From an uncultured Gemmatimonadota bacterium (GTDB lineage: Bacteria > Gemmatimonadota > Gemmatimonadetes > Gemmatimonadales > Gemmatimonadaceae): a stretch of 64,000 bases of DNA. Location: positions 248,001-312,000 of the forward strand of contig CAIVZZ010000015.1 in NCBI GenBank assembly GCA_903910555.1. Reading direction: 5' to 3'. The notes under the pieces were generated by a model, which saw only the letters and a list, made by a program, of their open reading frames with translations, ran no database searches and was not told where the DNA came from. The position numbers and the translations under genes were made by a program. How positions within the stretch are numbered: position 1 is the stretch's first letter; every line of letters starts with the position of its first letter. Positions 1 through 64,000 of the stretch are shown one piece after another.

Positions 1-552
1 GGCGAGCGGAAAGAGTTTTACGAACGTCGCCGCCGCGATGGCCACCGCCCCGCTCCACTGCCGGTCACGCTCGAACGCGACCCAGGCCAGCACGATCAGT
101 CCGGCGCACAGCGCATTGCTCTGCGAGCGCTGAAGATCGCCGAACACGGCGAGCCACGAGAGCGCGAGCGCGACGGTCGCCTGTTCGGGACGCAGTGCGC
201 GCGTGATCCCCGCGTAGAGCGCCGACACACAAGCAATGGCCCAGAGCATGTAGCCCGGCACGGGCGGCAGCAGTGCGAACGGCGCCCAGAGAAACGCGAA
301 CGTCGGACTATACTTGAAAAAATCGGCGTGGATAGCGGGGTACGCCGCGTATAAATCCTGCCCGCTGATCAGATGCGCCGACGCCGTGCGCAGAATGAGA
401 AAGTTGTTTTCGGGTGAAAACATCGTGCGCTGCACCGCGACCGCCAGCGCGCTGGCCGCGTACACGACAAGCCACCACACGAGCGCGCGCGAGCGCGGCG
501 GAGGCGACTCCGTCTGGTCAACGGCGGCGGAAGTGAGATTGGTCCCCGGCAT
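1..552 (-). CDS. GT87-type (DUF2029) membrane glycosyltransferase, 3' end outside window
   Basis: The N-terminal 184 residues are present; the C-terminus lies beyond base 1. After a proline-rich cytoplasmic start comes a membrane segment (about residues 24-40, WWLVVYAASALAVAV). A luminal loop follows with GQDLYAAYP and FKYSPTFAFLWAPFALLP, then more hydrophobic helices with QSNALCAG and FVKLFPLA. This pattern (YKYPP/YSP loop, QxN, KxFPL) is typical of polyprenol-phosphate-sugar-dependent mannosyltransferases of family GT87, which work in the inner membrane on lipid-linked or envelope glycans. The donor and acceptor cannot be read from the sequence. The ATG at 552 is the first in-frame start; no strong ribosome site is visible. 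It is divergent from the kinase gene that follows. Confidence 0.8.
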   Translation of the reverse strand, partial: MPGTNLTSAAVDQTESPPPRSRALVWWLVVYAASALAVAVQRTMFSPENNFLILRTASAHLISGQDLYAAYPAIHADFFKYSPTFAFLWAPFALLPPVPGYMLWAIACVSALYAGITRALRPEQATVALALSWLAVFGDLQRSQSNALCAGLIVLAWVAFERDRQWSGAVAIAAATFVKLFPLA

Positions 553-686
553 CGGTACAACATCACGACCAGCGCGGAGTTTTGAAAGCGCCGAATAACC
601 GCCTCCAGTACACAACCATTGCGGCAGAGAGCCCGCATGTCGACTATACGAGATCAGTTCCGGCCGACGCCGGTCGCTCCTATTCC

Positions 687-3206
687 ATGTCGACCACTTC
701 CTCGTTGGCCACAACTCAGCAGCTGTCGCGAGACGCCGAACGCGCGCCATCTGCGCGTTCGATCCTCACCCGATTTGCGGTTGTCGCGTTTCTTGTCGTC
801 GGCGTCACGCTGGCGGCGGGCAAGCTTGCCGTCGACGCTGTTATTCGCGGAGTCGATCTCGCAGACCAGCGTGATGATCTGACGCGCGCCAAATTCGCCT
901 TCACCCGTCTCGCAAGCCGCGCGCGCCATCAAGTTGAAGACTACGCGTTTTGGGACGAGACGGTGCGTCTCGCGCAGAATCCCGCCGCGCCGGGCGCGAC
1001 CGGTTTTTTCCGCCACAACTTCGTCGAGTGGCTGCCGCGCAACGACTACGAGTTCATCGATCTGCTCGACAGCAAGCGCGGCAGTGCGTTCGAGTGGTCG
1101 GCATCGCCAAGCGTGCGGCGTCCCGCGCAGATCACGGGATCGTCGTTCCTGAATCACCTCGCTCGCGACACGAGCATGGGCGGGTATGTGCGCGACGGGC
1201 GCGAGCTGTTCCTCGTGGCTGGCTCCGCTGTGAAGCCGAGCGTTCGCGCCGGCGATGCGTCGCCGGGCGCGGTGCGCGGGTATCTCGTTGTCGGCGGTAC
1301 GCTCCATGGCGACCTGCTCCGCGGCCTCGAACGCGACCTGCAGCTCGTGATTCGCGTGATGCCGTCGGACACGCCGCTCCCGGAAACGCCGCTGCACGCG
1401 GAAACGTTCGCCAACGACGACAGCGTGCGCATTCTGTTCCGGCTCACCGGCGTTGCGGGCGAGCCCGCCGCGGTGATCGCGGTGATGGATACGCGGGTGC
1501 AGCAGCACCGGTTTTCCGAGTGGACGCTCTACGGCGCGCTGCTCGGGATTTTCATGTGCGCGATCGCCTTTTTCCTCGTGTGGCTGTACGGACGCCGGCT
1601 GCTGATCACGCCGTTGAGTGCGATCGCACTGGAGATCGTCGCGATGCAGGGACGCGGCGAGCTCTCGCCGATCGCCAGTCCGGCACCGTCCGAAGAATGG
1701 GCGCTTTTTCTCTCGACATTCAACGATACCGTTCGATCGCTGCGCGACTCCGAGCAACGCTACGGCGCGATCTTCGACCGTGCGGTCGATCCGTACTTCC
1801 TGCTCGATGCGCCTTCGGGCCGTGTCGTGGATGCAAACCCGGCCGCGGCGTCACTCGTCGGCGAGCCGCGTGACAAGCTGGTTGGTGCTCCACTGCCGGA
1901 AATGCTGCGTGCACAGCCATCGAACGACACGATCCGCGTGCGGCGTCCGGACGGCACGGTGCAGACATGGGGCGTGGCCGAGACGGATGTGACTATCGGC
2001 GAACGTCAGCTGGTGCTCGCGGCGTATCGCGATCTCACCGGCCGCGAAGCGCTGGCGCAATCGCAGAAGATGGAAGCGATCGGGTCGCTCGCCGGCGGCA
2101 TCGCGCATGACTTCAACAACCTGATGGGATCCGTGCTGGCCGGCGTTCGTGTTGCGCGCAGTGCGCCAGGCGCCGATAGACGCAGCGCCGCCGCACTCGA
2201 TGCAATCGAACATGCGGGTCGGCGCGCGGCAGAACTGACCAAGCAGCTGCTCGGCGTGAGCCGCCACGAGCCGCTGGTGCGCCGGCCGGTCGATGTCGGA
2301 GCGGCGCTCGCAAATATTCAGCGGATGTGTGCGAGCACGTTCGACCGTCGCATCCATGTGTCGGTTGATGTACCGGATCGCCTGCCGGCGGTCGACGGCG
2401 ATGCCGGCCAGCTCGAACAGGCGCTGCTGAATCTTTGCATCAACGCGCGCGATGCGATGCCACAAGGCGGAACGCTGCGCCTGAGCGCGCGCGTCGAACG
2501 CGTCGGCGATGTGGCCGCGCTCACGATTCGCGATATCCAGCCGGGGCTGTTCGTCGTGCTGTGCGTCGCGGATGACGGAGTCGGCATGAGCGACGAAATC
2601 AAGCAGCGAATCTTCGAACCGTTCTTCACGACGAAGGGGAGCGGTCAGGGGACGGGACTCGGACTCGCGATGGTGTATGGTCTCGCGCACAGCGCGGGCG
2701 GAACGATTGTCGTCGATAGCGCGCCGGGGTCGGGATCGCGCTTTCATATATATCTGCCGGGTTCGAGCGGCACGGTGGCGCCGGTGCCGCTCCACGAAGC
2801 AGTCACGATGCCGTCGCGGGCGCCCGGCGACCGCCCGGCGGTGATTCTCGCTGACGATGAGGTGGGTTTGCGCGAGATGCTCCGCATGGTGCTGGAGCAC
2901 GAGGGCTACGAAGTGATCGAGGCTGGCAACGGCGAGGAGGCGATCAAGCTCTTTCAAGCGCGACGCGCCGATGTCGCGGCGGTGCTGCTCGACGTTCAGA
3001 TGCCGGTGCTCGGCGGGCTCGAAGCGTACACGCGCATTCGCACGATGTCGCCGGAGACGCCGGTGATTTTAGGGACGGGTTATGTGGGAGATGCGGAGCT
3101 CGCGGCGATTCGGAATGCGGGAGCTGATGATATGCTGCTCAAGCCGTACGAGATGCGGGATCTGTTGGATCGGCTGGCGAGGCTCGCGGCGATGAAAGCG
3201 GGGTGA
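687..3206 (+). CDS. CHASE4-PAS hybrid sensor histidine kinase with C-terminal receiver
   Basis: A membrane-bound hybrid kinase of about 839 residues. TM helix 1 is near residues 24-48. A periplasmic CHASE4-like sensor domain follows (about 55-275, with the EDYAFWDE motif), then TM helix 2 (about 280-305) and a PAS domain (about 360-440). The HisKA domain carries the phospho-acceptor His at about 474 in GGIAHDFNN. The ATPase domain shows an N box (about 582), DDGVGMS (about 629) and GTGLGLAMVYG. The C-terminal receiver has acidic ADDE (about 721) and phospho-acceptor Asp at about 769 in LLDVQMP. No DNA-binding output domain is present, so the signal probably passes by phosphorelay to another protein. 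A longer frame opens at a TTG at 582, but the ATG at 687 is preferred because it places the first TM helix at a normal distance. The ligand is unknown. Confidence 0.88.
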   Translation: MSTTSSLATTQQLSRDAERAPSARSILTRFAVVAFLVVGVTLAAGKLAVDAVIRGVDLADQRDDLTRAKFAFTRLASRARHQVEDYAFWDETVRLAQNPAAPGATGFFRHNFVEWLPRNDYEFIDLLDSKRGSAFEWSASPSVRRPAQITGSSFLNHLARDTSMGGYVRDGRELFLVAGSAVKPSVRAGDASPGAVRGYLVVGGTLHGDLLRGLERDLQLVIRVMPSDTPLPETPLHAETFANDDSVRILFRLTGVAGEPAAVIAVMDTRVQQHRFSEWTLYGALLGIFMCAIAFFLVWLYGRRLLITPLSAIALEIVAMQGRGELSPIASPAPSEEWALFLSTFNDTVRSLRDSEQRYGAIFDRAVDPYFLLDAPSGRVVDANPAAASLVGEPRDKLVGAPLPEMLRAQPSNDTIRVRRPDGTVQTWGVAETDVTIGERQLVLAAYRDLTGREALAQSQKMEAIGSLAGGIAHDFNNLMGSVLAGVRVARSAPGADRRSAAALDAIEHAGRRAAELTKQLLGVSRHEPLVRRPVDVGAALANIQRMCASTFDRRIHVSVDVPDRLPAVDGDAGQLEQALLNLCINARDAMPQGGTLRLSARVERVGDVAALTIRDIQPGLFVVLCVADDGVGMSDEIKQRIFEPFFTTKGSGQGTGLGLAMVYGLAHSAGGTIVVDSAPGSGSRFHIYLPGSSGTVAPVPLHEAVTMPSRAPGDRPAVILADDEVGLREMLRMVLEHEGYEVIEAGNGEEAIKLFQARRADVAAVLLDVQMPVLGGLEAYTRIRTMSPETPVILGTGYVGDAELAAIRNAGADDMLLKPYEMRDLLDRLARLAAMKAG

Positions 3207-3251
3207 GGTGAGGGGGAAGGAACGGGCGAAGAGTGAGGAGGAATTCGTTAA

Positions 3252-3338
3252 CGGACGGGGTGGGATTCGAACCCACGGTACACTTTCATGTACACACACT
3301 TTCCAGGCGTGCGCCTTAAACCACTCGGCCACCCGTCC
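3252..3338 (-). tRNA. tRNA-Ser (GGA anticodon)
   Basis: Reading the minus strand gives a complete class II tRNA of 87 nt. The acceptor stem is GGACGGG/CCCGTCC, the D arm is GCCGAGTGGTTTAAGGC, and the anticodon stem is CACGC/GTGTG with loop CTGGAAA (anticodon GGA). A long variable arm is built on TGTAC/GTACC, and the T arm is GTGGGTTCGAATCCCAC. It reads UCC/UCU codons. CCA is not encoded. The long variable arm and the GCCGAGTGG block are diagnostic for serine. Confidence 0.95.
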
Positions 3339-3348
3339 CAATAACAAA

Positions 3349-3404
3349 CTGCATCCTACATCGTGCTTGCGACTACGGCGATGCAGGATGCAGGACGTTT
3401 TTTT
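3349..3404 (+). terminator. Long hairpin with T-run between the two tRNA-Ser genes
   Basis: A 15-bp stem pairs 3349-3363 with 3379-3393 (one G-T type mismatch) around a 15-nt loop. It is followed after four bases by seven Ts at 3398-3404. The U-tract lies on the plus strand, so the structure would stop plus-strand transcription, for example read-through from the histidine kinase, just before it runs antisense through the second tRNA. In the minus direction it has no good U-tract and would act only as a spacer between the two tRNAs. Confidence 0.6.
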
Positions 3405-3406
3405 AA

Positions 3407-3493
3407 CGGACAGGGTGAGATTCGAACTCACGGTACCGTTGCCGGTACGCCGGTTTTCGAGACCGGTGCCTTCAACCACTCGGCCACCTGTCC
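3407..3493 (-). tRNA. tRNA-Ser (CGA anticodon)
   Basis: A second complete class II serine tRNA on the minus strand, 87 nt. The acceptor stem is GGACAGG/CCTGTCC, the D arm is GCCGAGTGGTTGAAGGC, and the anticodon stem is CCGGT/ACCGG with loop CTCGAAA (anticodon CGA). The variable arm is built on the GTACCG/CGGTAC pairing, and the T arm is GTGAGTTCGAATCTCAC. It reads UCG codons, which should be common in this GC-rich genome. It lies 68 bases upstream of the GGA isoacceptor and may be co-transcribed with it. Confidence 0.95.
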
Positions 3494-3567
3494 TACTTGG
3501 AACTTGGCTAGCCTTTGAAATTACCTGCGGGAAAGAGCCCAGTCAACGCGAACTGTTTAACTTTCGG

Positions 3568-4035
3568 CTACAACCGCTGCTTCCTGAAGAACTCCGTCAG
3601 CAGCCCCCCGCACTCCGCCTCCAGCACCCCCCCGTGCACCTCCGGCGAGTGATTCAGCTTCGGATTCCGCAGCAAATCCGCCACCGAGCCGCTCATCCCC
3701 GCCTTGGGGTCCCACGCGCCGAAGACCACGCGATCGACACGCGATAGGACGATCGCGCCGGCGCACATCGCGCAGGGCTCGAGCGTCACGTACAGCGTGC
3801 AGCCCGACAGACGCTGATCGCCAATTACCGCCGACGCGGCCTGGATCGCGAGGAGCTCGGCGTGGGCCGTTGCGTCCGCGGAAGCGACGCTTGCGTTGCC
3901 CGCGCGCGCGAGGACCTCGCTGTCGCGGATGATCACCGCGCCAACGGGCACCTCACCCGCCTCGGCGGCGTCCTCCGCCTCGTCGAGGGCCAGGCGCATC
4001 CAGGCCTCGTCCCGCTTTGCGCGTGAAGTCGTCAC
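3568..4035 (-). CDS. tadA: tRNA-specific adenosine deaminase TadA
   Basis: Converts A34 to inosine in tRNA-Arg(ACG), allowing wobble decoding of CGN codons. The cytidine-deaminase fold is clear: PVGAV early, the catalytic zinc motif TAHAE (His ligand and proton-shuttling Glu), and PCAMCAG with the two zinc cysteines. It ends in FFRKQRL. The GTG at 4035 is chosen, giving 155 residues, because it puts WM at residues 12-13 as in the E. coli enzyme. A longer frame reaches 4128, and an internal ATG at 3999 would remove the conserved WMRLAL start. It sits directly downstream of the serine tRNAs on the same strand, a fitting neighbourhood for a tRNA-modifying enzyme. Confidence 0.93.
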   Translation of the reverse strand: MTTSRAKRDEAWMRLALDEAEDAAEAGEVPVGAVIIRDSEVLARAGNASVASADATAHAELLAIQAASAVIGDQRLSGCTLYVTLEPCAMCAGAIVLSRVDRVVFGAWDPKAGMSGSVADLLRNPKLNHSPEVHGGVLEAECGGLLTEFFRKQRL

Positions 4036-4177
4036 GTCAGATGTGATCCGCGTCGCAATTTTTGCGCATGCAAGAGTTGATAGTGCGAGGCATACCACTG
4101 ACTCGCGTGTAATACATAGCGGATCCACGAAGAAAATGTTTCGCAGTTATCCCGGGCATACAGGCAGGACTCTTCAT

Positions 4178-6208
4178 ATGAGATACCTCATGGTCGGCTT
4201 GCTGCTCGCTGCAGCGGCCTGCGGCGGCGACAAGTCAGGCAGTACAACAACGACACCGCCAACCGGCGTGTTCTCCGTGAGAATGAACGTGGCAACGGCC
4301 GCAATTGTTGTCGGCGCCGCCGATACGCTCACGGCAACCGGGCTCGACGCCGGCGGCACAGCGGTTGCCGGCACTACCGCGACCTGGCAAAGTTCGGCGG
4401 CGACCCTCGCAAGCGTGGTGGGCGGCGTTGTGACCGGCGTCGCGCCGGGTGCCGCAACGATCACGGCGACCATCTCCGGCAAGTCTGCGCAGACCAATAT
4501 CACGGTAACGGCGCCAGTTCTGGCGTCGTGCGCCGCCGGCGCCACCCCGCTCTCGCTCGCCGTCGGCACGGTTCACACGCTCACGCCGGCCGAGCGCTCG
4601 ACGTTTTGCGTTCCGGGTGGAGCTACGGGGAGCGAATACGTGCTCATCCCGTTCAAGGCCGACACCGTCAGCGCGACGGTCGCGGTTTCGATGCTTGGAA
4701 ACGGGCTGGTCGCGACGACCGGCGCGCCAACCGCCGCAGTCAGTGCGTCGATCCGAGCTGGCGCAGCCTTCAGTCGTGTTCCGTCTGGCAATCGAGAGCT
4801 CTTCAGCAGCGCGACGCATGGCGCGTTCGCGGCTGCGTACGAAGCGCGGATGCGATCGGTTGAACGCCGGCAGCTCACACCGCTCGTCACCGCGGGTTCG
4901 CGCGCCACACTGCTCCGCGGTATGCAGCACGCCTCGGCGAATCGCTCGGCGATTCTCAATCTCCCGGCCACGCCCGTCGTCGGAACGTACATCCCGCTGA
5001 ATACAAACAGCGACAGCGCGTGCAACGCCCGCGTGAATCATGCGGCGCGCATTGCCGCGGTTTCAAAGACGGCGATCGTCGCCGTGGATTCGCTCGCGCC
5101 AGGCGGCGGGTTCACCGATATCGACTATGCGAACTTCGCGGCCACGTTCGACACGCTGATATTCCCGCTCGACACGGCGGCGTACGGCGCGCCCGCCGAT
5201 CTCGATAACAACGGTCGCATTCTCATTTTCTTCACGCAGACCGTGAACCAGCTCACGCCACGGGGAGCAGGCGGGTTTATTGGAGGATTCTTTTTCTCGC
5301 GCGATCTCTTTCCGGATGATTCGGTCAGCCCATTGCTGCAGGCGTGCCCGTCGAGCAATCAGGGCGAGATGTTCTACGTGCCGGTTGTGGATGCCAACAG
5401 CCTGTACAACGAATTCTTCACGAGCAAGGCCACGCTGCAGACACAGCTGCTTGGCACACTTGCGCATGAGTTTCAGCATTTGATCAATGCGTCGCGCCGA
5501 CTCTATGTGACGCAGACCGCGAACTGGGACGAAGAAGTCTGGCTCAACGAAGGCATGAGCCATATCGCCGAAGAGCTGCTCTACTTCCACGAAGCCGGCC
5601 TGGCGCCAAAGCAGAATCTCTCGCTCGCGACGGTCGCGGCCAATCAAACCCAGCTGAACGCGGTCAATAATTTTCAACTCGAGAACCTGTTCCGCCTCAA
5701 CACCTATCTCACCGCGACGGCGATCAACTCACCGTACGCGCAGAATGACAGCCTCCAGACGCGCGGTGCGACATATGAACTGCTCCGCTACTCGCTGGAT
5801 GAATCGCCTAACTCCAACAGCTCATATCTCCACGCGCTGATCAACACGCAGAACACGGGGATCGTGAATTTCAACACGGTATTCGCAGGGACATTCACGA
5901 ATATCTTCGCCGCGGTACAGCAGCAGGTGCTCGCGAACTTCTTCGGGGGGTCGGGAATCGCGGTCGATCCGAAATACACGTTCCCGAGCTGGAATTATCG
6001 TGATGTCATCGGCAACGGGATCGATTCGGGAAGCAATCCACTCGCGACGAATCCGCTCATCGGCACGACATCCTTTGCGCTCACCGGCGGCGGCGCGGGC
6101 TACGCGCGTTTCCGCGTCGCGGCGAACGGCGCGGGCACCGTGACCTCGGCATCAGGAACCGGAGCGGTGCCGGCGAATGTAATTATGCTGCTGATCCGGA
6201 CACAGTGA
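4178..6208 (+). CDS. Secreted lipoprotein with Ig-like (BIG2) domain and M30-type zinc metallopeptidase
   Basis: Residues 1-15 form a lipoprotein signal ending in LLAAAAC, so the mature protein should be lipid-anchored at Cys15. Residues about 30-110 form a bacterial Ig-like BIG2 domain (LTATGLDAGGTAVAGTTATW, then GVVTGVAPGAATITAT). The rest resembles hyicolysin-type peptidases (family M30). It has the zinc motif HEFQH with His430, Glu431 and His434, and a downstream glutamate in LNEGMSHIAEEL (Glu458) as likely third ligand. The role would be hydrolysis of extracellular protein; the substrate is unknown. The longest frame opens at 3896, but the ATG at 4178 follows an AGGCAGGA ribosome site and starts the signal peptide exactly. 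The gene converges on clpB, with stops only three bases apart and no terminator hairpin between them. Confidence 0.85.
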   Translation: MRYLMVGLLLAAAACGGDKSGSTTTTPPTGVFSVRMNVATAAIVVGAADTLTATGLDAGGTAVAGTTATWQSSAATLASVVGGVVTGVAPGAATITATISGKSAQTNITVTAPVLASCAAGATPLSLAVGTVHTLTPAERSTFCVPGGATGSEYVLIPFKADTVSATVAVSMLGNGLVATTGAPTAAVSASIRAGAAFSRVPSGNRELFSSATHGAFAAAYEARMRSVERRQLTPLVTAGSRATLLRGMQHASANRSAILNLPATPVVGTYIPLNTNSDSACNARVNHAARIAAVSKTAIVAVDSLAPGGGFTDIDYANFAATFDTLIFPLDTAAYGAPADLDNNGRILIFFTQTVNQLTPRGAGGFIGGFFFSRDLFPDDSVSPLLQACPSSNQGEMFYVPVVDANSLYNEFFTSKATLQTQLLGTLAHEFQHLINASRRLYVTQTANWDEEVWLNEGMSHIAEELLYFHEAGLAPKQNLSLATVAANQTQLNAVNNFQLENLFRLNTYLTATAINSPYAQNDSLQTRGATYELLRYSLDESPNSNSSYLHALINTQNTGIVNFNTVFAGTFTNIFAAVQQQVLANFFGGSGIAVDPKYTFPSWNYRDVIGNGIDSGSNPLATNPLIGTTSFALTGGGAGYARFRVAANGAGTVTSASGTGAVPANVIMLLIRTQ

Positions 6209-6211
6209 CGC

Positions 6212-8797
6212 TCACGCTTTTTCAAATTCCAGCGCGTTCCCGCGAACGACGGCCTTAATCGTATCGCCGTCTTTGAACTTGCCCTCGAGGACTGCCATCG
6301 CGAGCGGGTTCTGCACCAAGCGTTGAATCGCGCGCTTCAATGGGCGCGCACCAAACGCGGCATCGTACCCGTCGCGCGCGAGCAGCGCTTTCGCCTCGGG
6401 CGTTAGCTCGAGCGTGATCTTCTTCTCGGCGAGCAGCGCGTCCATGCGCTTCAGCTGAAGCTCGACAATGTGCTCGATGTCGGATTCGCCGAGCGGGTGA
6501 AAGACGATGATGTCGTCGACGCGATTCAAGAACTCCGGCTTGAAGTGCGCGCGCAGCGCCTGCATCACCTGCGCTTCGGCTATCGCCCAGTCGCCCCCGG
6601 CCAACTCGAGAATGGCCTGGCCGCCGATATTCGATGTCATGATCACGACGGTATTCCTGAAGTCGACCGTTCGCCCCTGTGAATCCGTGAGCCGGCCGTC
6701 GTCGAGAATCTGGAGCAGAATATTGAACACGTCGGAATGCGCTTTCTCGATCTCGTCGAACAAGAGCACCGCGTAGGGACGGCGACGGATTGCCTCGGTG
6801 AGCTGCCCGCCCTCTTCAAAGCCGACGTATCCCGGAGGCGCACCAATCAGACGCGCAACCGCATGCTTCTCCATGTACTCCGACATATCAATGCGCACCA
6901 TCGCCTGCTCGTCATCAAACAGGAACTCAGCGAGCGCGCGCGCCGTTTCTGTTTTGCCGACTCCGGTCGGCCCCAGAAAGATGAACGATCCAATCGGACG
7001 ATTCGGATCCTGAAGTCCCGCGCGAGAGCGGCGCACGGCGTTCGCAACAGCGTGCACGGCTTCCGGCTGACCGACCACACGGCGCGCGAGCTCTGCATCG
7101 AGTTTGGTCAGTCGCTCTTTTTCGCTCTCCATCATCCGTGTGACGGGAATCCCCGTCCACTGCGCGACGATGTCCGCAATATCGTCGGCGCCAACCTCTT
7201 CTTTGAGAAAGCGCGCGCCGCCCGTTTGCTGCGACGCGAGCTTTGATTCCGTCTCGCGCAGTTCTTCCTCCAGCTTCGGCACCGTGCCGTACTGGATCTC
7301 AGCCGCGCGGCCGAGGTCGCCGGCGCGCGTGACACGCTCGGCCTCCGAGCGCGCTTCTTCGATTTGCTGCTTGAGTTTACCGACGTCGCCAAGCGCATTC
7401 TTTTCGTTCTGCCATGTTGCGCGCATCGATGACGCCTTCTCTTTCAGCTCGGCGAGCTGGCGCTCGATGATGCCGCGACGCTCTTTCGACGCCGCATCTT
7501 TCTCCTTCTGCAGCGCCTGCCGTTCGATCTCGAGCTGCACGACGCGGCGCTCGACCTCGTCGATTTCCTGCGGGAGCGAGTCGATCTCGATGCGAAGCCG
7601 GCTCGCCGCTTCGTCGACCAGATCGATCGCCTTGTCCGGCAGAAACCGGTCGCCGATGTAGCGATTCGAGAGCGTCGCCGCGGCGACGATTGCGCCATCG
7701 GTGATGCGCACGCCGTGATGCGACTCGTAGCGCTCCTTCAGGCCGCGCAGAATCGCGATCGTGTTCTCGACCGTCGGCTCACCGACGTACACCGGCTGAA
7801 AGCGGCGCTCAAGCGCCGGATCCTTCTCGATGTTCTTTCGATACTCGTCGAGTGTGGTCGCGCCAACCACGCGCAGTTCTCCGCGCGCGAGCATCGGCTT
7901 GAGCATGTTGCCGGCGTCCATCGAGCCTTCGGCTTTTCCCGCGCCGACCAGCGTGTGCATTTCGTCGATGAACATCACGAACTGTCCTTCGGCCGACGTG
8001 ACTTCTTTCAGCACGGACTTGAGGCGCTCTTCGAACTCGCCGCGGAACTTCGCGCCCGCGATCAGTGCGCCCAGGTCGAGTGAGACGAGGCGTTTGTTCT
8101 TCAGCGACTCGGGGACGTCGCCGTTCACGATGCGCTGTGCGAGCCCTTCCGCGATTGCCGTCTTGCCGACGCCGGGCTCGCCGATGAGCACGGGATTGTT
8201 TTTCGTGCGGCGCGAGAGCACCTGGATCACCCGGCGGATTTCTTCATCGCGGCCGATGACCGGATCGAGCTTTCCTTTGCGCGCCATCTCGGTGAGATCG
8301 CGCGTGAATTTCTGGAGCGCCTGATATTGGTTCTCGGGATTTTGATCAGTGACTTTGTGCGCGCCGCGCACGGACTGCACGGCGTCCGAGAGGCCTTTCG
8401 GAGTCACGCCCGCGTCGCGCAGGAGACCAACGCTGTCTGCGCCTTTCGTGCCGGCGAGCGCGAGGAGAAAATGTTCCGTCGAGACGAACTCGTCGCCGAA
8501 TGCCTTCGCCTGTTTCTCCGCTTGATCGACGACGTTCGAGAGTTCGCGTGAGAGCGTGGGGTTCGCATCGCTCTGCCTGGGATAGCGCGCGATCTCGCGG
8601 TCGATTGCCTCTTTGAGCGCGGGAATCGCGACGCCGAGCTTTTGGAGAATCGGCGTGACGATTCCTTCCTCCTGGTCGAGAAGGACGCGCAGCAGGTGCG
8701 TGTCGTGGACGAGCGGATTGCCGTCGCGGCGCGCGAGTGCGAGCGCGTCGTTGAGGGCATCGGAGCTTTTGACTGTCAGGCGGTCTGGATTGAGCAT
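6212..8797 (-). CDS. clpB: ClpB protein disaggregase
   Basis: A hexameric AAA+ chaperone that threads aggregated proteins through its pore together with DnaK. All parts are present in 861 residues, the usual length: an N-terminal substrate domain (about 1-145), the first AAA+ module with GEPGVGKTA and the [13 protein letters not shown] Walker B region, a long M-domain coiled coil (about 405-530) rich in E, K, R and Q, and the second AAA+ module with GPTGVGKTE and [23 protein letters not shown]-terminal small domain ([17 protein letters not shown]) closes the protein. No CIRCE operator or clear heat-shock promoter was found in the short upstream gap, which instead holds a 15-bp hairpin. Confidence 0.97.
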
Positions 8798-8817
8798 ATC
8801 CGAAAGATGGTATACAG

Positions 8818-8850
8818 CAGAAGCGCCCGAACAGGGTTCGGGCGCTTCTG
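8818..8850 (-). terminator. Perfect 15-bp hairpin between the sorting-domain gene and clpB
   Basis: Bases 8818-8832 pair perfectly with 8836-8850 around a 3-nt loop (AGG on the plus strand). It lies just downstream of the stop at 8855 and 21 bases before the clpB start. On the minus strand the U-tract after it is poor, so it may work as a weak terminator, an mRNA-stabilising end, or an attenuator in the clpB leader. Confidence 0.55.
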
Positions 8851-8854
8851 TGTG

Positions 8855-9307
8855 CTACTTCATCACGATCATTTTGTTGACGAGCTTCTGCCCGTCGACC
8901 TCGAGTGCGTACACATACACTCCCGAGGCTGCTTCTTTTGACGTGTTGAGATAATTCCCGTTCCAGTACGCCACATACTGGCCGCAAGGAACCAACACGT
9001 TCTGCAGCGGCTGACCCCCTGCCACGTTGCCCGCACCGCCCTGAATCACCGGAACCGCGACCAGCTGCATCAATACGTTGTAAATCCGCAGCGTCACCTT
9101 GTACTGGTGACTTGGATCCGTGCAGGTCGGATAACCTCCGATGCTGAACGGAATTCGAGTTTCCGGATTGAACGGGTTCGGGTAGTTCTGTTCCAGCTTT
9201 GCAACCGGACTTTTCTGCGCAGTCGTCGCGGCGGTCTGCGCAGAGCTAACACGTGGCATGAGAATGAGAGTCAGCGCCACCAACAGCGCCGACAAACGAA
9301 ACCTCAT
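8855..9307 (-). CDS. Small secreted protein made of a signal peptide and a T9SS-type sorting / FlgD-Ig-like domain
   Basis: A 150-residue protein. Residues 1-23 are a signal peptide (LSALLVALTLILMPRVSSAQ). Soon after comes KLEQNYPNPFNPETRIPFSI, the hallmark opening of type A type IX secretion C-terminal domains and of FlgD-Ig-like repeats. It closes with GVYVYALEVDGQKLVNKMIV, again as in those domains. The predicted fold is one immunoglobulin-like beta sandwich that normally sits at the end of a much larger exported protein. Here there is no cargo domain, which is odd. ATG 9307 is preceded by a good GGAG ribosome site. Its role could be a surface or matrix protein; this is not known. Confidence 0.75.
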   Translation of the reverse strand: MRFRLSALLVALTLILMPRVSSAQTAATTAQKSPVAKLEQNYPNPFNPETRIPFSIGGYPTCTDPSHQYKVTLRIYNVLMQLVAVPVIQGGAGNVAGGQPLQNVLVPCGQYVAYWNGNYLNTSKEAASGVYVYALEVDGQKLVNKMIVMK

Positions 9308-9416
9308 GTTTTCTCCGTTTAACTAGATAGGGGCTATCGAGCGAGCTCCTGAAAAAGTGAGTCCCACAACTTCACTGCTGGAATTCTAACCCATCCGGGC
9401 TAGGTACTCCAGTCCT

Positions 9417-9445
9417 ACAGTACAGAAGGGCTCGCGGACTGTCAA
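9417..9445 (-). promoter_or_regulatory. Possible sigma-70-type promoter for the sorting-domain gene
   Basis: On the minus strand a perfect TTGACA (9445-9440) is followed, after exactly 17 bases, by TACTGT (9422-9417). Transcription would start near 9410 and give a leader of about 100 nt before the ATG at 9307. The -10 element matches the consensus only partly, so the -35 box and the spacing carry the argument. Nothing else recognisable was seen in 9308-9508. Confidence 0.4.
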
Positions 9446-9508
9446 GCAACGGCAATCGCGGTAAGCGCCGAGCGGGCAAGCAGTTGCGCCGCCATCCGCG
9501 CCGCTGCT

Positions 9509-11362
9509 TCAAGGCTTCCAGTGAAACGACCGGAGGTCACCGCGCCTCGTACTGACCCCGATCCGGTCGCAGTACTCTAGAAATGGGATAAGGTACTTCC
9601 GGCTAAGTCCAATGCCTTCACGTATTTGCGATGCCGTTTTATCGGTCCCATCCGACGTGACGGCCCGCAGCGCTGCCATGAGTGAAGCGAGTCCCTTTGT
9701 GCTGTAGTATCGGTCGGGGGCGACCGCGACCACCCGCCCCTCGCGTTCCAGAACCCGGAGCAACGCTGGAGTTTCCTTGCCGAACTGATCGGCGAGCTCG
9801 TCGACGCTAAGCGGCGAGACACCCCCGGCCTCGAGCGCCGTCGCGAGTTCCGTGAGCTTCGCCGCGTCTGCGCCGGAACCCGCTTTCCACCCGGCGCGCG
9901 TAAGAACTCCACCGCGGAGTTCGATTTTGCCGCGCTCAATGAGGTCGCGCACGAGATCGTCGAACAGCGTGTCGCGCACGCGGAGTGCGGATCGCGCGTG
10001 CTGAAGCGGGAGGCCCGCCTCGAGTGGATTCGCCTTGTGCCAGGCGCGAACGTCGGCTGCCAGGCGGTCGCGCAGACGCGTGCGCATCGCGACATCATAA
10101 ATGCGGCCGTCGAGGCGAACGACGGCGCGCGTTGCATCGACGAGCGCAGTCACATCAGAAGGCAGAATGCCGACGCGCACCGGGATGTCGGCGAGCGCGA
10201 GTCCCTGCCCCGCGCTCTCGAGCGCGATCCATGCGAGCCGCTCGTGTGCGGCAGCCCCGGATGAGCGCCACGGCTTTGCACGATGCGCCGGCGGCGTTGG
10301 ATCAGTGATGATACCGCCGCCGATCGTCATCGCCGGGCTCGTTGCACGGAGTACAAAACGATCGCCGGCGCGCGCAACGATCGGCGCGTCGAGCGCGATG
10401 CGCACCGGATGAATCACGCCCGGTTCGATTCGGCCGCCTGACCCAACAATGCGCGCGCCAACATCCGACGTGCCGAGATGAAAACGCATTCGCGTGCGGA
10501 CTTCTATGGAGTTCGCGCCGTCAAGCAGTGCGACGTCCGCACGCACAATACGCGATTCGTTCCACGCATCAGTTTCGAGAACGAGAACACCGCCGTGCGA
10601 GACCTCTTCGCGGTCGACGCCCGCGAGCGCGACGGCCACGCGGGTGCCGGCCAGCGCGCGATGGACGGCGTGGCCATGCGATTCGAGCGAGCGCACACGT
10701 GCGCTGCGACCGGCCGGGAAAATCCTGACTGCAGATTCACGGTCGAGTGCACCGCTCCAGAGCGTGCCCGTCACTACGGTGCCAGTCCCCTTCACCGAGA
10801 ACGCCCGATCGAGCGGCAAGCGCGCGATATCTCCAGCGTTGCGCGCGGGGACGCGCCCGGCCGCGGCGCCGAGTGCGAAGCGAAGATCGTCGAGCCCTGC
10901 GCCCGTCGTCGCGGAGCACGCGACAATCTCTGCGCCGTCGAGCGCCGAGCCTGCAATCAATTTGCGCACATCCTCGGCGACCAGCGCGAGCCAGTCTGCG
11001 TCGACGAGATCGCTCTTCGTGAGCGCCACCACGCCGCCGCGCACCCCGAGCAGGGTGAGAATCGCGAGATGCTCGCGCGTTTGGGGCATGACTCCTTCGT
11101 CGGCTGCTATCACGAGGAGCGCGAGATCGACGCCGGTAGCGCCGGCGAGCATCGTGCGCACGAACGCGTCGTGCCCCGGAACGTCGACGACTCCAAGCGT
11201 TCCGGTGAAGCTCCCGCCGATGAGCTCAAGCGGCGCGAAGCCAAGTTCGATCGTGATGCCGCGCCGCTTTTCCTCCGGCAAACGGTCTGTATCCACGCCG
11301 GTCAGTGCGCGGACGAGCGCGGTCTTGCCGTGATCGATGTGACCGGCCGTACCGAGAATCAC
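9509..11362 (-). CDS. selB: Selenocysteine-specific elongation factor SelB
   Basis: A GTPase that delivers selenocysteyl-tRNA to in-frame UGA codons and recognises the SECIS hairpin. It begins VILGTAGHIDHGKTALVRAL with the G1 loop at about residues 7-14. TGVDTDRLPEEKRRGITIEL follows, the SelB-specific switch region, then DVPGHDAFV and TKSD. The last 200 or so residues form winged-helix domains (for example ELADQFGKETPALLRVLE and SRKYLIPFLEYCDRIGV) that bind the SECIS. The total is about 617 residues. The GTG at 11362 is chosen because it starts at the conserved beta strand and overlaps the recO stop (GTGA), suggesting translational coupling. No selA, selD, selC or obvious selenoprotein gene is visible in the window. 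Confidence 0.95.
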   Translation of the reverse strand: MILGTAGHIDHGKTALVRALTGVDTDRLPEEKRRGITIELGFAPLELIGGSFTGTLGVVDVPGHDAFVRTMLAGATGVDLALLVIAADEGVMPQTREHLAILTLLGVRGGVVALTKSDLVDADWLALVAEDVRKLIAGSALDGAEIVACSATTGAGLDDLRFALGAAAGRVPARNAGDIARLPLDRAFSVKGTGTVVTGTLWSGALDRESAVRIFPAGRSARVRSLESHGHAVHRALAGTRVAVALAGVDREEVSHGGVLVLETDAWNESRIVRADVALLDGANSIEVRTRMRFHLGTSDVGARIVGSGGRIEPGVIHPVRIALDAPIVARAGDRFVLRATSPAMTIGGGIITDPTPPAHRAKPWRSSGAAAHERLAWIALESAGQGLALADIPVRVGILPSDVTALVDATRAVVRLDGRIYDVAMRTRLRDRLAADVRAWHKANPLEAGLPLQHARSALRVRDTLFDDLVRDLIERGKIELRGGVLTRAGWKAGSGADAAKLTELATALEAGGVSPLSVDELADQFGKETPALLRVLEREGRVVAVAPDRYYSTKGLASLMAALRAVTSDGTDKTASQIREGIGLSRKYLIPFLEYCDRIGVSTRRGDLRSFHWKP

Positions 11363-12135
11363 GCGTGCTCTGCCGGCGCGTGCGAGAAGCTCTGCGCCTC
11401 CCACGTGGCGAATGCGCGCAGCGGCTTGCCGTCGGCAAGATGCTCCTCGAGAAACTCGCGGAGCAATCGCTGATGCGCGCGGCGCGTGGATGAGTCGCCG
11501 AGCGCGGACTCCGTACCGTCGAGCCACGCGCGCAGAGTCTCACGGGCTTCAGCGGGAAACAGCCGGCCGCGGGGACCGAGCCGCGCGCAGCGTGCGCACA
11601 GCGCGCCGCCCGCACGGTGATCGAATGTCACCGGCTCGTCAGCGACGAGATCCGCATGACATGTCGCGCACTGGTCGAGCGACGGAGCGAAGCCAAGCTC
11701 GGCGACGACGCGCCACGCTCCGGCGAGCGCGATTGCCGGCACATCGTCCGGTGTCGCCACGCCGATCGCGTCGAGCACGCTCGTGGCGGCATCGTGCACG
11801 CGTCCGGAGTCGTCCTCGTTCGCGAAACGCAGACAGAGCTCGGCGACTGCTGATGCCGCCGTGAATCGCGCGAGCGAACCGGCGAGTTCGCTGCGTGAGC
11901 GTGTGGCGTCGAATCCCGTGAGCGTGTGCAAATCGCGCGCGGGGTTCACGCGTACATGGGCAACGCCGCTCGTGAAGAGATCTATCGCCGAGCCGAACGG
12001 ACTCTTCGGGCGGCGTGCGCCACGGGCGATGACCGAGAGGACCCCCGCATCGCGCGTCGCAATGCGAACGATGCGGGAGGTCTCGCGGTAGTCGAAACTG
12101 TGCAGGACGAGGGAATCAGACTCGAGGAGTCTCAC
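11359..12135 (-). CDS. recO: DNA repair protein RecO
   Basis: Mediator of the RecFOR pathway that loads RecA onto SSB-covered single-stranded DNA. It has an N-terminal OB fold (about 1-80, ending in RDLHTLTGFD), then an all-helical part. A zinc knuckle is formed by CATC (about residue 157) and CARC (about 180). It is 258 residues long, close to the family norm. The start is a GTG at 12135 with no strong ribosome site. Its stop overlaps the start of selB. Just upstream lies the repeat-rich four-helix-bundle cassette. Confidence 0.93.
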   Translation of the reverse strand: MRLLESDSLVLHSFDYRETSRIVRIATRDAGVLSVIARGARRPKSPFGSAIDLFTSGVAHVRVNPARDLHTLTGFDATRSRSELAGSLARFTAASAVAELCLRFANEDDSGRVHDAATSVLDAIGVATPDDVPAIALAGAWRVVAELGFAPSLDQCATCHADLVADEPVTFDHRAGGALCARCARLGPRGRLFPAEARETLRAWLDGTESALGDSSTRRAHQRLLREFLEEHLADGKPLRAFATWEAQSFSHAPAEHA

Positions 12136-12154
12136 TCGTGAAAAGTATCATGAT

Positions 12155-12245
12155 GGGCGAGGAGAACTACAGGGACGGGCAACGAGAACTACGGGGACGG
12201 GCGAAGCATGAGGGGCGACTTGGCGAGGAGCGAGGAGTGCGGAGG
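12155..12245 (+). repeat. Left arm of inverted-repeat cassette 1
   Basis: Contains two copies of a unit GAGAACTAC(A/G)GGGACGGGC (12162-12180 and 12184-12202). These are followed by GCGAAGCATGAGGGGCGACT and a GAGGAGCGAGGAG run. The same words return in reverse complement at 12840-12950, on the far side of the four-helix-bundle gene, where the unit is present four times. The arm starts about 20 bases upstream of the recO start codon, so it would fall in the recO promoter or leader. Confidence 0.8.
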
Positions 12246-12314
12246 AAAGGAAACGCTTCAAGGTGAAGAAATTTCGTGACGCTTTGGTGTGCGGAGTTCG
12301 GCAGCTTGACGTGC

Positions 12315-12758
12315 ATGACAACCGACGCGAAGGACGATGCGCTCTCGGCTTGGGAGGCGAACCAACGCGAGAGTATCACTGGGGATCCGCTGTGGCGGCT
12401 CAATTGCTACCGCGAAGCGCTTTTCTTGGTGGAGTTAGCTCGCGACGACGTGAAGACATTCGATCTCGCTGTCGTACATACAGCGGCGAGGGAGCAGCTG
12501 CTGACGTCGGTCGCGTCGATCGCCGCGAATATTGCCGAGGGATACGGACGGCCGACTTCGCGTGACCGGATGCGATTCTTTTCATATGCGCTTGGATCGA
12601 CGCGCGAGGCGATTGCTTGGTATCAGGCACTCAGGCCTCCGAAAGAATCAGATGCAGTGGTCGACCGCCTCGATAGGCTCGCGCGCGTTCGGCGGATGCT
12701 GCTCGGGCTGCTTTCGCGGCTCAGAACTAAGGGGGCACGAAAGTTCGACTCTTGGTGA
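12315..12758 (+). CDS. Four-helix-bundle protein, S23/IVP (TIGR02436-like) family
   Basis: A small helical protein of 147 residues. The family signature is clear: REQLLTSVASIAANIAEGYG, then TSRDRMRFFSYALGSTREA, matching the helix 2-3 region of proteins first described from 23S rRNA intervening sequences and related to Avd of diversity-generating retroelements. The biochemical role of the family is uncertain; Avd binds nucleic acid. The start is ambiguous. ATG 12315 gives the version used here; a GTG at 12276 with AAGGTG upstream would add 13 residues. It is one of few plus-strand genes and lies between inverted repeats; its stop overlaps the first of two 20-nt direct repeats. It is visibly less GC-rich than its neighbours, which suggests transfer. 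Confidence 0.8.
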   Translation: MTTDAKDDALSAWEANQRESITGDPLWRLNCYREALFLVELARDDVKTFDLAVVHTAAREQLLTSVASIAANIAEGYGRPTSRDRMRFFSYALGSTREAIAWYQALRPPKESDAVVDRLDRLARVRRMLLGLLSRLRTKGARKFDSW

Positions 12759-12799
12759 CTTCGGGGACGAGCGAAGCGCACTTCGGGGACGAGCGAAGC
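12758..12799 (+). repeat. Tandem direct repeat at the end of the four-helix-bundle gene
   Basis: ACTTCGGGGACGAGCGAAGC occurs at 12758-12777 and again at 12780-12799 (period 22). The second copy runs on into the hairpin arm that follows. The first copy begins in the stop codon of the gene. Confidence 0.85.
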
Positions 12800-12950
12800 A
12801 TGAGGGGCAAATTGGCGACGGGGGAAGAGCGACGAGAGCTCCTCGCTACTCGCTCTTCGCCAATTTGCTCCTCATGCTTCGCCCGTCCCTGTAGTTCCCG
12901 TCCCTGTAGTTCCCGTCCCTGTAGTTCTCGTCCCTGTAGTTCTCTTCGCC
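12784..12950. repeat. Long hairpin plus tandem 15-mer array, right arm of cassette 1
   Basis: Bases about 12784-12838 are largely complementary to 12840-12889, forming an imperfect stem of about 50 bp with almost no loop. Then four tandem 15-nt units (CGTCCCTGTAGTTC plus C or T) occupy 12884-12943. These units are the reverse complement of the two spaced units in the left arm (12162-12202). The block is directly downstream of the TonB receptor gene on the minus strand and could end that transcript. Confidence 0.85.
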
Positions 12951-12958
12951 TTCGGTGG

Positions 12959-14920
12959 CTATCTCCCGATGCGGACTCCCAATGAGTACATCCGCCCCGG
13001 CGCCTGGAAATGGTCAATCTCCTGATACTTCGCGCCGAACAGGTTGTCGATCCGCCCTTCGATCGACATCCCGCCGCGCACGTGCGACGGAAGCGGCTGC
13101 GTGAACGAGAAATCCACCTTTGTATAGCCGGGGAGCGTGACCGGCACGGCGGGATAGGGCACGTAATCGCGATCTGCGCGCTGGCCGACGTAGGCCGCGA
13201 CGAGCGTCAGCTGCGCCCCGCCGGTGTACGTTTGGAGCGCAGAAACAACCCACGCGTTCTGCGGACGACGGATCAGCGGCTGACCAACGACGTACGATGC
13301 GCTGCTGCTCGAATCGAATCCGACCTTCGTCGTTTTCGTCGACGTGTATGTGTAGCTCCCGGCGAGCGTCACGCCACCAGCCGCCTTGTACAGCATTTCG
13401 AGCTCCATTCCGTTGGCGTTTGCGCCTGCCACGTTGAAATAGCTCGGCGTTCCAGACGGTGCGTTGCCGGAGTAGTCGATGATGTCGTGAAACTGCTGGA
13501 AAAATCCGGTCGCCTTCAGCGTCAGCTTTCCATCGTCAAGAAAGGTGTCGAAGCCAAGCTCGGCGCTGCGCGAATGCTCGGGCTGCAGCGCGGGATTTCC
13601 AGTGACGTAGCCCGTTGAAAAGTTCTCCGTGAAACTCGGCGCGGTGAATGCGCTGCCGATCGACGCACGGACGCGCGCCTCGCCCGAAAGGACATAGGAG
13701 GCGCTCGCGCGCATTGTCGGGAAGGTGCCGAACGCGCTGTTCTGATCGAGACGTCCGCCGATCACATAGGAGAAACGGTCCGTGACATCGCCGATCGCCT
13801 GTACGGACGTCCCGGCGTTGTGACGCGACGCCGCAAATGCTCCGGGCGAGTTGCCGTACTGGCTGAGCGAGAGCGACGTCTGCTCCTCTCGATCGCTCGT
13901 GATCTCCTCGCCAATCGTGAACACGCCGCGCGCGCCATACTTGATGTTGAACCTGGCGTCTCCGCGATGGTGCACTTCAACCGAGCGCGAGTAGTAGCCG
14001 AAGAATCCGAGCGTGTCGGACGGCGAATCGGGACCGTTATTCGAGCGCGGCAGATATTCGTCGGAGCCGAGCGCGATCCGGAAGTCCATTCGATCGTTCA
14101 GTTTGCGGCCGACGTCGATCGACATCACGAGACGATGGTCCGTCTGCTCGGCGTTGTGATCCTGAACCGATCCATCGGATTCCGTTGGGTAATGATAGTC
14201 CTGCGACGACCAGCGCATCGCGAGGTGGACGTCCGTGTTGAGGTCCGGATTGAGCCGCAGTGACGCGCTCAGGACATCGTCGAGGAATCCATTGTTGAAC
14301 GCGAGGATACCGGAGGTGTACTGATGCGATCCGCTCAACGTGAAGCCGGCGTTGAGATTCCCTCCGGACCAGCCGAGCTCGTCGTGGCGACCGCCATTCG
14401 AGCCGGCGCCGACAAACGCACGCGTCGCGAGCGGTCCGGTTCCGTTCTTCGTGAAGATCTGCACCACACCCGTTACCGCATCGGATCCGTACAGGACGCT
14501 CGCAGGCCCGCGCACCACTTCGATACGATCGATGTTGTCGACCGTCAGCGAGGCCCAGTCGAACGAGCCCCCCGCGTCATTCACGGGAACGCCATCGACC
14601 ATCACGCGCACGTAATCGCTGTTGCCGCCGCGCATGAAGAGCGATGTCTGCGACCCAACCGGGCCGCTCGACACCATCTGCGCGCCGGGCACGAGCCGCA
14701 GCGCATCCTCAACACGCGTGATTCCCTGTGCGCGGAGGTCATCGCCTTTCAGAATCGTCGAGGTCGCAATCGGAGCCGCCGTCGCGATCGGCACGCCCGT
14801 CGCGGTCACGACGACTGCGGCGAGCGAATCTTTCGGCGGCTTCGCGAAATCCTGCGCGGCTCCCGACCGTGCAACTCCAATGACGGCAAACAGGGCGACA
14901 ACGATCGGACGGCGGATCAT
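12959..14920 (-). CDS. btuB: TonB-dependent outer-membrane receptor, probable cobalamin receptor BtuB
   Basis: A 22-stranded barrel protein with a plug. From the ATG at 14920 (good GGAG and AAAGG upstream; a longer frame begins at 14953 without a ribosome site) the protein has 653 residues. Residues 1-22 are a signal peptide (MIRRPIVVALFAVIG...GAAQ). A TonB-box-like stretch AAVVVTATG follows, then the plug with RVEDALRLVPGAQ, FMRGGNSDYVRVMVDGVPVN and EVVRGPASVLYGSDAVTGVV. The barrel ends in an aromatic-poor RIGR. The family alone does not fix the ligand. Cobalamin is inferred because the gene is last in an operon with btuF, btuC and btuD under a cobalamin riboswitch. Confidence 0.85.
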   Translation of the reverse strand: MIRRPIVVALFAVIGVARSGAAQDFAKPPKDSLAAVVVTATGVPIATAAPIATSTILKGDDLRAQGITRVEDALRLVPGAQMVSSGPVGSQTSLFMRGGNSDYVRVMVDGVPVNDAGGSFDWASLTVDNIDRIEVVRGPASVLYGSDAVTGVVQIFTKNGTGPLATRAFVGAGSNGGRHDELGWSGGNLNAGFTLSGSHQYTSGILAFNNGFLDDVLSASLRLNPDLNTDVHLAMRWSSQDYHYPTESDGSVQDHNAEQTDHRLVMSIDVGRKLNDRMDFRIALGSDEYLPRSNNGPDSPSDTLGFFGYYSRSVEVHHRGDARFNIKYGARGVFTIGEEITSDREEQTSLSLSQYGNSPGAFAASRHNAGTSVQAIGDVTDRFSYVIGGRLDQNSAFGTFPTMRASASYVLSGEARVRASIGSAFTAPSFTENFSTGYVTGNPALQPEHSRSAELGFDTFLDDGKLTLKATGFFQQFHDIIDYSGNAPSGTPSYFNVAGANANGMELEMLYKAAGGVTLAGSYTYTSTKTTKVGFDSSSSASYVVGQPLIRRPQNAWVVSALQTYTGGAQLTLVAAYVGQRADRDYVPYPAVPVTLPGYTKVDFSFTQPLPSHVRGGMSIEGRIDNLFGAKYQEIDHFQAPGRMYSLGVRIGR

Positions 14921-14966
14921 CCTTTGGTTCTCCAGCGAGAGTTGAAAGTTCATTTCGAATTACGGT

Positions 14967-15755
14967 TCAGCGGGGAGCGCGATGACGCAGCGGCACGAGC
15001 ACGGGCGCGCCGACTGCGGGATCACGCGAAACAACGAGCGGCCATTCGTAGACGCGCTCGAGCAGATCGCCGCGCATGACATCGTCAGGCGATCCGAACG
15101 CCGCGAGTGTCCCCGCATGCAGGAGCGCGATACTCGATGCGAAGCGTGCCACGAGATTCAGCTGATGGCTGACGAGCAGGACGGCGCGCTTCTCACGCGC
15201 CAGTGCGTCGAGCAGCTCGAACACCGCCATTTCATGCGCGACGTCGAGAAACGCGGTGGGCTCGTCGAGTACGAGCGCATCCCCGCCCTGCGCGAGCGCA
15301 CGCGCGATGCGCACGCGCTGCCATTCACCGCCGGAAAGTTCGACCGTACGCCGTTCGAGATACTCGGCGACGCCTGCCCGCTCTGCGGCCTGCGCGATCG
15401 CCGCGCGATCCGCCGGCGTCTCGCCGCTCCAGACGCCACCGTGCGCATAACGTCCGAGCGCGATGAAATCACGGACGACGAGCGGAAACGCGGGCTCTTC
15501 ACGCTGCGGCACCAGCGCGACGCGGCGCGCGGTTTCGAGCCGCGTGAGCTGGGCGATCGGTGTGCCGTCGAGCGAGATCGCTCCACTCTCCGGCAACAGG
15601 CGGCCAAGCAGCGCGCGAACCAGCGTGCTCTTGCCGCTGCCGTTCGGGCCGACGATCGCCGTGATCGCACCGCGCGGAGCATCGAGCGTGATGTGACTCA
15701 CCGCGGCGCGAGCGGAGCGCGGATAGCGAAGCACGACGTCGTCGAAACGAATCAC
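14967..15755 (-). CDS. btuD: ABC transporter ATP-binding protein, cobalamin importer
   Basis: The ATPase of a type II importer for B12 (FecE/BtuD group), 262 residues. Walker A is GPNGSGKSTL at about 36-45, the signature motif is LSGGEWQRVRIARAL, and Walker B is ALVLDEPTAFLDVAHE with the H-loop in LLVSHQLNL. Its ATG overlaps the stop of the permease gene (ATGA), so the two are coupled, as expected for a fixed subunit ratio. A gap of about 45 bases leads to the receptor gene. The B12 assignment rests on the riboswitch and the operon. Confidence 0.92.
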   Translation of the reverse strand: MIRFDDVVLRYPRSARAAVSHITLDAPRGAITAIVGPNGSGKSTLVRALLGRLLPESGAISLDGTPIAQLTRLETARRVALVPQREEPAFPLVVRDFIALGRYAHGGVWSGETPADRAAIAQAAERAGVAEYLERRTVELSGGEWQRVRIARALAQGGDALVLDEPTAFLDVAHEMAVFELLDALAREKRAVLLVSHQLNLVARFASSIALLHAGTLAAFGSPDDVMRGDLLERVYEWPLVVSRDPAVGAPVLVPLRHRAPR

Positions 15756-16726
15756 GTCATCCTCCGGAGCCGCATCAGGAAGAAGGGAACGCCGATCAGC
15801 GCCGTCACGGCGCCGAGCGGAAGTTCGGCCGGCGCGCGCACGGTTCGCGCGACGACGTCGGCTCCAACCACGAGCGCGCCGCCGGCGATCGCAGCGCCAA
15901 GCATCGCGCTGCGCACGGAACGCGCACCAAGCGCGCGCACGATGGCTGGCACGACGAGCCCGACGAATCCAATGAGCCCCGCACCGGCGACGGTCACCGC
16001 CGCGAGCAGACTCGCCGCGAGATACACACGACGCGTGGCACGTTCAACATCAACGCCGAGTGCCGCTGCGGGATCCTCGCCGAGCGCGAGCAGTTCGATC
16101 TCGCGGCCAAGCGCGAAGAGGAGTACGCCGCCGATCCCCACGTAGATCGCGATCCAGCGTGTGCCCTGCCACGTTGCATCGCTGAGCGATCCCATCATCC
16201 ACCACAGCGCACCGCGCACCGAGTCCGCACTCTCGCCGGCGAGCAGCACCATCACCGCGGCGTTGGCGAATGCGCCGACAACGACACCCGCCATGAGCAG
16301 CACGCGCGGATCGCCACGCGCGCCGGCTGCGCGGGCAACCAGGAGCACGAGCGTGACGGCCAGCAGCGCGCCGGCAAATGCCGCGATCGGCAAAAATGCG
16401 AGCGACGAATAGTGGAGCGAAACTGCGGCCACCGCGCCGACGGCCGCACCGCCCGATACTCCGAGCAGATACGGTTCGGCGAGCGGATTGCGCAGCGTCG
16501 ACTGCAGTGCGGCACCGCTCATCCCGAGCCCCGCACCAATCACGATCCCGAGTGCGATGCGTGGCAGCCGCAGCGCCTGCACGATCGACACGGCGTTCGG
16601 ATCGCCATGGCCGAAGAGTGCAGACCACACGGCCGCCGGCGAGAGCGAAACCGGACCGAGCGCGAGCCCCGCCAGCGCCGCGAGGGCGAGGGCGATGAGC
16701 AGCGCGACGTACACACGCGGCTTCAT
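15752..16726 (-). CDS. btuC: FecCD/BtuC-type permease, cobalamin importer
   Basis: The transmembrane subunit of the B12 importer, 324 residues with about ten helices. Family hallmarks are LRLPRIALGIVIGAGLGMSG, ALQSTLRNPLAEPYLLGVSG, the W-rich GALWWMMGSLSDATW and the coupling-helix region LLALGEDPAAALGVDVERA. GLIGFVGLVVPAIVRALGA is also present. It starts 6 bases after the btuF stop and overlaps btuD, in the usual order binding protein, permease, ATPase. Confidence 0.94.
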   Translation of the reverse strand: MKPRVYVALLIALALAALAGLALGPVSLSPAAVWSALFGHGDPNAVSIVQALRLPRIALGIVIGAGLGMSGAALQSTLRNPLAEPYLLGVSGGAAVGAVAAVSLHYSSLAFLPIAAFAGALLAVTLVLLVARAAGARGDPRVLLMAGVVVGAFANAAVMVLLAGESADSVRGALWWMMGSLSDATWQGTRWIAIYVGIGGVLLFALGREIELLALGEDPAAALGVDVERATRRVYLAASLLAAVTVAGAGLIGFVGLVVPAIVRALGARSVRSAMLGAAIAGGALVVGADVVARTVRAPAELPLGAVTALIGVPFFLMRLRRMT

Positions 16727-16732
16727 CCGTTC

Positions 16733-17647
16733 CTATCTCACGGTGTCTTTCAGGATGAGCGCACGGAGACTGCGCGCAGCCTCACCAAGACGCACACCGG
16801 GACGGCCAACGAGCAGCGTGTCGACGAGCAACAGGCGGCCGTCGCGCACCGCCGGGACAGATCGCCAGAGCGGGCTCTCGCGGAGTTTTTTTGCGCTCGC
16901 CGGACCGACGAGAATGAAATCCGGATTGCGCCGGACGATTTCTTCGAGCGTGACCTGCGGCGACGGCTCCGGGAGATCACCGAAAATATTCTTCGCGCCG
17001 ACGATGTTGACGAGTTCGTCGAGATAGCTGCCATGGCCGATTGTCAGAATCGGCGTGTCCCACACGTGCCAATACACCGTCGGCACCTTTGCGGGCCGTG
17101 GCCGCGCGCTCACAGCGGCAAGCGACTTCTCGATTGAATCCGCGAGGATTTTTCCGGCGGCCGTATCGTCCAGCGCGCGCGCCAGCAGTTCGATCGTCCG
17201 CCGGATGTCGGCGATGTGGTCGTCGCGAATTGCGAGTGTGTTGATTCCCGCTTTCCGCAGCTGCACGGTGGCCGCGCGATTCGACGGGCTCGCGTATACC
17301 ACGACGAGATCAGGATGGACGCCGAGCACGGCTTCAGCGTTCGGCTGCATTGCGTTGCCGATGTCGGGTACGGCGAGCGCGGCGGCGGGATAGAGATCCC
17401 AGTGTGAGCGACCGACGAGACGGCTTCCGGCGCCGAGCGCGAAGAGCATCTCGGTTGTGACGGGATTCAGGGAGACGATCCGGCGCGCGGGCGCGCCGAC
17501 GCGGATCGTATCACCGAAGTCGTCTCGTACGAACGCCACGGCCTGCGGCCTCCGCTCGGTTTTCGGCGCTGAGCAGGCAGCGCTCGCGCCAACCACGAGT
17601 GTGGCGAGCAATGCAATCGACGAAGCGGCGCGCTGCCGAAAAAACAA
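16733..17647 (-). CDS. btuF: Cobalamin ABC transporter substrate-binding protein (lipoprotein)
   Basis: A periplasmic binding protein of the cluster A-II fold (BtuF/FhuD type). A hydrophobic signal leads to a lipobox-like GASAAC near residue 25. RRIVSLNPVTTEMLFALGAG follows, the standard first beta-alpha unit, and later DLVVVYASPSN and a long connecting helix region. The frame is open from 17680, but the TTG at 17647 is chosen because AAGGAG lies six bases before it and it starts right at the signal sequence. It is the first gene of the operon and follows the riboswitch and terminator immediately. Confidence 0.88.
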   Translation of the reverse strand: MFFRQRAASSIALLATLVVGASAACSAPKTERRPQAVAFVRDDFGDTIRVGAPARRIVSLNPVTTEMLFALGAGSRLVGRSHWDLYPAAALAVPDIGNAMQPNAEAVLGVHPDLVVVYASPSNRAATVQLRKAGINTLAIRDDHIADIRRTIELLARALDDTAAGKILADSIEKSLAAVSARPRPAKVPTVYWHVWDTPILTIGHGSYLDELVNIVGAKNIFGDLPEPSPQVTLEEIVRRNPDFILVGPASAKKLRESPLWRSVPAVRDGRLLLVDTLLVGRPGVRLGEAARSLRALILKDTVR

Positions 17648-17698
17648 AACGGACTCCTTCCCGATGGAAGAAGCCCGCAACGCAGATGGAGAGTGCCG

Positions 17699-17730
17699 AA
17701 AAAAACAGCGGCGCCAGCATCGTACGCCAC
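17699..17730 (-). terminator. Intrinsic terminator of the riboswitch expression platform
   Basis: On the minus strand GTGGCG (17730-17725) pairs with CGCCGC (17713-17708) around an 11-nt loop. A TG and then seven Ts follow (17705-17699). It lies between the cobalamin aptamer and the btuF start. The simplest reading is that B12 binding favours this terminator and shuts off the uptake operon. Confidence 0.75.
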
Positions 17731-17754
17731 CAGCCCTCCCCCGAGGACGTGTTT

Positions 17755-17935
17755 ACGTGGCGCGAACGTGGGTCGTCTCCTGGCTCCGGGCCGCCTCTCT
17801 CGCCTTCCCGACTCTGCAGTCAGTGGCGCATTGAGGAGGCGTGTGCTGGTCGCATGCGCGACGAGAACTTGCCCGTTACAGTGGCGGGGCCGCGCCGGAT
17901 TTGAACCGGCTTCCGTGTCCCGCGTTCGCAATCAA
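17755..17935 (-). promoter_or_regulatory. Cobalamin riboswitch controlling btuF-btuC-btuD-btuB
   Basis: The minus strand carries the conserved blocks of the adenosylcobalamin aptamer in order. These are GGGACACGGAAGCCGGTTCAA with the P4 hairpin GCCGG/CCGGC, then CCCCGCCACTGTAA (17889-17876), the B12-box half GCCACTG (17827-17821) and its partner GGGAAGGC (17809-17802), and finally AGCCAGGAGACGACCC. The spacing fits the Rfam cobalamin class. It stands about 110 bases before the binding-protein gene with a terminator in between. The aptamer borders are approximate. Confidence 0.93.
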
Positions 17936-17948
17936 TTGTGAGCCGAAG

Positions 17949-19166
17949 CTATCCGAGTCCGTCGCGCCGCGCAAGCGCTGTTGAAAGTCGCGCCTTCATT
18001 CGCGCGCGCGCTTCATAGTGGTCGGCGCGCTGATCCGCGGTTGGCGAATCGATCCGCTCGAACTTTTCATCGAGCGCGGCGATCTGGCGCGCGATGTCGT
18101 CGACGTCAGCGTCGCCCATTTCATCTGCGCGCGCGACGAGCGGTCCTTTGCGCATCAGGCTCGCGGCGAGTCCCGCGAGCATTGCCGCGCCGATTCCGAC
18201 GATGATGATCGCCATCCTCGTGGAGAACGCGGGGCCGGTTTGCGTGGGTGCGAGCACCGTGACGACCGCGTTCCCGGGAGCGTCCTGCGCCACGAACCGC
18301 CTGAACGGACGGCCTTCCAGATTCACCGAAGCCATTTTTTTCAGCTTCGCGCCGCTCGCGTCGCCCTGCGTGTCTTCGACGAGCACTTCGAGGACCGCGG
18401 CCGGCATCAGCGTGGGAATCGCGACCGGTTTCTTATTCAGCGGAATGCGATAATGAAACGAGAGCTGCTTGATGCCGGGCGCGATCGGCGAGAACACCTG
18501 CACGCGGCCGTTCACGAATTTCACGGCCTCCGCGGGAATGTCGCCGTCCGTTGCAATTGGATTCGTGACGCCCTCAGGCAGCGTGGCTTCAAACGTCGGC
18601 TTTTCGGGAGAGCCCGCGACGCGGGTCAGCGATGTGTCGTTGGAGATCTCGTACACTTCGATCACCGCGCGCCCCTTCCCTGTGTCTGGAGCGGTGACGA
18701 TCACATGGCGGCCGCGCACGCTGATCGGAACAGGCCCGCTCGTGGTGTCGTACACGAGAAGATCCGCGTCGCCGCCGCCGACCACCGGCTTTCTGAGCGA
18801 CGGTGTGAAATATGCGATGCCGGCGTAACTCGTCGCGATGAAATACATCGCGCTGGTGTCGCCGGTCGCGTGATACCGAAATACGAAGCGGCCTGACGCA
18901 TCGGTGCGGATCGAGTCGATCGGCGCTGCGAGATCTTTACCGACGCGATGCAGGACGACCCAAGTCTCACGCAGCGGGACTTCGCCTTTCGCGGTGATGC
19001 GCTCGACCAAGCCGCGGGCTTCACGCTGGGAGCTCTGGGCTGGTGCGGTAGCGACAGGAACGTGCGGAGTCTGCGCCTGTGCAACAGCGGGCGACGTCAG
19101 ACAACAGCTGACTGCTGCCAGTGCGATGAGTTTTGAGAAACTGGAATTACAGAGTGAACTTGCCAA
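17949..19166 (-). CDS. Exported protein with C-terminal membrane anchor, function unknown
   Basis: A 405-residue protein not assigned to a known family. An N-terminal signal (LIALAAVSCCLTSPAVAQAQ) is followed by a carboxypeptidase-regulatory-like beta domain (GLVERITAKGEVPLRETWVV, DASGRFVFRY). A second beta-rich region contains FSPIAPGIKQLSFHYRIPL. One TM helix is at about 328-347 (AIIIVGIGAAMLAGLAASLM). A cytoplasmic coiled tail ends IAALDEKFERIDS...YEARARMKARL, resembling the tails of membrane proteins near cytochrome c assembly genes. The TTG start at 19166 lies inside the 3' end of the preceding gene (20-base overlap), so translation is probably coupled. Downstream begins the cobalamin riboswitch. 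Confidence 0.7.
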   Translation of the reverse strand: MASSLCNSSFSKLIALAAVSCCLTSPAVAQAQTPHVPVATAPAQSSQREARGLVERITAKGEVPLRETWVVLHRVGKDLAAPIDSIRTDASGRFVFRYHATGDTSAMYFIATSYAGIAYFTPSLRKPVVGGGDADLLVYDTTSGPVPISVRGRHVIVTAPDTGKGRAVIEVYEISNDTSLTRVAGSPEKPTFEATLPEGVTNPIATDGDIPAEAVKFVNGRVQVFSPIAPGIKQLSFHYRIPLNKKPVAIPTLMPAAVLEVLVEDTQGDASGAKLKKMASVNLEGRPFRRFVAQDAPGNAVVTVLAPTQTGPAFSTRMAIIIVGIGAAMLAGLAASLMRKGPLVARADEMGDADVDDIARQIAALDEKFERIDSPTADQRADHYEARARMKARLSTALARRDGLG

Positions 19167-19695
19167 AATCTTCCGGGCGAAGCTGTTCGAGATAGCGCTT
19201 CAGCTGTTCGGCGCCGCGCATGTGCGCTTCGCGCGATGATGCGCTCAAATCAGGGCCGCTGTCGGCCTCCGGTTCCGTCTGCGATTCGCCAGGTTCGCGA
19301 ATCGGCGCCTCATACTCCGCGAGCAATTCCTCCGCCGCGAAAATCGGTGCGTCGAGCCGTACGGCAATCGCGATGCTGTCCGAAGGGCGCGCGTCGACGA
19401 CATGCGTGACGTCGTCGCGCAGCAAATGCATCTCGGCGAAGAACGTCCCGTCCTCTACGCGCGTCACGTGCACGCGCTGCAAATCGCCGCCGAGTGAGAC
19501 GATAAGCGAGCGGACGAGATCGTGCGTCATCGGCCGCTCGCGCACGACGCCGTCGAGATGGGCCGCGATCGATTCAGCTTCCGCCCGCCCGATCCAGATC
19601 GGAAGTATGCGGTCGCCGCCCTTCTCCTGAAGGATGACGACGAACGAGTTCGAGCCGCTATCGAGCCCGAGACGCGAAACGACGACCTCGACCAC
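19147..19695 (-). CDS. Bifunctional nuclease family protein (DUF151)
   Basis: A 182-residue protein of the family named after plant BBD nucleases; the bacterial role is not settled. Conserved features are VVEVVVSRLGLD at the start, ILPIWIGRAEAESIAAHLDG, RPMTHDL, FFAEMHL and DARPSDSIAIAVRLDAPIF. A charged C-terminal tail (about 125-182) is extra. The GTG at 19695 is preferred over the TTG at 19704, because GGGAGGG directly abuts the TTG but stands nine bases from the GTG. It lies between metK and the exported protein, which overlaps its end. Confidence 0.85.
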   Translation of the reverse strand: MVEVVVSRLGLDSGSNSFVVILQEKGGDRILPIWIGRAEAESIAAHLDGVVRERPMTHDLVRSLIVSLGGDLQRVHVTRVEDGTFFAEMHLLRDDVTHVVDARPSDSIAIAVRLDAPIFAAEELLAEYEAPIREPGESQTEPEADSGPDLSASSREAHMRGAEQLKRYLEQLRPEDFGKFTL

Positions 19696-19741
19696 GAGAC
19701 TCAACCCTCCCGGCGCAGCGCGCGGGCTTCGTCGCTCGAAG

Positions 19742-20953
19742 CTACGCGCGCACCGCCTTCTTCAGCTCGGCCACACGATCGGTCCGCTCCCACGTGAACA
19801 GCGTAACCTTCTTCCCGTGGCGCACGGCGCGCTCACTCGTGCGTCCGAAGTGGCCATACGCCGCGGTGTCGCTGTAAATCGGTTTGCGCAGATCGAGCGC
19901 GTCGATGATCCCCTTCGGCGTTAGATCGAACACCTGCTCGACCGCCTTGATGATCTTACCCTCGTCGACGGTCGCAGTGCCGAATGTGTCGACCATCACC
20001 GAGACCGGCTTCACGACGCCGATCGCATACGCGACCTGCACTTCGCACTTCGTCGCGAGCTTCGCGGCCACAATATTCTTCGCGACCCAGCGCGCGGCGT
20101 ACGACGCCGAGCGATCGACCTTTGACGGATCCTTCCCGCTGAATGCGCCGCCGCCATGACGGCCCATGCCGCCGTACGTGTCAACGATAATTTTCCGGCC
20201 CGTCAAACCGGCATCGCCCTGCGGGCCGCCGATCACGAACCGCCCGGTTGGATTGATGTGCATCGTCATCGACTTCGCGCGCAGCTCTTTCGGAATGGTC
20301 GCGTCGATGATCTCGCGCTTGACGGCTTCGTTGATTGTCTTGTTGTTGACCGTGTCGCTGTGCTGCGTGGAGATCACGATCGTATCAACCGCAACGGGCC
20401 GGCCGTTCTCATACACGACCGACACCTGCGATTTACCGTCCGGGCGCAGCCACGGAAGCGTGCCATCCTTTCGCCGGTCGGCCAGCGCGCGCGTCAGGCG
20501 GTGCGCGAGCGTGATCGGCAGCGGCATCAGCTCATCGGTTTCGTCGCAAGCAAAACCGAACATCATTCCCTGATCGCCCGCGCCGCCGGTATCGACACCC
20601 ATCGCGATGTCTTTCGACTGCTGATCGATGGTCGACATCACGGCACAGGTGTTCGCGTCGAATCCGTATCCGGCCTCGGTATACCCAATGCGCGCGATGG
20701 TCTCGCGCACGAGCGCCGGGAGGTGGACGTACGCTTCGGTCGTGATCTCACCGAAGATCGTCGCCAGTCCCGTCGTCACCATCGTTTCGCAGGCAACGCG
20801 CGAGGCGGGATCCTTCGCGAGCAGCGCGTCGACGACTGCGTCTGAGATCTGGTCGGCGACCTTGTCCGGGTGGCCTTCGGTGACGGATTCTGAAGTGAAG
20901 AGATGGCGGCGAAGCACGGTTGGGCTGGTCTCGGAGGGAGTTGAGCGTGGCAC
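19742..20953 (-). CDS. metK: S-adenosylmethionine synthase
   Basis: Makes SAM from methionine and ATP, supplying the radical-SAM and methyl-transfer enzymes of this window. Diagnostic motifs are [15 protein letters not shown] with the ATP-binding His at about 28, [12 protein letters not shown] (substrate and metal binding), [15 protein letters not shown] and [17 protein letters not shown]. It is 403 residues, slightly longer than average because of an N-terminal extension before RRHLF. The start is a GTG at 20953. No SAM riboswitch was recognised upstream; the gap contains a hairpin and a dispersed repeat. Confidence 0.97.
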
Positions 20954-20977
20954 TGCTCAATCAATGTTAACGCGAAC

Positions 20978-21024
20978 AACAGCTCTGAGCTATGAGGCTG
21001 AAGCTATGCGCTGTTAGCCACGAG
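20978..21024. repeat. Small palindromic repeat upstream of metK (repeat family copy)
   Basis: AACAGC (20978-20983) can pair with GCTGTT (21010-21015) across a loop containing a direct repeat of AGCTATG. The right side reads CGCTGTTAGCCACGAG (21009-21024). This 16-mer matches copies at 43472-43487 and 53361-53376 with at most three changes to either. It sits between ptsI and metK. Confidence 0.6.
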
Positions 21025-21046
21025 ATCAGGAGCTGCGAGAGTACCG

Positions 21047-22783
21047 CTATGCCAGCTCGGCGCTCAACCGCTCGCGGAGGATGAACTCCGCGGCAAACGC
21101 GGTGCCGGCATCGAGTGCCGCTTTGGCGGCCTCGGCGGCTACGCTCGCGTGAATGCCGCGAACAATCTGCTTCATTCGCGGAACCGATCGCGGTGCGACG
21201 CTCAGAGTGCGCAGCCCAAGCCCGATCAGCGCAAACGCCATCAGCGGCTCGGAGGCCATCTCGCCGCACACGCTCACGTTCAGCCCGTGCTCGCGGCCGA
21301 TTTCAGCGGTGCGGTTGATCAACCGCAGCACGGCCGGATGCAGCGGGGTAAAACGCGTGGCGAGCCGCGCATTGCCACGATCGACGGCGAGCGTGTATTG
21401 CACCAAGTCGTTGGTGCCGATGCTAAAGAACGCCACTTCCTTCGCCAGAGTATCGGCCGTGATCACCGCGGCCGGCGTCTCGATCATGATGCCGAGCGGC
21501 ACATCGGCGCGATACGGGACGCCGCGGACGGCAAGCTCGCGCGCCGCGTCAGCCAGCAAACCGCGGGCCTCGCGCACTTCATCGAGCGTTACGATCAGCG
21601 GCAGCATGATTCGCACGTCGCCGTGCACCGCCGCGCGGAGCAATGCGCGCAGCTGTGTGCGAAAAATCTCCGGTTCATCGAGGCACATGCGAATCGCGCG
21701 CCAGCCGAGGAACGGATTCGGCTCGTGCGGAAATCCGCCGATCGGCAGTTTGTCACCGCCCACGTCAAATGTACGAATCACAACAGGCTGACCTTCAAAC
21801 GCCTTGATCACTTTCGCGTACGCCTGATATTGCTCTTCCTCGTCCGGCATCGTGGCGCGGCCCACGACGAGAAATTCCGTGCGCATCAAGCCGACGCCCT
21901 CGGCTCCGCTCGTGGCTGCGCCGGCGGCCTCCTCCGGAAGATCCACGTTCACGAGCAGCTGAATCCGGACGCCATCCGCGGTGATCGCTTCTTCGCCAGC
22001 GAGGCGCGCGAGCGCTTTCTCCTCGCTGCGTTCAACATGCGCACGCGCCTCCGCATCCTTCAGCTCCGCCTCGGTCGGGCGCACAACGAGCACGCCCGCG
22101 GTCGCATCGAGAATGACTCTCTCACCGCTCGTCAGCTGCGATGTCGCGTCGAGAAGTCCGACGACCGCAGGAAGCCCGAGCGACCTCGCAAGAATCGCCA
22201 CGTGTGATGTGCGCGTCCCGGCCTCCGTCGCGATCCCGGCGATACAGTCGCGGTCGAGCTGCAGCGTAAGGCTCGGCGTGAGATCGTGCGTGACGAGAAT
22301 CGCGTGCGTGCCCTTGGGGAGATCCACCGGATCGTAGTCCGGAAGATCGAGCAGCAGGGACAGCACGCGGATTTGCACATCGGTGAGATCGCCGACGCGC
22401 TCGCGCATCATCTCATGCGTGGAGCGCGCAAAATGCTCGCGCCACTCGAGCATGACGACGTCGAACGCGCGCTCGGCCGCAAAATTCTGCCGGATCACGT
22501 CCTCCACGCGGCGGCGCAGCTCGGCATCCTCGATGATCGAGACCTGCACGTCGAAAATCGCGGCTTCCGCGGGCCCGGCATTTTTTTCGGCGCGCTCGCG
22601 CACACTGTGCAAGCGCTCGACCGCGCGATCGAGGGCGCTGTGAAGCCGCCCGAGCTCGGCCGCGACCGCGGATTCAGCGATCATCCGCGGTGGTACGTCC
22701 GGCACCACCCACTTCAGCAGGTGGACCGGACCCACAACGATGCCCGGCGACGCGGAAATTCCGGGGAGAGTCAGAGAAGTCAT
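21047..22783 (-). CDS. ptsI: PTS enzyme I (phosphoenolpyruvate-protein phosphotransferase)
   Basis: Starts the PTS relay by taking phosphate from PEP and passing it to HPr. In 578 residues it has an N-terminal HPr-binding helical domain, the swivelling phosphohistidine domain with GTRTSHVAILARSLGLPAVV (active His at about 194) and a PEP-binding barrel. The barrel shows GVGLMRTEFL, FSIGTNDLVQYTLAVDRGN and SVCGEMASEP with the conserved Cys. It follows HPr by 7 bases and is the last of the PTS genes. Confidence 0.96.
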   Translation of the reverse strand: MTSLTLPGISASPGIVVGPVHLLKWVVPDVPPRMIAESAVAAELGRLHSALDRAVERLHSVRERAEKNAGPAEAAIFDVQVSIIEDAELRRRVEDVIRQNFAAERAFDVVMLEWREHFARSTHEMMRERVGDLTDVQIRVLSLLLDLPDYDPVDLPKGTHAILVTHDLTPSLTLQLDRDCIAGIATEAGTRTSHVAILARSLGLPAVVGLLDATSQLTSGERVILDATAGVLVVRPTEAELKDAEARAHVERSEEKALARLAGEEAITADGVRIQLLVNVDLPEEAAGAATSGAEGVGLMRTEFLVVGRATMPDEEEQYQAYAKVIKAFEGQPVVIRTFDVGGDKLPIGGFPHEPNPFLGWRAIRMCLDEPEIFRTQLRALLRAAVHGDVRIMLPLIVTLDEVREARGLLADAARELAVRGVPYRADVPLGIMIETPAAVITADTLAKEVAFFSIGTNDLVQYTLAVDRGNARLATRFTPLHPAVLRLINRTAEIGREHGLNVSVCGEMASEPLMAFALIGLGLRTLSVAPRSVPRMKQIVRGIHASVAAEAAKAALDAGTAFAAEFILRERLSAELA

Positions 22784-22790
22784 CGGCCGC

Positions 22791-23057
22791 TCATGTCTCG
22801 CCGAATTTACCTGCGATCAGCGCGACAAGCGCATCGGCCGCCGCTTCAGCATCGGCGCCGTCGACACGAATGATCACTTCCGAGCCGCACTCGGCGGCAA
22901 GCATCATGACGCCCATGATGCTTTTGCCGTTCACCTCGAGGCCGTCTTTCTCGAGTTTGATGTCCGCGGTGAAACGCGCAGCCGTCTTCACGATCTCGGC
23001 GGCGGGCCGCGCGTGGATTCCGTGAGCGTTCACGACCGTCACCCGGCGTTCGATCAT
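22791..23057 (-). CDS. ptsH: HPr phosphocarrier protein
   Basis: An 88-residue PTS carrier. His15 in GIHARPAA accepts phosphate from enzyme I. Ser46 in NGKSIMGVMML is the site used by HPr kinase, so both catalytic and regulatory residues are intact. Its ATG at 23057 shares one base with the stop of the EIID gene (TGATG), so translation is coupled. A much longer frame runs upstream to 23516 but covers the EIID coding region and is not real. Confidence 0.96.
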   Translation of the reverse strand: MIERRVTVVNAHGIHARPAAEIVKTAARFTADIKLEKDGLEVNGKSIMGVMMLAAECGSEVIIRVDGADAEAAADALVALIAGKFGET

Positions 23058-23812
23058 CAGCGCACCACGGAGATGAGTATGAATAGGGCTAGTGCGACTA
23101 CAGCAAGACGCCATCCCTCGACGCGCCCGTTGAACCGCGCGAGGATCACCGCGCCCACGGCGGCTGCGGCGAAAACTATTTCGAGCGCTTCGTGCGCTGG
23201 TCCAATGACGCCGCGTACCGCAAGCGGAATCGCGATCCCAGCGAGCAATGCTGAAGCGCGCGCCACTTGTGCGGGTCCCTGCCGCAGCAGCGGTGCGCCA
23301 AGCGCCGATGCAACGCGCAGCCCTTCCCTGTACCCCGCGTGAAGGCCCCAGTAGCGCAGCGCCATCGTGCCGATGTTGTACGTCCCCAGAAATAAAAGTA
23401 CGACGCCCGCTGGACGCATGCCGAGGCCGAACGCCATGAGCGCGAGCAGCGAACAGGCCGGCAGCCACCCCGCCCAGACGAGGCGGTCGCCCACGCTGCC
23501 GAGCGGCCCGCAGCACGCGGTGTGAAAACGTTCGATGCGGTCTGTTGGATCGCCGGAAAGTTCAGCATTCGCAAGTGCACCGACCGCGAGACCGGCCAGA
23601 TACGGATTCGCGTTGAAGTAACCGTTCTGCCGGGCGATCGCCGCGCGATACCGGTCACCACCGCGGCCTCCCGGCAGCAATCGCAATGCGGGCTCGACGG
23701 CGAACGCGATGCCGTTCCCCATTAACGTCTCATAGTTCCACGCACCCTGCACAGCGAGCAAGCGGAGAAACATCGCCGCGCGCGTGCGCACCGGGAGCCG
23801 CGGAGCGGTCAC
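23057..23812 (-). CDS. PTS mannose-family EIID membrane component
   Basis: One of the two membrane subunits of a mannose-family permease, 251 residues. Family traits are QGAWNYETLMGNGIAFAVEPALR near the start, YFNANPYLAGLAVGALANAE, CGPLGSVGDRLVWAGWLPA and several C-terminal helices. The GTG at 23812 starts two bases after the EIIC stop. Longer in-frame reading upstream lies inside the EIIC gene. The sugar specificity cannot be read from sequence. Confidence 0.9.
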   Translation of the reverse strand: MTAPRLPVRTRAAMFLRLLAVQGAWNYETLMGNGIAFAVEPALRLLPGGRGGDRYRAAIARQNGYFNANPYLAGLAVGALANAELSGDPTDRIERFHTACCGPLGSVGDRLVWAGWLPACSLLALMAFGLGMRPAGVVLLFLGTYNIGTMALRYWGLHAGYREGLRVASALGAPLLRQGPAQVARASALLAGIAIPLAVRGVIGPAHEALEIVFAAAAVGAVILARFNGRVEGWRLAVVALALFILISVVR

Positions 23813-23814
23813 GT

Positions 23815-24504
23815 TCAGGTCACGAGCAGAAGGAGAGATCCGCCGGCGAGTCCGCCGAGCAGAAACCAGGTTGTTCCTTTCGTCGTGTGCACGATCTTCC
23901 AAATCGCACCTCCTGCTACCGCGCCGGCACAAATCACGACAGCCGCACGCGACTCGATCGCGGTGAAGCTCCACTGCGCGAGCACGGCGTTCTGCAGCGG
24001 CACAAACACCATGAGCGCGACCCAGGTCATGATTGCGCCGCGCACGATGTCCGATGTCATTCCGCGCAGCTGCAGCCCCGTGACGGCATCGCAAGATCCC
24101 GAGGTGAGCGCATCACGCATTCCCGCGGCCCAGCGGGCAATCAGGCGGCGGTGCCACACCATTGACCATCCACCGAGCCACGCGGTGAACAGTGCAGCAC
24201 ATACGGCTGCGGTCAGCGCACCCGGCGTGCCGCTCGGCTGAACGGCGAAGAGCGCGCCGCCAACCACGCTCGCAGATCCCCACTCGGGATAGCGGCTCGC
24301 ACCAAACGGCAGCGTCTCGAGCGCAAAGAGCTCGAGTACGGCACCGACGATAAGCCCGTGTCCCGGCCGTCCCATCAGCGCGCCTGCGAGCGTCGCGGCC
24401 GCGAGCGGACGCGAAATCATTGCCTGCGGGAAACTCACGACGTCCAGACCGAGCACCGCGCCGAGCAGTGTGAGTGGAATCAGTCCGAGCGCGAGCGTCA
24501 TCAT
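23815..24504 (-). CDS. PTS mannose-family EIIC membrane component
   Basis: Forms the sugar channel with EIID. It has 229 residues with at least six hydrophobic segments. Family motifs include GLDVVSFPQAMISRPL, GHGLIVGAVLELFAL, ETLPFGASRYPEWGSASVVG and GLQLRGMTSDIVRG. It overlaps the EIIB stop (ATGA). All four EII parts are separate polypeptides here. Confidence 0.9.
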   Translation of the reverse strand: MMTLALGLIPLTLLGAVLGLDVVSFPQAMISRPLAAATLAGALMGRPGHGLIVGAVLELFALETLPFGASRYPEWGSASVVGGALFAVQPSGTPGALTAAVCAALFTAWLGGWSMVWHRRLIARWAAGMRDALTSGSCDAVTGLQLRGMTSDIVRGAIMTWVALMVFVPLQNAVLAQWSFTAIESRAAVVICAGAVAGGAIWKIVHTTKGTTWFLLGGLAGGSLLLLVT

Positions 24505-24989
24505 TCGCCGGTGCCGGCAAGCACTTCGTCGAGCGGAACCGGCGTCGTCGCCGGCACGTCCTGTGCGGTGATCGTGACCCCGCCCGCTCCCATCTCGCGC
24601 AGCGATACCTCTTCTTCCGGCGTGAGGAACACGTAGCGGAGCCGCGCCGTGCGACCGGCCCGATGGTGGATGCCGCCGATGTTCACGTGATTGATCGTAC
24701 CGGAGCGCTCGACGAGGCGGCGCATCGTGTCGATATCACCGGCAAGCAGAATTCCATGCGCCGCGCGCGACTGATACTCGGCGAGCTTCGCCGTTGCGCT
24801 CTCCACCGTCTCGAACGTCACCGTCATCTCTGGCGGCGCGCCCATGCGATAGAGCTCCTGTTCCCAGTCGCTCGTGGCAATGATATCGTCGACGAGCACG
24901 ACGAACGTGATGTTGAGCGGCTGGCCCCAGCCGACCACGACCTGACCGTGCACGAGCCGATCGTCGATGCGATACAACTCAATGGGCAC
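24501..24989 (-). CDS. PTS mannose-family EIIB component
   Basis: A cytoplasmic phosphotransfer domain of 162 residues. It opens MPIELYRIDDRLVHGQVVVG with the phosphohistidine at His14, exactly as in ManX/LevE-type EIIB proteins. Later it has HGILLAGDIDTM and HVNIGGIHH. It takes phosphate from EIIA and passes it to the sugar bound by EIIC/EIID. It overlaps the EIIA gene by 11 bases. Confidence 0.92.
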   Translation of the reverse strand: MPIELYRIDDRLVHGQVVVGWGQPLNITFVVLVDDIIATSDWEQELYRMGAPPEMTVTFETVESATAKLAEYQSRAAHGILLAGDIDTMRRLVERSGTINHVNIGGIHHRAGRTARLRYVFLTPEEEVSLREMGAGGVTITAQDVPATTPVPLDEVLAGTGE

Positions 24990-25419
24990 CGCCGCCCTCC
25001 ACGGGCAAGGTTTCTTTAGGACCCGGCAGCACCGTCATCGCACTTCGCCCGCGCTCCACCGCACGCTCAACGCCGGCAGCACTGTCGTCCGTCCCCATCG
25101 CCCACGCAAGCAACACCGAAAGATTTGCGCCGCTCACAACCGTAAGCCACGGCACCTCGCGGGCGACACGGCGCGCCGCGATCGTGCAGCTGCCCGCCGG
25201 AAGATCGGTGAAGATCACGCGAACGGCGTTGGCATCCACCGTCGCGCGAATGAGCTCTTCGAGCGCGGCCGCGCCGAGATCGCAGTTGCTGATCGCACGG
25301 AATGCATCGCCCTTCCCCGTGATTGCCTGCACGGCTGACACCACGCCCTGCGCAAAGTCGCCGTGGCCGGCGACGATCGCCCTCCGCTCGACTGCGACTC
25401 CGCCGGCGCTACTCGTCAT
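24979..25419 (-). CDS. PTS mannose-family EIIA component
   Basis: A 146-residue EIIA domain with the phospho-acceptor His19 in AIVAGHGDFAQGV. FTDLPAGSCTIAAR and VVSGANLSVLLAW follow, both typical of the ManX EIIA fold. It overlaps hprK by 11 bases and EIIB by 11 bases. A free-standing EIIA next to HPr kinase is often a regulatory as well as a transport component; that role is an inference here. Confidence 0.9.
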   Translation of the reverse strand: MTSSAGGVAVERRAIVAGHGDFAQGVVSAVQAITGKGDAFRAISNCDLGAAALEELIRATVDANAVRVIFTDLPAGSCTIAARRVAREVPWLTVVSGANLSVLLAWAMGTDDSAAGVERAVERGRSAMTVLPGPKETLPVEGGGAH

Positions 25420-26380
25420 CGTCTTGCAGGTACCGGACGACGTCGTTCGTTTTTTTCGACATCGAATCTTTCAGCCGCTGATTGAACACTTCAGCGGAAT
25501 GCACGCCGCTGTAGCGCAGCAGGTGATTCATCGCGATCACCTCGGCGATCACCGTGATGTTCTTGCCGGGGTTGAGCGGGACCGTGATCTTCGGCAATTC
25601 AACATCGAGAATCGTCGTCGTCTCGCCATCGAGCCCGGTGCGGTCGACCGCGGCGAGCGCGTCCCATTTCTCCAGGACGACGATCACTTCGATGCGCTTC
25701 TGCTGGCGCACGGCGTGAATTCCGAAAATTTTCGGAATGTCGATCAACCCGACGCCGCGGATTTCCATATAGTGGTGCGACAGCTCATGACCGCGGCCGA
25801 TCAGAACGTCGGTGCTGCGCCGGGTGACCATCACGAGATCGTCGGCGACCAACCGGTGTCCGCGCTCGACGAGATCGAGCACGCACTCCGACTTGCCGAT
25901 TCCGCTCATTCCCGTGAAAAGCAGTCCCACACCAAAAACGTCGGCGAGCGATCCGTGCAGGTTGGTCGTCGGCGCGAACTCCGCCTCGAGATACGGCGTG
26001 ATACGCTTGTAGAACTCCTGCGTCTTGAGCTGCGAACGAAGGATCGCGACGCCGGCTTTCTTCGCCTCGGGTTCCATTCCGGTCGGCAGATCGAGCCCCT
26101 TCGTTACCATCACGCAGGGAATCGGATACGAGAGAAAGAGTCGCAAGATTTTTGTTCGCTCTTCCTCGCCGAGTGAACGGAGGTACGTGACCTCTGTCTC
26201 GCCGAGTACCTGAACACGCGATTCAACGAACCGTCCGACGTAACCCGCGAGCACGAGACCGGGACCCGATGCGTCCGCCATCGTGATTTGCCGGTCGAGT
26301 CCCTTGAGACTCCCCATCAGTTCGAGCTGAAGCACGTCCTTCAGCTTCTCGTACATCTTGCCGACTGTAAGTGTCGCCAT
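25409..26380 (-). CDS. hprK: HPr kinase/phosphorylase
   Basis: Phosphorylates HPr on Ser46 with ATP (or PPi) and reverses the reaction, tuning the PTS to the energy state. It has an N-terminal HprK domain, Walker A GMSGIGKSE at 157-165 and the family signature EIRGVGLIDI at about 206-215. The C-terminal PGKNITVIAEVIAMNHLL is also present. It is 323 residues, a normal length. It is immediately upstream of, and overlaps, the EII genes. Confidence 0.96.
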   Translation of the reverse strand: MATLTVGKMYEKLKDVLQLELMGSLKGLDRQITMADASGPGLVLAGYVGRFVESRVQVLGETEVTYLRSLGEEERTKILRLFLSYPIPCVMVTKGLDLPTGMEPEAKKAGVAILRSQLKTQEFYKRITPYLEAEFAPTTNLHGSLADVFGVGLLFTGMSGIGKSECVLDLVERGHRLVADDLVMVTRRSTDVLIGRGHELSHHYMEIRGVGLIDIPKIFGIHAVRQQKRIEVIVVLEKWDALAAVDRTGLDGETTTILDVELPKITVPLNPGKNITVIAEVIAMNHLLRYSGVHSAEVFNQRLKDSMSKKTNDVVRYLQDDDE

Positions 26381-26386
26381 GAGTTG

Positions 26387-27502
26387 TTACGCCCGTCCCC
26401 CGCGCTGAATCACGCCCATGAGATGCGCCTCGGTCTCGACAGCCGCCCGCTCCCACGTGAAGGTCTCCGCAAATGCGCGCGCCTTCACACCCATCGCGGC
26501 GACGAGATCGCTTGACGCGGACAATCGTCGAAACGCCCCGGACAGCGCGTCGATATCACCATGCGGTACAAGGAATCCAGTCTCGCCGTCCCGCACTGAT
26601 TCGCGGATGCCCGGCGAGTTCGACGCCACCACCGGCGTTGCGCACGCTTCGGCTTCCACATTGGTAAGCCCCCACCCTTCTTTCGGAGAAGCCAGTGCGA
26701 CCGCCCATGCACGTCGCAGCAGTGCGAGCTTCTCATCCTCACTGATAAAGCCAAGAAACCGCACGCGCGTGCCGAGGTCAAGCGAAGACGCGAGTGCTTC
26801 GAGCGTACGCCGATAATCACCGGCGCCGGCGATCTCCAGCGTCGCGGTCGGATCGGCGAGACGAGCGAACGCGCGAATCACGAGATCTACGCCTTTGTAT
26901 TTCTTGAGACGACCGACATACGCGAAGGTCGGCTGTTTCGCCCGCTCAGAAGCTTTCGGGGTGTAGTGATCGAACGCGACACCCGGATGAATCACTTTCA
27001 CATGGGCTCGCGGGATGCCGCGGTGCGCGAGGTCGTCCGCGGTGCCGTCGCTGATCGCCTGAAATGGCACGTCGCGATACACAAGCGGGAGCGGCCGCTC
27101 GCTGAGCCACACGGCGGTGGCGAGCGGCCACGCGAGTTCCTGAAACACGGTGCCGCCGAACAAATGCGGCACGCAAACCACCGGATGTGCCTGCCCGCCC
27201 CAGAGCGGCGTGAGCAGCGGCGCTTTGTTGATGTCTTCGAACAGAATGTCGAACGGCCGGTCGCGAAGGTGCTGCGCCCAGTGTGAAAACACTTTCAATG
27301 CAAATGTTTGGCGCGTGCCGACGCGAATCACCTCGATGCCGTCGAGCGTGGCGCGCGGCGGACAGCCGGGCCAGCCGCCGCACAGCAGCGTGATCTCGTG
27401 GCCGCGTTGCGCGAGCCGTTCAAAAATCTCATGCAGATGAATCTCTGCGCCGCCAGCGAGCGGATTCTCCCGATCCTGCCAGTTGACGACGAGAACTTTC
27501 AC
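26387..27502 (-). CDS. GT4-family glycosyltransferase
   Basis: A GT-B fold retaining glycosyltransferase of 371 residues. The acceptor half starts KVLVVNWQDRENPLAGGAEI. The donor half has FAYVGRLKKYKGVDLVIRAFA, LEIAGAGDYRR, VRFLGFISEDEKLALLRRAW and the nucleotide-sugar motif SPKEGWGLTNVEAEACATPVV (E-x7-E). The product could be an envelope glycan or glycolipid. It lies between nusB (7 bases) and hprK (6 bases), within the same transcription run. Confidence 0.9.
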   Translation of the reverse strand: MKVLVVNWQDRENPLAGGAEIHLHEIFERLAQRGHEITLLCGGWPGCPPRATLDGIEVIRVGTRQTFALKVFSHWAQHLRDRPFDILFEDINKAPLLTPLWGGQAHPVVCVPHLFGGTVFQELAWPLATAVWLSERPLPLVYRDVPFQAISDGTADDLAHRGIPRAHVKVIHPGVAFDHYTPKASERAKQPTFAYVGRLKKYKGVDLVIRAFARLADPTATLEIAGAGDYRRTLEALASSLDLGTRVRFLGFISEDEKLALLRRAWAVALASPKEGWGLTNVEAEACATPVVASNSPGIRESVRDGETGFLVPHGDIDALSGAFRRLSASSDLVAAMGVKARAFAETFTWERAAVETEAHLMGVIQRGGRA

Positions 27503-27509
27503 AGACCGC

Positions 27510-27926
27510 TCACTTCAGCCGTCCCATGCGGCGCGCAAGTGCGTCGAGCACACCATTCACAAAGCGCGAGCTCTGCTCGCTGCCGAAACGCTCGGCCAGC
27601 CGAACTGATTCCTGCAAAATCACCCGCGGCGGAGTCACACCGGTGTGCAGTTCGGCGGCGCCGAGGCGCAGCACGCAGCGCTCGATTGCACCGATGCGCT
27701 CGATACGCCAGTTCGTGGTGACCTCGGCAAGCTCGGCGTCGAGCGCAGCGCCGTCCGACGCGACGACCCTGAGCAGCGTCATGGCAAAATCGCGCTCGTC
27801 GGTTGCGACGGCGAGATCGTCCCAGATCATGGAGGCGACGTGCAGCAGCTCTTCGTTCTCGCGCAGGTCCCACGCATAGAGCGCCTGCAGCGCCCGTGCG
27901 CGCCCTCTAGACTCAACTCGCGCCAT
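27510..27926 (-). CDS. nusB: Transcription antitermination protein NusB
   Basis: Binds boxA RNA with NusE (S10) in rRNA antitermination. A 138-residue all-helical protein with SRGRARALQALYAWD at the start, FVNGVLDALAR near the end, and VILQESVRLAERFGSEQSSR, the usual interface. The ATG at 27926 lies within the last codons of ribH (14-base overlap). The longer upstream frame is ribH sequence in another frame. The ribH-nusB pairing is conserved widely. Confidence 0.94.
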   Translation of the reverse strand: MARVESRGRARALQALYAWDLRENEELLHVASMIWDDLAVATDERDFAMTLLRVVASDGAALDAELAEVTTNWRIERIGAIERCVLRLGAAELHTGVTPPRVILQESVRLAERFGSEQSSRFVNGVLDALARRMGRLK

Positions 27927-28413
27927 CGTCCCCCGGCTCGTCATGCGCGTGATCGAGGCGGGCGAATAGATCCACCATCTCGAGCGCGGCGAGTGCCGCG
28001 TCCCATCCCTTATTGCCGTGCGCACCGCCCGAGCGCGCCTCGGCCTGTGCATCGTTGTCGGTGGTGAGCAAGCCGAAGCCGATCGGCACGTTGAACTCGC
28101 GCTGCAGTTCGGACAGACCGCGCGAGGCTTCGCCCGCGACATAATCGAAGTGCGGTGTGTCGCCGCGAATCACCGCGCCGACGGCAACGATGCCGTCGTA
28201 ACGGTCGCTCGCGAGCAGACGCTCGACGGCGGCGGGAAGTTCCCACGCGCCGGGCACCCAGACGACGTCGATATCGTCTAACGAGGTCTTGTGCTTGACC
28301 AGGCACTCGAGAGCGCCCTCAACAAGCTTGCTCGTGATCTCTTCGTTGAAGCGGCTCCCTACCACGGCAAAGCGGCGGCCCGTACCGTTGGGCTCTCCTG
28401 TGAACTCAGCCAT
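27913..28413 (-). CDS. ribH: 6,7-dimethyl-8-ribityllumazine synthase
   Basis: Condenses 3,4-dihydroxybutanone phosphate with the pyrimidine intermediate in riboflavin synthesis. In 166 residues it shows FAVVGSRFNEEIT, VVWVPGAWELPAA, the VGAVIRGDTPHFDYVAGEAS active-site block with catalytic His, and IGFGLLTTDN. Its ATG overlaps the ribBA stop by one base (TAATG). The C-terminal tail is slightly longer than usual and Asp/Glu/Gly-rich. Confidence 0.96.
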   Translation of the reverse strand: MAEFTGEPNGTGRRFAVVGSRFNEEITSKLVEGALECLVKHKTSLDDIDVVWVPGAWELPAAVERLLASDRYDGIVAVGAVIRGDTPHFDYVAGEASRGLSELQREFNVPIGFGLLTTDNDAQAEARSGGAHGNKGWDAALAALEMVDLFARLDHAHDEPGDDGAS

Positions 28414-29615
28414 TAGAGCGCGCGCAGGTGGCCGAGTTTGCGACGCTTTGTCTCGAGGTAGTCCGCGTTGTCCTTTGATTCCGGCGCCATGAGCGGCACA
28501 CGCTCGTCAACACGCAGACCGTAACCTTCGAGGCCGACGAGCTTCTTCGGATTGTTCGTGATCGGCTTGATGGATTTGAGGCCAAGGTCGAGAAGAATCT
28601 GCGCGCCGATTCCGTAATTGCGCAGGTCGGGTGCAAAGCCGAGTCGCTCGTTCGCTTCGACCGTGTCGGCGCCTTTGTCCTGCAGTTCGTAAGCCTTCAG
28701 TTTGTTGAGCAGCCCGATGCCGCGCCCTTCTTGATCGAGATAAACGATCACGCCGCGCCCTTCTGTGGCGACGAGCTGCATTGCCGTGTGCAACTGCCAG
28801 CCGCAATCACAGCGCAGCGAGTGGAACACATCGCCGGTGAGGCACTTCGAGTGCATGCGAACGAGCACACCTTCGCCATTCGAGATATCGCCATAGACGA
28901 GCGCGACATGCTCATGCTGATCGACGTCGTTGCGGTAGCCGATGATTTTGAACTCACCTGCGTCCGTGGGCAGACGCGATTCCGCGACGCGGTGCACGAG
29001 ACGTTCCGTGCGGAGGCGGTGCGCGACCAGCTGTGCAACCGTGATGAAGGTCAGGCCGTGCGCTTGCGCGAAGCGATCGAGATCGGGGCGCTTTGCAGTT
29101 GCACCGTCTTCTTTCAGGATCTCGCAGATCACGCCGGCCGGCTGAAGTCCCGCGAGGCGCATGAGGTCGACCGCGGCCTCGGTGTGACCGACACGCTGGA
29201 GGACGCCGCCTTCGCGGGCGCGCAGCGGATGCACGTGGCCCGGACGGCGCAAGTCGTTGGGCATCGCGTTCGGATTGGCGACTGCCCTGATTGTGGCAGC
29301 CTGGTCGCTCGCGCTGATGCCGGTGGTCACGCCAAAGCGTGGCGCGGCGTCGACCGTGACCGTGTACGCCGTGCGCAGCGCGTCGGTGTTCTCTGCGCCC
29401 ATCATGGGAAGATCCAGCTGCGCGATCTTATCGGCGCTCAGCGCGAGACAGATCATCCCTTTTGCGTTCATGAGGAAGTTCACCATCACCGGCGTAATGA
29501 ACTCCGCCGCGCCGATGAGATCGCCTTCGTTCTCGCGATTTTCGTCATCTGCGACGATGATGAATTTCCCCGCGCGCAGATCTTCGATCGCCTGCTCGAT
29601 TGTTCCAAATGGCAT
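28413..29615 (-). CDS. ribBA: Bifunctional DHBP synthase / GTP cyclohydrolase II
   Basis: Supplies both riboflavin precursors. Residues 1-205 are 3,4-dihydroxy-2-butanone-4-phosphate synthase (DDENRENEGDLI, RPGHVHPLRAREGGVL, GHTEAAVDL). Residues about 206-400 are GTP cyclohydrolase II with zinc cysteines C258, C269 and C271 (SKCLTGDVFHSLRCDCG) and LDQEGRGIGLLNKL. Both active sites look intact. It is third in the ribD-ribE-ribBA-ribH series. Confidence 0.96.
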   Translation of the reverse strand: MPFGTIEQAIEDLRAGKFIIVADDENRENEGDLIGAAEFITPVMVNFLMNAKGMICLALSADKIAQLDLPMMGAENTDALRTAYTVTVDAAPRFGVTTGISASDQAATIRAVANPNAMPNDLRRPGHVHPLRAREGGVLQRVGHTEAAVDLMRLAGLQPAGVICEILKEDGATAKRPDLDRFAQAHGLTFITVAQLVAHRLRTERLVHRVAESRLPTDAGEFKIIGYRNDVDQHEHVALVYGDISNGEGVLVRMHSKCLTGDVFHSLRCDCGWQLHTAMQLVATEGRGVIVYLDQEGRGIGLLNKLKAYELQDKGADTVEANERLGFAPDLRNYGIGAQILLDLGLKSIKPITNNPKKLVGLEGYGLRVDERVPLMAPESKDNADYLETKRRKLGHLRAL

Positions 29616-29627
29616 ATGGCTGCTCCT

Positions 29628-30233
29628 TTACTCCGTGGCCGCCGCGAGATGCGGCGCCACCAAACGTTGTACGTACTTGCCGATCACATCGGCTTCTACC
29701 TGGACGCGATGGCCGACGCGCAGCGCGCCGAGCGTTGTCGCTTTCAGAGTGAAATCAATCAGCGAAAGCTGAACCGTGTGTTCGTCGGGAATCGCGTTCA
29801 CGGTGAGGCTGACGCCATCTATTGCGATTGAGCCGTGCAACACCACCAATGGCGCGAGCTGCGGAGGAATTGCGAGATTTATCAAAAGCGCATCCGCGAT
29901 GCGATCGACCGCAGTGACCTCTCCGACAGCATCAACATGACCTTGTACCATGTGGCCGCCCAGGCGGTCACCTGCTGCGAGTGCGCGCTCGAGATTCACG
30001 CGACGGCCTGCTTCCCAGTCTGCGAGCGTGGTGCGGCCGAGCGTGGTGAGCACTGCAGCGACAGTGAACCACCCGTCACCGAACTCGCGCACGGTAAGGC
30101 ACGCCCCGCCGACGGCGATGGATTCGCCGGCGGTGAGATCCGTGTACGATGTGCGGATGCGGAACTCTCGGCCGGCATCCGTGGTCTGGACGCGGTCGAT
30201 GGTTCCGACATCGGTGATCAATCCAGTGAACAT
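29628..30233 (-). CDS. ribE: Riboflavin synthase alpha subunit
   Basis: Dismutates two lumazines to riboflavin. About 201 residues with the duplicated lumazine-binding fold: MFTGLITDVGTIDRV at the start, then SIAVGGACLTV in repeat 1 and SIAIDGVSLTVN in repeat 2. GGHMVQGHVDAVG links the halves. ATG 30233 is used because the family always begins MFTG; the frame continues to 30269 without support. Upstream is a long palindrome that separates it from ribD. Confidence 0.95.
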   Translation of the reverse strand: MFTGLITDVGTIDRVQTTDAGREFRIRTSYTDLTAGESIAVGGACLTVREFGDGWFTVAAVLTTLGRTTLADWEAGRRVNLERALAAGDRLGGHMVQGHVDAVGEVTAVDRIADALLINLAIPPQLAPLVVLHGSIAIDGVSLTVNAIPDEHTVQLSLIDFTLKATTLGALRVGHRVQVEADVIGKYVQRLVAPHLAAATE

Positions 30234-30253
30234 TCTCGGAAAGTTAAGAACGA

Positions 30254-30391
30254 GTGAACTGTTAACCACTAACTGTCGCTCGGTGTTCTGTTAGCAACTC
30301 AGTCCGAAGCACGACCCGTGTCGACGAGTCACGTAACCGCGACTAATTCGGTTACAGAAGACCGACCAACAGTTAGTAGTTAACAGTTCAC
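30254..30391. repeat. Long palindrome between ribD and ribE
   Basis: The 23-nt ends 30254-30276 and 30369-30391 are inverted copies with one mismatch. Pairing continues inward, imperfectly, to a centre at about GTCGAC (30320-30325), so the whole 138 bp is close to one palindrome with no gene in it. Its right end overlaps the ribD stop codon. The words GTTAAC, ACTAAC and GTTAGC recur. In RNA it would be a very stable hairpin and could reduce or insulate expression of ribE and later genes. Confidence 0.85.
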
Positions 30392-31488
30392 GCGTCGGAC
30401 ACCGTCATGGCGAACACAGTCATGAGATCGGCGCCAAATTCGCGCCGTTCAATGACCGCGAGTCGCTCCATCCCACCCACGGCGCTGAACGCCGGCAGCG
30501 AGCCCGGCCCCATCAGCACCGGCGCCTGAAAGATAATCAGGCGGTCCACTGCTTTGGCGGCCAAAAGGGCTCCAGAAAGGATCGATCCGCCCTCAACGAG
30601 CAGCGACCGAACCCCGCGCCGGCGAAGGACTTCCAGCTTCGGGACGATGTCGGGCGCGCTCTCGACCGTCACACCCTTGGCTTCGAGCGCACGGACCGCG
30701 CCCGCGTCCGCCTGGTCGGTCATCACGAGCGTCGGTACCCGCTTGGCTGACTTCACGAGGCGCGAAGCCAGCGGAAGGCGCCCGGAACGGTCGAAAACCA
30801 CCCGCAGCGGAGCGATGCGCGGCCGTTTGCCCTGGCGAACGGTGAGCTGCGGATCGTCGGCGAGCGCCGTTCCGATCCCGACGGCAATCGCATCGCTGTT
30901 CGCCCTCAAGCGATGCACGTACTTGCGGGCTGTTTCGCCGGTCAGCCAGCGCGGAGAGCCTGCAACTCCGGCGATCGCGCCGTCGAGCGATACGGCGAGC
31001 TTGAGCGTGACCCAGGGGCGCGTGGCCCCACTCGCCGCGAAAAAAAACGGAGCGTTCAGTTCGCGAGCGGCGGCTTCTTCAACGCCGAGCTCGACCTCTA
31101 TTCCTGCCGCGCGCAAACGTTCGGCGCCGCCGGATGACTCGCGCCCCGGATCGCGAACGGCCGCAACGACGCGTTTCACGCCGGCGGAGATCAGCGCGTC
31201 GACGCACGGCGGAGTTTTCCCATGGTGATTGCACGGCTCGAGCGTGACGCAAACAGTCGCGCCGCGCGCGCGATCGCCCGCCTCAGCAAGCGCCGCGACT
31301 TCTGCGTGCGCCTCGCCGTACTTCGCGTGGAATCCCTTCCCCACGATTACACCATCACGAACGACAACGGCGCCGACCATTGGGTTCGGCGCCGTCTGCC
31401 CCCATCCGCGTTCTGCGAGGGCGAGAGCCCGGCGCATCCACGCGCGTTCGTTGCGCTCGCGCGTGGAGGCCGGGGACTTCTCAGTCAT
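30388..31488 (-). CDS. ribD: Riboflavin biosynthesis deaminase/reductase
   Basis: Catalyses deamination and then NADPH-dependent side-chain reduction of the pyrimidine intermediate. The N-terminal deaminase domain has TAPNPMVGAVVV, GEAHAEVAAL and the zinc motif PCNHHGKTPPC. The C-terminal reductase domain starts about residue 155 with RPWVTLKLAVSLDGAIA and has LLVEGGSILSGALL. It is 366 residues. It is probably the first gene of the riboflavin-nusB-PTS run; no FMN riboswitch was found before it. Confidence 0.96.
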   Translation of the reverse strand: MTEKSPASTRERNERAWMRRALALAERGWGQTAPNPMVGAVVVRDGVIVGKGFHAKYGEAHAEVAALAEAGDRARGATVCVTLEPCNHHGKTPPCVDALISAGVKRVVAAVRDPGRESSGGAERLRAAGIEVELGVEEAAARELNAPFFFAASGATRPWVTLKLAVSLDGAIAGVAGSPRWLTGETARKYVHRLRANSDAIAVGIGTALADDPQLTVRQGKRPRIAPLRVVFDRSGRLPLASRLVKSAKRVPTLVMTDQADAGAVRALEAKGVTVESAPDIVPKLEVLRRRGVRSLLVEGGSILSGALLAAKAVDRLIIFQAPVLMGPGSLPAFSAVGGMERLAVIERREFGADLMTVFAMTVSDA

Positions 31489-31499
31489 TCGCGCGCTTT

Positions 31500-32492
31500 C
31501 TAGCGACCCCAGCCGAAGCGGAGACCGGCCGTGAAGTAGCTGCGCGACTTGCCGTAGTCGGTGCTGCCATTGAATGAGTTGAATCCATTGGCCGTACCGC
31601 CGCTGACCTGTCCGTATTCACCCTCGAGCTTGAAGATGAACAGGTTGATGTAGGCGCCCACGAAATAGTTCGTGCGCGTCATCGCAAAATTGTCGGGCAC
31701 GGTGGGCTGGGCTGCGCCGCTCACGGTCGTGGCGATCGTGGAGCTCGCCGTGTACTTGTCTTGGCCCAAGCCGGCGGACAACCCGAAAATCAGGAAGCTC
31801 TTGGCTGCGGTGATGCGCCACGCTGACGTATTCACCTGGAAGTTGTTCAGCGCGATGGTACCTGAGGCGCTGCCGAACGAACTCGAAGCGCTGATTGAAT
31901 CGCTGAGCGAAATGCTCGGCAGGTCGCGCTGCGTCCAGGCGAACGAAACGCCCGGCGTCACCGCCGACTCTTCGAGCAGGCCGAGGCGGAAGCCGTACCC
32001 GAACTTCTCGTTGCTGCCATTCACGGTGAAGTTCGTGCCGCCCGAACTGCTGTTCGTCAGGCTCGGCAGGTATGTCATCGTCACGATGGCATCGACGCCG
32101 CCGACGTGCGTCACGCCGAGCGAGAAACCGCGGAACAGGCCGATCCCGGCGTCGACTGACGGCACGCCGATGAGCTGCGACTTGGTCGTGATGTTGCTAG
32201 ACTGCCTGCCGTTGACGCTCAGGCCGACTCCATTGCCCTGCGGAAGATCGGCCGAGAAACCGCTGGCGCGGATATCGATGGAGAAGTGTCCGAGGCCACC
32301 GAGCGTGCCGCCCTGCCCTAACGTTGGATTGCCGCCAACGAGCGCCGTGGAGAGCTGCGGCGTCATGAAATTCTGCAGGTCGACGGCCTTCTGGCATGCG
32401 TCTGCTGTCGTTCCCGTTGTCGGGCATTGCGCCTGCATCGGCGCGGCGATGGCAGTCGCCAATAGGCCAGCCACGATCACACGATACTTCAT
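31500..32492 (-). CDS. Predicted outer-membrane beta-barrel protein, function unknown
   Basis: 330 residues with a clean signal peptide (MKYRVIVAGLLATAIAAPMQAQ). The rest is made of alternating beta strands separated by Gly/Ser/Asn/Thr-rich turns, ending SRSYFTAGLRFGWGR as barrels do near the C-terminus. Two cysteines occur just after the signal (QCPTTG and ACQKA). No family was recognised. Its ATG shares a base with the purM stop (TGATG), so it is translated with purM, an unexpected partner. It lies 11 bases upstream of ribD. Confidence 0.7.
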   Translation of the reverse strand: MKYRVIVAGLLATAIAAPMQAQCPTTGTTADACQKAVDLQNFMTPQLSTALVGGNPTLGQGGTLGGLGHFSIDIRASGFSADLPQGNGVGLSVNGRQSSNITTKSQLIGVPSVDAGIGLFRGFSLGVTHVGGVDAIVTMTYLPSLTNSSSGGTNFTVNGSNEKFGYGFRLGLLEESAVTPGVSFAWTQRDLPSISLSDSISASSSFGSASGTIALNNFQVNTSAWRITAAKSFLIFGLSAGLGQDKYTASSTIATTVSGAAQPTVPDNFAMTRTNYFVGAYINLFIFKLEGEYGQVSGGTANGFNSFNGSTDYGKSRSYFTAGLRFGWGR

Positions 32493-33544
32493 CAGCTAGA
32501 CCCCCCATTGAGGATGACACGTCCGGAACCCTTCACAATTTCTCCCATCGTCCAAGCAGGTACGCCTTTAGCCAGCGCATACTGCTGTATGCGCGAAGAC
32601 GCCGCCGTGTTGGAGATCACAACCATACCGACGCCCATGTTGAACGCGCGAAACATCTCATCGCGCTCGACCCCACCCTCCTCGGCCAAAACCCGGAAGA
32701 GATTGGGAGTTTCCCACGACCCCGTATCGACCACGGCATCCATCGTCTGCGGCAACACCCGGTTTAAATTTCCGGGCAGCCCGCCACCGGTGATATGCGC
32801 CATCGCGTGCACGTCGTTCAGCACCGGCCGCAGCACGTCCAGATACGAGCGGTGCACGGCCAGCAGGACATCCGCTACTGACTGATCGGAGCCCGGAAAC
32901 GTATCGTCGTAGCCGACTCCCATCCGCTCTACGATCTTCCGCGCGAGGGAGTAACCGTTCGTATGGAGGCCGGTGCTCGCGAGGCCCGTGAGCACGTCGC
33001 CGTCCTGCACGCGCGCTGATCCAAGGACGCGATCCTCCTCGACATAACCGACGATAAACCCCGCGAGATCGTAATCGGGCGGTGTGTACAGCCCGGGCAT
33101 CTCGGCGGTTTCACCGCCCATGAGCGCGCAGCCGTTTTCGCGGCACCCGGCTGCGACGCCGGCGACGACTGCCTCGACAACTTTCGGGACCAGCGCGCCG
33201 AACGCGACGTAATCAAGGAAGAAGAGCGGCTCCGCCCCCTGTACGAGGATGTCGTTCGTGCAGTGATTCACGAGGCAGTGCCCGACCGTATCGTGCCGGT
33301 TCGCCTCGATCGCGACTTTGATTTTGGTGCCCACGCCGTCAGCACTCGAAACGAGGAGCGGCTTCGTCCCGCCCTCCGGCATGCGGAACATCCCGCCGAA
33401 TCCGCCAAACGCGCCGCGTGTTCCGGCGGTGTACGTGGACTCAACGAGTTTCGTGATGCGGTGTTTCGCATCGTCCGAGGCGTCGATGTCGACGCCGGCA
33501 TCGCGGTACGTCAGCGGGGTGGAATCTTTTTTCCCGGCGCTCAT
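32492..33544 (-). CDS. purM: Phosphoribosylformylglycinamidine cyclo-ligase (AIR synthetase)
   Basis: Fifth step of purine synthesis, ATP-dependent ring closure to AIR. 350 residues with LTYRDAGVDIDA near the start, SSADGVGTKIKVA, the Asp-rich VNHCTNDILVQGAEPLFFLDY, GGETAEMPGLY and GLASTGLHTNGYSLAR, all standard. It overlaps the PfkB kinase stop by four bases (ATGA) and the barrel protein start by one base. Confidence 0.96.
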   Translation of the reverse strand: MSAGKKDSTPLTYRDAGVDIDASDDAKHRITKLVESTYTAGTRGAFGGFGGMFRMPEGGTKPLLVSSADGVGTKIKVAIEANRHDTVGHCLVNHCTNDILVQGAEPLFFLDYVAFGALVPKVVEAVVAGVAAGCRENGCALMGGETAEMPGLYTPPDYDLAGFIVGYVEEDRVLGSARVQDGDVLTGLASTGLHTNGYSLARKIVERMGVGYDDTFPGSDQSVADVLLAVHRSYLDVLRPVLNDVHAMAHITGGGLPGNLNRVLPQTMDAVVDTGSWETPNLFRVLAEEGGVERDEMFRAFNMGVGMVVISNTAASSRIQQYALAKGVPAWTMGEIVKGSGRVILNGGSS

Positions 33545-34458
33545 CGTTCGAATGATTTCTCGAAAGCGACCAACTCGTGGAACTCCGCGACGCGGCGCTC
33601 GATGTCGGCGGCCGTGACTTCGAGCAGCCGCGTAACCGAAAAGCCTTCGACGACAAACGAGCCCATCGCAGAGCCGTGGATCATCGCGCGACGCAGGCTC
33701 GGCTCGCTCAAATCATTCGTGCGAGCGATGTAGCCCATGAAGCCGCCGGCGAACGAATCGCCGGCGCCGGTTGGATCGAATACAGATTCGAGTGGATACG
33801 CGGGCGCGAAGAACACGCTCGAGTTTGTGAACATGAACGCGCCGTGCTCGCCCTTTTTCACGACGACCGTCTTTGGACCCTTCTCGAGAATCCATTTCGC
33901 GCCCTGCACCAGATTCGCCTTTTCGGAGAGCTGGCGAAGCTCGGCGTCGTTGAGCGTCACGAGATCGACGTGCGCGAGCAGTGCGATGAGGTCGTCGCGG
34001 CGGCTCTCGATCCAGAAGTTCATCGTGTCGCAGGCGACGAGCCGCGGCTTCTCGACCTGCTTCAGAACCTCGAGCTGCAAACGCGGATCGATGTTGCCAA
34101 GAAAAACGTATTTCGCACTTTGGAACTGTGCGGGAATCTTCGGGCGGAAATGCGAGAAGACGCCAAGGCGGGTTTCGAGCGTCTCCGCAGAGTTGAGATC
34201 GTGCCGATAGCGGCCGCGCCAGCGGAACGACTCACCTTTCGCGTGTTCGAGGCCGGCGAGATCGACACCACGATCAGTCAGTGCTTTGAGTTTTTCGACC
34301 GGATAATCGTCGCCAACAACGCCGACGAGCTGCACGGGCGTTTGATGGCTCGCGCTCGCGGAGAAATACACGGCAGAGCCGCCGAGGACGTCGTCGGCTT
34401 TGCCAAACGGCGTTTCGACGGAGTCCAGCGCGACGGAACCGACAACCAATACGCTCAT
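33541..34458 (-). CDS. PfkB-family carbohydrate/nucleoside kinase
   Basis: A ribokinase-type sugar or nucleoside kinase of 305 residues. The start MSVLVVGSVALDSVETPFG, GGSAVYFSASAS and the ATP/anion-hole motif DPTGAGDSFAGGFMGYIA are diagnostic; the catalytic base is the Asp in GAGD. The substrate is not known; the position beside purM suggests a nucleoside, as an inference only. The ATG at 34458 begins one base after the argS stop; the longer frame to 34548 runs into argS. Confidence 0.88.
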   Translation of the reverse strand: MSVLVVGSVALDSVETPFGKADDVLGGSAVYFSASASHQTPVQLVGVVGDDYPVEKLKALTDRGVDLAGLEHAKGESFRWRGRYRHDLNSAETLETRLGVFSHFRPKIPAQFQSAKYVFLGNIDPRLQLEVLKQVEKPRLVACDTMNFWIESRRDDLIALLAHVDLVTLNDAELRQLSEKANLVQGAKWILEKGPKTVVVKKGEHGAFMFTNSSVFFAPAYPLESVFDPTGAGDSFAGGFMGYIARTNDLSEPSLRRAMIHGSAMGSFVVEGFSVTRLLEVTAADIERRVAEFHELVAFEKSFER

Positions 34459-34459
34459 T

Positions 34460-36103
34460 CTACATTCGCTCCGGTGCGGTGATTCCGAGAACGGACAGTG
34501 CATTCGCGATGACGATCCGTGCCGACTTCGCCAAGACCAATCTCGCATGCATGATGTTGTCCGGCTCGCCTAACACGTGATGCTTGTGATACCAAGTATG
34601 CACCAAGCCGGCGGTCTCGAGGAGATAATTCGCGACACGGTGCGGCTCGAGTGCGGCGGCCGCACCCTGCACGAGCTTCGGCCAGTCGAGGAGGAGCTTG
34701 ATCAGCTCACGCTCTTCGGGCTCGGCGAGACATTCCCAGTTCACGCCATCGGCGGTGATCGTTTCGGGGTTGATCTCACCGACGCGGAAAATTCCCGAGA
34801 GGCGCGCGTGCGCCATCTGCACGTAGTAAACGGGATTCTCTTCCGACTGCGAGCGCGCAAGGTCGATATCAAATACGAGCTGCGAGTCGCCTTTCCGCAT
34901 GAGGAAGAAGTAGCGCACGGCATCGCGGCCGACTTCGTCGATGAGATCGCGAACAGTGACATAGCTGCCGGCACGCTTGGAAATTTTCATTTCCTCGCCG
35001 CCCTTCATCACGGTGACCATCTGGTGGAGCACGTACTCCGGATAGCCAACAGGAATTCCGACCTCAAGCGCCTGAAGTCCGGCGCGCACACGCGTGACGG
35101 TGCTGTGGTGATCGGCGCCCTGCACGTCGATGGCGCGATGGAATCCGCGCTGCCACTTCGTCACGTGATAGGCGACGTCGGGCACGAAGTAGGTGAATGT
35201 GCCGTCGCGTTTGCGCATCACGCGATCTTTGTCGTCACCATAATCGGTGGTGCGAAGCCAGAGCGCGCCGTCCTCTTCAAACGTGTGGCCGGCTCTGCCG
35301 AGCGCGGCGACGGTCTCGTCGACCTTGCCGTCGGTATAAAGCGATGACTCGAGAAAGTAGACGTTGAACTTCACGCCAAAGGCCTGAAGATCGAGGTCCT
35401 GTTCGGCGCGGAGCGCTTTCACCGCGAATTTTCTGACGTCGTCAAGATTTTCACCGCGCGCGTCCGTCGCAGCTTCCGCACGATATTGGGATGCGATCTC
35501 GCCGATGTACTCGCCGTGATAGCCACCTTCGGGGATCGCGGGTGATTCGCCGGGCGCCGCGCTCAGATGCGCCTGAACGCTGAGCGCGAGATTGTTGATC
35601 TGCCCGCCGCCATCGTTGTAGTAAAACTCGCGCGAGACTTTCCATCCGGCGTGCTCGAGCAGACGCGAGATCGCGTCGCCGAGCGCGGCCTGACGGCCAT
35701 GACCGACATGGAGCGGGCCGGTTGGATTCGCGGAAACAAACTCCACGTTGACTGGCTCGCCCTTCCCCACGTCCGAGCGGCCGAATGCATCGCGCTCGTC
35801 GAGAATTTTCGTGAGCGAGCTCGCGAGCGATCCGGCGGCAATGCGAAAATTGATGAATCCCGGACCTGCGACAGTTGCCTCGGCGACACCCGCGTCAGTC
35901 AGGTTCATCGCTGCGATGAGCTCTTTCGCGATGTCTGCCGGTTTTTTCTTCAGTGGCCTCGCGAGCGTCATCGCGAGATTCGTCGCCCAGTCGCCGTGCG
36001 CGGGATCGCGCGGGCGCTCCATCACGGGCTCGATATCGTCGGTCACACCAAGTGCACGCGCCGCGCGAACGAGCTCGGCGCGGATCACTGCGTCAGCACT
36101 CAC
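34460..36103 (-). CDS. argS: Arginyl-tRNA synthetase
   Basis: Class I synthetase of 547 residues. An N-terminal Add-1 domain (about 1-105) is followed by the HIGH motif as HVGH (132-135, within SANPTGPLHVGHGRQAA), the KMSK-like MKISKRAGSYVT and a C-terminal anticodon-binding helical domain. A GTG at 36103 is the start, directly abutting the stop of the FmdB-type gene. Motifs and length are normal. Confidence 0.97.
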   Translation of the reverse strand: MSADAVIRAELVRAARALGVTDDIEPVMERPRDPAHGDWATNLAMTLARPLKKKPADIAKELIAAMNLTDAGVAEATVAGPGFINFRIAAGSLASSLTKILDERDAFGRSDVGKGEPVNVEFVSANPTGPLHVGHGRQAALGDAISRLLEHAGWKVSREFYYNDGGGQINNLALSVQAHLSAAPGESPAIPEGGYHGEYIGEIASQYRAEAATDARGENLDDVRKFAVKALRAEQDLDLQAFGVKFNVYFLESSLYTDGKVDETVAALGRAGHTFEEDGALWLRTTDYGDDKDRVMRKRDGTFTYFVPDVAYHVTKWQRGFHRAIDVQGADHHSTVTRVRAGLQALEVGIPVGYPEYVLHQMVTVMKGGEEMKISKRAGSYVTVRDLIDEVGRDAVRYFFLMRKGDSQLVFDIDLARSQSEENPVYYVQMAHARLSGIFRVGEINPETITADGVNWECLAEPEERELIKLLLDWPKLVQGAAAALEPHRVANYLLETAGLVHTWYHKHHVLGEPDNIMHARLVLAKSARIVIANALSVLGITAPERM

Positions 36104-36547
36104 TTAATCGGAACTCCCGGTCTTCTTGGGCGCCGGTGTGCTATCGGCTTTCGGCGCCGGTTTCGGGCTCTCGCTCTTCGATTCGCTTTTGGATTCGCTC
36201 TTCGACTCGCTCTTCGGCGCGTCACTTTTCACGGACTCGCTCTTTGAGCCTTCAGACGACGAGCCGCCTTCGCTCTTCGATCCACTCTCGCTCTTCGAGG
36301 CAGATTTTTCCGCCAGCGACGACGCCGCGGCGGCAGCGTTCGTGCGCTGATCCTTCTTGCCGTCTTTGCCGTAGTCGGTGATGTAGAAGCCCGAGCCCTT
36401 GAACACGAGGCCCGCACCGGCGGAAATTCGGCGCTCCGCGATCTTCCCGCAAACGGGACAAGGCAGCTCGGCGGATGCCGCGCTGATGTTCCGGACGAAC
36501 TTCTCGAAGTCGTGTCCGTCGGGGCAGCGGTACTCGTACGTGGGCAT
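36104..36547 (-). CDS. FmdB-type zinc-ribbon protein with long Ser/Lys/Glu low-complexity tail
   Basis: 147 residues. It starts MPTYEYRCPDGHDFEKFV, the FmdB/CxxC-regulatory zinc ribbon, with the second knuckle CPVCG at about 30-34. In the first knuckle the usual second Cys is replaced and a His at 12 may serve as ligand. After about residue 65 the protein is almost only Ser, Lys, Glu, Pro and Ala, with tandem KSES units. This reflects about 12-base DNA repeats around 36170-36300. Function of the family is poorly known. ATG 36547 fits the conserved start. Confidence 0.8.
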   Translation of the reverse strand: MPTYEYRCPDGHDFEKFVRNISAASAELPCPVCGKIAERRISAGAGLVFKGSGFYITDYGKDGKKDQRTNAAAAASSLAEKSASKSESGSKSEGGSSSEGSKSESVKSDAPKSESKSESKSESKSESPKPAPKADSTPAPKKTGSSD

Positions 36548-36592
36548 GCCTAAAGTTAGGCTGGACGCGGGGATAACTGTAGTCCGCACGAC

Positions 36593-38188
36593 CTAATTCG
36601 GCCGGTAATGCCCCCAAACGCCTTCGAGCGTATCACTGATCTCGCCAACCGTCGCGCGAGCTCTTACCGCGGCGATGATCAAGGGCATCAGTTCGCCTTG
36701 TTTCGAACCGATCTTCGGGGCGGCTGCGGAGAGCGCCGCGAGCGCGGATTTCACGGCGGCGGCGTTTCGCGACGCTTTGAGTGCCTTCACCCGCGCAACC
36801 TGCCCCGCCTCGAGCGTCGCATAATTCGGCGACGGAATTACTGGCGCGTCGTTTCCATCAGCGAATTTATTGAGCCCCACGATCACTGCCGCGCCGCTCT
36901 CGATTGCCAGCTGATACGCATACGCGCTCTTGCCGATCTCTTCCTGGAAAAATCCGGCTTCGATCGCTTTCGCGCTGCCGCCGATTTCTTCCACGCGCGC
37001 CATCAGCTCCAGCGCGCGACGCTCAAGCTCGTCGGTGAGCGCCTCGACGTAGTACGATCCGGCCAGCGGATCCGCCGTGTTCGCGACGCCACTCTCGTAC
37101 GCGACGATCTGCTGCGTGCGCAGCGCGAGCGTCGCGGCCTCACTCGTCGGCAGCGAGAGCGCCTCGTCGTAGCCATTGGTATGCAGCGACTGCGTTCCGC
37201 CGAGTGTCGCGGCAAGCGCCTGAACAGCGACGCGGACGACATTGTTGAGCGGCTGCTGAGCCATCAGCGTGACGCCGCCCGTCTGCGTGTGGAAACGCAG
37301 TTTGCAGCTCGCGTCATTGGCTTTGAATCGCTCGCGCATGATGCGTGCCCACATGCGGCGCGCCGCGCGAAACTTCGAAACTTCTTCGAGCAAATCATTG
37401 TGACACGCGAAGAAAAACGAGACGCGCGGCGCGAAAGCGTCGACGGCGAGTCCCGCGTCGATCGCGCGCTGGACGTACGCCACGCCGTTCGCGAACGTGA
37501 ACGCGAGCTCCTGCACGGCGGTCGCGCCCGCTTCGCGCATGTGATAGCCGCTGACGGAAATCGGATTCCAGTTCGGCACTTCGGCCGCGCAAAAACGAAA
37601 CGTTTCGGCTATGAGCGACAGCGACGGCTGCGGGGGATACACATATGTGCCCCGAGAGATGTACTCCTTGAGAATGTCGTTCTGAATCGTGCCGCTCAGC
37701 GCCGATCGTGCGATGCCGCGCTCTTCCGCGACCACGACGTACATCGCGAGCAGCGTTGATGCCGTCGCGTTGATTGTCATCGAGGTCGAGACTTTGTCGA
37801 GCGGAATCCCGTCGAGCAGCACCGCGAGATCGTCGACGGAATCAATCGCGACGCCGACCCGGCCGACTTCTCCCTGCGCGCGCGGAGAATCGGAATCGAT
37901 TCCCATTTGCGTCGGAAGATCGAACGCTACCGAGAGCCCCGTCTGCCCCGCAGCGAGGAGATGACGGAAGCGCGCATTGGTTTCCTGCGCCGTGCCGAAG
38001 CCGGCGTACTGGCGCATCGTCCAGAGGCGCCCGCGATACATCGACGGCTGCACGCCGCGCGTAAACGGAAACGCGCCGGGATCGCCGACGTCGTGCGCGT
38101 AGTCCGACGTGACGTCGCCCGGACGATACACAGGCGCGACCGGAATGCCGGACGGCGTCTCCCGCGCCGGCTCTTTCTTATCAGCCAT
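36593..38188 (-). CDS. Methylmalonyl-CoA mutase-family large (catalytic) subunit
   Basis: A 531-residue TIM-barrel subunit of a cobalamin-dependent acyl-CoA mutase. Conserved blocks are [65 protein letters not shown], and [19 protein letters not shown]. The C-terminal B12-binding domain is absent and must come from a separate protein not in this window. The exact substrate is not certain; methylmalonyl-CoA is the commonest, but ethylmalonyl-CoA or isobutyryl-CoA mutases look alike. It is a plausible user of the B12 imported by the btu operon. Confidence 0.88.
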
Positions 38189-38203
38189 TGGATCCGGCCT
38201 TCA

Positions 38204-39208
38204 CTAACCCAGCATTTCTCGCGCGATCTCAACATCGCATTTGCTGCCGACATAGATCGCGGTGCGCTGGTGGAGCGCGGTCGGGACGAGGTCCAGCATG
38301 CGCTCCGAACCATCGAACGCCGCACCGCCCGCCTGCTCGCAAATGAATGAGAGCGGATTGCACTCGTACAGCACGCGCAGCTTGCCGCCCGGGTTCTTTG
38401 CGTTCGGCGGATACGCAAAGATTCCGCCGCCGAGGAGATTGCGGTGGAAGTCTGCGACCATCGAGCCGACGTAGCGGACGTTCATCGCTTCGCGCTTCCC
38501 GTCGAGCCCACGGTAGCGGCGCATGAGCGCGCGAACGGGCTCGGTCCAGTGCTGCTCGTACGCGTCGTTGACCGAGAGGTAGCGGCCGTGCTCGGGAATC
38601 CTGATGTCAGGATGCGAGAGCAGGAATTCGCCGATCGACGGATCGAGCGTGAAGCCGTGCGCGCCCTGACCGGTCGTGTACACGAGCATCGTGCTCGAGC
38701 CGTAAATCACATAGCCGGCCGCGACCTGCCGGTGACCCGGCTGCAGCATGTCCTCCATCGTGCAGTGACCGCCGCTCGTCACTCTTTGCACGACCGAGAA
38801 GATCGTACCGACGGGAACGTTGACGTCGATGTTCGACGATCCATCGAGCGGATCGAACAGCAGGACGTATTTGCCCTGTTTGAAATGGTCGGGGATCGGA
38901 ATAATCTCCTCCGATTCTTCCGACGCCATCGCGCAGAGCCGGCCGCCGTGGTCCATCGCTTTGACGATGATTTCGTTGGCGATGATGTCGAGCTTCTGCT
39001 GCGTTTCGCCCTGCACGTTTTCCGTGCCGGCAGAGCCGAGAATATCCGCGAGGCCCGCGCTGCGGACCTTGTTCGCGATCATTTTGGCGGCGAGCGCGAG
39101 ATCGTACAGGATGCCGGACAACTGGCCGGTGGCCTCCGGATGGAGGTTCTCCTGCTCGATGATGAAGCGCTCGATCGTTACTACGGAGGTGGCGGTGTGG
39201 CGGACCAT
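38204..39208 (-). CDS. fbp: Fructose-1,6-bisphosphatase class I
   Basis: The gluconeogenic phosphatase, 334 residues. Metal and substrate motifs are present: ASEESEE (metal glutamates), LLFDPLDGSSNIDVNVPVGTIFS, the adenine-region and AGYVIYGSSTMLVYTTG, and KLRVLYECNPLSFICEQAGG. ATG 39208 begins MVRHTATSVVTIERFI, the usual N-terminus; the frame continues to 39244 without support. It is 15 bases upstream of the mutase gene; both feed carbon into gluconeogenesis. Confidence 0.95.
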   Translation of the reverse strand: MVRHTATSVVTIERFIIEQENLHPEATGQLSGILYDLALAAKMIANKVRSAGLADILGSAGTENVQGETQQKLDIIANEIIVKAMDHGGRLCAMASEESEEIIPIPDHFKQGKYVLLFDPLDGSSNIDVNVPVGTIFSVVQRVTSGGHCTMEDMLQPGHRQVAAGYVIYGSSTMLVYTTGQGAHGFTLDPSIGEFLLSHPDIRIPEHGRYLSVNDAYEQHWTEPVRALMRRYRGLDGKREAMNVRYVGSMVADFHRNLLGGGIFAYPPNAKNPGGKLRVLYECNPLSFICEQAGGAAFDGSERMLDLVPTALHQRTAIYVGSKCDVEIAREMLG

Positions 39209-39290
39209 CTGAGAAAAGTGCCGTGTGCGTCGTGCACGGGGCAAGGGCGCATCGACGCTCCGCGCATCGGCGCTCGGGGAGACCGCGCGC

Positions 39291-41222
39291 TCACGCCTTC
39301 GCGATAATCGCGTCGACCTCCGCTTTGGCCTCTACCGCGCGGCCGACCGCGCGTCCGAACTCTTCCGCGGCGCGAAGTTCTGCGGTCAGCGCGTTCACAT
39401 TGCCGGCCCCTGCGTTCAAGCGGAGCAGGTCGAGCCGAATCGTTTCAAGCGCGCCGCCCACATCTGCGAGCCTTCGCTTCGTCGCATCGCGCCGCGCGCC
39501 GAGTTCGATGGCCATTGCGCTGCGCTCTTCGGCGCCGCCCACGGACGCGGCGGTGTTCATGATTTGCGACGCGGATTGTTCGAGATTCATCAGGCTCGCG
39601 CGGAGCACTCCCGCCTCCTCTTCCAAGCGCGAGACGACGTCAGGCATCTCGGGAAACTGACGCCGCACCTCGGCGGGGAGTCCCTTCATGAGGTCACCGA
39701 TCGCCAGCGCGAGTACCGCTTCGGTGTTCCGGTGTGACGTGGAGGCAACGCGGGCGCGCACGCCGAGACGCGCAACCGCGGATATCGCGCGCCCCCCCCA
39801 GCCTTCCCAGAAGCGAAGCGCGAGACCCTCGGCGAACCGCGCCAGCCGTGATGTCGGAACATCGCCGGGAAAGAAGCCGCTCACGATGCCCGCGAGAATG
39901 CCCAAACCCAGCGGAATAGCAGTGGCAGCAGCGAGCACCTGACCCTCGAGGAGTCCCCCTGGAACGAAGACCACTCCAAGAAATGAGAGGCCAAACCCCG
40001 CCACCGCGATTCGCCTGAGCCACCGGCCCATCCGGCTCGTCGCATACGTCTCCTCGACTTGCCGCTCCTCCAACCGAGTGGCGGCCTCAGCAAGCAGCCC
40101 GCGGCACAAGTCATCCACGTCAAAACCGGCCTGTAGGGCGGGACGCGTATCCGCGACGAGCTGCATCAACTGGATTACGGGCGCGATCAAGAGCCAGCTG
40201 TATTCCACGAGGTGGAATGGCCGGTGGACTGATATGCTCGCGATCAACTGCAGTTCGGCAAAGATGAACAGCAAGAAGTCCAACAGGATCATGCCCGTCC
40301 GATGCTCGTTGCGACGATTGATCCACAGGCGGATCGCTGCTGGAACGGGTGCGGCGCCCCGCTCGGCGTCGGCGAGCGCTTCGGCGAGTTCCTCTCCCGT
40401 CGCGAAACGCGCGTCCCTCGGCTTCGCGAGCAGCCGATCAATCGCCGAGCACAGCGACGGCGGCGCGCCGGCCACGTCGAGCGGTGGCGCGGGCTTCGTG
40501 ATCTGCTGCGCCATGATCGCCTGTACGGTCTCGGCGTCGAACGGCAACCGCCCGGTGAGCGCGAACCACGCAGTCACACCGAGCGAGTAAAGATCCGACC
40601 GGCCATCCATCTTCTCGCCCGATGCCTGTTCGGGACTCATGAAGTGCGCTGACCCGAGAACCATCCCCGATTCAGTAAGCGACGAACCTTCGGTCGCGAG
40701 GTGCGCGATGCCGAAGTCGGTCACGAGCGCGCGGCCCGAATCACGATCGAGCAGGATGTTGTCGGGTTTGATATCGCGATGCACGATGCCGCGTGAGTGA
40801 GCGTAGCCGAGCGCCCACGCGACTTCGCGGAAAATCTTCGCGGCGGCTGGCGGGGCCGACGGACCCATGCGGCGCACGCGCTGACCGAGCGACTCCCCGT
40901 CCACGAACGCCATCGTGAAGTAGGCGAATCCGCCGCGCTCCTCGGCGCGGAAGATCGGAACAACATTGGGGTGCGAGAGTTGCGCAGCCGTGCGCGCTTC
41001 GCGGAGAAATCGCTCGCGGATGTCGTCGCGCGCGGCGAGCGCAGGTGGAAGCACCTTGAGGGCGACAGGCCGGTCGAGCGCGACTTCGCGCGCGAGATAT
41101 ACGATTCCCATTCCGCCGCGGCCGAGTTCGCGCTCGAGCGAATACTCGCCGTGCAGCGCTTCCTGTAGGAGCAGGAAATCGGCGTCGGGACGCAGGTCGG
41201 GCTTGCTCGTTGTCTGAGACAC
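39291..41222 (-). CDS. Hanks-type serine/threonine protein kinase with four membrane segments
   Basis: 643 residues. The kinase domain (about 26-285) is complete: glycine loop GRGGMG, Lys56 in VALKVL, HRDIKPDN (148-155) and DFG (169-171), then SPEQASGEKMDGRSDLYSLG. Four hydrophobic segments follow (about 311-331, 341-357, 405-425, 429-451), so unlike PASTA kinases there is no large sensor outside the cell. The C-terminal 140 residues are helical and probably cytoplasmic or coiled (SRLEEEAGVLRASLMNLEQSASQ). The substrate is unknown. Confidence 0.9.
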   Translation of the reverse strand: MSQTTSKPDLRPDADFLLLQEALHGEYSLERELGRGGMGIVYLAREVALDRPVALKVLPPALAARDDIRERFLREARTAAQLSHPNVVPIFRAEERGGFAYFTMAFVDGESLGQRVRRMGPSAPPAAAKIFREVAWALGYAHSRGIVHRDIKPDNILLDRDSGRALVTDFGIAHLATEGSSLTESGMVLGSAHFMSPEQASGEKMDGRSDLYSLGVTAWFALTGRLPFDAETVQAIMAQQITKPAPPLDVAGAPPSLCSAIDRLLAKPRDARFATGEELAEALADAERGAAPVPAAIRLWINRRNEHRTGMILLDFLLFIFAELQLIASISVHRPFHLVEYSWLLIAPVIQLMQLVADTRPALQAGFDVDDLCRGLLAEAATRLEERQVEETYATSRMGRWLRRIAVAGFGLSFLGVVFVPGGLLEGQVLAAATAIPLGLGILAGIVSGFFPGDVPTSRLARFAEGLALRFWEGWGGRAISAVARLGVRARVASTSHRNTEAVLALAIGDLMKGLPAEVRRQFPEMPDVVSRLEEEAGVLRASLMNLEQSASQIMNTAASVGGAEERSAMAIELGARRDATKRRLADVGGALETIRLDLLRLNAGAGNVNALTAELRAAEEFGRAVGRAVEAKAEVDAIIAKA

Positions 41223-41270
41223 GCGGCGAACGATACACCTCCCGGAGATCCGCGCAAACGCGCGATGGCG

Positions 41271-43370
41271 CTACCGCTCCGCGACCGTCCATTCGCGCCC
41301 TGCGGCGCGGAGACGGATCAGCCGTCCATCCGTCAGCACGACGATCGTACCGAGTTGATCGGTGCGCAGCACTGACACTCCGCGTCGAGTGAAATCGCGC
41401 ATGATCTGCTCCGATGGATGGCCATAGGAGTTTCCGGCGCCCACCGACACGAGGGCCACGCGTGGATTGACGGCATCGAGAAACGCCGCGCTGCTGCTGG
41501 TTGAACTGCCGTGATGACCGACCTTCAACACGTCGGCATGAAGATCGCGCGCCACATGCGCGAGGAGCCACGACTCCTCGGGAGTCTCCGCGTCGCCGGT
41601 GAGAAGGAAGCGCACGTCACCGTACTGCACGAGCGCAATTGTGCTCGCAAGATTCGGATCGTGAAGGTTTGCCGTCCACGCCGAGTCCGGCGCGAGGAAT
41701 GTCACGCTCACGCCGTCGATCGAAAGCGAATCGCCGGGATGCACGCGCGACCACGCGATCCCCAACGAGTTCGCGACGCTAAGCGACTGACGGTACGACT
41801 CGCTCCCGCCGGCGAACGCCGCGTCGCGATAGGCGCCGGGGTGCAGTGCGCGCAGGATCGTCGCCGCCCCGCCGACGTGATCGGCGTGCGGGTGAGTGAG
41901 CACGAATAACGCGAGATCGCCGCCGAACTTTCGCAGATAGGGGACAACGATCGAGCGGCCGGCGTCGCCGCCGTTCCAGGTGCGGCCGGCGTCGATCAGC
42001 ATCCATTGTCCGTGCGGAGTGCGAACGGCAACGGCGTCACCCTGCCCCACGTCGATCATATGCAGCTCGGCGAATCCGTTTCCGGCCGGCGCGGCAATCC
42101 ACCAGATCGCGATCGTCGCAGCGAGCGTTGCGACGATGAGCGCGCGAACCGCGAGGTACGGACGCGCGGCCGCGGCGACGAGGAGTGCGACGGCGGCGAC
42201 GCCGCACGCGATCGTCACGCCCAGCGACGGCGCGACGCTGACCGAACCAAACGGCACCGCCGCACCAATCGTCGCGATCCCGTTGAGCGCGAACAAGAGC
42301 GGGTGCGCGGCCGCTGCCACAAAAGTTGCCACCGCGTGCATCGGACCGGTCGCGAGCGCGAGAAAAAGCATCGGCTGGAGCACGCCGATGACCGGCGATG
42401 CAACGATGTTGGTGAGCGGCGCGACGAGACTGAGTCTGCCGAACGCCCACACGACGAGCGGCGCCGTTACCGCCGTTGCGAGTATCGAGACGGCGAGATC
42501 ACGAGCAAGCATGCGGCGCCAGCCGCGCACGTCATGCGACATATGGCGCCGCACCCAGATCCCCGCTGCGACCAGCGCGGCAAAGCCTGCGACGCTCAGC
42601 TGCCAGCCGATGTCGGTCACCGTGTGCGGATCGTACAACGGGATCAGCGCGCCTAGCGAGAGCACGGCCCACGGAGAGACCGGACGATCGAGCGAGCGGC
42701 TCGCGGTTGCCACCGCGAGCATTGCCGCGCTGCGCAGCGCAGGCGGCGGTGCGCCTATCGCCGCGACGTAGACGGTCGTGACAGCGAACGCCGCCCAGCG
42801 CGCACGAGCGCGCGGCATTCGCAGCGCTTCAAACGCGAGCAGCACCGATCCGGCGATGATCGCCACGTGCAAACCTGAGATCAACAGGATGTGAACAAGT
42901 CCGGCCGCCGCGAAGCGATCGCGCATTTCCGGCGGGATCGCCCGCGTGTCGGCAATGAGCAGCGCGCGCACGAGCGGCGCGTCTGCTTGAAACAGGGTGT
43001 CGATGCGCGCACCCGCGTGCAGCCGCCACGCCTCAAGCGCATTGGATGGCGGGTCATCGGGCGCGGTCGCGTTGCACGGCGTGGCCGCGCGGACCGCGCG
43101 CCAGTTTGCCGACTTCCATCCATCGGAGACGCATCTCTCGTCGCGCAGGCGCACGTCACGCGCGACGAGCACGCCCGTCGCGGAAATCAGCGCGCACGCG
43201 GCAGAGGTGACAAACCCTCGGCGGGCGAACGGTCTTGCCGCGATTGCACCGATGGCAGATCCTGCGAGCACTGCGCCACACACGGCGAGCGCGGGCGCGG
43301 CGAATTCCGCCGACGATCCCGCCAGCAGTCCTACGACGTACGAGAAGACGGCCCAGGTGATGAGTGGCAC
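41271..43370 (-). CDS. comEC: ComEC/Rec2 family DNA-uptake channel protein
   Basis: The inner-membrane channel through which single-stranded DNA enters in natural transformation. 699 residues: N-terminal membrane segments and an OB-like loop, the ComEC competence domain (LLISGLHVAIIAGSVLLAF, AIGAPPPALRSAAMLAVATASRSLDRP), and a C-terminal metallo-beta-lactamase domain with MIDVGQGDAVAV, FVLTHPHADHVGG and KVGHHGSSTSSS. All domains look intact. The start is a GTG at 43370. No other competence genes are nearby. Confidence 0.92.
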   Translation of the reverse strand: MPLITWAVFSYVVGLLAGSSAEFAAPALAVCGAVLAGSAIGAIAARPFARRGFVTSAACALISATGVLVARDVRLRDERCVSDGWKSANWRAVRAATPCNATAPDDPPSNALEAWRLHAGARIDTLFQADAPLVRALLIADTRAIPPEMRDRFAAAGLVHILLISGLHVAIIAGSVLLAFEALRMPRARARWAAFAVTTVYVAAIGAPPPALRSAAMLAVATASRSLDRPVSPWAVLSLGALIPLYDPHTVTDIGWQLSVAGFAALVAAGIWVRRHMSHDVRGWRRMLARDLAVSILATAVTAPLVVWAFGRLSLVAPLTNIVASPVIGVLQPMLFLALATGPMHAVATFVAAAAHPLLFALNGIATIGAAVPFGSVSVAPSLGVTIACGVAAVALLVAAAARPYLAVRALIVATLAATIAIWWIAAPAGNGFAELHMIDVGQGDAVAVRTPHGQWMLIDAGRTWNGGDAGRSIVVPYLRKFGGDLALFVLTHPHADHVGGAATILRALHPGAYRDAAFAGGSESYRQSLSVANSLGIAWSRVHPGDSLSIDGVSVTFLAPDSAWTANLHDPNLASTIALVQYGDVRFLLTGDAETPEESWLLAHVARDLHADVLKVGHHGSSTSSSAAFLDAVNPRVALVSVGAGNSYGHPSEQIMRDFTRRGVSVLRTDQLGTIVVLTDGRLIRLRAAGREWTVAER

Positions 43371-43389
43371 CCATCACGAATAGCAAAAT

Positions 43390-43419
43390 GCGCGAACGGA
43401 AGCGTCACCGCGTTCGCGC
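43390..43419 (-). terminator. GC-rich hairpin between miaB and comEC
   Basis: GCGCGAACG (43390-43398) pairs with CGTTCGCGC (43411-43419) around a 12-nt loop. On the minus strand it follows the miaB end and is followed by CATTTTGC, a weak U-tract. It could end the miaB transcript or form the comEC leader. Confidence 0.5.
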
Positions 43420-43451
43420 GCGAGGAGGCGATTTATTGCCTGGAACTACGT

Positions 43452-43487
43452 GACGTCAGACGCCAGCTAACAGCTGTTAGCCTCGAG
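43452..43487. repeat. Solo arm of the dispersed palindromic repeat, 3' of miaB
   Basis: Contains GACGTCAGACG, then a perfect 16-bp palindrome GCTAACAGCTGTTAGC (43466-43481), then CTCGAG. It aligns over about 40 bases with the left arm of the palindrome at 53340-53395, but the matching right arm is missing. It abuts the miaB stop codon. Confidence 0.65.
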
Positions 43488-44831
43488 TTACAGCGAAGTC
43501 GCGGCGAGGGGCAACGGCTCGCGGGCCTGCACCGGCGTCCCGGTAAACGTCGATCCCGTCGTCCCAGTGAGTTCCACGGTCATGTAACTGCCGATCATCG
43601 AAAGATCACCCGGCACAATCACCGTCTTGAAATCGCGCGACCGCGCCTGGAGAAGATCGCCGCCTTTCCGCGCTTCCTTCTCGATTAATACTTCGCGGCG
43701 CTCGCCGAGCCGCGTCATGTTCCGCTCGCGCGCGATGCTGCGCACGAGATCCTTCAGCCGCTCGAACCGCATGTCAATCACGTCGTCCGGCACGAGCAGT
43801 TCCACGGGAAATCGCGTCGCCGGCGTGCCGTCGCGCATCGAGAACTTGAACATGTACGCGTCGTCGAACCCGACCTCACGCACGGCCGTCAGCGTCTCTT
43901 CAAACTCGTCGTCAGTTTCGCCGGGAAAGCCAACGATGATATCGGTCGTCAGCCCCATCGTTGGCATCGCTGCGCGCAGCCGCGCCGCGCATTCAAAATA
44001 CTCTTCGCGTGTGTAGCGCCGGAGCATGCGCTTCAGCGTGCGCGTCGACCCGCTCTGCATCGGCAGGTGCACATGCTCGCAGACGGTGGCCGTTTCAGCC
44101 ATCGCGGCGATCACGCGATCACTGAAGTCGTTGGGATGCGGGCTCGTGTAGCGAACCCGGCGAATCCCGGGCACCGCGCCAACCGCGCGAAGGAGATCGG
44201 CGAAATCGTGCGTGCCATCCGTATACGAGTTCACGGTCTGCCCGAGCAGAACCACCTCGGTGAGTCCCTGCGCGACAACCTCCGCCGTTTCGCGCACCAC
44301 GTCGGCGAGCTTGCGGCTGCGCTCGGGGCCGCGCGTGTACGGCACGATGCAATAGGTGCAGCGATAATCGCAGCCGCGCTGCACCGGGATCCACGCCTTC
44401 ACCCCCTCAAAGCGGCGCGCCTGAAAATCTTCGTAGTGTTCTTCGAGATCGAAGTCGGTGGCCGTAAACCGTTCGCCATTGCGCGCGCCGTCGAGCAGAT
44501 GCGGCAGCGCGCGGTACGCGTCGGGTCCGACGACAAGCGACACACGCGAGTTCGATTCGAGCAGCTTCGGGCCGAGCCGCTGCGCCATGCAGCCGGTCAC
44601 GCCGAGGATCGTGTCCTTTTTCATGAAGCGGCGCAGCTCGCCGAGCCGGCCGATCACGCGTTGTTCCGCGTTATCGCGAATCGCGCAGGTGTTCACGAGG
44701 ATCACATCGGCGCCTTCCGGTCCATCGACACTTTCGTAGCCAACGGCCGTGAGCTTTCCGAGCATCAGCTCGGAATCGCTCACGTTCATCTGACAGCCGT
44801 AAGTCTCGATGTAGACGGTAGGCAAAGGCAA
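43488..44831 (-). CDS. miaB: tRNA-2-methylthio-N6-dimethylallyladenosine synthase MiaB
   Basis: Radical-SAM methylthiotransferase that thiomethylates i6A37 of tRNAs reading UNN codons. 447 residues. The N-terminal UPF0004 domain has cluster cysteines C13, C49 and C81. The radical-SAM motif is C154-x3-C158-x2-C161 in RGCDYRCTYC. The C-terminal TRAM domain contains VPGDLSMIGSYMTVELTG. All cluster ligands are present. It follows its paralogue mtaB with 29 bases between. Confidence 0.95.
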   Translation of the reverse strand: MPLPTVYIETYGCQMNVSDSELMLGKLTAVGYESVDGPEGADVILVNTCAIRDNAEQRVIGRLGELRRFMKKDTILGVTGCMAQRLGPKLLESNSRVSLVVGPDAYRALPHLLDGARNGERFTATDFDLEEHYEDFQARRFEGVKAWIPVQRGCDYRCTYCIVPYTRGPERSRKLADVVRETAEVVAQGLTEVVLLGQTVNSYTDGTHDFADLLRAVGAVPGIRRVRYTSPHPNDFSDRVIAAMAETATVCEHVHLPMQSGSTRTLKRMLRRYTREEYFECAARLRAAMPTMGLTTDIIVGFPGETDDEFEETLTAVREVGFDDAYMFKFSMRDGTPATRFPVELLVPDDVIDMRFERLKDLVRSIARERNMTRLGERREVLIEKEARKGGDLLQARSRDFKTVIVPGDLSMIGSYMTVELTGTTGSTFTGTPVQAREPLPLAATSL

Positions 44832-44860
44832 AGGCAGCGGTGAAAGGCGAACTAATGTTT

Positions 44861-46102
44861 TCAGAGGTAAGACTGCGAGACACAGATTTCAGACGAAGAA
44901 CCAAATTCCAAGCGGCCGGTGAACCGGCTCCGTCTGGGCATCGCCCCGTCCCTCAGCGCCACGGTAAGATAATCCTCGGTGAGTCCCTCGCGCTTCGCGC
45001 CGTCGCCAACCACCACCACGTCGGCGGTGCCGCCGATGCGCGCCGCACGGTGGGCCCGGGACTTTGCCTCGCCGATCGCCCTCAGTTGTGCGGCGCGCTC
45101 GCGCGAAACTGCCGCCGGCACTTCCCCGCCCATCTTCAGCGCCGCAGTGCCCGGGCGCGCCGAATACGGAAAGACATGGAGATACGTAAAGGGCAGCGAT
45201 CGCACGAGCGATACCGTCGCTGCGTGATCCTCATCCGTCTCGCCGGGAAATCCGGTGATGACATCCGCGCCGAGCGCGAATACCGGAACGCGCGCGACCA
45301 GTGCGGCGCATGCGGCCGAATAACTCTCTGCGGTATACCAGTGGCGCCCCATCCGCTTCAGCACGCGATCGCTTCCAGACTGCAGCGGCGCGTGCAAATG
45401 CGGCGAAACACGCAGCGGATCCGCGGTGAGCAAATCGGCAAGAAGTGGATCGACCTCAGACGCCTCCACCGACGTCAGCCTGAAGCGCGCATGCGGAACC
45501 TCTTTCACCAATCGCTCGAGCAAAGCCCCTAGCGACGAACCAATCTCAGCGCCGTACGAACCGATATGAATCCCGGTGATCACGATCTCCGGATGCTCCA
45601 CGGCGAGCGCGGTCGCCTCGCGAACTATTTCATCGGCGGAGCGCGAGCGGCTTGCACCGCGCGCAAGTGTCGTCGCGCAAAACGTGCAGTGTTCGTCGCA
45701 GCCATCTTGGATGCGCAACAGCGCGCGCGCGCCGGTTTGGACTGAGGCGCGCGCAGTCGCCAGCATCGGATCAATGCCAAGCGCCATTGCGAGCGCCGGA
45801 AGATCCGCGCCGCCGATCACATCGGTTACGCCGGGAAGCGCCGCAATGGTGCCGTCGTCGCGCGCAGACGCGCATCCGATCACCACCGACCGTACGCGCG
45901 AATTTCCCTTCGCCGCGCGGCGGATCTCCTGGCGCAAGTCCGCCTCTGCGGCCGACGTGACAGAGCACGAGTTGAACAGCGCGACGTCGGCATCGTCCGG
46001 CGAATCGACGATCACGCCGCCCGCTGCTTCGATCATCGCGCGCGCCGCCTCGGTGTCGTACTGATTCGCGCGGCAGCCGAACGTCCGGAGATACGCCCTC
46101 AT
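44861..46102 (-). CDS. mtaB: tRNA t6A37 methylthiotransferase MtaB
   Basis: Converts t6A37 to ms2t6A in ANN-decoding tRNAs. 413 residues with the MtaB-specific start RAYLRTFGCRANQYDTE, auxiliary cluster cysteines C10, C46 and C77, radical-SAM cysteines C135, C139 and C142 (DGCDEHCTFC), ITGIHIGSYG and a C-terminal TRAM-like part. The two methylthiotransferases stand in tandem, which suggests joint control. Confidence 0.93.
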   Translation of the reverse strand: MRAYLRTFGCRANQYDTEAARAMIEAAGGVIVDSPDDADVALFNSCSVTSAAEADLRQEIRRAAKGNSRVRSVVIGCASARDDGTIAALPGVTDVIGGADLPALAMALGIDPMLATARASVQTGARALLRIQDGCDEHCTFCATTLARGASRSRSADEIVREATALAVEHPEIVITGIHIGSYGAEIGSSLGALLERLVKEVPHARFRLTSVEASEVDPLLADLLTADPLRVSPHLHAPLQSGSDRVLKRMGRHWYTAESYSAACAALVARVPVFALGADVITGFPGETDEDHAATVSLVRSLPFTYLHVFPYSARPGTAALKMGGEVPAAVSRERAAQLRAIGEAKSRAHRAARIGGTADVVVVGDGAKREGLTEDYLTVALRDGAMPRRSRFTGRLEFGSSSEICVSQSYL

Positions 46103-46120
46103 GCTTTCTTCATGGTTTCG

Positions 46121-47341
46121 TCATACGTGCACCGTCGATGGCACCGTGAACTCACCGGTGCGGCTCATCGCACGCGGCGGCTCAATCGGGGCGATTGGCA
46201 TCTGGACATAGAACGTGCTCCCCTCGCCTTCAGCACTCTTCACCCAGATCCGGCCGCCATGCGATTCCACGGCAAGGCGGCAGAACGTGAGCCCCAGGCC
46301 GGAGCTGCGCACCCGCGGGGCGTTCGCTGCACGCACGCGCTCGAACTTCCTGAAAATAATTTCCTGATACTCACTCGGAATTCCCGGCCCGTCGTCGGTC
46401 ACGGTGATCAGGATGCCGTTCGCATCGGCGCGTGCACCCAAGGCGAGGTTCACCGGACCAGCAGTGTGCGTGAGCGCATTCTGCACGAGATTCGACAGCA
46501 CCCGCTTGAGCAGGACTTTGTCGGCACGGAACACCGGTGCGTCGTCCGCAACGTCAACCTGCGCGGTCGCGCCTTCCTGTTTGAACCGAAGCCCCCAGTC
46601 GTAGACGATCTCCGCGAGCAGTGCCGCCGGCGCGATCGGTTCCGGCTGCAGCGTGATCGTCTGTTCTTCAATCCGCGCGACTTCGAGCAGGTCCTCGATC
46701 AGCGCAAGCAGGTCTTCGGCCTTCCCTTCGGCATCGGACAGCGCGCGCGCCTGCGGCGGCGTCAGCGCGCCGAAATCTCCGTCGCGCGCCATCTCGAGCG
46801 TTGCGAGCACCGAGGTGAGCGGCGTTTTCAGATCGTGCACGATCATCTTCATGAGGTCGTCGCGAACTTTCTGCAGTTCGCGCAGCCGCTTGAGGCTTTC
46901 CTCGAGCGCGTCGGTCGCACCTTTGAGCTTGAGCAGCGCGCGCACCCGCGCGTTGAGCACAAGGCGGTGGTGCGGCTTGGTGAGAAAATCGTCGGCGCCC
47001 GCTTCGATCGCCTTCACGCGGTCGCTGGTGTCGCCAAGCGCGGTGACGAAGATGACCGGAATGCGTGCCGTGCGCGCGTCGCGCTTCAGGCGGCGGCAGA
47101 CCTCGAAGCCGGCGTCGCGATCGATCACGCCGAGGTCGCCGGCAGGCATCGAGACGTCGAGAATCACCAAGTCCGGGCGGCGGTCGAGACAGGTCGCGAG
47201 CGCCGAAGGCGCATCGCGCGCGATGACCGTTTGAAATCCGAGCGTTTCGAGCTGATCGACGAGGAGTTCGACGTTGGCGTCTACGTCATCCGCAACGAGA
47301 ATCAGCGGCAACGACTCAATATGGCTTGATCGCGATTCCAA
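46121..47341 (-). CDS. Receiver-first hybrid histidine kinase
   Basis: A soluble two-component protein of 406 residues with the order REC then HisKA and HATPase. The receiver has acidic ADD at 17-19 and phospho-acceptor Asp62 in VILDVSMP. It carries an insertion of about eight residues after that motif (AGDLGVIDRDA before GFEVCRR), which is unusual. The phospho-His is His169 in MIVHDLKTP. ATPase motifs are NLVQNALTHTAG, DDGPGIP and SGLGLTFCR. No membrane segment, so it is probably fed by another kinase. The start is uncertain: TTG 47341 overlaps the preceding gene by 26 bases; TTG 47311, just after the preceding stop, is an alternative. Confidence 0.88.
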   Translation of the reverse strand: MESRSSHIESLPLILVADDVDANVELLVDQLETLGFQTVIARDAPSALATCLDRRPDLVILDVSMPAGDLGVIDRDAGFEVCRRLKRDARTARIPVIFVTALGDTSDRVKAIEAGADDFLTKPHHRLVLNARVRALLKLKGATDALEESLKRLRELQKVRDDLMKMIVHDLKTPLTSVLATLEMARDGDFGALTPPQARALSDAEGKAEDLLALIEDLLEVARIEEQTITLQPEPIAPAALLAEIVYDWGLRFKQEGATAQVDVADDAPVFRADKVLLKRVLSNLVQNALTHTAGPVNLALGARADANGILITVTDDGPGIPSEYQEIIFRKFERVRAANAPRVRSSGLGLTFCRLAVESHGGRIWVKSAEGEGSTFYVQMPIAPIEPPRAMSRTGEFTVPSTVHV

Positions 47342-48491
47342 GACTGAAAATCCAGCCGGTCTCTGAATAGCCGGAGTTTCCCGCGCTGCGCAGTGCGTGC
47401 GCGAGCGTCAGGTCGAGCGCGGCGCGGCCCTGTGACAGCGGAACGCCGAGCCCCGCATTGACCTCCGTCTCGCGCACCTGCTGCGTACCGAAACCAAACG
47501 GCAGCGTGCGATCGCGAAACCCGAGACGCACTGCCATCGGAATCGAGTTCAACTTCGGACCGGCGGTTTCAAGGCCGGCCGAAAATTCATTCGCGTCAAA
47601 GATGCTCAGGCCGGGACTTCCGAGGCCGCGCATCGAACTCCACTGTTCGTTGCCGTAACGCGCGGAGAGAATCGTGCCACCGATGCCATCATAAGCGGCC
47701 GAGAGGCTCACGCGGTTTGGAATCTTCGCGTCGCCAAGCGTGGTCGAGTCGCCCTGATGCACATGCATCGAGAATCCGAGGCGCGCGGAGGCTGCGATAT
47801 TGAGATGCGTGAGCGGCGTCGCGATCACACCGAATGAAACAGCCGAGCCGCTGAAATTAAATGTGTTTGTTTGCGAGAACGCGCCGAACGACGTCGTGTC
47901 ATTCGGAAATGCGCGACCGAATACGACGCGATTCTCGCCGGGGAAAACGTGCAACCCCGCGCCAATGGTGAGCTTCGGCGAGAATGTCCAGCTGACCGCA
48001 CCGCGAATGTCGGCGATGCCGCCGTCACTCAGCGCGGTCACGTTCGACGGAATTCTCAGGCCGCCCACCGTCTGCGTGTCCTGATAGGTGTTCGTCCACG
48101 TGCGGTCGAGGAAGCTGGAATACGAAAGGCTCACCCGTGCATTGCTGCCAACTTTCCCGCTCACGACGAACAACGGGAAGCGCGCCGTAATCGTGCTCGT
48201 GTTCAGCCCGGAGCCGGTAACCCAGCGGAACTCGGGATCATACTGGAGATACACGGTCGCGCGCGTGCCCACGAGCAGCGCGGCCGGATTGATCGGAGAG
48301 TTCGCGTCGAAGTCGGCGATCGAACCGCCCATGCCGAGCGCACGGGTGCTCAGCTCGCCACCAGGATAACCGAAGCCCTGAATGCTGACCGCGCCCTGCG
48401 CGCCGAGCGCCGATCCGGCGCAGCACAGCGCTGCGGCGATGGCGAACGGAGTAAATCGCAGCCGGCGCAACCGTCGCGTCGATAACATCAA
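47316..48491 (-). CDS. Predicted outer-membrane beta-barrel protein (PorV/FadL-like build)
   Basis: 391 residues with a signal peptide (FAIAAALCCAGSALGAQG). STRALGMGGSIADFDANSPINPAALL follows, like the conserved start of PorV/PorQ-type and FadL-type barrels where an N-terminal GMGG and NPA stretch sits inside the pore. The rest is alternating strands ending GWIFSLGIAIKPY, with a terminal aromatic. Its ATG overlaps the lipoprotein stop (ATGA), so the two probably form one surface system. Function unknown. Confidence 0.72.
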   Translation of the reverse strand: MMLSTRRLRRLRFTPFAIAAALCCAGSALGAQGAVSIQGFGYPGGELSTRALGMGGSIADFDANSPINPAALLVGTRATVYLQYDPEFRWVTGSGLNTSTITARFPLFVVSGKVGSNARVSLSYSSFLDRTWTNTYQDTQTVGGLRIPSNVTALSDGGIADIRGAVSWTFSPKLTIGAGLHVFPGENRVVFGRAFPNDTTSFGAFSQTNTFNFSGSAVSFGVIATPLTHLNIAASARLGFSMHVHQGDSTTLGDAKIPNRVSLSAAYDGIGGTILSARYGNEQWSSMRGLGSPGLSIFDANEFSAGLETAGPKLNSIPMAVRLGFRDRTLPFGFGTQQVRETEVNAGLGVPLSQGRAALDLTLAHALRSAGNSGYSETGWIFSLGIAIKPY

Positions 48492-49765
48492 GGCACCCCG
48501 AAAGTGATGGTCGGTACGTATGAAATTTTCATCATCGGGCGCAATCCCACCGGGCTCGTGCTGTTGAAAAAGCTGGCCTCAAAGGGCAGCACATTTTCCG
48601 GCGATGCGCGCAGCACCACCGCACGCGGCGGCGGATACAGCAGAGCGTCCTGCGTACGCCATGCGCGGAGCAGCAGGAACATGTTGATCGTCTTCTGCCC
48701 CGAGTCGCGCGGTGAAATCAGGAGCGAGTCGCTGACGTCGAGCCCTGGCGACGAAATAATATCAGCGGCACGGCGCAGATCGGTGACCTGCGGATTGGCC
48801 AGTACGACCTGTGCCTGAATCGTCATGGTGTCGCGCAGGTCGCCATATGGAATCGGCCGCTGCGTCAACACCAGCGTCGCGCGCACGATGGTCGACGAAT
48901 CGACGATGTGCGACGGAATATTAAAGCGCAGATACGCGCGGCGCCCGGGGTTTCCGCCAACCTGCATCGTGTTCGAGAACTGCGGCAGCGCGTTCTTCGC
49001 GACGATCGAATAATTGGTCAGCCCCTGGCGAACCCCTTCTTCGAGCGTGCCAACCGGGAAGTTCGAAAGCGGGCTGTTCGTCAGCGGCGCGACAGTGCTG
49101 TCGAGCGAGCCGCGATACGTCAGGACCGCGCCCGCGGAGCCGACGGTCGATCCCATGCGAATCCACGCCGGACCGCTGCCGTCGACGCGAACTCCAACCC
49201 GGAGACGGCCGCGGGTGGTGATCTTCGACAGGATCGCAGAATCGGAAACCGGCACCTTCAGCGTCTCGGGCAAAAACGCGCGCGCGATCGTGATGCCGCC
49301 GATCCTGCGGTTGGGCGAGAAGCGCGCGTTCACCGGCGGTGAAAGCGTGTCCGTTTCAACCGAATCGTCGACATCGTACAACTCGAAGCGAATCTGGTTG
49401 GGGATTCGCGCGTGCGCGGTGTCGAGCACGATCGTCAGAAACGCCGAGTCGACGTGCGTGATGTTCTGCGCGGTATCGTTCGCCGGCGTGACGGAGGTCT
49501 GAATCGTGTCGAAGCGGATGACGCCGCGCGTCTCGAGCGTATCGCCGCGCGTCGCGAGCAGAATCTCCTGCTCGTCGCCGATCACGGGAAATCCCGAGAA
49601 GGTGCTGTCGAACTGCAGCACCGGATTGATGACCGTGTCGAGCACGGTGAGCGTCTGCGACGGGCAGAGTCTCGGGCAGCCTGCGCCTCCATCGAGCGAT
49701 TCCGCACAAGCACCGACTCCCGCAGCGAGGAGCACTGCGACGACGGCGAAAAGACGACGATTCAT
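48488..49765 (-). CDS. Lipoprotein with DNRLRE/CBM96-like beta domains, function unknown
   Basis: 425 residues from ATG 49765, which overlaps the cdd stop by four bases. A lipoprotein signal ends in AAGVGAC (Cys20). Two beta-rich halves follow, each with a strand of the type RGVIRFDT (about 80) and RRAYLRFNIPSHIVDSSTIV (about 285), as in DNRLRE-type surface modules. The frame extends to 49906 but that part is cdd sequence in another frame. It is coupled to the barrel gene downstream, so an outer-membrane lipoprotein-porin pair is likely. Confidence 0.7.
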   Translation of the reverse strand: MNRRLFAVVAVLLAAGVGACAESLDGGAGCPRLCPSQTLTVLDTVINPVLQFDSTFSGFPVIGDEQEILLATRGDTLETRGVIRFDTIQTSVTPANDTAQNITHVDSAFLTIVLDTAHARIPNQIRFELYDVDDSVETDTLSPPVNARFSPNRRIGGITIARAFLPETLKVPVSDSAILSKITTRGRLRVGVRVDGSGPAWIRMGSTVGSAGAVLTYRGSLDSTVAPLTNSPLSNFPVGTLEEGVRQGLTNYSIVAKNALPQFSNTMQVGGNPGRRAYLRFNIPSHIVDSSTIVRATLVLTQRPIPYGDLRDTMTIQAQVVLANPQVTDLRRAADIISSPGLDVSDSLLISPRDSGQKTINMFLLLRAWRTQDALLYPPPRAVVLRASPENVLPFEASFFNSTSPVGLRPMMKISYVPTITFGVP

Positions 49766-50178
49766 GTCAGATGCAGTGACTGGGGCGTGAACGGATGCGG
49801 CAACAGGTCGGCGAGCGACCAGCACGCCTCCGCGCCCGATGTGGTGTAGCTCGTGACCTGAAGGTTCGGCGCGAACTCCACGAGTGCCTGGCGGCACATG
49901 CCGCACGGCGACGTGGGTTCTTCAGCGTCGGTCACGATCGCCAGCTGTGTAAACGAGCGGTGTCCCGCGACGACCGCGGCGGCGAGCGCTCCACGCTCCG
50001 CGCACGTGCCCACGGGATACGACGAATTTTCGACATTGCAGCCGCTGAACACGGTGCCGTCGGTGGCGACCAGCGCCGCACCCACGCGAAAATCGGAGTA
50101 CGGTGCGTACGCGTGCACCATGGCAGCCGCAGCCACATCGTGAAGCTGCTGCGCGGATATCGGGGTCTGACTGCTCAT
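49762..50178 (-). CDS. cdd: Cytidine deaminase
   Basis: Pyrimidine salvage enzyme, 138 residues. The fold is clear: AYAPYSDFRVGAALV, CNVENSSYPVGTCAERGAL with catalytic Glu and zinc Cys, and PCGMCRQALVEF with the two other zinc cysteines. ATG 50178 overlaps the deoB stop and its own stop overlaps the lipoprotein start (both ATGA). It works with deoB in nucleoside salvage. Confidence 0.95.
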   Translation of the reverse strand: MSSQTPISAQQLHDVAAAAMVHAYAPYSDFRVGAALVATDGTVFSGCNVENSSYPVGTCAERGALAAAVVAGHRSFTQLAIVTDAEEPTSPCGMCRQALVEFAPNLQVTSYTTSGAEACWSLADLLPHPFTPQSLHLT

Positions 50179-51344
50179 CGCGCGACCATCAGCGGCAGGA
50201 ACGACTTCCCCGCGCCGCGGAATCCGAGCCCCATCCACTCTGCGACCGTCGCGCCGAGATCGGAGAACGACGCGCGACGCCCGATCGCGCCGGGACGCAC
50301 GCGCGGCCCGATGGCGAGCAGCGGCACATTTTCGCGAGCATGATCGGTCGACGGCGTCGTCGGATCGTTGCCGTGGTCAGCGGTAATGAAAAGCAGATCG
50401 TCCTCGTGGAGGGCCGAGGTAATGGCCGGAAGGGCGTTATCGAACTCCTGCAACGCCTTATAGAACCCCGGAACGTCGTTCCGGTGCCCATACAATTGGT
50501 CGAAATCTACAAGGTTGCCGAACAGGAACCCACTTCCCGACGCAATCCAGTCCAGAATTCGCGCGATTCCCTCTGCATTGCCCGTGGTGTGCCCCCCTTC
50601 GATCCCCCGGCGGGCGAAAAGGTCGTCGACCTTTCCCACCCCAGTCCGGGCGATTCCGGCCGCCTTCAGTGCGTCGATCAGCGTCTCGCCCGGAGGCGCG
50701 ATCGAGAAGTCTCGACGGTTAGTCGTCCGCACCCACGCACCCGGTTTACCGGCAAATGGCCGCGCAATCACCCGCGAGACGTTGTTCGGCGGGACGAGCA
50801 GCGCGCGCGCCGCTTCGCACGCGGCGTATAACTCGGCGAGCGGCACGACGCTCTCGTGCGCCGCCACCTGGAATACAGAGTCCGCCGACGTGTAGACAAT
50901 CCACGCACCGGTTCGCATATGCTCGTCTGCAAATCGGTCGAGGATCGCCGTGCCACTCCCGACTGCATTACAGATCACCGCCCGACCGGTGCGCGCAGCA
51001 AAATCATCGATGACGCTCTGCGGAAAACCTGCCGCGTACGTCGGGAAAGGCACGCGCAACTTGAGCCCGGCGATTTCCCAGTGTCCCGTCGTGCTGTCCT
51101 TTCCCGCAGACGCGGGCTCCATCAGTCCGAACGCACCGGTGGGCCTGAGCGCAAACGGCATTCCATCAATCGGAGCGACACCGCCGAGTCCGATTTTCTG
51201 AAAGTTCGGCAGCGAGAGTCCGCCGACCGCACGTGCAACGTTGCCGAGCGTGTTGCTGCCGACGTCGCCGTACGCGGCCGCGTCCGAGGCCGCGCCGATG
51301 CCGACGCCGTCGAGCACGACGATCGCCGCGCGACGTGGTGTCAC
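50175..51344 (-). CDS. deoB: Phosphopentomutase
   Basis: Interconverts (deoxy)ribose 1- and 5-phosphate in nucleoside breakdown. 389 residues of the alkaline phosphatase superfamily, with AIVVLDGVGIGAASDA, GSNTLGNVARA, GKDSTTGHWEIAG (the phospho-acceptor Thr region), DFDQLYGHRND and LLFITADHGNDPTTPSTDHAREN. The GTG at 51344 starts the conserved strand and overlaps the alr stop as GTGA. Confidence 0.95.
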   Translation of the reverse strand: MTPRRAAIVVLDGVGIGAASDAAAYGDVGSNTLGNVARAVGGLSLPNFQKIGLGGVAPIDGMPFALRPTGAFGLMEPASAGKDSTTGHWEIAGLKLRVPFPTYAAGFPQSVIDDFAARTGRAVICNAVGSGTAILDRFADEHMRTGAWIVYTSADSVFQVAAHESVVPLAELYAACEAARALLVPPNNVSRVIARPFAGKPGAWVRTTNRRDFSIAPPGETLIDALKAAGIARTGVGKVDDLFARRGIEGGHTTGNAEGIARILDWIASGSGFLFGNLVDFDQLYGHRNDVPGFYKALQEFDNALPAITSALHEDDLLFITADHGNDPTTPSTDHARENVPLLAIGPRVRPGAIGRRASFSDLGATVAEWMGLGFRGAGKSFLPLMVAR

Positions 51345-52438
51345 TTGGGGATCCGCGCGATGCGCTGGCGCAGCCCGGTGAGCAACTCGTACGGCGAGAG
51401 ACCTCCGCGCCCGGCGACGGCCTCGAGCGTCAGCATGGCGCCGCCGTCGGATCCGAATAGCGTCGCGCTGTCGCCAATCGCGCACGGCACGTCCGTAACG
51501 TCGAGCATCGTCATGTCCATCATCACCGTGCCGATCACGGGCACCCGGTGTCCGTGAATGAGCGCGTCAGCGTTGTTGCCGAGCGATCGGCGGTAGCCGT
51601 CCGCGTAGCCGAGCGCGAGTGTGGCGACGCGGGACGGGCGCGCGGCAATCCAGGTTGCATCGTAGCCGACCGAGTCGCCGGCGTTGAGCGAGCGGATCTC
51701 GACGATTCGCGCGCGGAGGTGCGCCACGGGTTCCGGCTGGATCGCCGCGCCCGCGCCGCTGCCGACGCCGTACAGAAACACGCCGGGGCGCACGAGATTC
51801 CATGGCGACGGCGAGCGGCGCACGGCGGCGGCGCTGTTGTCTGCGTGCAGCAGCGTGGGACGCGCGGGAAGCGCGGCGATCGCATCGCGGAAACGCCGCT
51901 CCTGAATTTCCATCGAGCCGTTATCGAGTTCGGCGGAGTGGAAATGCGTGAATGCGCCCTCGGGCGGAGCATCGCGCACGGCATCGAGCACCGTGCCGAT
52001 GCAATCCCACCGCACTCCCGCGCGACTGACCCCCGTGTCGATTGCGAGATGCCACGGGCCGCCGCCGGTCTGCGCCCACGCCGCAATGGTCGCCGCAGAT
52101 GCGAGCGTCGGCACGAGCCTGGCATCGCGCACGTGGCGCAGCTCAGACGGGAGCATCGGCGTGAACACGATCACCGGTTTTGTCGACCCGGCGGCGCGCA
52201 GCTCGCGGCCCTCCTGCACGGTCGCAACGCCCCAGCCGTACGGCTCGACCGCATCGAGCGTCTTCATGACGGGAAGCGCGCCGAGGCCGTAGCCATCGGC
52301 CTTCACCATTGGCAACAGCGGGACATCCGCGTGCTTCGCCAGCGCCTGTCCGTTGCGCAGCAGCGCGCCGAGATCGATGTCGACCCAGGCGCGCGTGGTG
52401 GTCTCGTCAGCGGTAGATTTCGGAGTTGTCGTGTTCAT
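51341..52438 (-). CDS. alr: Alanine racemase
   Basis: PLP enzyme making D-alanine for peptidoglycan. 365 residues from ATG 52438. The PLP lysine is K46 in PMVKADGYGLG. AIDTGVSRAG, the catalytic Tyr in DSVGYDATW and GHRVPVIGTVMMDMTMLDVT are all as expected. It is the first gene of the overlapping chain alr-deoB-cdd-lipoprotein-barrel protein. It diverges from mazG, so both promoters must lie in 52439-52533. Confidence 0.95.
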   Translation of the reverse strand: MNTTTPKSTADETTTRAWVDIDLGALLRNGQALAKHADVPLLPMVKADGYGLGALPVMKTLDAVEPYGWGVATVQEGRELRAAGSTKPVIVFTPMLPSELRHVRDARLVPTLASAATIAAWAQTGGGPWHLAIDTGVSRAGVRWDCIGTVLDAVRDAPPEGAFTHFHSAELDNGSMEIQERRFRDAIAALPARPTLLHADNSAAAVRRSPSPWNLVRPGVFLYGVGSGAGAAIQPEPVAHLRARIVEIRSLNAGDSVGYDATWIAARPSRVATLALGYADGYRRSLGNNADALIHGHRVPVIGTVMMDMTMLDVTDVPCAIGDSATLFGSDGGAMLTLEAVAGRGGLSPYELLTGLRQRIARIPK

Positions 52439-52533
52439 TCCCAGAGTGAAGAAGCTAGGCCGCGCAGAGGGGCGATGCAAGACAAAACTGCAACGGCGAA
52501 CGGAAGTTCTCAGACTGGAGACGCTAGAGGCAG

Positions 52534-53328
52534 ATGACAGACATGACTCCGCGCGCGACGCTGGACGAGGCTCTCGCGATCATGCGCGACCTGCGGGCAC
52601 GCGACGCCTGGGACCGCGCGCAGACGCACGATTCGCTGCGGCCGTACCTCGGCGAGGAGATGCACGAGCTCGACGATGCGATTCTGTCCGGCGATGACGC
52701 GGCGATGCGCAGCGAACTTGGTGACGTTTTGCTGCAGGTGCTCTTTCACGCGATCATCGCAGAGGAGCGCGGGACCTTCGATGTGGGGTCGGTGGCCGGA
52801 TCGCTCGTCGCGAAAATGACGAAGCGCCATCCATGGTTGTACGGCGACGCGCCGGCGCGCGAGCCGTGGGAGCAGATGAAATCAAAAACGCGACGGTCGC
52901 TCGCGGAGGGGCTGCCGCAGGGGCTCCCTTCGCTTCACCGAGCGCTGCGCCTCCAAGAGCGCGCGGCCGGGGTTGGCTTCGACTGGCCTGATGTGAAGGG
53001 GCCGATCGACAAGGTTCGCGAAGAACTGGCGGAAGTCGAAGCAGAGATTGCGCAGAACGGCGCCACGTTCGATACGCACGGGGTGCCGTCGCTCGATCCG
53101 AAGCATGCACAGCTCGAGAGCGAACTTGGCGATCTGCTTTTTTCGGTCGTGAATCTGTGCCGGAAGGCGGGAGTGCATCCGTCGCTCGCGCTGGACAAGG
53201 CGAATGCGAAATTTCAGTCTCGGTTTGAGGCGGTTGAGAAGCTGGCATCCGAACGAGGGATAGATGTCAGGACGGCGGGGCTCGAAAAGCTCGACTCGCT
53301 TTGGGATGAGGTAAAACTGCAGCCGTGA
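52534..53328 (+). CDS. mazG: Nucleoside triphosphate pyrophosphohydrolase MazG
   Basis: Hydrolyses NTPs and dNTPs to monophosphates, a house-cleaning and stress function. 264 residues with two MazG repeats. The first has GEEMHELDDA and RSELGDVLLQVLFHA, the second REELAEVEAE and ESELGDLLFSVVNL; the glutamates bind magnesium. DWPDVKGPIDKVREE links them. AGAGGCAG precedes the ATG at 52534; a second in-frame ATG is at 52543. It is one of the few plus-strand genes and converges on asnS across a palindrome. Confidence 0.95.
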   Translation: MTDMTPRATLDEALAIMRDLRARDAWDRAQTHDSLRPYLGEEMHELDDAILSGDDAAMRSELGDVLLQVLFHAIIAEERGTFDVGSVAGSLVAKMTKRHPWLYGDAPAREPWEQMKSKTRRSLAEGLPQGLPSLHRALRLQERAAGVGFDWPDVKGPIDKVREELAEVEAEIAQNGATFDTHGVPSLDPKHAQLESELGDLLFSVVNLCRKAGVHPSLALDKANAKFQSRFEAVEKLASERGIDVRTAGLEKLDSLWDEVKLQP

Positions 53329-53339
53329 GATTCATACTA

Positions 53340-53465
53340 CGACGTCAGACGTTAGCTGCGAGTTGTTAGCCGCGAGTCGAACAGCCTCTTTACAGGTCAG
53401 CGCGCGGATCTGTAAAGAGGCTGTTTATCTCGCGGCTATTCGCTCGCGGCTAACGTCTGACGTCG
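53340..53465. repeat. Long palindrome between the convergent genes mazG and asnS
   Basis: Arms 53340-53395 and 53410-53465 are 56 nt each, with 8 mismatches and a 14-nt loop. The inner 16 bp (AACAGCCTCTTTACAG and its complement) are perfect. No U-tract follows on either strand. It may act as a two-way transcript end. The left arm includes GACGTCAGACG and AGTTGTTAGCCGCGAG, shared with other repeats in the window. Confidence 0.85.
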
Positions 53466-53487
53466 GGCAGTTCACTCGCTCCTGCAG

Positions 53488-54783
53488 TTACGGCCTCAAC
53501 CTGTGCATCATGCGCGGAAACGCAATGCACTCGCGGATGTGCTGCGCGCCGACGATCCACGCGACGGTCCGCTCGAGGCCGAGTCCGAAACCCGAGTGTG
53601 GGAACGTCCCGTATTTGCGCAGATCCAAATACCAGGAATACGCCTCTTCGGGAAGTTTCTCCTCGCGCAGGCGATGCAGGATTTTATCGTAGTCGTCTTC
53701 GCGCTGTGAGCCGCCAATAATCTCTCCGTAACCTTCCGGCGCGAGACAATCGTCGCACAGCACCGTGCGCGGATCGTCCGGATTCTCCTTCATATAGAAG
53801 GCCTTGGCTTCCTTCGGGTAATTCATCACGAAGATCGGGCGATCGTAGTCTTCAACCAGAAGCGCTTCGTCTTCCGCGCCGAGGTCGTCGCCCCACACCA
53901 CTTTGCTCCCCTTCTTCTGAAGCGTTGCCACCGCGTCCGAGTAATCGATGCGCGGGAACGGAGGTTTCACCGTCTCGAGCTTGGTGATATCGCGCTCGCA
54001 TTCCTTGAGCTCCGCCTGCCTCCGCTCCAGCACGCGTTCCACCATGAAGGTGAGGTAGTCCTCCTGCAGCTTCATGTTGTCGTGCGTGTCGTTGAACGCC
54101 ACCTCGGGTTCGATCATCCAGAACTCGGTGAGGTGGCGGCGCGTCTTGGATTTCTCGGCGCGGAACGTCGGGCCGAACGTATAAATCTTTCCGAACGCGG
54201 CTGCTGCGGCCTCACCGTAGAGCTGACCGGTCTGCGCGAGGTAGGCGTTCCCTTCTTCGAAATATTCAGTCGAAAAGAGACCGCTCCGCTCGCCGATCGC
54301 CGCAGTGAGAATCGGCGTGTCGACGCGGAGAAATCCGCGCTGGTAGAAAAAATCGTGCGTCGCCTGCTCGAGCTCGCTGCGAATGCGCGCGATGGCAACC
54401 TGGCGCGGCGAGCGCAGCCAGAAGGTGCGATTGTCGAGGAGAAAATCGATGCCATGTTCTTTCGGCTGAATCGGATAGTCGAGCGGGCTTTCACCGATGA
54501 TCGAAAGATCGGCGATGCCAAGTTCAAACCCGCCGGGCGCGCGCGCATCCGGCCGCACCTCACCCGTCACGCTCAGCGACGTCTCCTGCGTGAGTTTCGC
54601 GAAGTGCTCCCACGTCTCCGGCGCGACGGCATTCTTCACGAGCACCGTCTGCAATATTCCCGTGCCATCGCGCATCACGATGAACGCGACCTTGCCCGAC
54701 GACCGGAGATGCGTCACCCATCCGCGCACCGTGACGGTCGCGCCGGCGTGACTGGAAAGTTCGTTGATTCTGACGGATTGCAT
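53488..54783 (-). CDS. asnS: Asparaginyl-tRNA synthetase
   Basis: Class IIb synthetase, 431 residues. The N-terminal OB anticodon domain (about 1-110, VRGWVTHLRSSGKVAFIVMR) is followed by the catalytic core. Motif 2 lies in FGPTFRAEKSKTRRHLTEFWMIEPE, and motif 3 is GFGLGLERTVAWIVG. IGGSQREDDYDKI and PKEAKAFYMKENPDD place it with AsnRS rather than AspRS. Direct charging of tRNA-Asn is therefore expected. Confidence 0.95.
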   Translation of the reverse strand: MQSVRINELSSHAGATVTVRGWVTHLRSSGKVAFIVMRDGTGILQTVLVKNAVAPETWEHFAKLTQETSLSVTGEVRPDARAPGGFELGIADLSIIGESPLDYPIQPKEHGIDFLLDNRTFWLRSPRQVAIARIRSELEQATHDFFYQRGFLRVDTPILTAAIGERSGLFSTEYFEEGNAYLAQTGQLYGEAAAAAFGKIYTFGPTFRAEKSKTRRHLTEFWMIEPEVAFNDTHDNMKLQEDYLTFMVERVLERRQAELKECERDITKLETVKPPFPRIDYSDAVATLQKKGSKVVWGDDLGAEDEALLVEDYDRPIFVMNYPKEAKAFYMKENPDDPRTVLCDDCLAPEGYGEIIGGSQREDDYDKILHRLREEKLPEEAYSWYLDLRKYGTFPHSGFGLGLERTVAWIVGAQHIRECIAFPRMMHRLRP

Positions 54784-54832
54784 TTTTCTTGGAGAGGCGA
54801 TGGAAGATCGAAAGTCGAATAAGAAAATCTAA

Positions 54833-57070
54833 TCAGGCGCGGTCCAGCACCTCACGCACGCGGCGCGCCAGCAGGTCGGGCGTGAACGGCTTGGAGAGGA
54901 GCGTCGCGCGACCTCCGTCGAAGTCGCCGAGCTTCGCCGTCTCTTCGGAATAGCCCGACATCAACAACACGCGAAGCCCGGGCCGCTGCGCCTGCAGCCG
55001 CTCTGCGGTGACGCGCCCGTTGACTCCGGGCATGACGAGATCGGTGAGCAGCAGATCGACGCGGCCCGGATGCGCGGAACTCAGCGCGATCGCTTCTTCG
55101 CCGGAAGACGCCGCGATGACCTGAAATCCGAGCCGCGAAAGCACGCGCATCGCGAGCTGACGAACCGCGGGCTCATCTTCCGCAAGCAGGATGGTCTCCG
55201 ATCGAGGATCGTGCGCCAGCGTATCGGGCACCGGCGCATCGACCACCGCTTCGGCGTGGTGCTGCGGGAGCAGGACGCGAAACACAGTGCCCCGCCCTTC
55301 CTCGCTGTCGACGAGCACGCGACCGCCGATTCGGCCGATGATTCCATACACCGTCGAAAGACCGAGGCCGGTTCCCTTGCCGAGCCCTTTCGTCGTGTAG
55401 AATGGCTCGAACACGCGGGCGAGGACGTCGGGCGGCATCCCATGCCCCGTATCGGCGAATTTAATTTCGACGTAGTCGCCCACAGGAACACCACGCGCGG
55501 CGCGCCAGCTGCCTTCGCGGACGAGTTTCCGCGTCGCGTCGATCGCGATGCTCCCACCCTCGGGCATCGCATCACGCGCGTTGACCGCCATGTTGACGAT
55601 CACTTGCGTGAGCTGACTGCGATCGACGAACACGTTCGGAAGATCGCCGGCCATTCGCGTTTCGAGCCGTACGCGTTCGCCGATCAAACGCTGCAGCAGC
55701 CCTTCGATATCGCGCACGACACTGCCAACTTCGAGCGCTTCGGGGCGTGCGACCTGCTTACGGCTGAATGCGAGCAGCTGGTTCGTGACGACCACTGCAT
55801 GCTGCGACGCGCGCAGAATTTCTTCGATATCCTGGCGAATGCCGCCGATCTCTTCGCTCTCGCCGCGTGCTTCTGCGAATTCATTCGTGCGATCGAGCGC
55901 GAGCCCGCCGAATCCGATGATCGCGGTGAGGACGTTGTTGAAATCGTGTGCGATGCCACCGGCCAGCGTGCCGACCGCTTCCATCTTTTGTGCGTGGAGC
56001 AGCTGCTCTTCCTGCCGGCGAAGTGCAGCCTCCGCATCGAGACGCACCTGCACTTCGCGGCCGAGTTCGGCGTTCGCGAGCTGGAGCTCTCGCGTACGCG
56101 CTTCGACCGCAGCGGTCAGACTCGATTGTTTGTCCAGAATCAGAAAGACCAGCCCGGCAAAGAGCAGGATGATCACGAGGCCGGCGCCGCGGAACGCCAG
56201 AAGCGAGGCCGCGACGGCAGCGTTCCACCCACCCGTCGGCGATCCGATCAGCGTGAAATGGCCGTCGGGTGTCGCGACATCGACGTGCACCGGATCCGGC
56301 GGGATAGTCGCCAACAACGATCCCATTCGCGCGCCGCTGCGATCGAGCAGGCTGACGTCGAGCGCCGGCACGCCATTGAGCATGCCCGCAACCGAGAGGA
56401 GTGAGTCCACATCGACGACGACCGTTACGGCATCGGGAAGCGAGGGATTCGTCGTGTGCAAACGTTCGCGCGCGACCAACCCGACACCGCCCTGCGCCAG
56501 CGTCACGGGTACCGTGATAACGATTGAATCGGTCTGATCGAGCCGGCGCACATCCTCGGTGACGACGGCTTGTTCACCATGAAGCAGGTCGAGATTGAGC
56601 GCCTTCTCATTTCCCTTGAGCGGATACACCCACCGCACTTTGCCATTCTTCAGCAGTTCGAGCGCACGCACACCGGACGCCCCCTGCAGCAGCCCTTCGG
56701 CGAGCACCGGAAAATCGCGATTTACATCGTCAACCGAACGCGCGTTCTCGACAAAGCCCTTCAACCCGTTGAGCCGCTCGAGCCTGCGCCGCAGGCCAAC
56801 CGATATCGAATTCGCATACGGTGCGAGGCGCAGCTGAATGTCTTCGCGCTTGCTCTCCACAAGCCGGCCGCGCGTCCACAGATCGACGCCATAGCCGACG
56901 GCGAGCGTCGTGAGCGCTGCGCCCAGCGGTGCCAATCGGTTCAGACTTTCCGGGGCTTTGCGCTCGGAGATCGTGACACCTATGAAAAAATAGAAAACTG
57001 GAAAGTGGCCTGCCAACCTTGCTAAAGCATAGCGCGACCAGAGCGACACGGCCAAGCCAGCCCGCGGCAC
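54833..57070 (-). CDS. CHASE-like hybrid sensor histidine kinase with C-terminal receiver
   Basis: About 745 residues. An N-terminal TM helix (about 47-66) is followed by a CHASE-type extracellular domain (about 67-285, starting LRLAPYANSISVGLRRRLERL), then TM helix 2 (about 293-313, AGLVIILLFAGLVFLILD) and a coiled linker. HisKA carries His375 in GGIAHDFNN; the ATPase has NMAVNARDAMPEGG, DTGHGMP and GTGLGLSTVYG. The receiver has AEDE and Asp677 in LLTDLVMPG. The build parallels the kinase at 687-3206. The start is uncertain: GTG 57070 is the most distal; starts nearer the first TM helix are possible. Confidence 0.88.
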   Translation of the reverse strand: MPRAGLAVSLWSRYALARLAGHFPVFYFFIGVTISERKAPESLNRLAPLGAALTTLAVGYGVDLWTRGRLVESKREDIQLRLAPYANSISVGLRRRLERLNGLKGFVENARSVDDVNRDFPVLAEGLLQGASGVRALELLKNGKVRWVYPLKGNEKALNLDLLHGEQAVVTEDVRRLDQTDSIVITVPVTLAQGGVGLVARERLHTTNPSLPDAVTVVVDVDSLLSVAGMLNGVPALDVSLLDRSGARMGSLLATIPPDPVHVDVATPDGHFTLIGSPTGGWNAAVAASLLAFRGAGLVIILLFAGLVFLILDKQSSLTAAVEARTRELQLANAELGREVQVRLDAEAALRRQEEQLLHAQKMEAVGTLAGGIAHDFNNVLTAIIGFGGLALDRTNEFAEARGESEEIGGIRQDIEEILRASQHAVVVTNQLLAFSRKQVARPEALEVGSVVRDIEGLLQRLIGERVRLETRMAGDLPNVFVDRSQLTQVIVNMAVNARDAMPEGGSIAIDATRKLVREGSWRAARGVPVGDYVEIKFADTGHGMPPDVLARVFEPFYTTKGLGKGTGLGLSTVYGIIGRIGGRVLVDSEEGRGTVFRVLLPQHHAEAVVDAPVPDTLAHDPRSETILLAEDEPAVRQLAMRVLSRLGFQVIAASSGEEAIALSSAHPGRVDLLLTDLVMPGVNGRVTAERLQAQRPGLRVLLMSGYSEETAKLGDFDGGRATLLSKPFTPDLLARRVREVLDRA

Positions 57071-57106
57071 CGCACTCCGCCGCCATGCTCTAGCGTGCCC
57101 GGAAGT

Positions 57107-59206
57107 TCACCCGACCCGGAACAGCTCCAGCGCACGCCCGTACCGCTTCCGCAGCACATCGTGGAGCGGCTTGTTGGCTTTTGACGTCAGTCCCGGGTCC
57201 GCGGCGAGAAGCTGCGCCGCGCCGGCGCGGGCGACCTCGCCGAGCTCGTGATCGCGAATCGGGTCGGCGACGCGAAAGGTGGGTTCACCGCTTTGCCGCT
57301 CGCCGAACAGATCTCCCATGCCGCGCATGCGCAGATCGGCCTCGGCGATCTCAAATCCGTCGTCCGTCCCGACGAATATCTCGAGGCGTTCCGCAACCTC
57401 GGGGCTGACGTCGCCGAGCAGAATGCAGAAACTCTCCTCCGCCCCGCGCCCGACGCGCCCGCGGAGCTGGTGAAGCTGCGAAAGGCCGAATCGTTCGGGA
57501 TGTTCGATGACCATCACGGTGGCGTTGGCGACGTCGATCCCGACTTCTATCACGGTGGTCGAGATGAGAATGTCGATTTCGCCGTCGCGAAACCGGCGCA
57601 TGGTGTCGTCCTTTTCTTCCGCTTCAAGGCGGCCGTGCAACAGCGCGACGCGGCGGCTTGCAAAGCGGCCGGTGCGGAGTTCCTCGAATTCTTTCGTCGC
57701 GGCGCGCATTGCCGACTTATCACTCTCGTCGATCAGCGGAAACACGACGTACGCCTGCCGCCCCTTTTCAACCTGCGCGTCGATGAAGCTGTACACTTTC
57801 GCGCGCCCTTTTTCAGAGCGGCGCACCGTAGTCACCGGCTGGCGTCCCGGCGGACGTTCGTCGAGCACGCTCACGTCGAGATCGCCATAGAGCGTGAGTG
57901 CGAGCGAGCGCGGGATCGGCGTGGCGCTCATGAGCAGGACGTCCGGACGTTCGCCTTTTTTGCCGAGCGCGAGGCGCTGGCCGACGCCGAAGCGATGTTG
58001 CTCGTCGACGACAGCCAGGCCGAGTTTCGCGAATTTTGTTCCTTCCTGCGCGAGCGCGTGAGTGCCGACTGCAATCACCGGTTCGGCACTGGCGATGCGC
58101 GCGGCCGCCGCCTTTCGCTCCTTTGCCGCGAGCGATCCCGTGATGAGCAGCGGCGTGATCCCCAGCGGCGCGAGAAGCTTGGTGAAGGTGCGCATGTGCT
58201 GCTCGGCGAGCAGCTCGGTTGGCGCCATCACGGCGGCCTGATAGTCGTTTTCAACCGCGAGCAGTGCGGCAAAGAGCGCGACAATTGTTTTTCCGCTGCC
58301 AACGTCACCCTGCAGCAGCCGATGCATGCGCTGCGGGCCCGTCATGTCTTTCACGATTTCGCGTGTGGCGCGCATCTGTGCGCCGGTGAGCTCAAACGGA
58401 AGCAGCGATTTGAGTTTCGACGTAAGCACGCGCTTGTTCTCAAAGGTGATTCCGGCGCGCGCCTCGCGGGCGAGTGCCTTCGCGCGCAATTGCAGAATGT
58501 GGACGCAAAGCAGCTCTTCAAATGCAAGCCGCGCGCGCCCTGCGTGCGCCTCTGCGAGTGTGCGCGGGCGATGCACCGCGCGCAGCGCTTCGGGGAGCGC
58601 CGGCACTCCGGCGAGAGCGAGCAGCTCCCGCGGGATGTACTCCTGAAAGTGCGGCAGGTATTGATCGAGATGCTTGTCGATCAGCGTCCGCATTTGTTTG
58701 AACGAAAATCCTTCAGTCGCCGGATACACCGAGAGCACGCGACCGCCGCTCGTGCCTGTGGCTGCGTCCTCCGGGCCGAGATTCACAAACTCACGCGGCG
58801 CGAGCACGCGTCCGTGGAAGAATCGCACCGGGCCGGTGAGCAACAGGAGATCGCCCTTTTTTATGGCACGGTCGAGAAACGGCTGGCCCGGCCACGACGC
58901 TTCGATCAGACCACTCGAGTCCTGCACCACTGCCTGAAAGACGCGCAGCCCTTTTCGCGTGGGGATGACGCCCTTGGAGATCACGCTGCCAATAACCGTG
59001 GCGTCGTCACCGATGCGGAGCTTCGCGATTTGGGAAACAGTGCTCGCGTCTTCGTACCGGTGCGGGATGTGCATGAACAGATCGCGCGCCGTAAAAATTC
59101 CGAGCCGCCGGAGCGCATCTGCGCGAGCGGGCCCGACGCCGGTGAGGTATGTGACCGCGGTGTCGAGCAGTCGTTCCGGATTCGGCGCCGCGCGCTGCGA
59201 TTTCAC
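57107..59206 (-). CDS. recG: ATP-dependent DNA helicase RecG
   Basis: Branch-migrating helicase that remodels stalled forks and recombination intermediates. 699 residues: N-terminal wedge OB domain (about 60-160, VIGSVISKGVIPTRKGLRVF), then SF2 motifs Walker A GDVGSGKT, DEQHRFGVGQR, ATPIPRSLALTLYGDLD and QLRGRVGRG. RMRGMGDLFGERQSG, characteristic of RecG, is near the C-terminus. The start is a GTG at 59206. Confidence 0.96.
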   Translation of the reverse strand: MKSQRAAPNPERLLDTAVTYLTGVGPARADALRRLGIFTARDLFMHIPHRYEDASTVSQIAKLRIGDDATVIGSVISKGVIPTRKGLRVFQAVVQDSSGLIEASWPGQPFLDRAIKKGDLLLLTGPVRFFHGRVLAPREFVNLGPEDAATGTSGGRVLSVYPATEGFSFKQMRTLIDKHLDQYLPHFQEYIPRELLALAGVPALPEALRAVHRPRTLAEAHAGRARLAFEELLCVHILQLRAKALAREARAGITFENKRVLTSKLKSLLPFELTGAQMRATREIVKDMTGPQRMHRLLQGDVGSGKTIVALFAALLAVENDYQAAVMAPTELLAEQHMRTFTKLLAPLGITPLLITGSLAAKERKAAAARIASAEPVIAVGTHALAQEGTKFAKLGLAVVDEQHRFGVGQRLALGKKGERPDVLLMSATPIPRSLALTLYGDLDVSVLDERPPGRQPVTTVRRSEKGRAKVYSFIDAQVEKGRQAYVVFPLIDESDKSAMRAATKEFEELRTGRFASRRVALLHGRLEAEEKDDTMRRFRDGEIDILISTTVIEVGIDVANATVMVIEHPERFGLSQLHQLRGRVGRGAEESFCILLGDVSPEVAERLEIFVGTDDGFEIAEADLRMRGMGDLFGERQSGEPTFRVADPIRDHELGEVARAGAAQLLAADPGLTSKANKPLHDVLRKRYGRALELFRVG

Positions 59207-59224
59207 CGGACGGTCACCATGTCA

Positions 59225-60133
59225 TTACCGGTCGAACAGCTCTTGCGCGAACTGCGCTGCGTCGAACGGGCGCAAGTCCGACGCACCCTCGCCGACGCCG
59301 ACGAACTTCACCGGCACATTCAGCGCCTCGTGCACCGCCACGATCACGCCGCCTTTCGACGAACCGTCGAGCTTCGTGACAACAATGCCCGTCACCGGCA
59401 CCGACGCAGTAAACGTCGACGCCTGCACAATCGCGTTCTGCCCGATCGTCCCGTCCAGCACGAGCAGTGATTCATGCGGCGCGCCCGGCAGTCGTTTCCC
59501 AATCACGCGCGCAACTTTGCGGAGTTCTTCCATGAGATCGTCGCTGGTGTGCAGGCGGCCCGCCGTATCGATGATGATCACATCGGCCCCTCGCGTCACT
59601 CCGGCGTCAATCGCGCTGAACGCGACGGCCGCTGGATCACCACCGCTTGCACCCGAGACAAAATCGACGCCCGCGCGGTCGGCCCACACGCGCAGCTGAT
59701 CAACTGCGCCGGCGCGGAAAGTATCACCGGCCGCGACGAGCACCCGCTTCCCTTCTCCTTTGAGCCGCGTCGCGAGCTTGCCGATGAACGTCGTCTTCCC
59801 TGCGCCGTTCACGCCGAGCACGAGGAATACCGTGGGTTTTGCGTCTGCGAACTTCAGCCGGGGATCGCTATTGCCGCTCGTGAGCGCCGCAGCCACGGCG
59901 GTTCGCAGCGCCGTTTCAAAATCATCCTGAGTTTTTATTTCGCCGCGCCGCGCGAGCTTTTCCATCTCCGCCACCAAGCGCGACGACACGGGAACACCGA
60001 AGTCCGATTCGATCAGCAGCTTCTCGAGTCGCTCGAGCGACCCGGCGTCCACGCCGCCGCGCGCGAAGACGGTGACGTCGGTGAGCGCGACGTCCTTGAT
60101 CCGCTGCCAGAGCGACTTCTTTGCGCCGATCAT
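59225..60133 (-). CDS. ftsY: Signal recognition particle receptor FtsY
   Basis: Docks SRP-bound ribosomes at the membrane. 302 residues: the helical N domain (about 1-95) and the GTPase G domain with GVNGAGKTTFIGKLA, DTFRAGAVDQLRVWADR, IIDTAGRLHTS and TKLDGSSKGG. The acidic A domain is missing, as in many short FtsY proteins. It follows the 600-residue membrane protein after 25 bases. Confidence 0.96.
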   Translation of the reverse strand: MIGAKKSLWQRIKDVALTDVTVFARGGVDAGSLERLEKLLIESDFGVPVSSRLVAEMEKLARRGEIKTQDDFETALRTAVAAALTSGNSDPRLKFADAKPTVFLVLGVNGAGKTTFIGKLATRLKGEGKRVLVAAGDTFRAGAVDQLRVWADRAGVDFVSGASGGDPAAVAFSAIDAGVTRGADVIIIDTAGRLHTSDDLMEELRKVARVIGKRLPGAPHESLLVLDGTIGQNAIVQASTFTASVPVTGIVVTKLDGSSKGGVIVAVHEALNVPVKFVGVGEGASDLRPFDAAQFAQELFDR

Positions 60134-60158
60134 CGAGGGCCGATCATTGCCGGTCCAC

Positions 60159-61961
60159 TCATCTCAATCCGATTTTCCGGCGCAGGTACCACTCCGTGCA
60201 GAGCGCGAGCAGCGCGATCGCGTACAACCACCACAGCGAACGCGCGCGCGGTGCGCGGTCCGCCGCGGCCGCCGATCCAACGGCTCCCGAGTGCACCATC
60301 GGCTTGCGCGGAAGCCATTCCGCCGACCCGTTCACGACGAGCAGGCCGTCGCCGCCGGCGGTGTGTGTCTCATAGACGCCCGCCGCGAGTGGCGGCGTGT
60401 CCGCGACGCCGGTCTCGCCGGCGAATCGGAGCTGCAGTGTGTCCGCGCGCGACGCCGCGGGAGTAGCCGCAGCACGAAGCACGACGGTCGCGATGGAATC
60501 GCGCGCGCTGCCGCGCCGCCAGCGCACCGATTCACCCGCTCGCACCCACGCGACTGCGGGGTGCGCCGCGCGCACGTCCGTTGCGTCACCGGTGAGCCAG
60601 TCGAATACAGAACCCCAGAGCGCGGTGAACGCATCTGCGCTGCGCCCACCGCGAAACTTCCAGCGCCACAATCCGGACGCGCTCACGACCGCCACGCGGC
60701 GCGGCTTGGAGCTTCCCGAAACAATCGGACGTTCATCCATGCGACGCGCCCGCCGCGATGTGACCGCCACCCAGTCAGCGTCACGCGGCGCGAGACCGGG
60801 CTCCACGGGCGGCAGTGAATCCCACGGAAGTCCGCCGAGCGCGGCGAGCAGCGGCGACGGCGGCGCGCCGACGGCGTAGTAGTCGTCACCCTTCTGCGCG
60901 GGAGGCGCGATCAGCGCGAGCGCGCCACGTGTGAATGTGCGCGGCGGTCCGAACACCGCCGTGTCGCCGTGAATGACGGCGAGCGGCGCTTCGGCAATAC
61001 TGCGGCGCACTTCGTCTTCAGCCACCACCGTCAGCGACCCGTCCTGCACCCACCGCCCCGGTGCGACGCGGAAATATCCGCGCGTCGGCACGGCGAGCGT
61101 GCCGCGCAGCACGTCGAGCGCGTACCGGGCGTCTTCGTCGGGCGCCGTCGAGGCAAACACTGCCGACGCACCGCGTGCGACATCGAGCGCGAAGCTCAGC
61201 GTGTCGTTTGCCGCGAGCGCGTCGCCGTCGGTGGAAACGACGAGCTTGAGCAGACGCGCGCCCGGCGCGCCACCGATCTGCGTGCGCAGTCGCACCGTAC
61301 GCTCGGCGTACGACGCGAGCGAGTCGACCGGCGCGGAAACGAGTGCAACGCTTCCCTGCATCAGCGAAATGCGACCAGCGTGCGATCCGGCACCACCAGA
61401 CGCAATCACCGCATTGAACTCGACCGTGTCACCGACAACCGCCGCCGCAGGCCCGTCGACCGAAATGACAGCCGCATCGAGCCGCGACTTCCCTTCGAGT
61501 GCAATCACCGTTGATCCCGACGGCAGGTCGGCGAGGCGCTCCGGATCGTCCACACGGCCGTCGGTGACGAAGACGACCGCGCGCCCGGCGCCGAGCGCGC
61601 GCTCGACGAGCGGCGCGACGCGCGTCACGCGATCGACCGGTGTTTTCGGAGCGGATCCGGCGCGGACAGAATCGCCGAGCAGGAGCAGCGTGTCTGCGCC
61701 GACGGAATCGGCGCTGTGAACTGCGCGGGACCAGAGTGAACTGTCGCCAGCCGCGATCCAGCTCGCCGACGCATCGAGCGCGGCGTATGGCCGTGCGCGC
61801 CGCGACGGTCCGCCGGGCGCGTCGAGCAGCAGCGCGACGATGATCGTGACCGCGAGCGCGCGAAGTGCGAGCGGCACGCGCGCGTGAGCCGCGCCGCCAA
61901 AGTGGTACTGCGCGACTGCGAGCGCCGAGCCGGCGACGATGGCAATAAGCCAGATGAGCAT
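60159..61961 (-). CDS. Large membrane protein with extracytoplasmic VWA/Bat-like region, function unknown
   Basis: 600 residues. Two N-terminal TM helices (about 1-17 and 30-46), a long extracytoplasmic part, and a final TM helix SLWWLYAIALLALCTEWYLRR. The first part resembles the VWA-like fold of BatA/aerotolerance-type proteins (ALDASASWIAAGDSS, AVVFVTDGRVDDPERLADLP), with the first metal-site motif only partly kept. Later parts are beta-rich (Ig-like) and include a GATase-like stretch. Proteins of this shape sit with MoxR ATPases elsewhere, but none is seen here. The specific role is unknown. Confidence 0.65.
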   Translation of the reverse strand: MLIWLIAIVAGSALAVAQYHFGGAAHARVPLALRALAVTIIVALLLDAPGGPSRRARPYAALDASASWIAAGDSSLWSRAVHSADSVGADTLLLLGDSVRAGSAPKTPVDRVTRVAPLVERALGAGRAVVFVTDGRVDDPERLADLPSGSTVIALEGKSRLDAAVISVDGPAAAVVGDTVEFNAVIASGGAGSHAGRISLMQGSVALVSAPVDSLASYAERTVRLRTQIGGAPGARLLKLVVSTDGDALAANDTLSFALDVARGASAVFASTAPDEDARYALDVLRGTLAVPTRGYFRVAPGRWVQDGSLTVVAEDEVRRSIAEAPLAVIHGDTAVFGPPRTFTRGALALIAPPAQKGDDYYAVGAPPSPLLAALGGLPWDSLPPVEPGLAPRDADWVAVTSRRARRMDERPIVSGSSKPRRVAVVSASGLWRWKFRGGRSADAFTALWGSVFDWLTGDATDVRAAHPAVAWVRAGESVRWRRGSARDSIATVVLRAAATPAASRADTLQLRFAGETGVADTPPLAAGVYETHTAGGDGLLVVNGSAEWLPRKPMVHSGAVGSAAAADRAPRARSLWWLYAIALLALCTEWYLRRKIGLR

Positions 61962-62042
61962 CGGATAAAACTACGCGCGGCGACGCGGAATCGCGGGGGG
62001 AGCTAGAAGCTGAGGGCGACTGATAACGGCGGTATTGGGTTG

Positions 62043-62105
62043 TCGCAACAAAAGGTGTGCGTTAACGGTCGTTGGGCGTTGGTTTCGAACTAACGGCGAC
62101 GGGAC
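62043..62105 (+). repeat. Left 63-nt inverted-repeat arm of cassette 2
   Basis: Begins TCGCAACAAAAGGTGTGCG and ends GGCGACGGGAC. It is the reverse complement of 62542-62604 except for one C/T position. It is non-coding on this side and lies about 80 bases upstream of the gene start. Confidence 0.95.
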
Positions 62106-62183
62106 AGGTCGTGCGGGGGAATGATTTGAGGGGGGGGAGAGATTGGTGAAGCAATTTGCGAGCGCGACAATAGCTTGGGCGTT

Positions 62184-62585
62184 ATGCAAGACTTTCGTCG
62201 ACTTGAGGTGTGGCGGCTGGGGCATGCACTGGCACTCAACGTCCAGCGCCTGAGCGCGTCGATCGCACGCCAGGACAATGCCGGTCTGGTCAGTCAGATG
62301 CGGCGGGCGGCGACGTCGATATCGGCAAACGTCGCAGAGGGCGCGGCGAAAGAAACTCGAAAGGAGTTCGCCCGGTTTCTCGTGATCGCGATCGCATCTG
62401 CCGCAGAACTCGAAAACCACCTGCTGTTTTGCCGAGATGCGGTGCTCGCTCCAGAGTCGGAAGTTGCCTCCCGAATCGCCGAAACAGTCCAAGTCCGAAA
62501 GATGCTCTTCGGCCTATTGAAAAGGGTCCGCGAACAAGACGGTCCCGTCGCCGTTAGTTCGAAACCAACGCCCAACAACCGTTAA
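62184..62585 (+). CDS. Four-helix-bundle protein, S23/IVP (TIGR02436-like) family, second copy
   Basis: 133 residues, opening MQDFRRLEVWRLGHALALNV, the classic start of the 23S rRNA intervening-sequence protein family. QMRRAATSISANVAEGAAKE and FARFLVIAIASAAELENHL follow, the core helices 2 and 3. A positively charged surface is likely; family function is unsettled. The final stretch VAVSSKPTPNNR is encoded by the right inverted-repeat arm and is probably unstructured. ATG 62184 is preferred over an upstream in-frame start at 62175. It differs strongly in sequence from the copy at 12315-12758, so the two are not a recent duplication. Confidence 0.88.
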   Translation: MQDFRRLEVWRLGHALALNVQRLSASIARQDNAGLVSQMRRAATSISANVAEGAAKETRKEFARFLVIAIASAAELENHLLFCRDAVLAPESEVASRIAETVQVRKMLFGLLKRVREQDGPVAVSSKPTPNNR

Positions 62586-62604
62586 CGCACACCTTTTGTT
62601 GCGA
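62542..62604 (-). repeat. Right 63-nt inverted-repeat arm of cassette 2, overlapping the gene end
   Basis: Inverted copy of 62043-62105 with one mismatch. The stop codon of the four-helix-bundle gene (62583-62585) lies within it, so the arm is partly coding on this side only. Confidence 0.95.
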
Positions 62605-62639
62605 TAACCGGGTACTCAGTACGTAGTGCCGGCTCCCAG

Positions 62640-63914
62640 TCAGTGCGCGACCGTCGCAGGCACTTTGACTGCCCCCGCCGGCAGATCGAGCCGCGCCAGC
62701 GCCTCATGCCGCACCCGATCGAACGCCGCCAAATCACCCGACCCGAGCGGCGGCCCGGAGTTCGACTTGAGCGCCGTGCGCGGATCGCGCTGCACCCCGC
62801 CGACGAGCACTTCGAAGTGCAGATGCGGCCCGGTCGCGAGGCCGGTCATACCGACGTAGCCGATCGTCTGGCCCATCGAGACTCGCGAGCCCGTTCGGAT
62901 CCCCGACGCGAACCCTTTCATATGCCCGTAGCGCGTGACGAAGCCGTTTGGGTGGCGGATGTCGATGCTGTTGCCGTAGCCGCCGCGCGTCCCGGCGAAA
63001 ATGACAATACCGTTTCCGATGGAGCGAATCGGCGTTCCGCTCGCGGCTGCGTAGTCGGTGCCTTTGTGCGAGCGCCATTCGCCGAGGATCGGGTGCTCGC
63101 GCATGCCGAAGACGCTGGAAATGCGTCGGAAGGAAAGCGGCGCGCGAAGAAACTGCGCGCGCAGCGAGTGTCCGTCCTGGTCGTAGTAGTCAGCCTTGGA
63201 TTCGCCTTGCGGTACGAAGCGAATCGCCTGCAGCTCTGCGCCGCTCCGCTCGAGCCCGGCGGCGAGGATCGCACCGATGCGCTCGACGCCTGCGGGCGAA
63301 CGCGACCGCTCGAACACCGCGCGGACTGCATCGCCGTCCTGAAGTTCACGGCTCATGTCGACGCGATATTCGAAAATATCAGCGATCGCCCACGCCAGCT
63401 CGGCGCGTGCTCCTTTCGAGTGGAGATCGCCCGCACCGGCGTTTACCGCAACGTAGAGGTTGGTGTGCACGACCCCGTGCATGACGAGCGTATCGGTGAC
63501 CCATGGCGTGCGCTCTTCGCGCGACGACCAGCTGTTACCGGCGCGCACGAGATGGAGCGTAAGATCGGCCGAGAACATGAGCGCGACGTCCGTCGGCCGC
63601 GGATCGGTGCCGTTCGTACTGTCACCGGCAAAGCGCACCTCCATTCCGGCTGGGATTTTGCGCGGGTCGATTAACGTGGCGGAGCGGATCGCGGCCGATT
63701 GATCGTCGCCGCCGAGGCCACCGCGGGCGAGAACATTTGCGAGCGACTCACCCTTCCCGACCGTATCGACGCTGCTCCATGCGCCTGCGGGGCCCGACGG
63801 CGGCGCGTTGGGCCGCTGCGGCAGAGCCGGCCCGAAGCGAAGCGCGGCGGCAGCCAGTAGGGCCACCGCCGCGCCTGTAACCCAGAGGGCGACGCGATTA
63901 CGCGACGCCGTCAA
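62640..63914 (-). CDS. M23-family peptidoglycan endopeptidase (LytM type)
   Basis: 424 residues. An N-terminal anchor (about 8-26, VALWVTGAAVALLAAAAL) and a periplasmic region with GKGESLANVLARGGLG, a LysM/OapA-like stretch, lead to the LytM domain (about 270-385). The zinc site is His283 and Asp287 in HKGTDYA, and His364/His366 in HLHFEV, so it should be an active enzyme cutting cross-link peptides. A TTG start at 63914 overlaps the ftsZ stop (TTGA), tying it to cell division. The protein ends 34 bases from cassette 2. Confidence 0.92.
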   Translation of the reverse strand: MTASRNRVALWVTGAAVALLAAAALRFGPALPQRPNAPPSGPAGAWSSVDTVGKGESLANVLARGGLGGDDQSAAIRSATLIDPRKIPAGMEVRFAGDSTNGTDPRPTDVALMFSADLTLHLVRAGNSWSSREERTPWVTDTLVMHGVVHTNLYVAVNAGAGDLHSKGARAELAWAIADIFEYRVDMSRELQDGDAVRAVFERSRSPAGVERIGAILAAGLERSGAELQAIRFVPQGESKADYYDQDGHSLRAQFLRAPLSFRRISSVFGMREHPILGEWRSHKGTDYAAASGTPIRSIGNGIVIFAGTRGGYGNSIDIRHPNGFVTRYGHMKGFASGIRTGSRVSMGQTIGYVGMTGLATGPHLHFEVLVGGVQRDPRTALKSNSGPPLGSGDLAAFDRVRHEALARLDLPAGAVKVPATVAH

Positions 63915-64000
63915 TCCATCTGTCTCCGAATGAACGTCGGGATCTCGAGGTCGTCGAGATCGGCCTGCGGACGACGTTCAGGCGCGGGCTGTGGTGCCGG
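63911..64000 (-). CDS. ftsZ: Cell division protein FtsZ, C-terminal end only
   Basis: Only the last 29 codons and the stop are in the window. They read a proline-rich linker (PAPQPAPERRPQ) and then DLDDLEIPTFIRRQMD, the conserved C-terminal peptide by which FtsZ binds FtsA, ZipA and other membrane partners. The match to DxPxFLRRQ-type peptides is unmistakable. The stop overlaps the TTG of the M23 peptidase gene. Confidence 0.95.
   Translation of the reverse strand, partial: PAPQPAPERRPQADLDDLEIPTFIRRQMD

Follow-up and report, generated by a model that had tools for sequence, protein, structure and literature searches.

Introduction

The closest described relatives of the element analyzed here are the intervening sequences (IVSs) of rRNA genes, in which S23 is encoded between terminal inverted repeats that pair with each other; these units are excised by RNase III and have been described as selfish elements (PMC4990558). 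In the Coxiella IVS, tandem heptamers of the form GACAGAT lie upstream of the S23p gene, and the S23 protein of Xanthomonas is a homopentamer (PMC4990558). Heptanucleotide repeats are also known from intergenic regions of other bacteria—GGGAATC in Xanthomonas, GGGGATT in Nostoc and TAACTGA in the Beggiatoaceae—where some form inverted pairs (PMC4692102, PMC4679880); S23 does not occur in the texts of these two papers, which draw no link between it and the heptamers. Comparison is further invited by the MITEs, REPINs and BIMEs, which are short dispersed palindromes without a transposase gene, and by the diversity-generating retroelements (DGRs), whose Avd protein has the same four-helix-bundle fold as S23. 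We know of no function for S23. Our literature search, with most subscription journals outside its coverage, found no paper joining S23, heptamers and mobility.

Here, we describe an S23 unit located in the window, by which we mean the whole 64,000-nucleotide stretch analyzed, from the genome of an uncultured Gemmatimonadota bacterium (G000; 3.2 Mb, rated 100% complete). Comparisons with its relatives, as far as sequences can tell, make it very probable that S23 units are minimal mobile elements belonging to one widespread class.

Results

The Unit at the Window Locus

The unit is built around a gene for a four-helix-bundle protein of the S23 (23S_rRNA_IVP) family at 62184..62585 on the forward strand, which codes for 133 aa from an ATG start and matches PF05635 with an E-value of 5.8e-28. 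It is enclosed by a left arm at 62038..62105 (+), 68 nt in length, and a right arm at 62542..62609 (−), the left arm's inverted copy with 97% identity; the last ~14 codons of the gene lie inside the right arm. The arm-pair alignment scores 126, against a maximum of 37 both in 2000 Markov pairs and over 535 random placements within the window. In RNA folding prediction, the unit falls 12 SD below shuffled versions, with its ends pairing into a stem.

The first-pass annotation, made from the sequence alone, had described a single S23-family gene between 63-nt ends that are inverted copies with one mismatch, standing between two envelope genes with no rRNA. Most of this held: 62043-62105 agrees with the reverse complement of 62542-62604 at all but 1 of 63 positions, the PF05635 gene is the only one between them, and an Rfam search of the element and its locus recovered no family and no rRNA, the site lying between two protein genes. 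The envelope character of the neighbors is half supported, because the gene at 62640-63914 (−) codes for an M23 peptidase and the one at 60159-61961 (−) had no match in a Pfam search.

S23 Units and Gene-Less Palindromes in the Genome

We found 11 PF05635 genes in G000, and long inverted repeats surround every one of them (11/11). Their arms span 44-169 nt, score 58-198 and differ in sequence from one element to another. The arm of the window element itself recurs in G000 in at least seven gene-less palindromes of ~150-175 bp, each consisting of the arm, a short loop and the inverted arm. Gene-less palindromes with this arm are also present in the sister species G010 and G012, and the arm is absent from the other relatives searched. 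The arm is thus not confined to a single occurrence, recurring both with and without the gene, and the family of the window element displays the dispersed copies with terminal inverted repeats by which MITEs are recognized.

Within the window, just three short-loop palindromes score at least 50 (nulls 26-32), and all are S23-related. The gene-less palindrome at 30250..30395 has arms matching the S23 element L034 (G000:C11:21050) at 88-96%, and that at 53340..53465 has arms matching the S23 element L033 (G000:C18:43859) at 78-92%. The window also contains a second S23 element (L041; 12159-12932), whose gene at 12315..12758 (+) belongs to a divergent subfamily (PF05635 5.7e-12; family match 12405-12635). 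Its left arm lies at 12159..12244 (+), with an inverted-repeat score of 100 versus a control maximum of 37, and its right arm (12839-12932) falls in the segment 12780..12932 (−), which overlaps a palindrome at 12780-12895. This element has arms of GAACTACAGGGACGGG repeats, which differ from those of the unit at 62038..62609, and its 3′ arm forms a palindrome of its own. A separate repeat of ~90-150 nt (about 235-400 of the query L006:900-2300) has many copies in the genus, among them G000:C1:128017, C2:106454, C3 and others.

A 7-nt Period across Phyla

In this phylum, 104 of 200 genomes sampled carry S23 genes, which also occur in many other phyla. We use two sets of arms below: 25 from the genus, and a broad set of 101 S23 loci, 76 of them obtained by a contig scan over many phyla, which favors S23 proteins with conserved motifs, and 25 from this phylum. 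The 25 genus arms match themselves at a lag of 7 nt with a frequency of 0.431 versus an expected 0.307 (z 11.9), and the self-match peaks strongly at 7, 14, 21 and 28. Across the 101 loci, the lag-7 z reaches 27.4 in the 150 nt upstream of the gene and 24.9 in the 150 nt downstream; control stretches from the same loci display the codon period only, with a negative lag-7 value. Lags of 7 or 14 score best in 88% of upstream and 79% of downstream flanks versus about 10% of controls.

This signal is usually arranged as inverted heptamer arms, typically (AGCTATC)n, (TAGCTGT)n, (CAGTTAA)n, (AAGTTAT)n or (GGTGTCG)n, with a median arm of 36 nt, i.e., 5.1 heptads. The inverted-repeat score exceeds every control at 57/101 S23 loci versus 0/277 controls, with about 44% of the loci within the control range. 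The window arm can be read by eye in heptads with a G/GG spacing (GGTCGTT, GGGCGTT, GGTTTCG, AACTAAC, GGCGACG and GGACAGG); its own lag-7 z is only 0.5, and the heptad period of the window element is therefore inferred from its family. Lone heptamer arrays with no inverted partner occur at S23-empty sites, e.g., ATTACGA (L256, 870-990) and GTCGTTG (L272), and may be remnants or targets.

The composition-corrected similarity of heptamers climbs steadily as the S23 proteins become more alike (0.01 at <35% identity, 0.24 at >70%), and the co-variation holds between phyla (composition-corrected Mantel r = 0.28, p = 0.0005). This version of the test replaced the raw one because reverse complements correlated as highly in the latter, i.e., it reflected base composition. 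As an example, units of Nostocales plasmids and one unit of this phylum, with 64-74% protein identity, have the same CAGGAGT/CAGAAGT heptamers. Such co-variation fits recognition of the arms by S23, and co-inheritance of gene and arms alone could also give it.

The Locus in the Genus

In G010, the window element occupies the same place in the same orientation. In G012 (L092, G012:C24:15300-18500), by comparison with the window, the S23 core reads in the opposite direction with respect to its two flanks. At the corresponding locus, G002 carries an unrelated palindrome and no S23 gene. G016, G006, G007, G008 and G013 have a short spacer alone; the flanks are too diverged for a target duplication to be compared at this site. 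The arms of the element are 97% identical to each other in G000 and 94% in G012, versus about 85% between these two species, and 7 of the substitutions separating G000 from G012 are common to both arms, with no such excess in G010. Judging from these substitutions, the two arms of the window element evolve together.

The gene-less palindrome on contig C13 is present in G012 and missing from G010, which has the lone GTCGTTG array there. G002 has a palindrome family of its own (CACTGCTTCAGTTCCCCAC; L093, L273) at two sites, one of them that on C13, where G000 has the window's family; the same spacers have therefore been reused by different families. This G002 family has 30-34 nt in common with the arms of the S23 locus L114 of the same genome, a likeness that we do not count as proof because the polarity is opposite. 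Among 18 congeners, the S23 copy number ranges from 0 to 11. Five S23 genes of the genus have no clear inverted repeat (L103, L104, L106, L108 and L110), and may be decayed or domesticated.

Filled and Empty Sites

Direct comparisons of filled and empty sites come from the Nostocales. An S23 unit is found in plasmid C of Trichormus variabilis and in a Scytonema plasmid, and the site is empty in plasmids of Tolypothrix and Aulosira, with flanks about 97.5-97.7% identical; the empty site has a single GTAAT, and in the filled one a copy borders the insert at either end. At a second site, the unit is present in the Nostoc plasmids pC052_D, pNsp_a and pNPM1 and absent from four plasmids, and TTCTA is duplicated. 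Target duplications in related units are thus ~5 bp, as measured in these two Nostocales insertions. One gene further along, Nostoc pNsp_c contains an S23 unit of another kind, whose arms are of the GGGGAAAA type. Additional filled/empty pairs were found in the cas6–cas4 and nrdB–nrdA intervals as well as behind an integrase gene.

The Nostocales inserts contain arms and S23, with no other content, and L259, a 170-nt derivative by internal deletion, resembles the gene-less palindromes found in G000. Three Nostocales insertions run in the sense direction of the operon, and the window unit, L238 and L240 are antisense to their neighbors. In L251 (Nostoc pNPM1), ~180 extra nt interrupt the S23 gene relative to near-identical relatives. 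We found no S23 relatives in 50,697 phage records at an E-value of 1e-5.

The S23 Fold and Candidate Movers

The AlphaFold2 model of the window S23 protein (pLDDT 90.7) matches 2gsc with a TM score of 0.94 (TM scores normalized by target) and also matches 2rld; both structures have five chains. It further matches Avd of the DGRs (4dwl, TM 0.83) and the DGR ribonucleoprotein 8ub7, and the Nostoc S23 has a sub-threshold match to PF22296. No catalytic site is evident in S23, which bears no known catalytic motif.

Searches of G000 at set thresholds for five mobility families (RVT_1, Y1_Tnp, DDE_Tnp_1, rve and IS110) returned no match, and RVT_1 is found in one of 18 genomes of the genus. Schemes based on a RAYT or a reverse transcriptase are disfavored in G000, with Y1_Tnp and RVT_1 both lacking a match. 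We also considered a parent element that encodes a transposase and has the same ends as the units: the gene-bearing relatives carry S23 alone, and none of the five families matched.

Discussion

Relationship to Described Systems

The window unit and the IVSs of 23S and 16S rRNA in Coxiella, Leptospira and CPR bacteria have in common a PF05635 gene between pairing inverted repeats. In contrast to an IVS, the window unit lies outside rRNA, and its class is dispersed and multi-copy, with gene-less derivatives and with filled and empty sites on plasmids. An Rfam search near 20 of the broad-set S23 loci likewise found no rRNA, and the unit therefore works like an rRNA IVS and is not one. On the best reading, the rRNA IVSs are the rRNA-resident form of this mobile class. 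The first-pass annotation had offered a free-living relative of IVSs, a non-autonomous mobile element and an RNA-level element whose stem would be bound by its own protein as separate readings, and the first two are supported together by the dispersed arms with and without the gene, the filled and empty sites with short duplications and the IVS plan. The 7-nt period and the spread across phyla go beyond what it had described.

The class differs from MITEs, REPINs and BIMEs in that its coding parent carries S23 rather than a transposase, that its arms are united by a 7-nt period rather than by a fixed end sequence, and that the Y1 transposase by which REP/BIME–RAYT systems are recognized has no match in G000. 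It differs likewise from a DGR, which combines a reverse transcriptase with Avd, in that G000 has no RVT_1 match.

A Proposed Mechanism

Comparison among genomes brings out the architecture, the heptad period of the family, the mobility of the relatives and the gene-less derivatives. Building on these, we consider it reasonably probable that the window unit belongs to a class in which one S23 gene is framed by two inverted arms, usually built of degenerate 7-nt repeats, and that it is mobile in the following manner. The element would insert into new intergenic and operon positions with a short target duplication, and internal deletion would give rise to gene-less palindromes with the same arms, which would spread too. 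A pentameric ring of S23 would bind its own arm over about five consecutive heptads and would supply end or target specificity, with strand cutting and joining performed by a host enzyme or an uncharacterized activity. In the transcript, pairing of the arms would create a long hairpin open to cleavage by RNase III, and we propose that the same element is therefore tolerated inside rRNA as an IVS. Within this scheme, the role of S23 as the arm-recognizing factor is about evenly balanced between yes and no, and it is unlikely that S23 itself catalyzes movement.

Alternative Explanations

A possibility to which we give distinctly less weight is that the units are MITE-like passengers, with a conventional transposase elsewhere in the cell moving both the gene-bearing and the gene-less forms and S23 being cargo or modulator. 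Target duplications of ~5 bp and gene-less palindromes are typical of MITEs, and insertion sequences are expected to abound in cyanobacterial hosts, which counts toward such a passenger. Against it, elements within a single genome have arms unrelated to one another in sequence, unlike the ends used by a transposase, five major mobility families are without a match in G000, S23 has been retained in the unit over many phyla, and the heptamer type tracks the S23 sequence. Since the search covered five families, a transposase outside them may be present in G000. We judge it improbable that the unit is instead selfish at the RNA level, its transcript hairpin being excised or processed and returned to DNA via RNA by intron-like or Avd/reverse-transcriptase-like retromobility. 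The fold common to S23 and the Avd of the DGR complex, the sub-threshold PF22296 match, the excision of rRNA IVSs by RNase III (PMC4990558) and the sense orientation of three Nostocales insertions all point in that direction; the scarcity of RVT_1, with none in G000 and one genome of 18 in the genus, and the antisense placement of the window unit, L238 and L240 point away from it.

Slippage or template switching, by which heptamer arrays would expand through slipped replication and hairpins would copy themselves while S23 is merely tolerated in fragile sites, is similarly hard to credit. It draws on the over-representation of heptamer repeats in some bacteria, for which work cited within PMC4679880 and PMC4692102 has proposed slippage, and on the lone heptamer arrays at S23-empty sites (L256 and in G010), but it leaves unexplained the presence of S23 across phyla, the clean empty sites with duplications and the tracking of S23 by the heptamers. 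Three sister species share the unit at this locus, which might suggest an ordinary gene passed on by vertical descent, its hairpin being a regulatory element or a terminator. That reading is scarcely credible given the unit's absence from other congeners, the inverted core in G012, the different palindrome in G002, the dispersal of the arms in the genome and the filled and empty sites of the relatives.

Significance

Going beyond the mechanism proposed above, a more speculative and rather doubtful reading gives S23 the part of movement protein in a transposition of a new kind. As a pentameric four-helix bundle that is not a transposase, it would read heptads in a TRAP-like manner, one subunit per 7-nt repeat, and move its own hairpin unit as well as gene-less copies in trans, with the rRNA IVSs and many bacterial heptamer repeats being its footprints. 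The tie between S23, heptamers and mobility would in itself, if it holds, account for a common protein family, for the rRNA IVSs and perhaps for some of the surplus of 7-nt repeats seen in bacterial genomes. The S23 heptad element would then be among the smallest mobile elements known, and the old question of how IVSs spread would come down to a simple binding and transposition assay.
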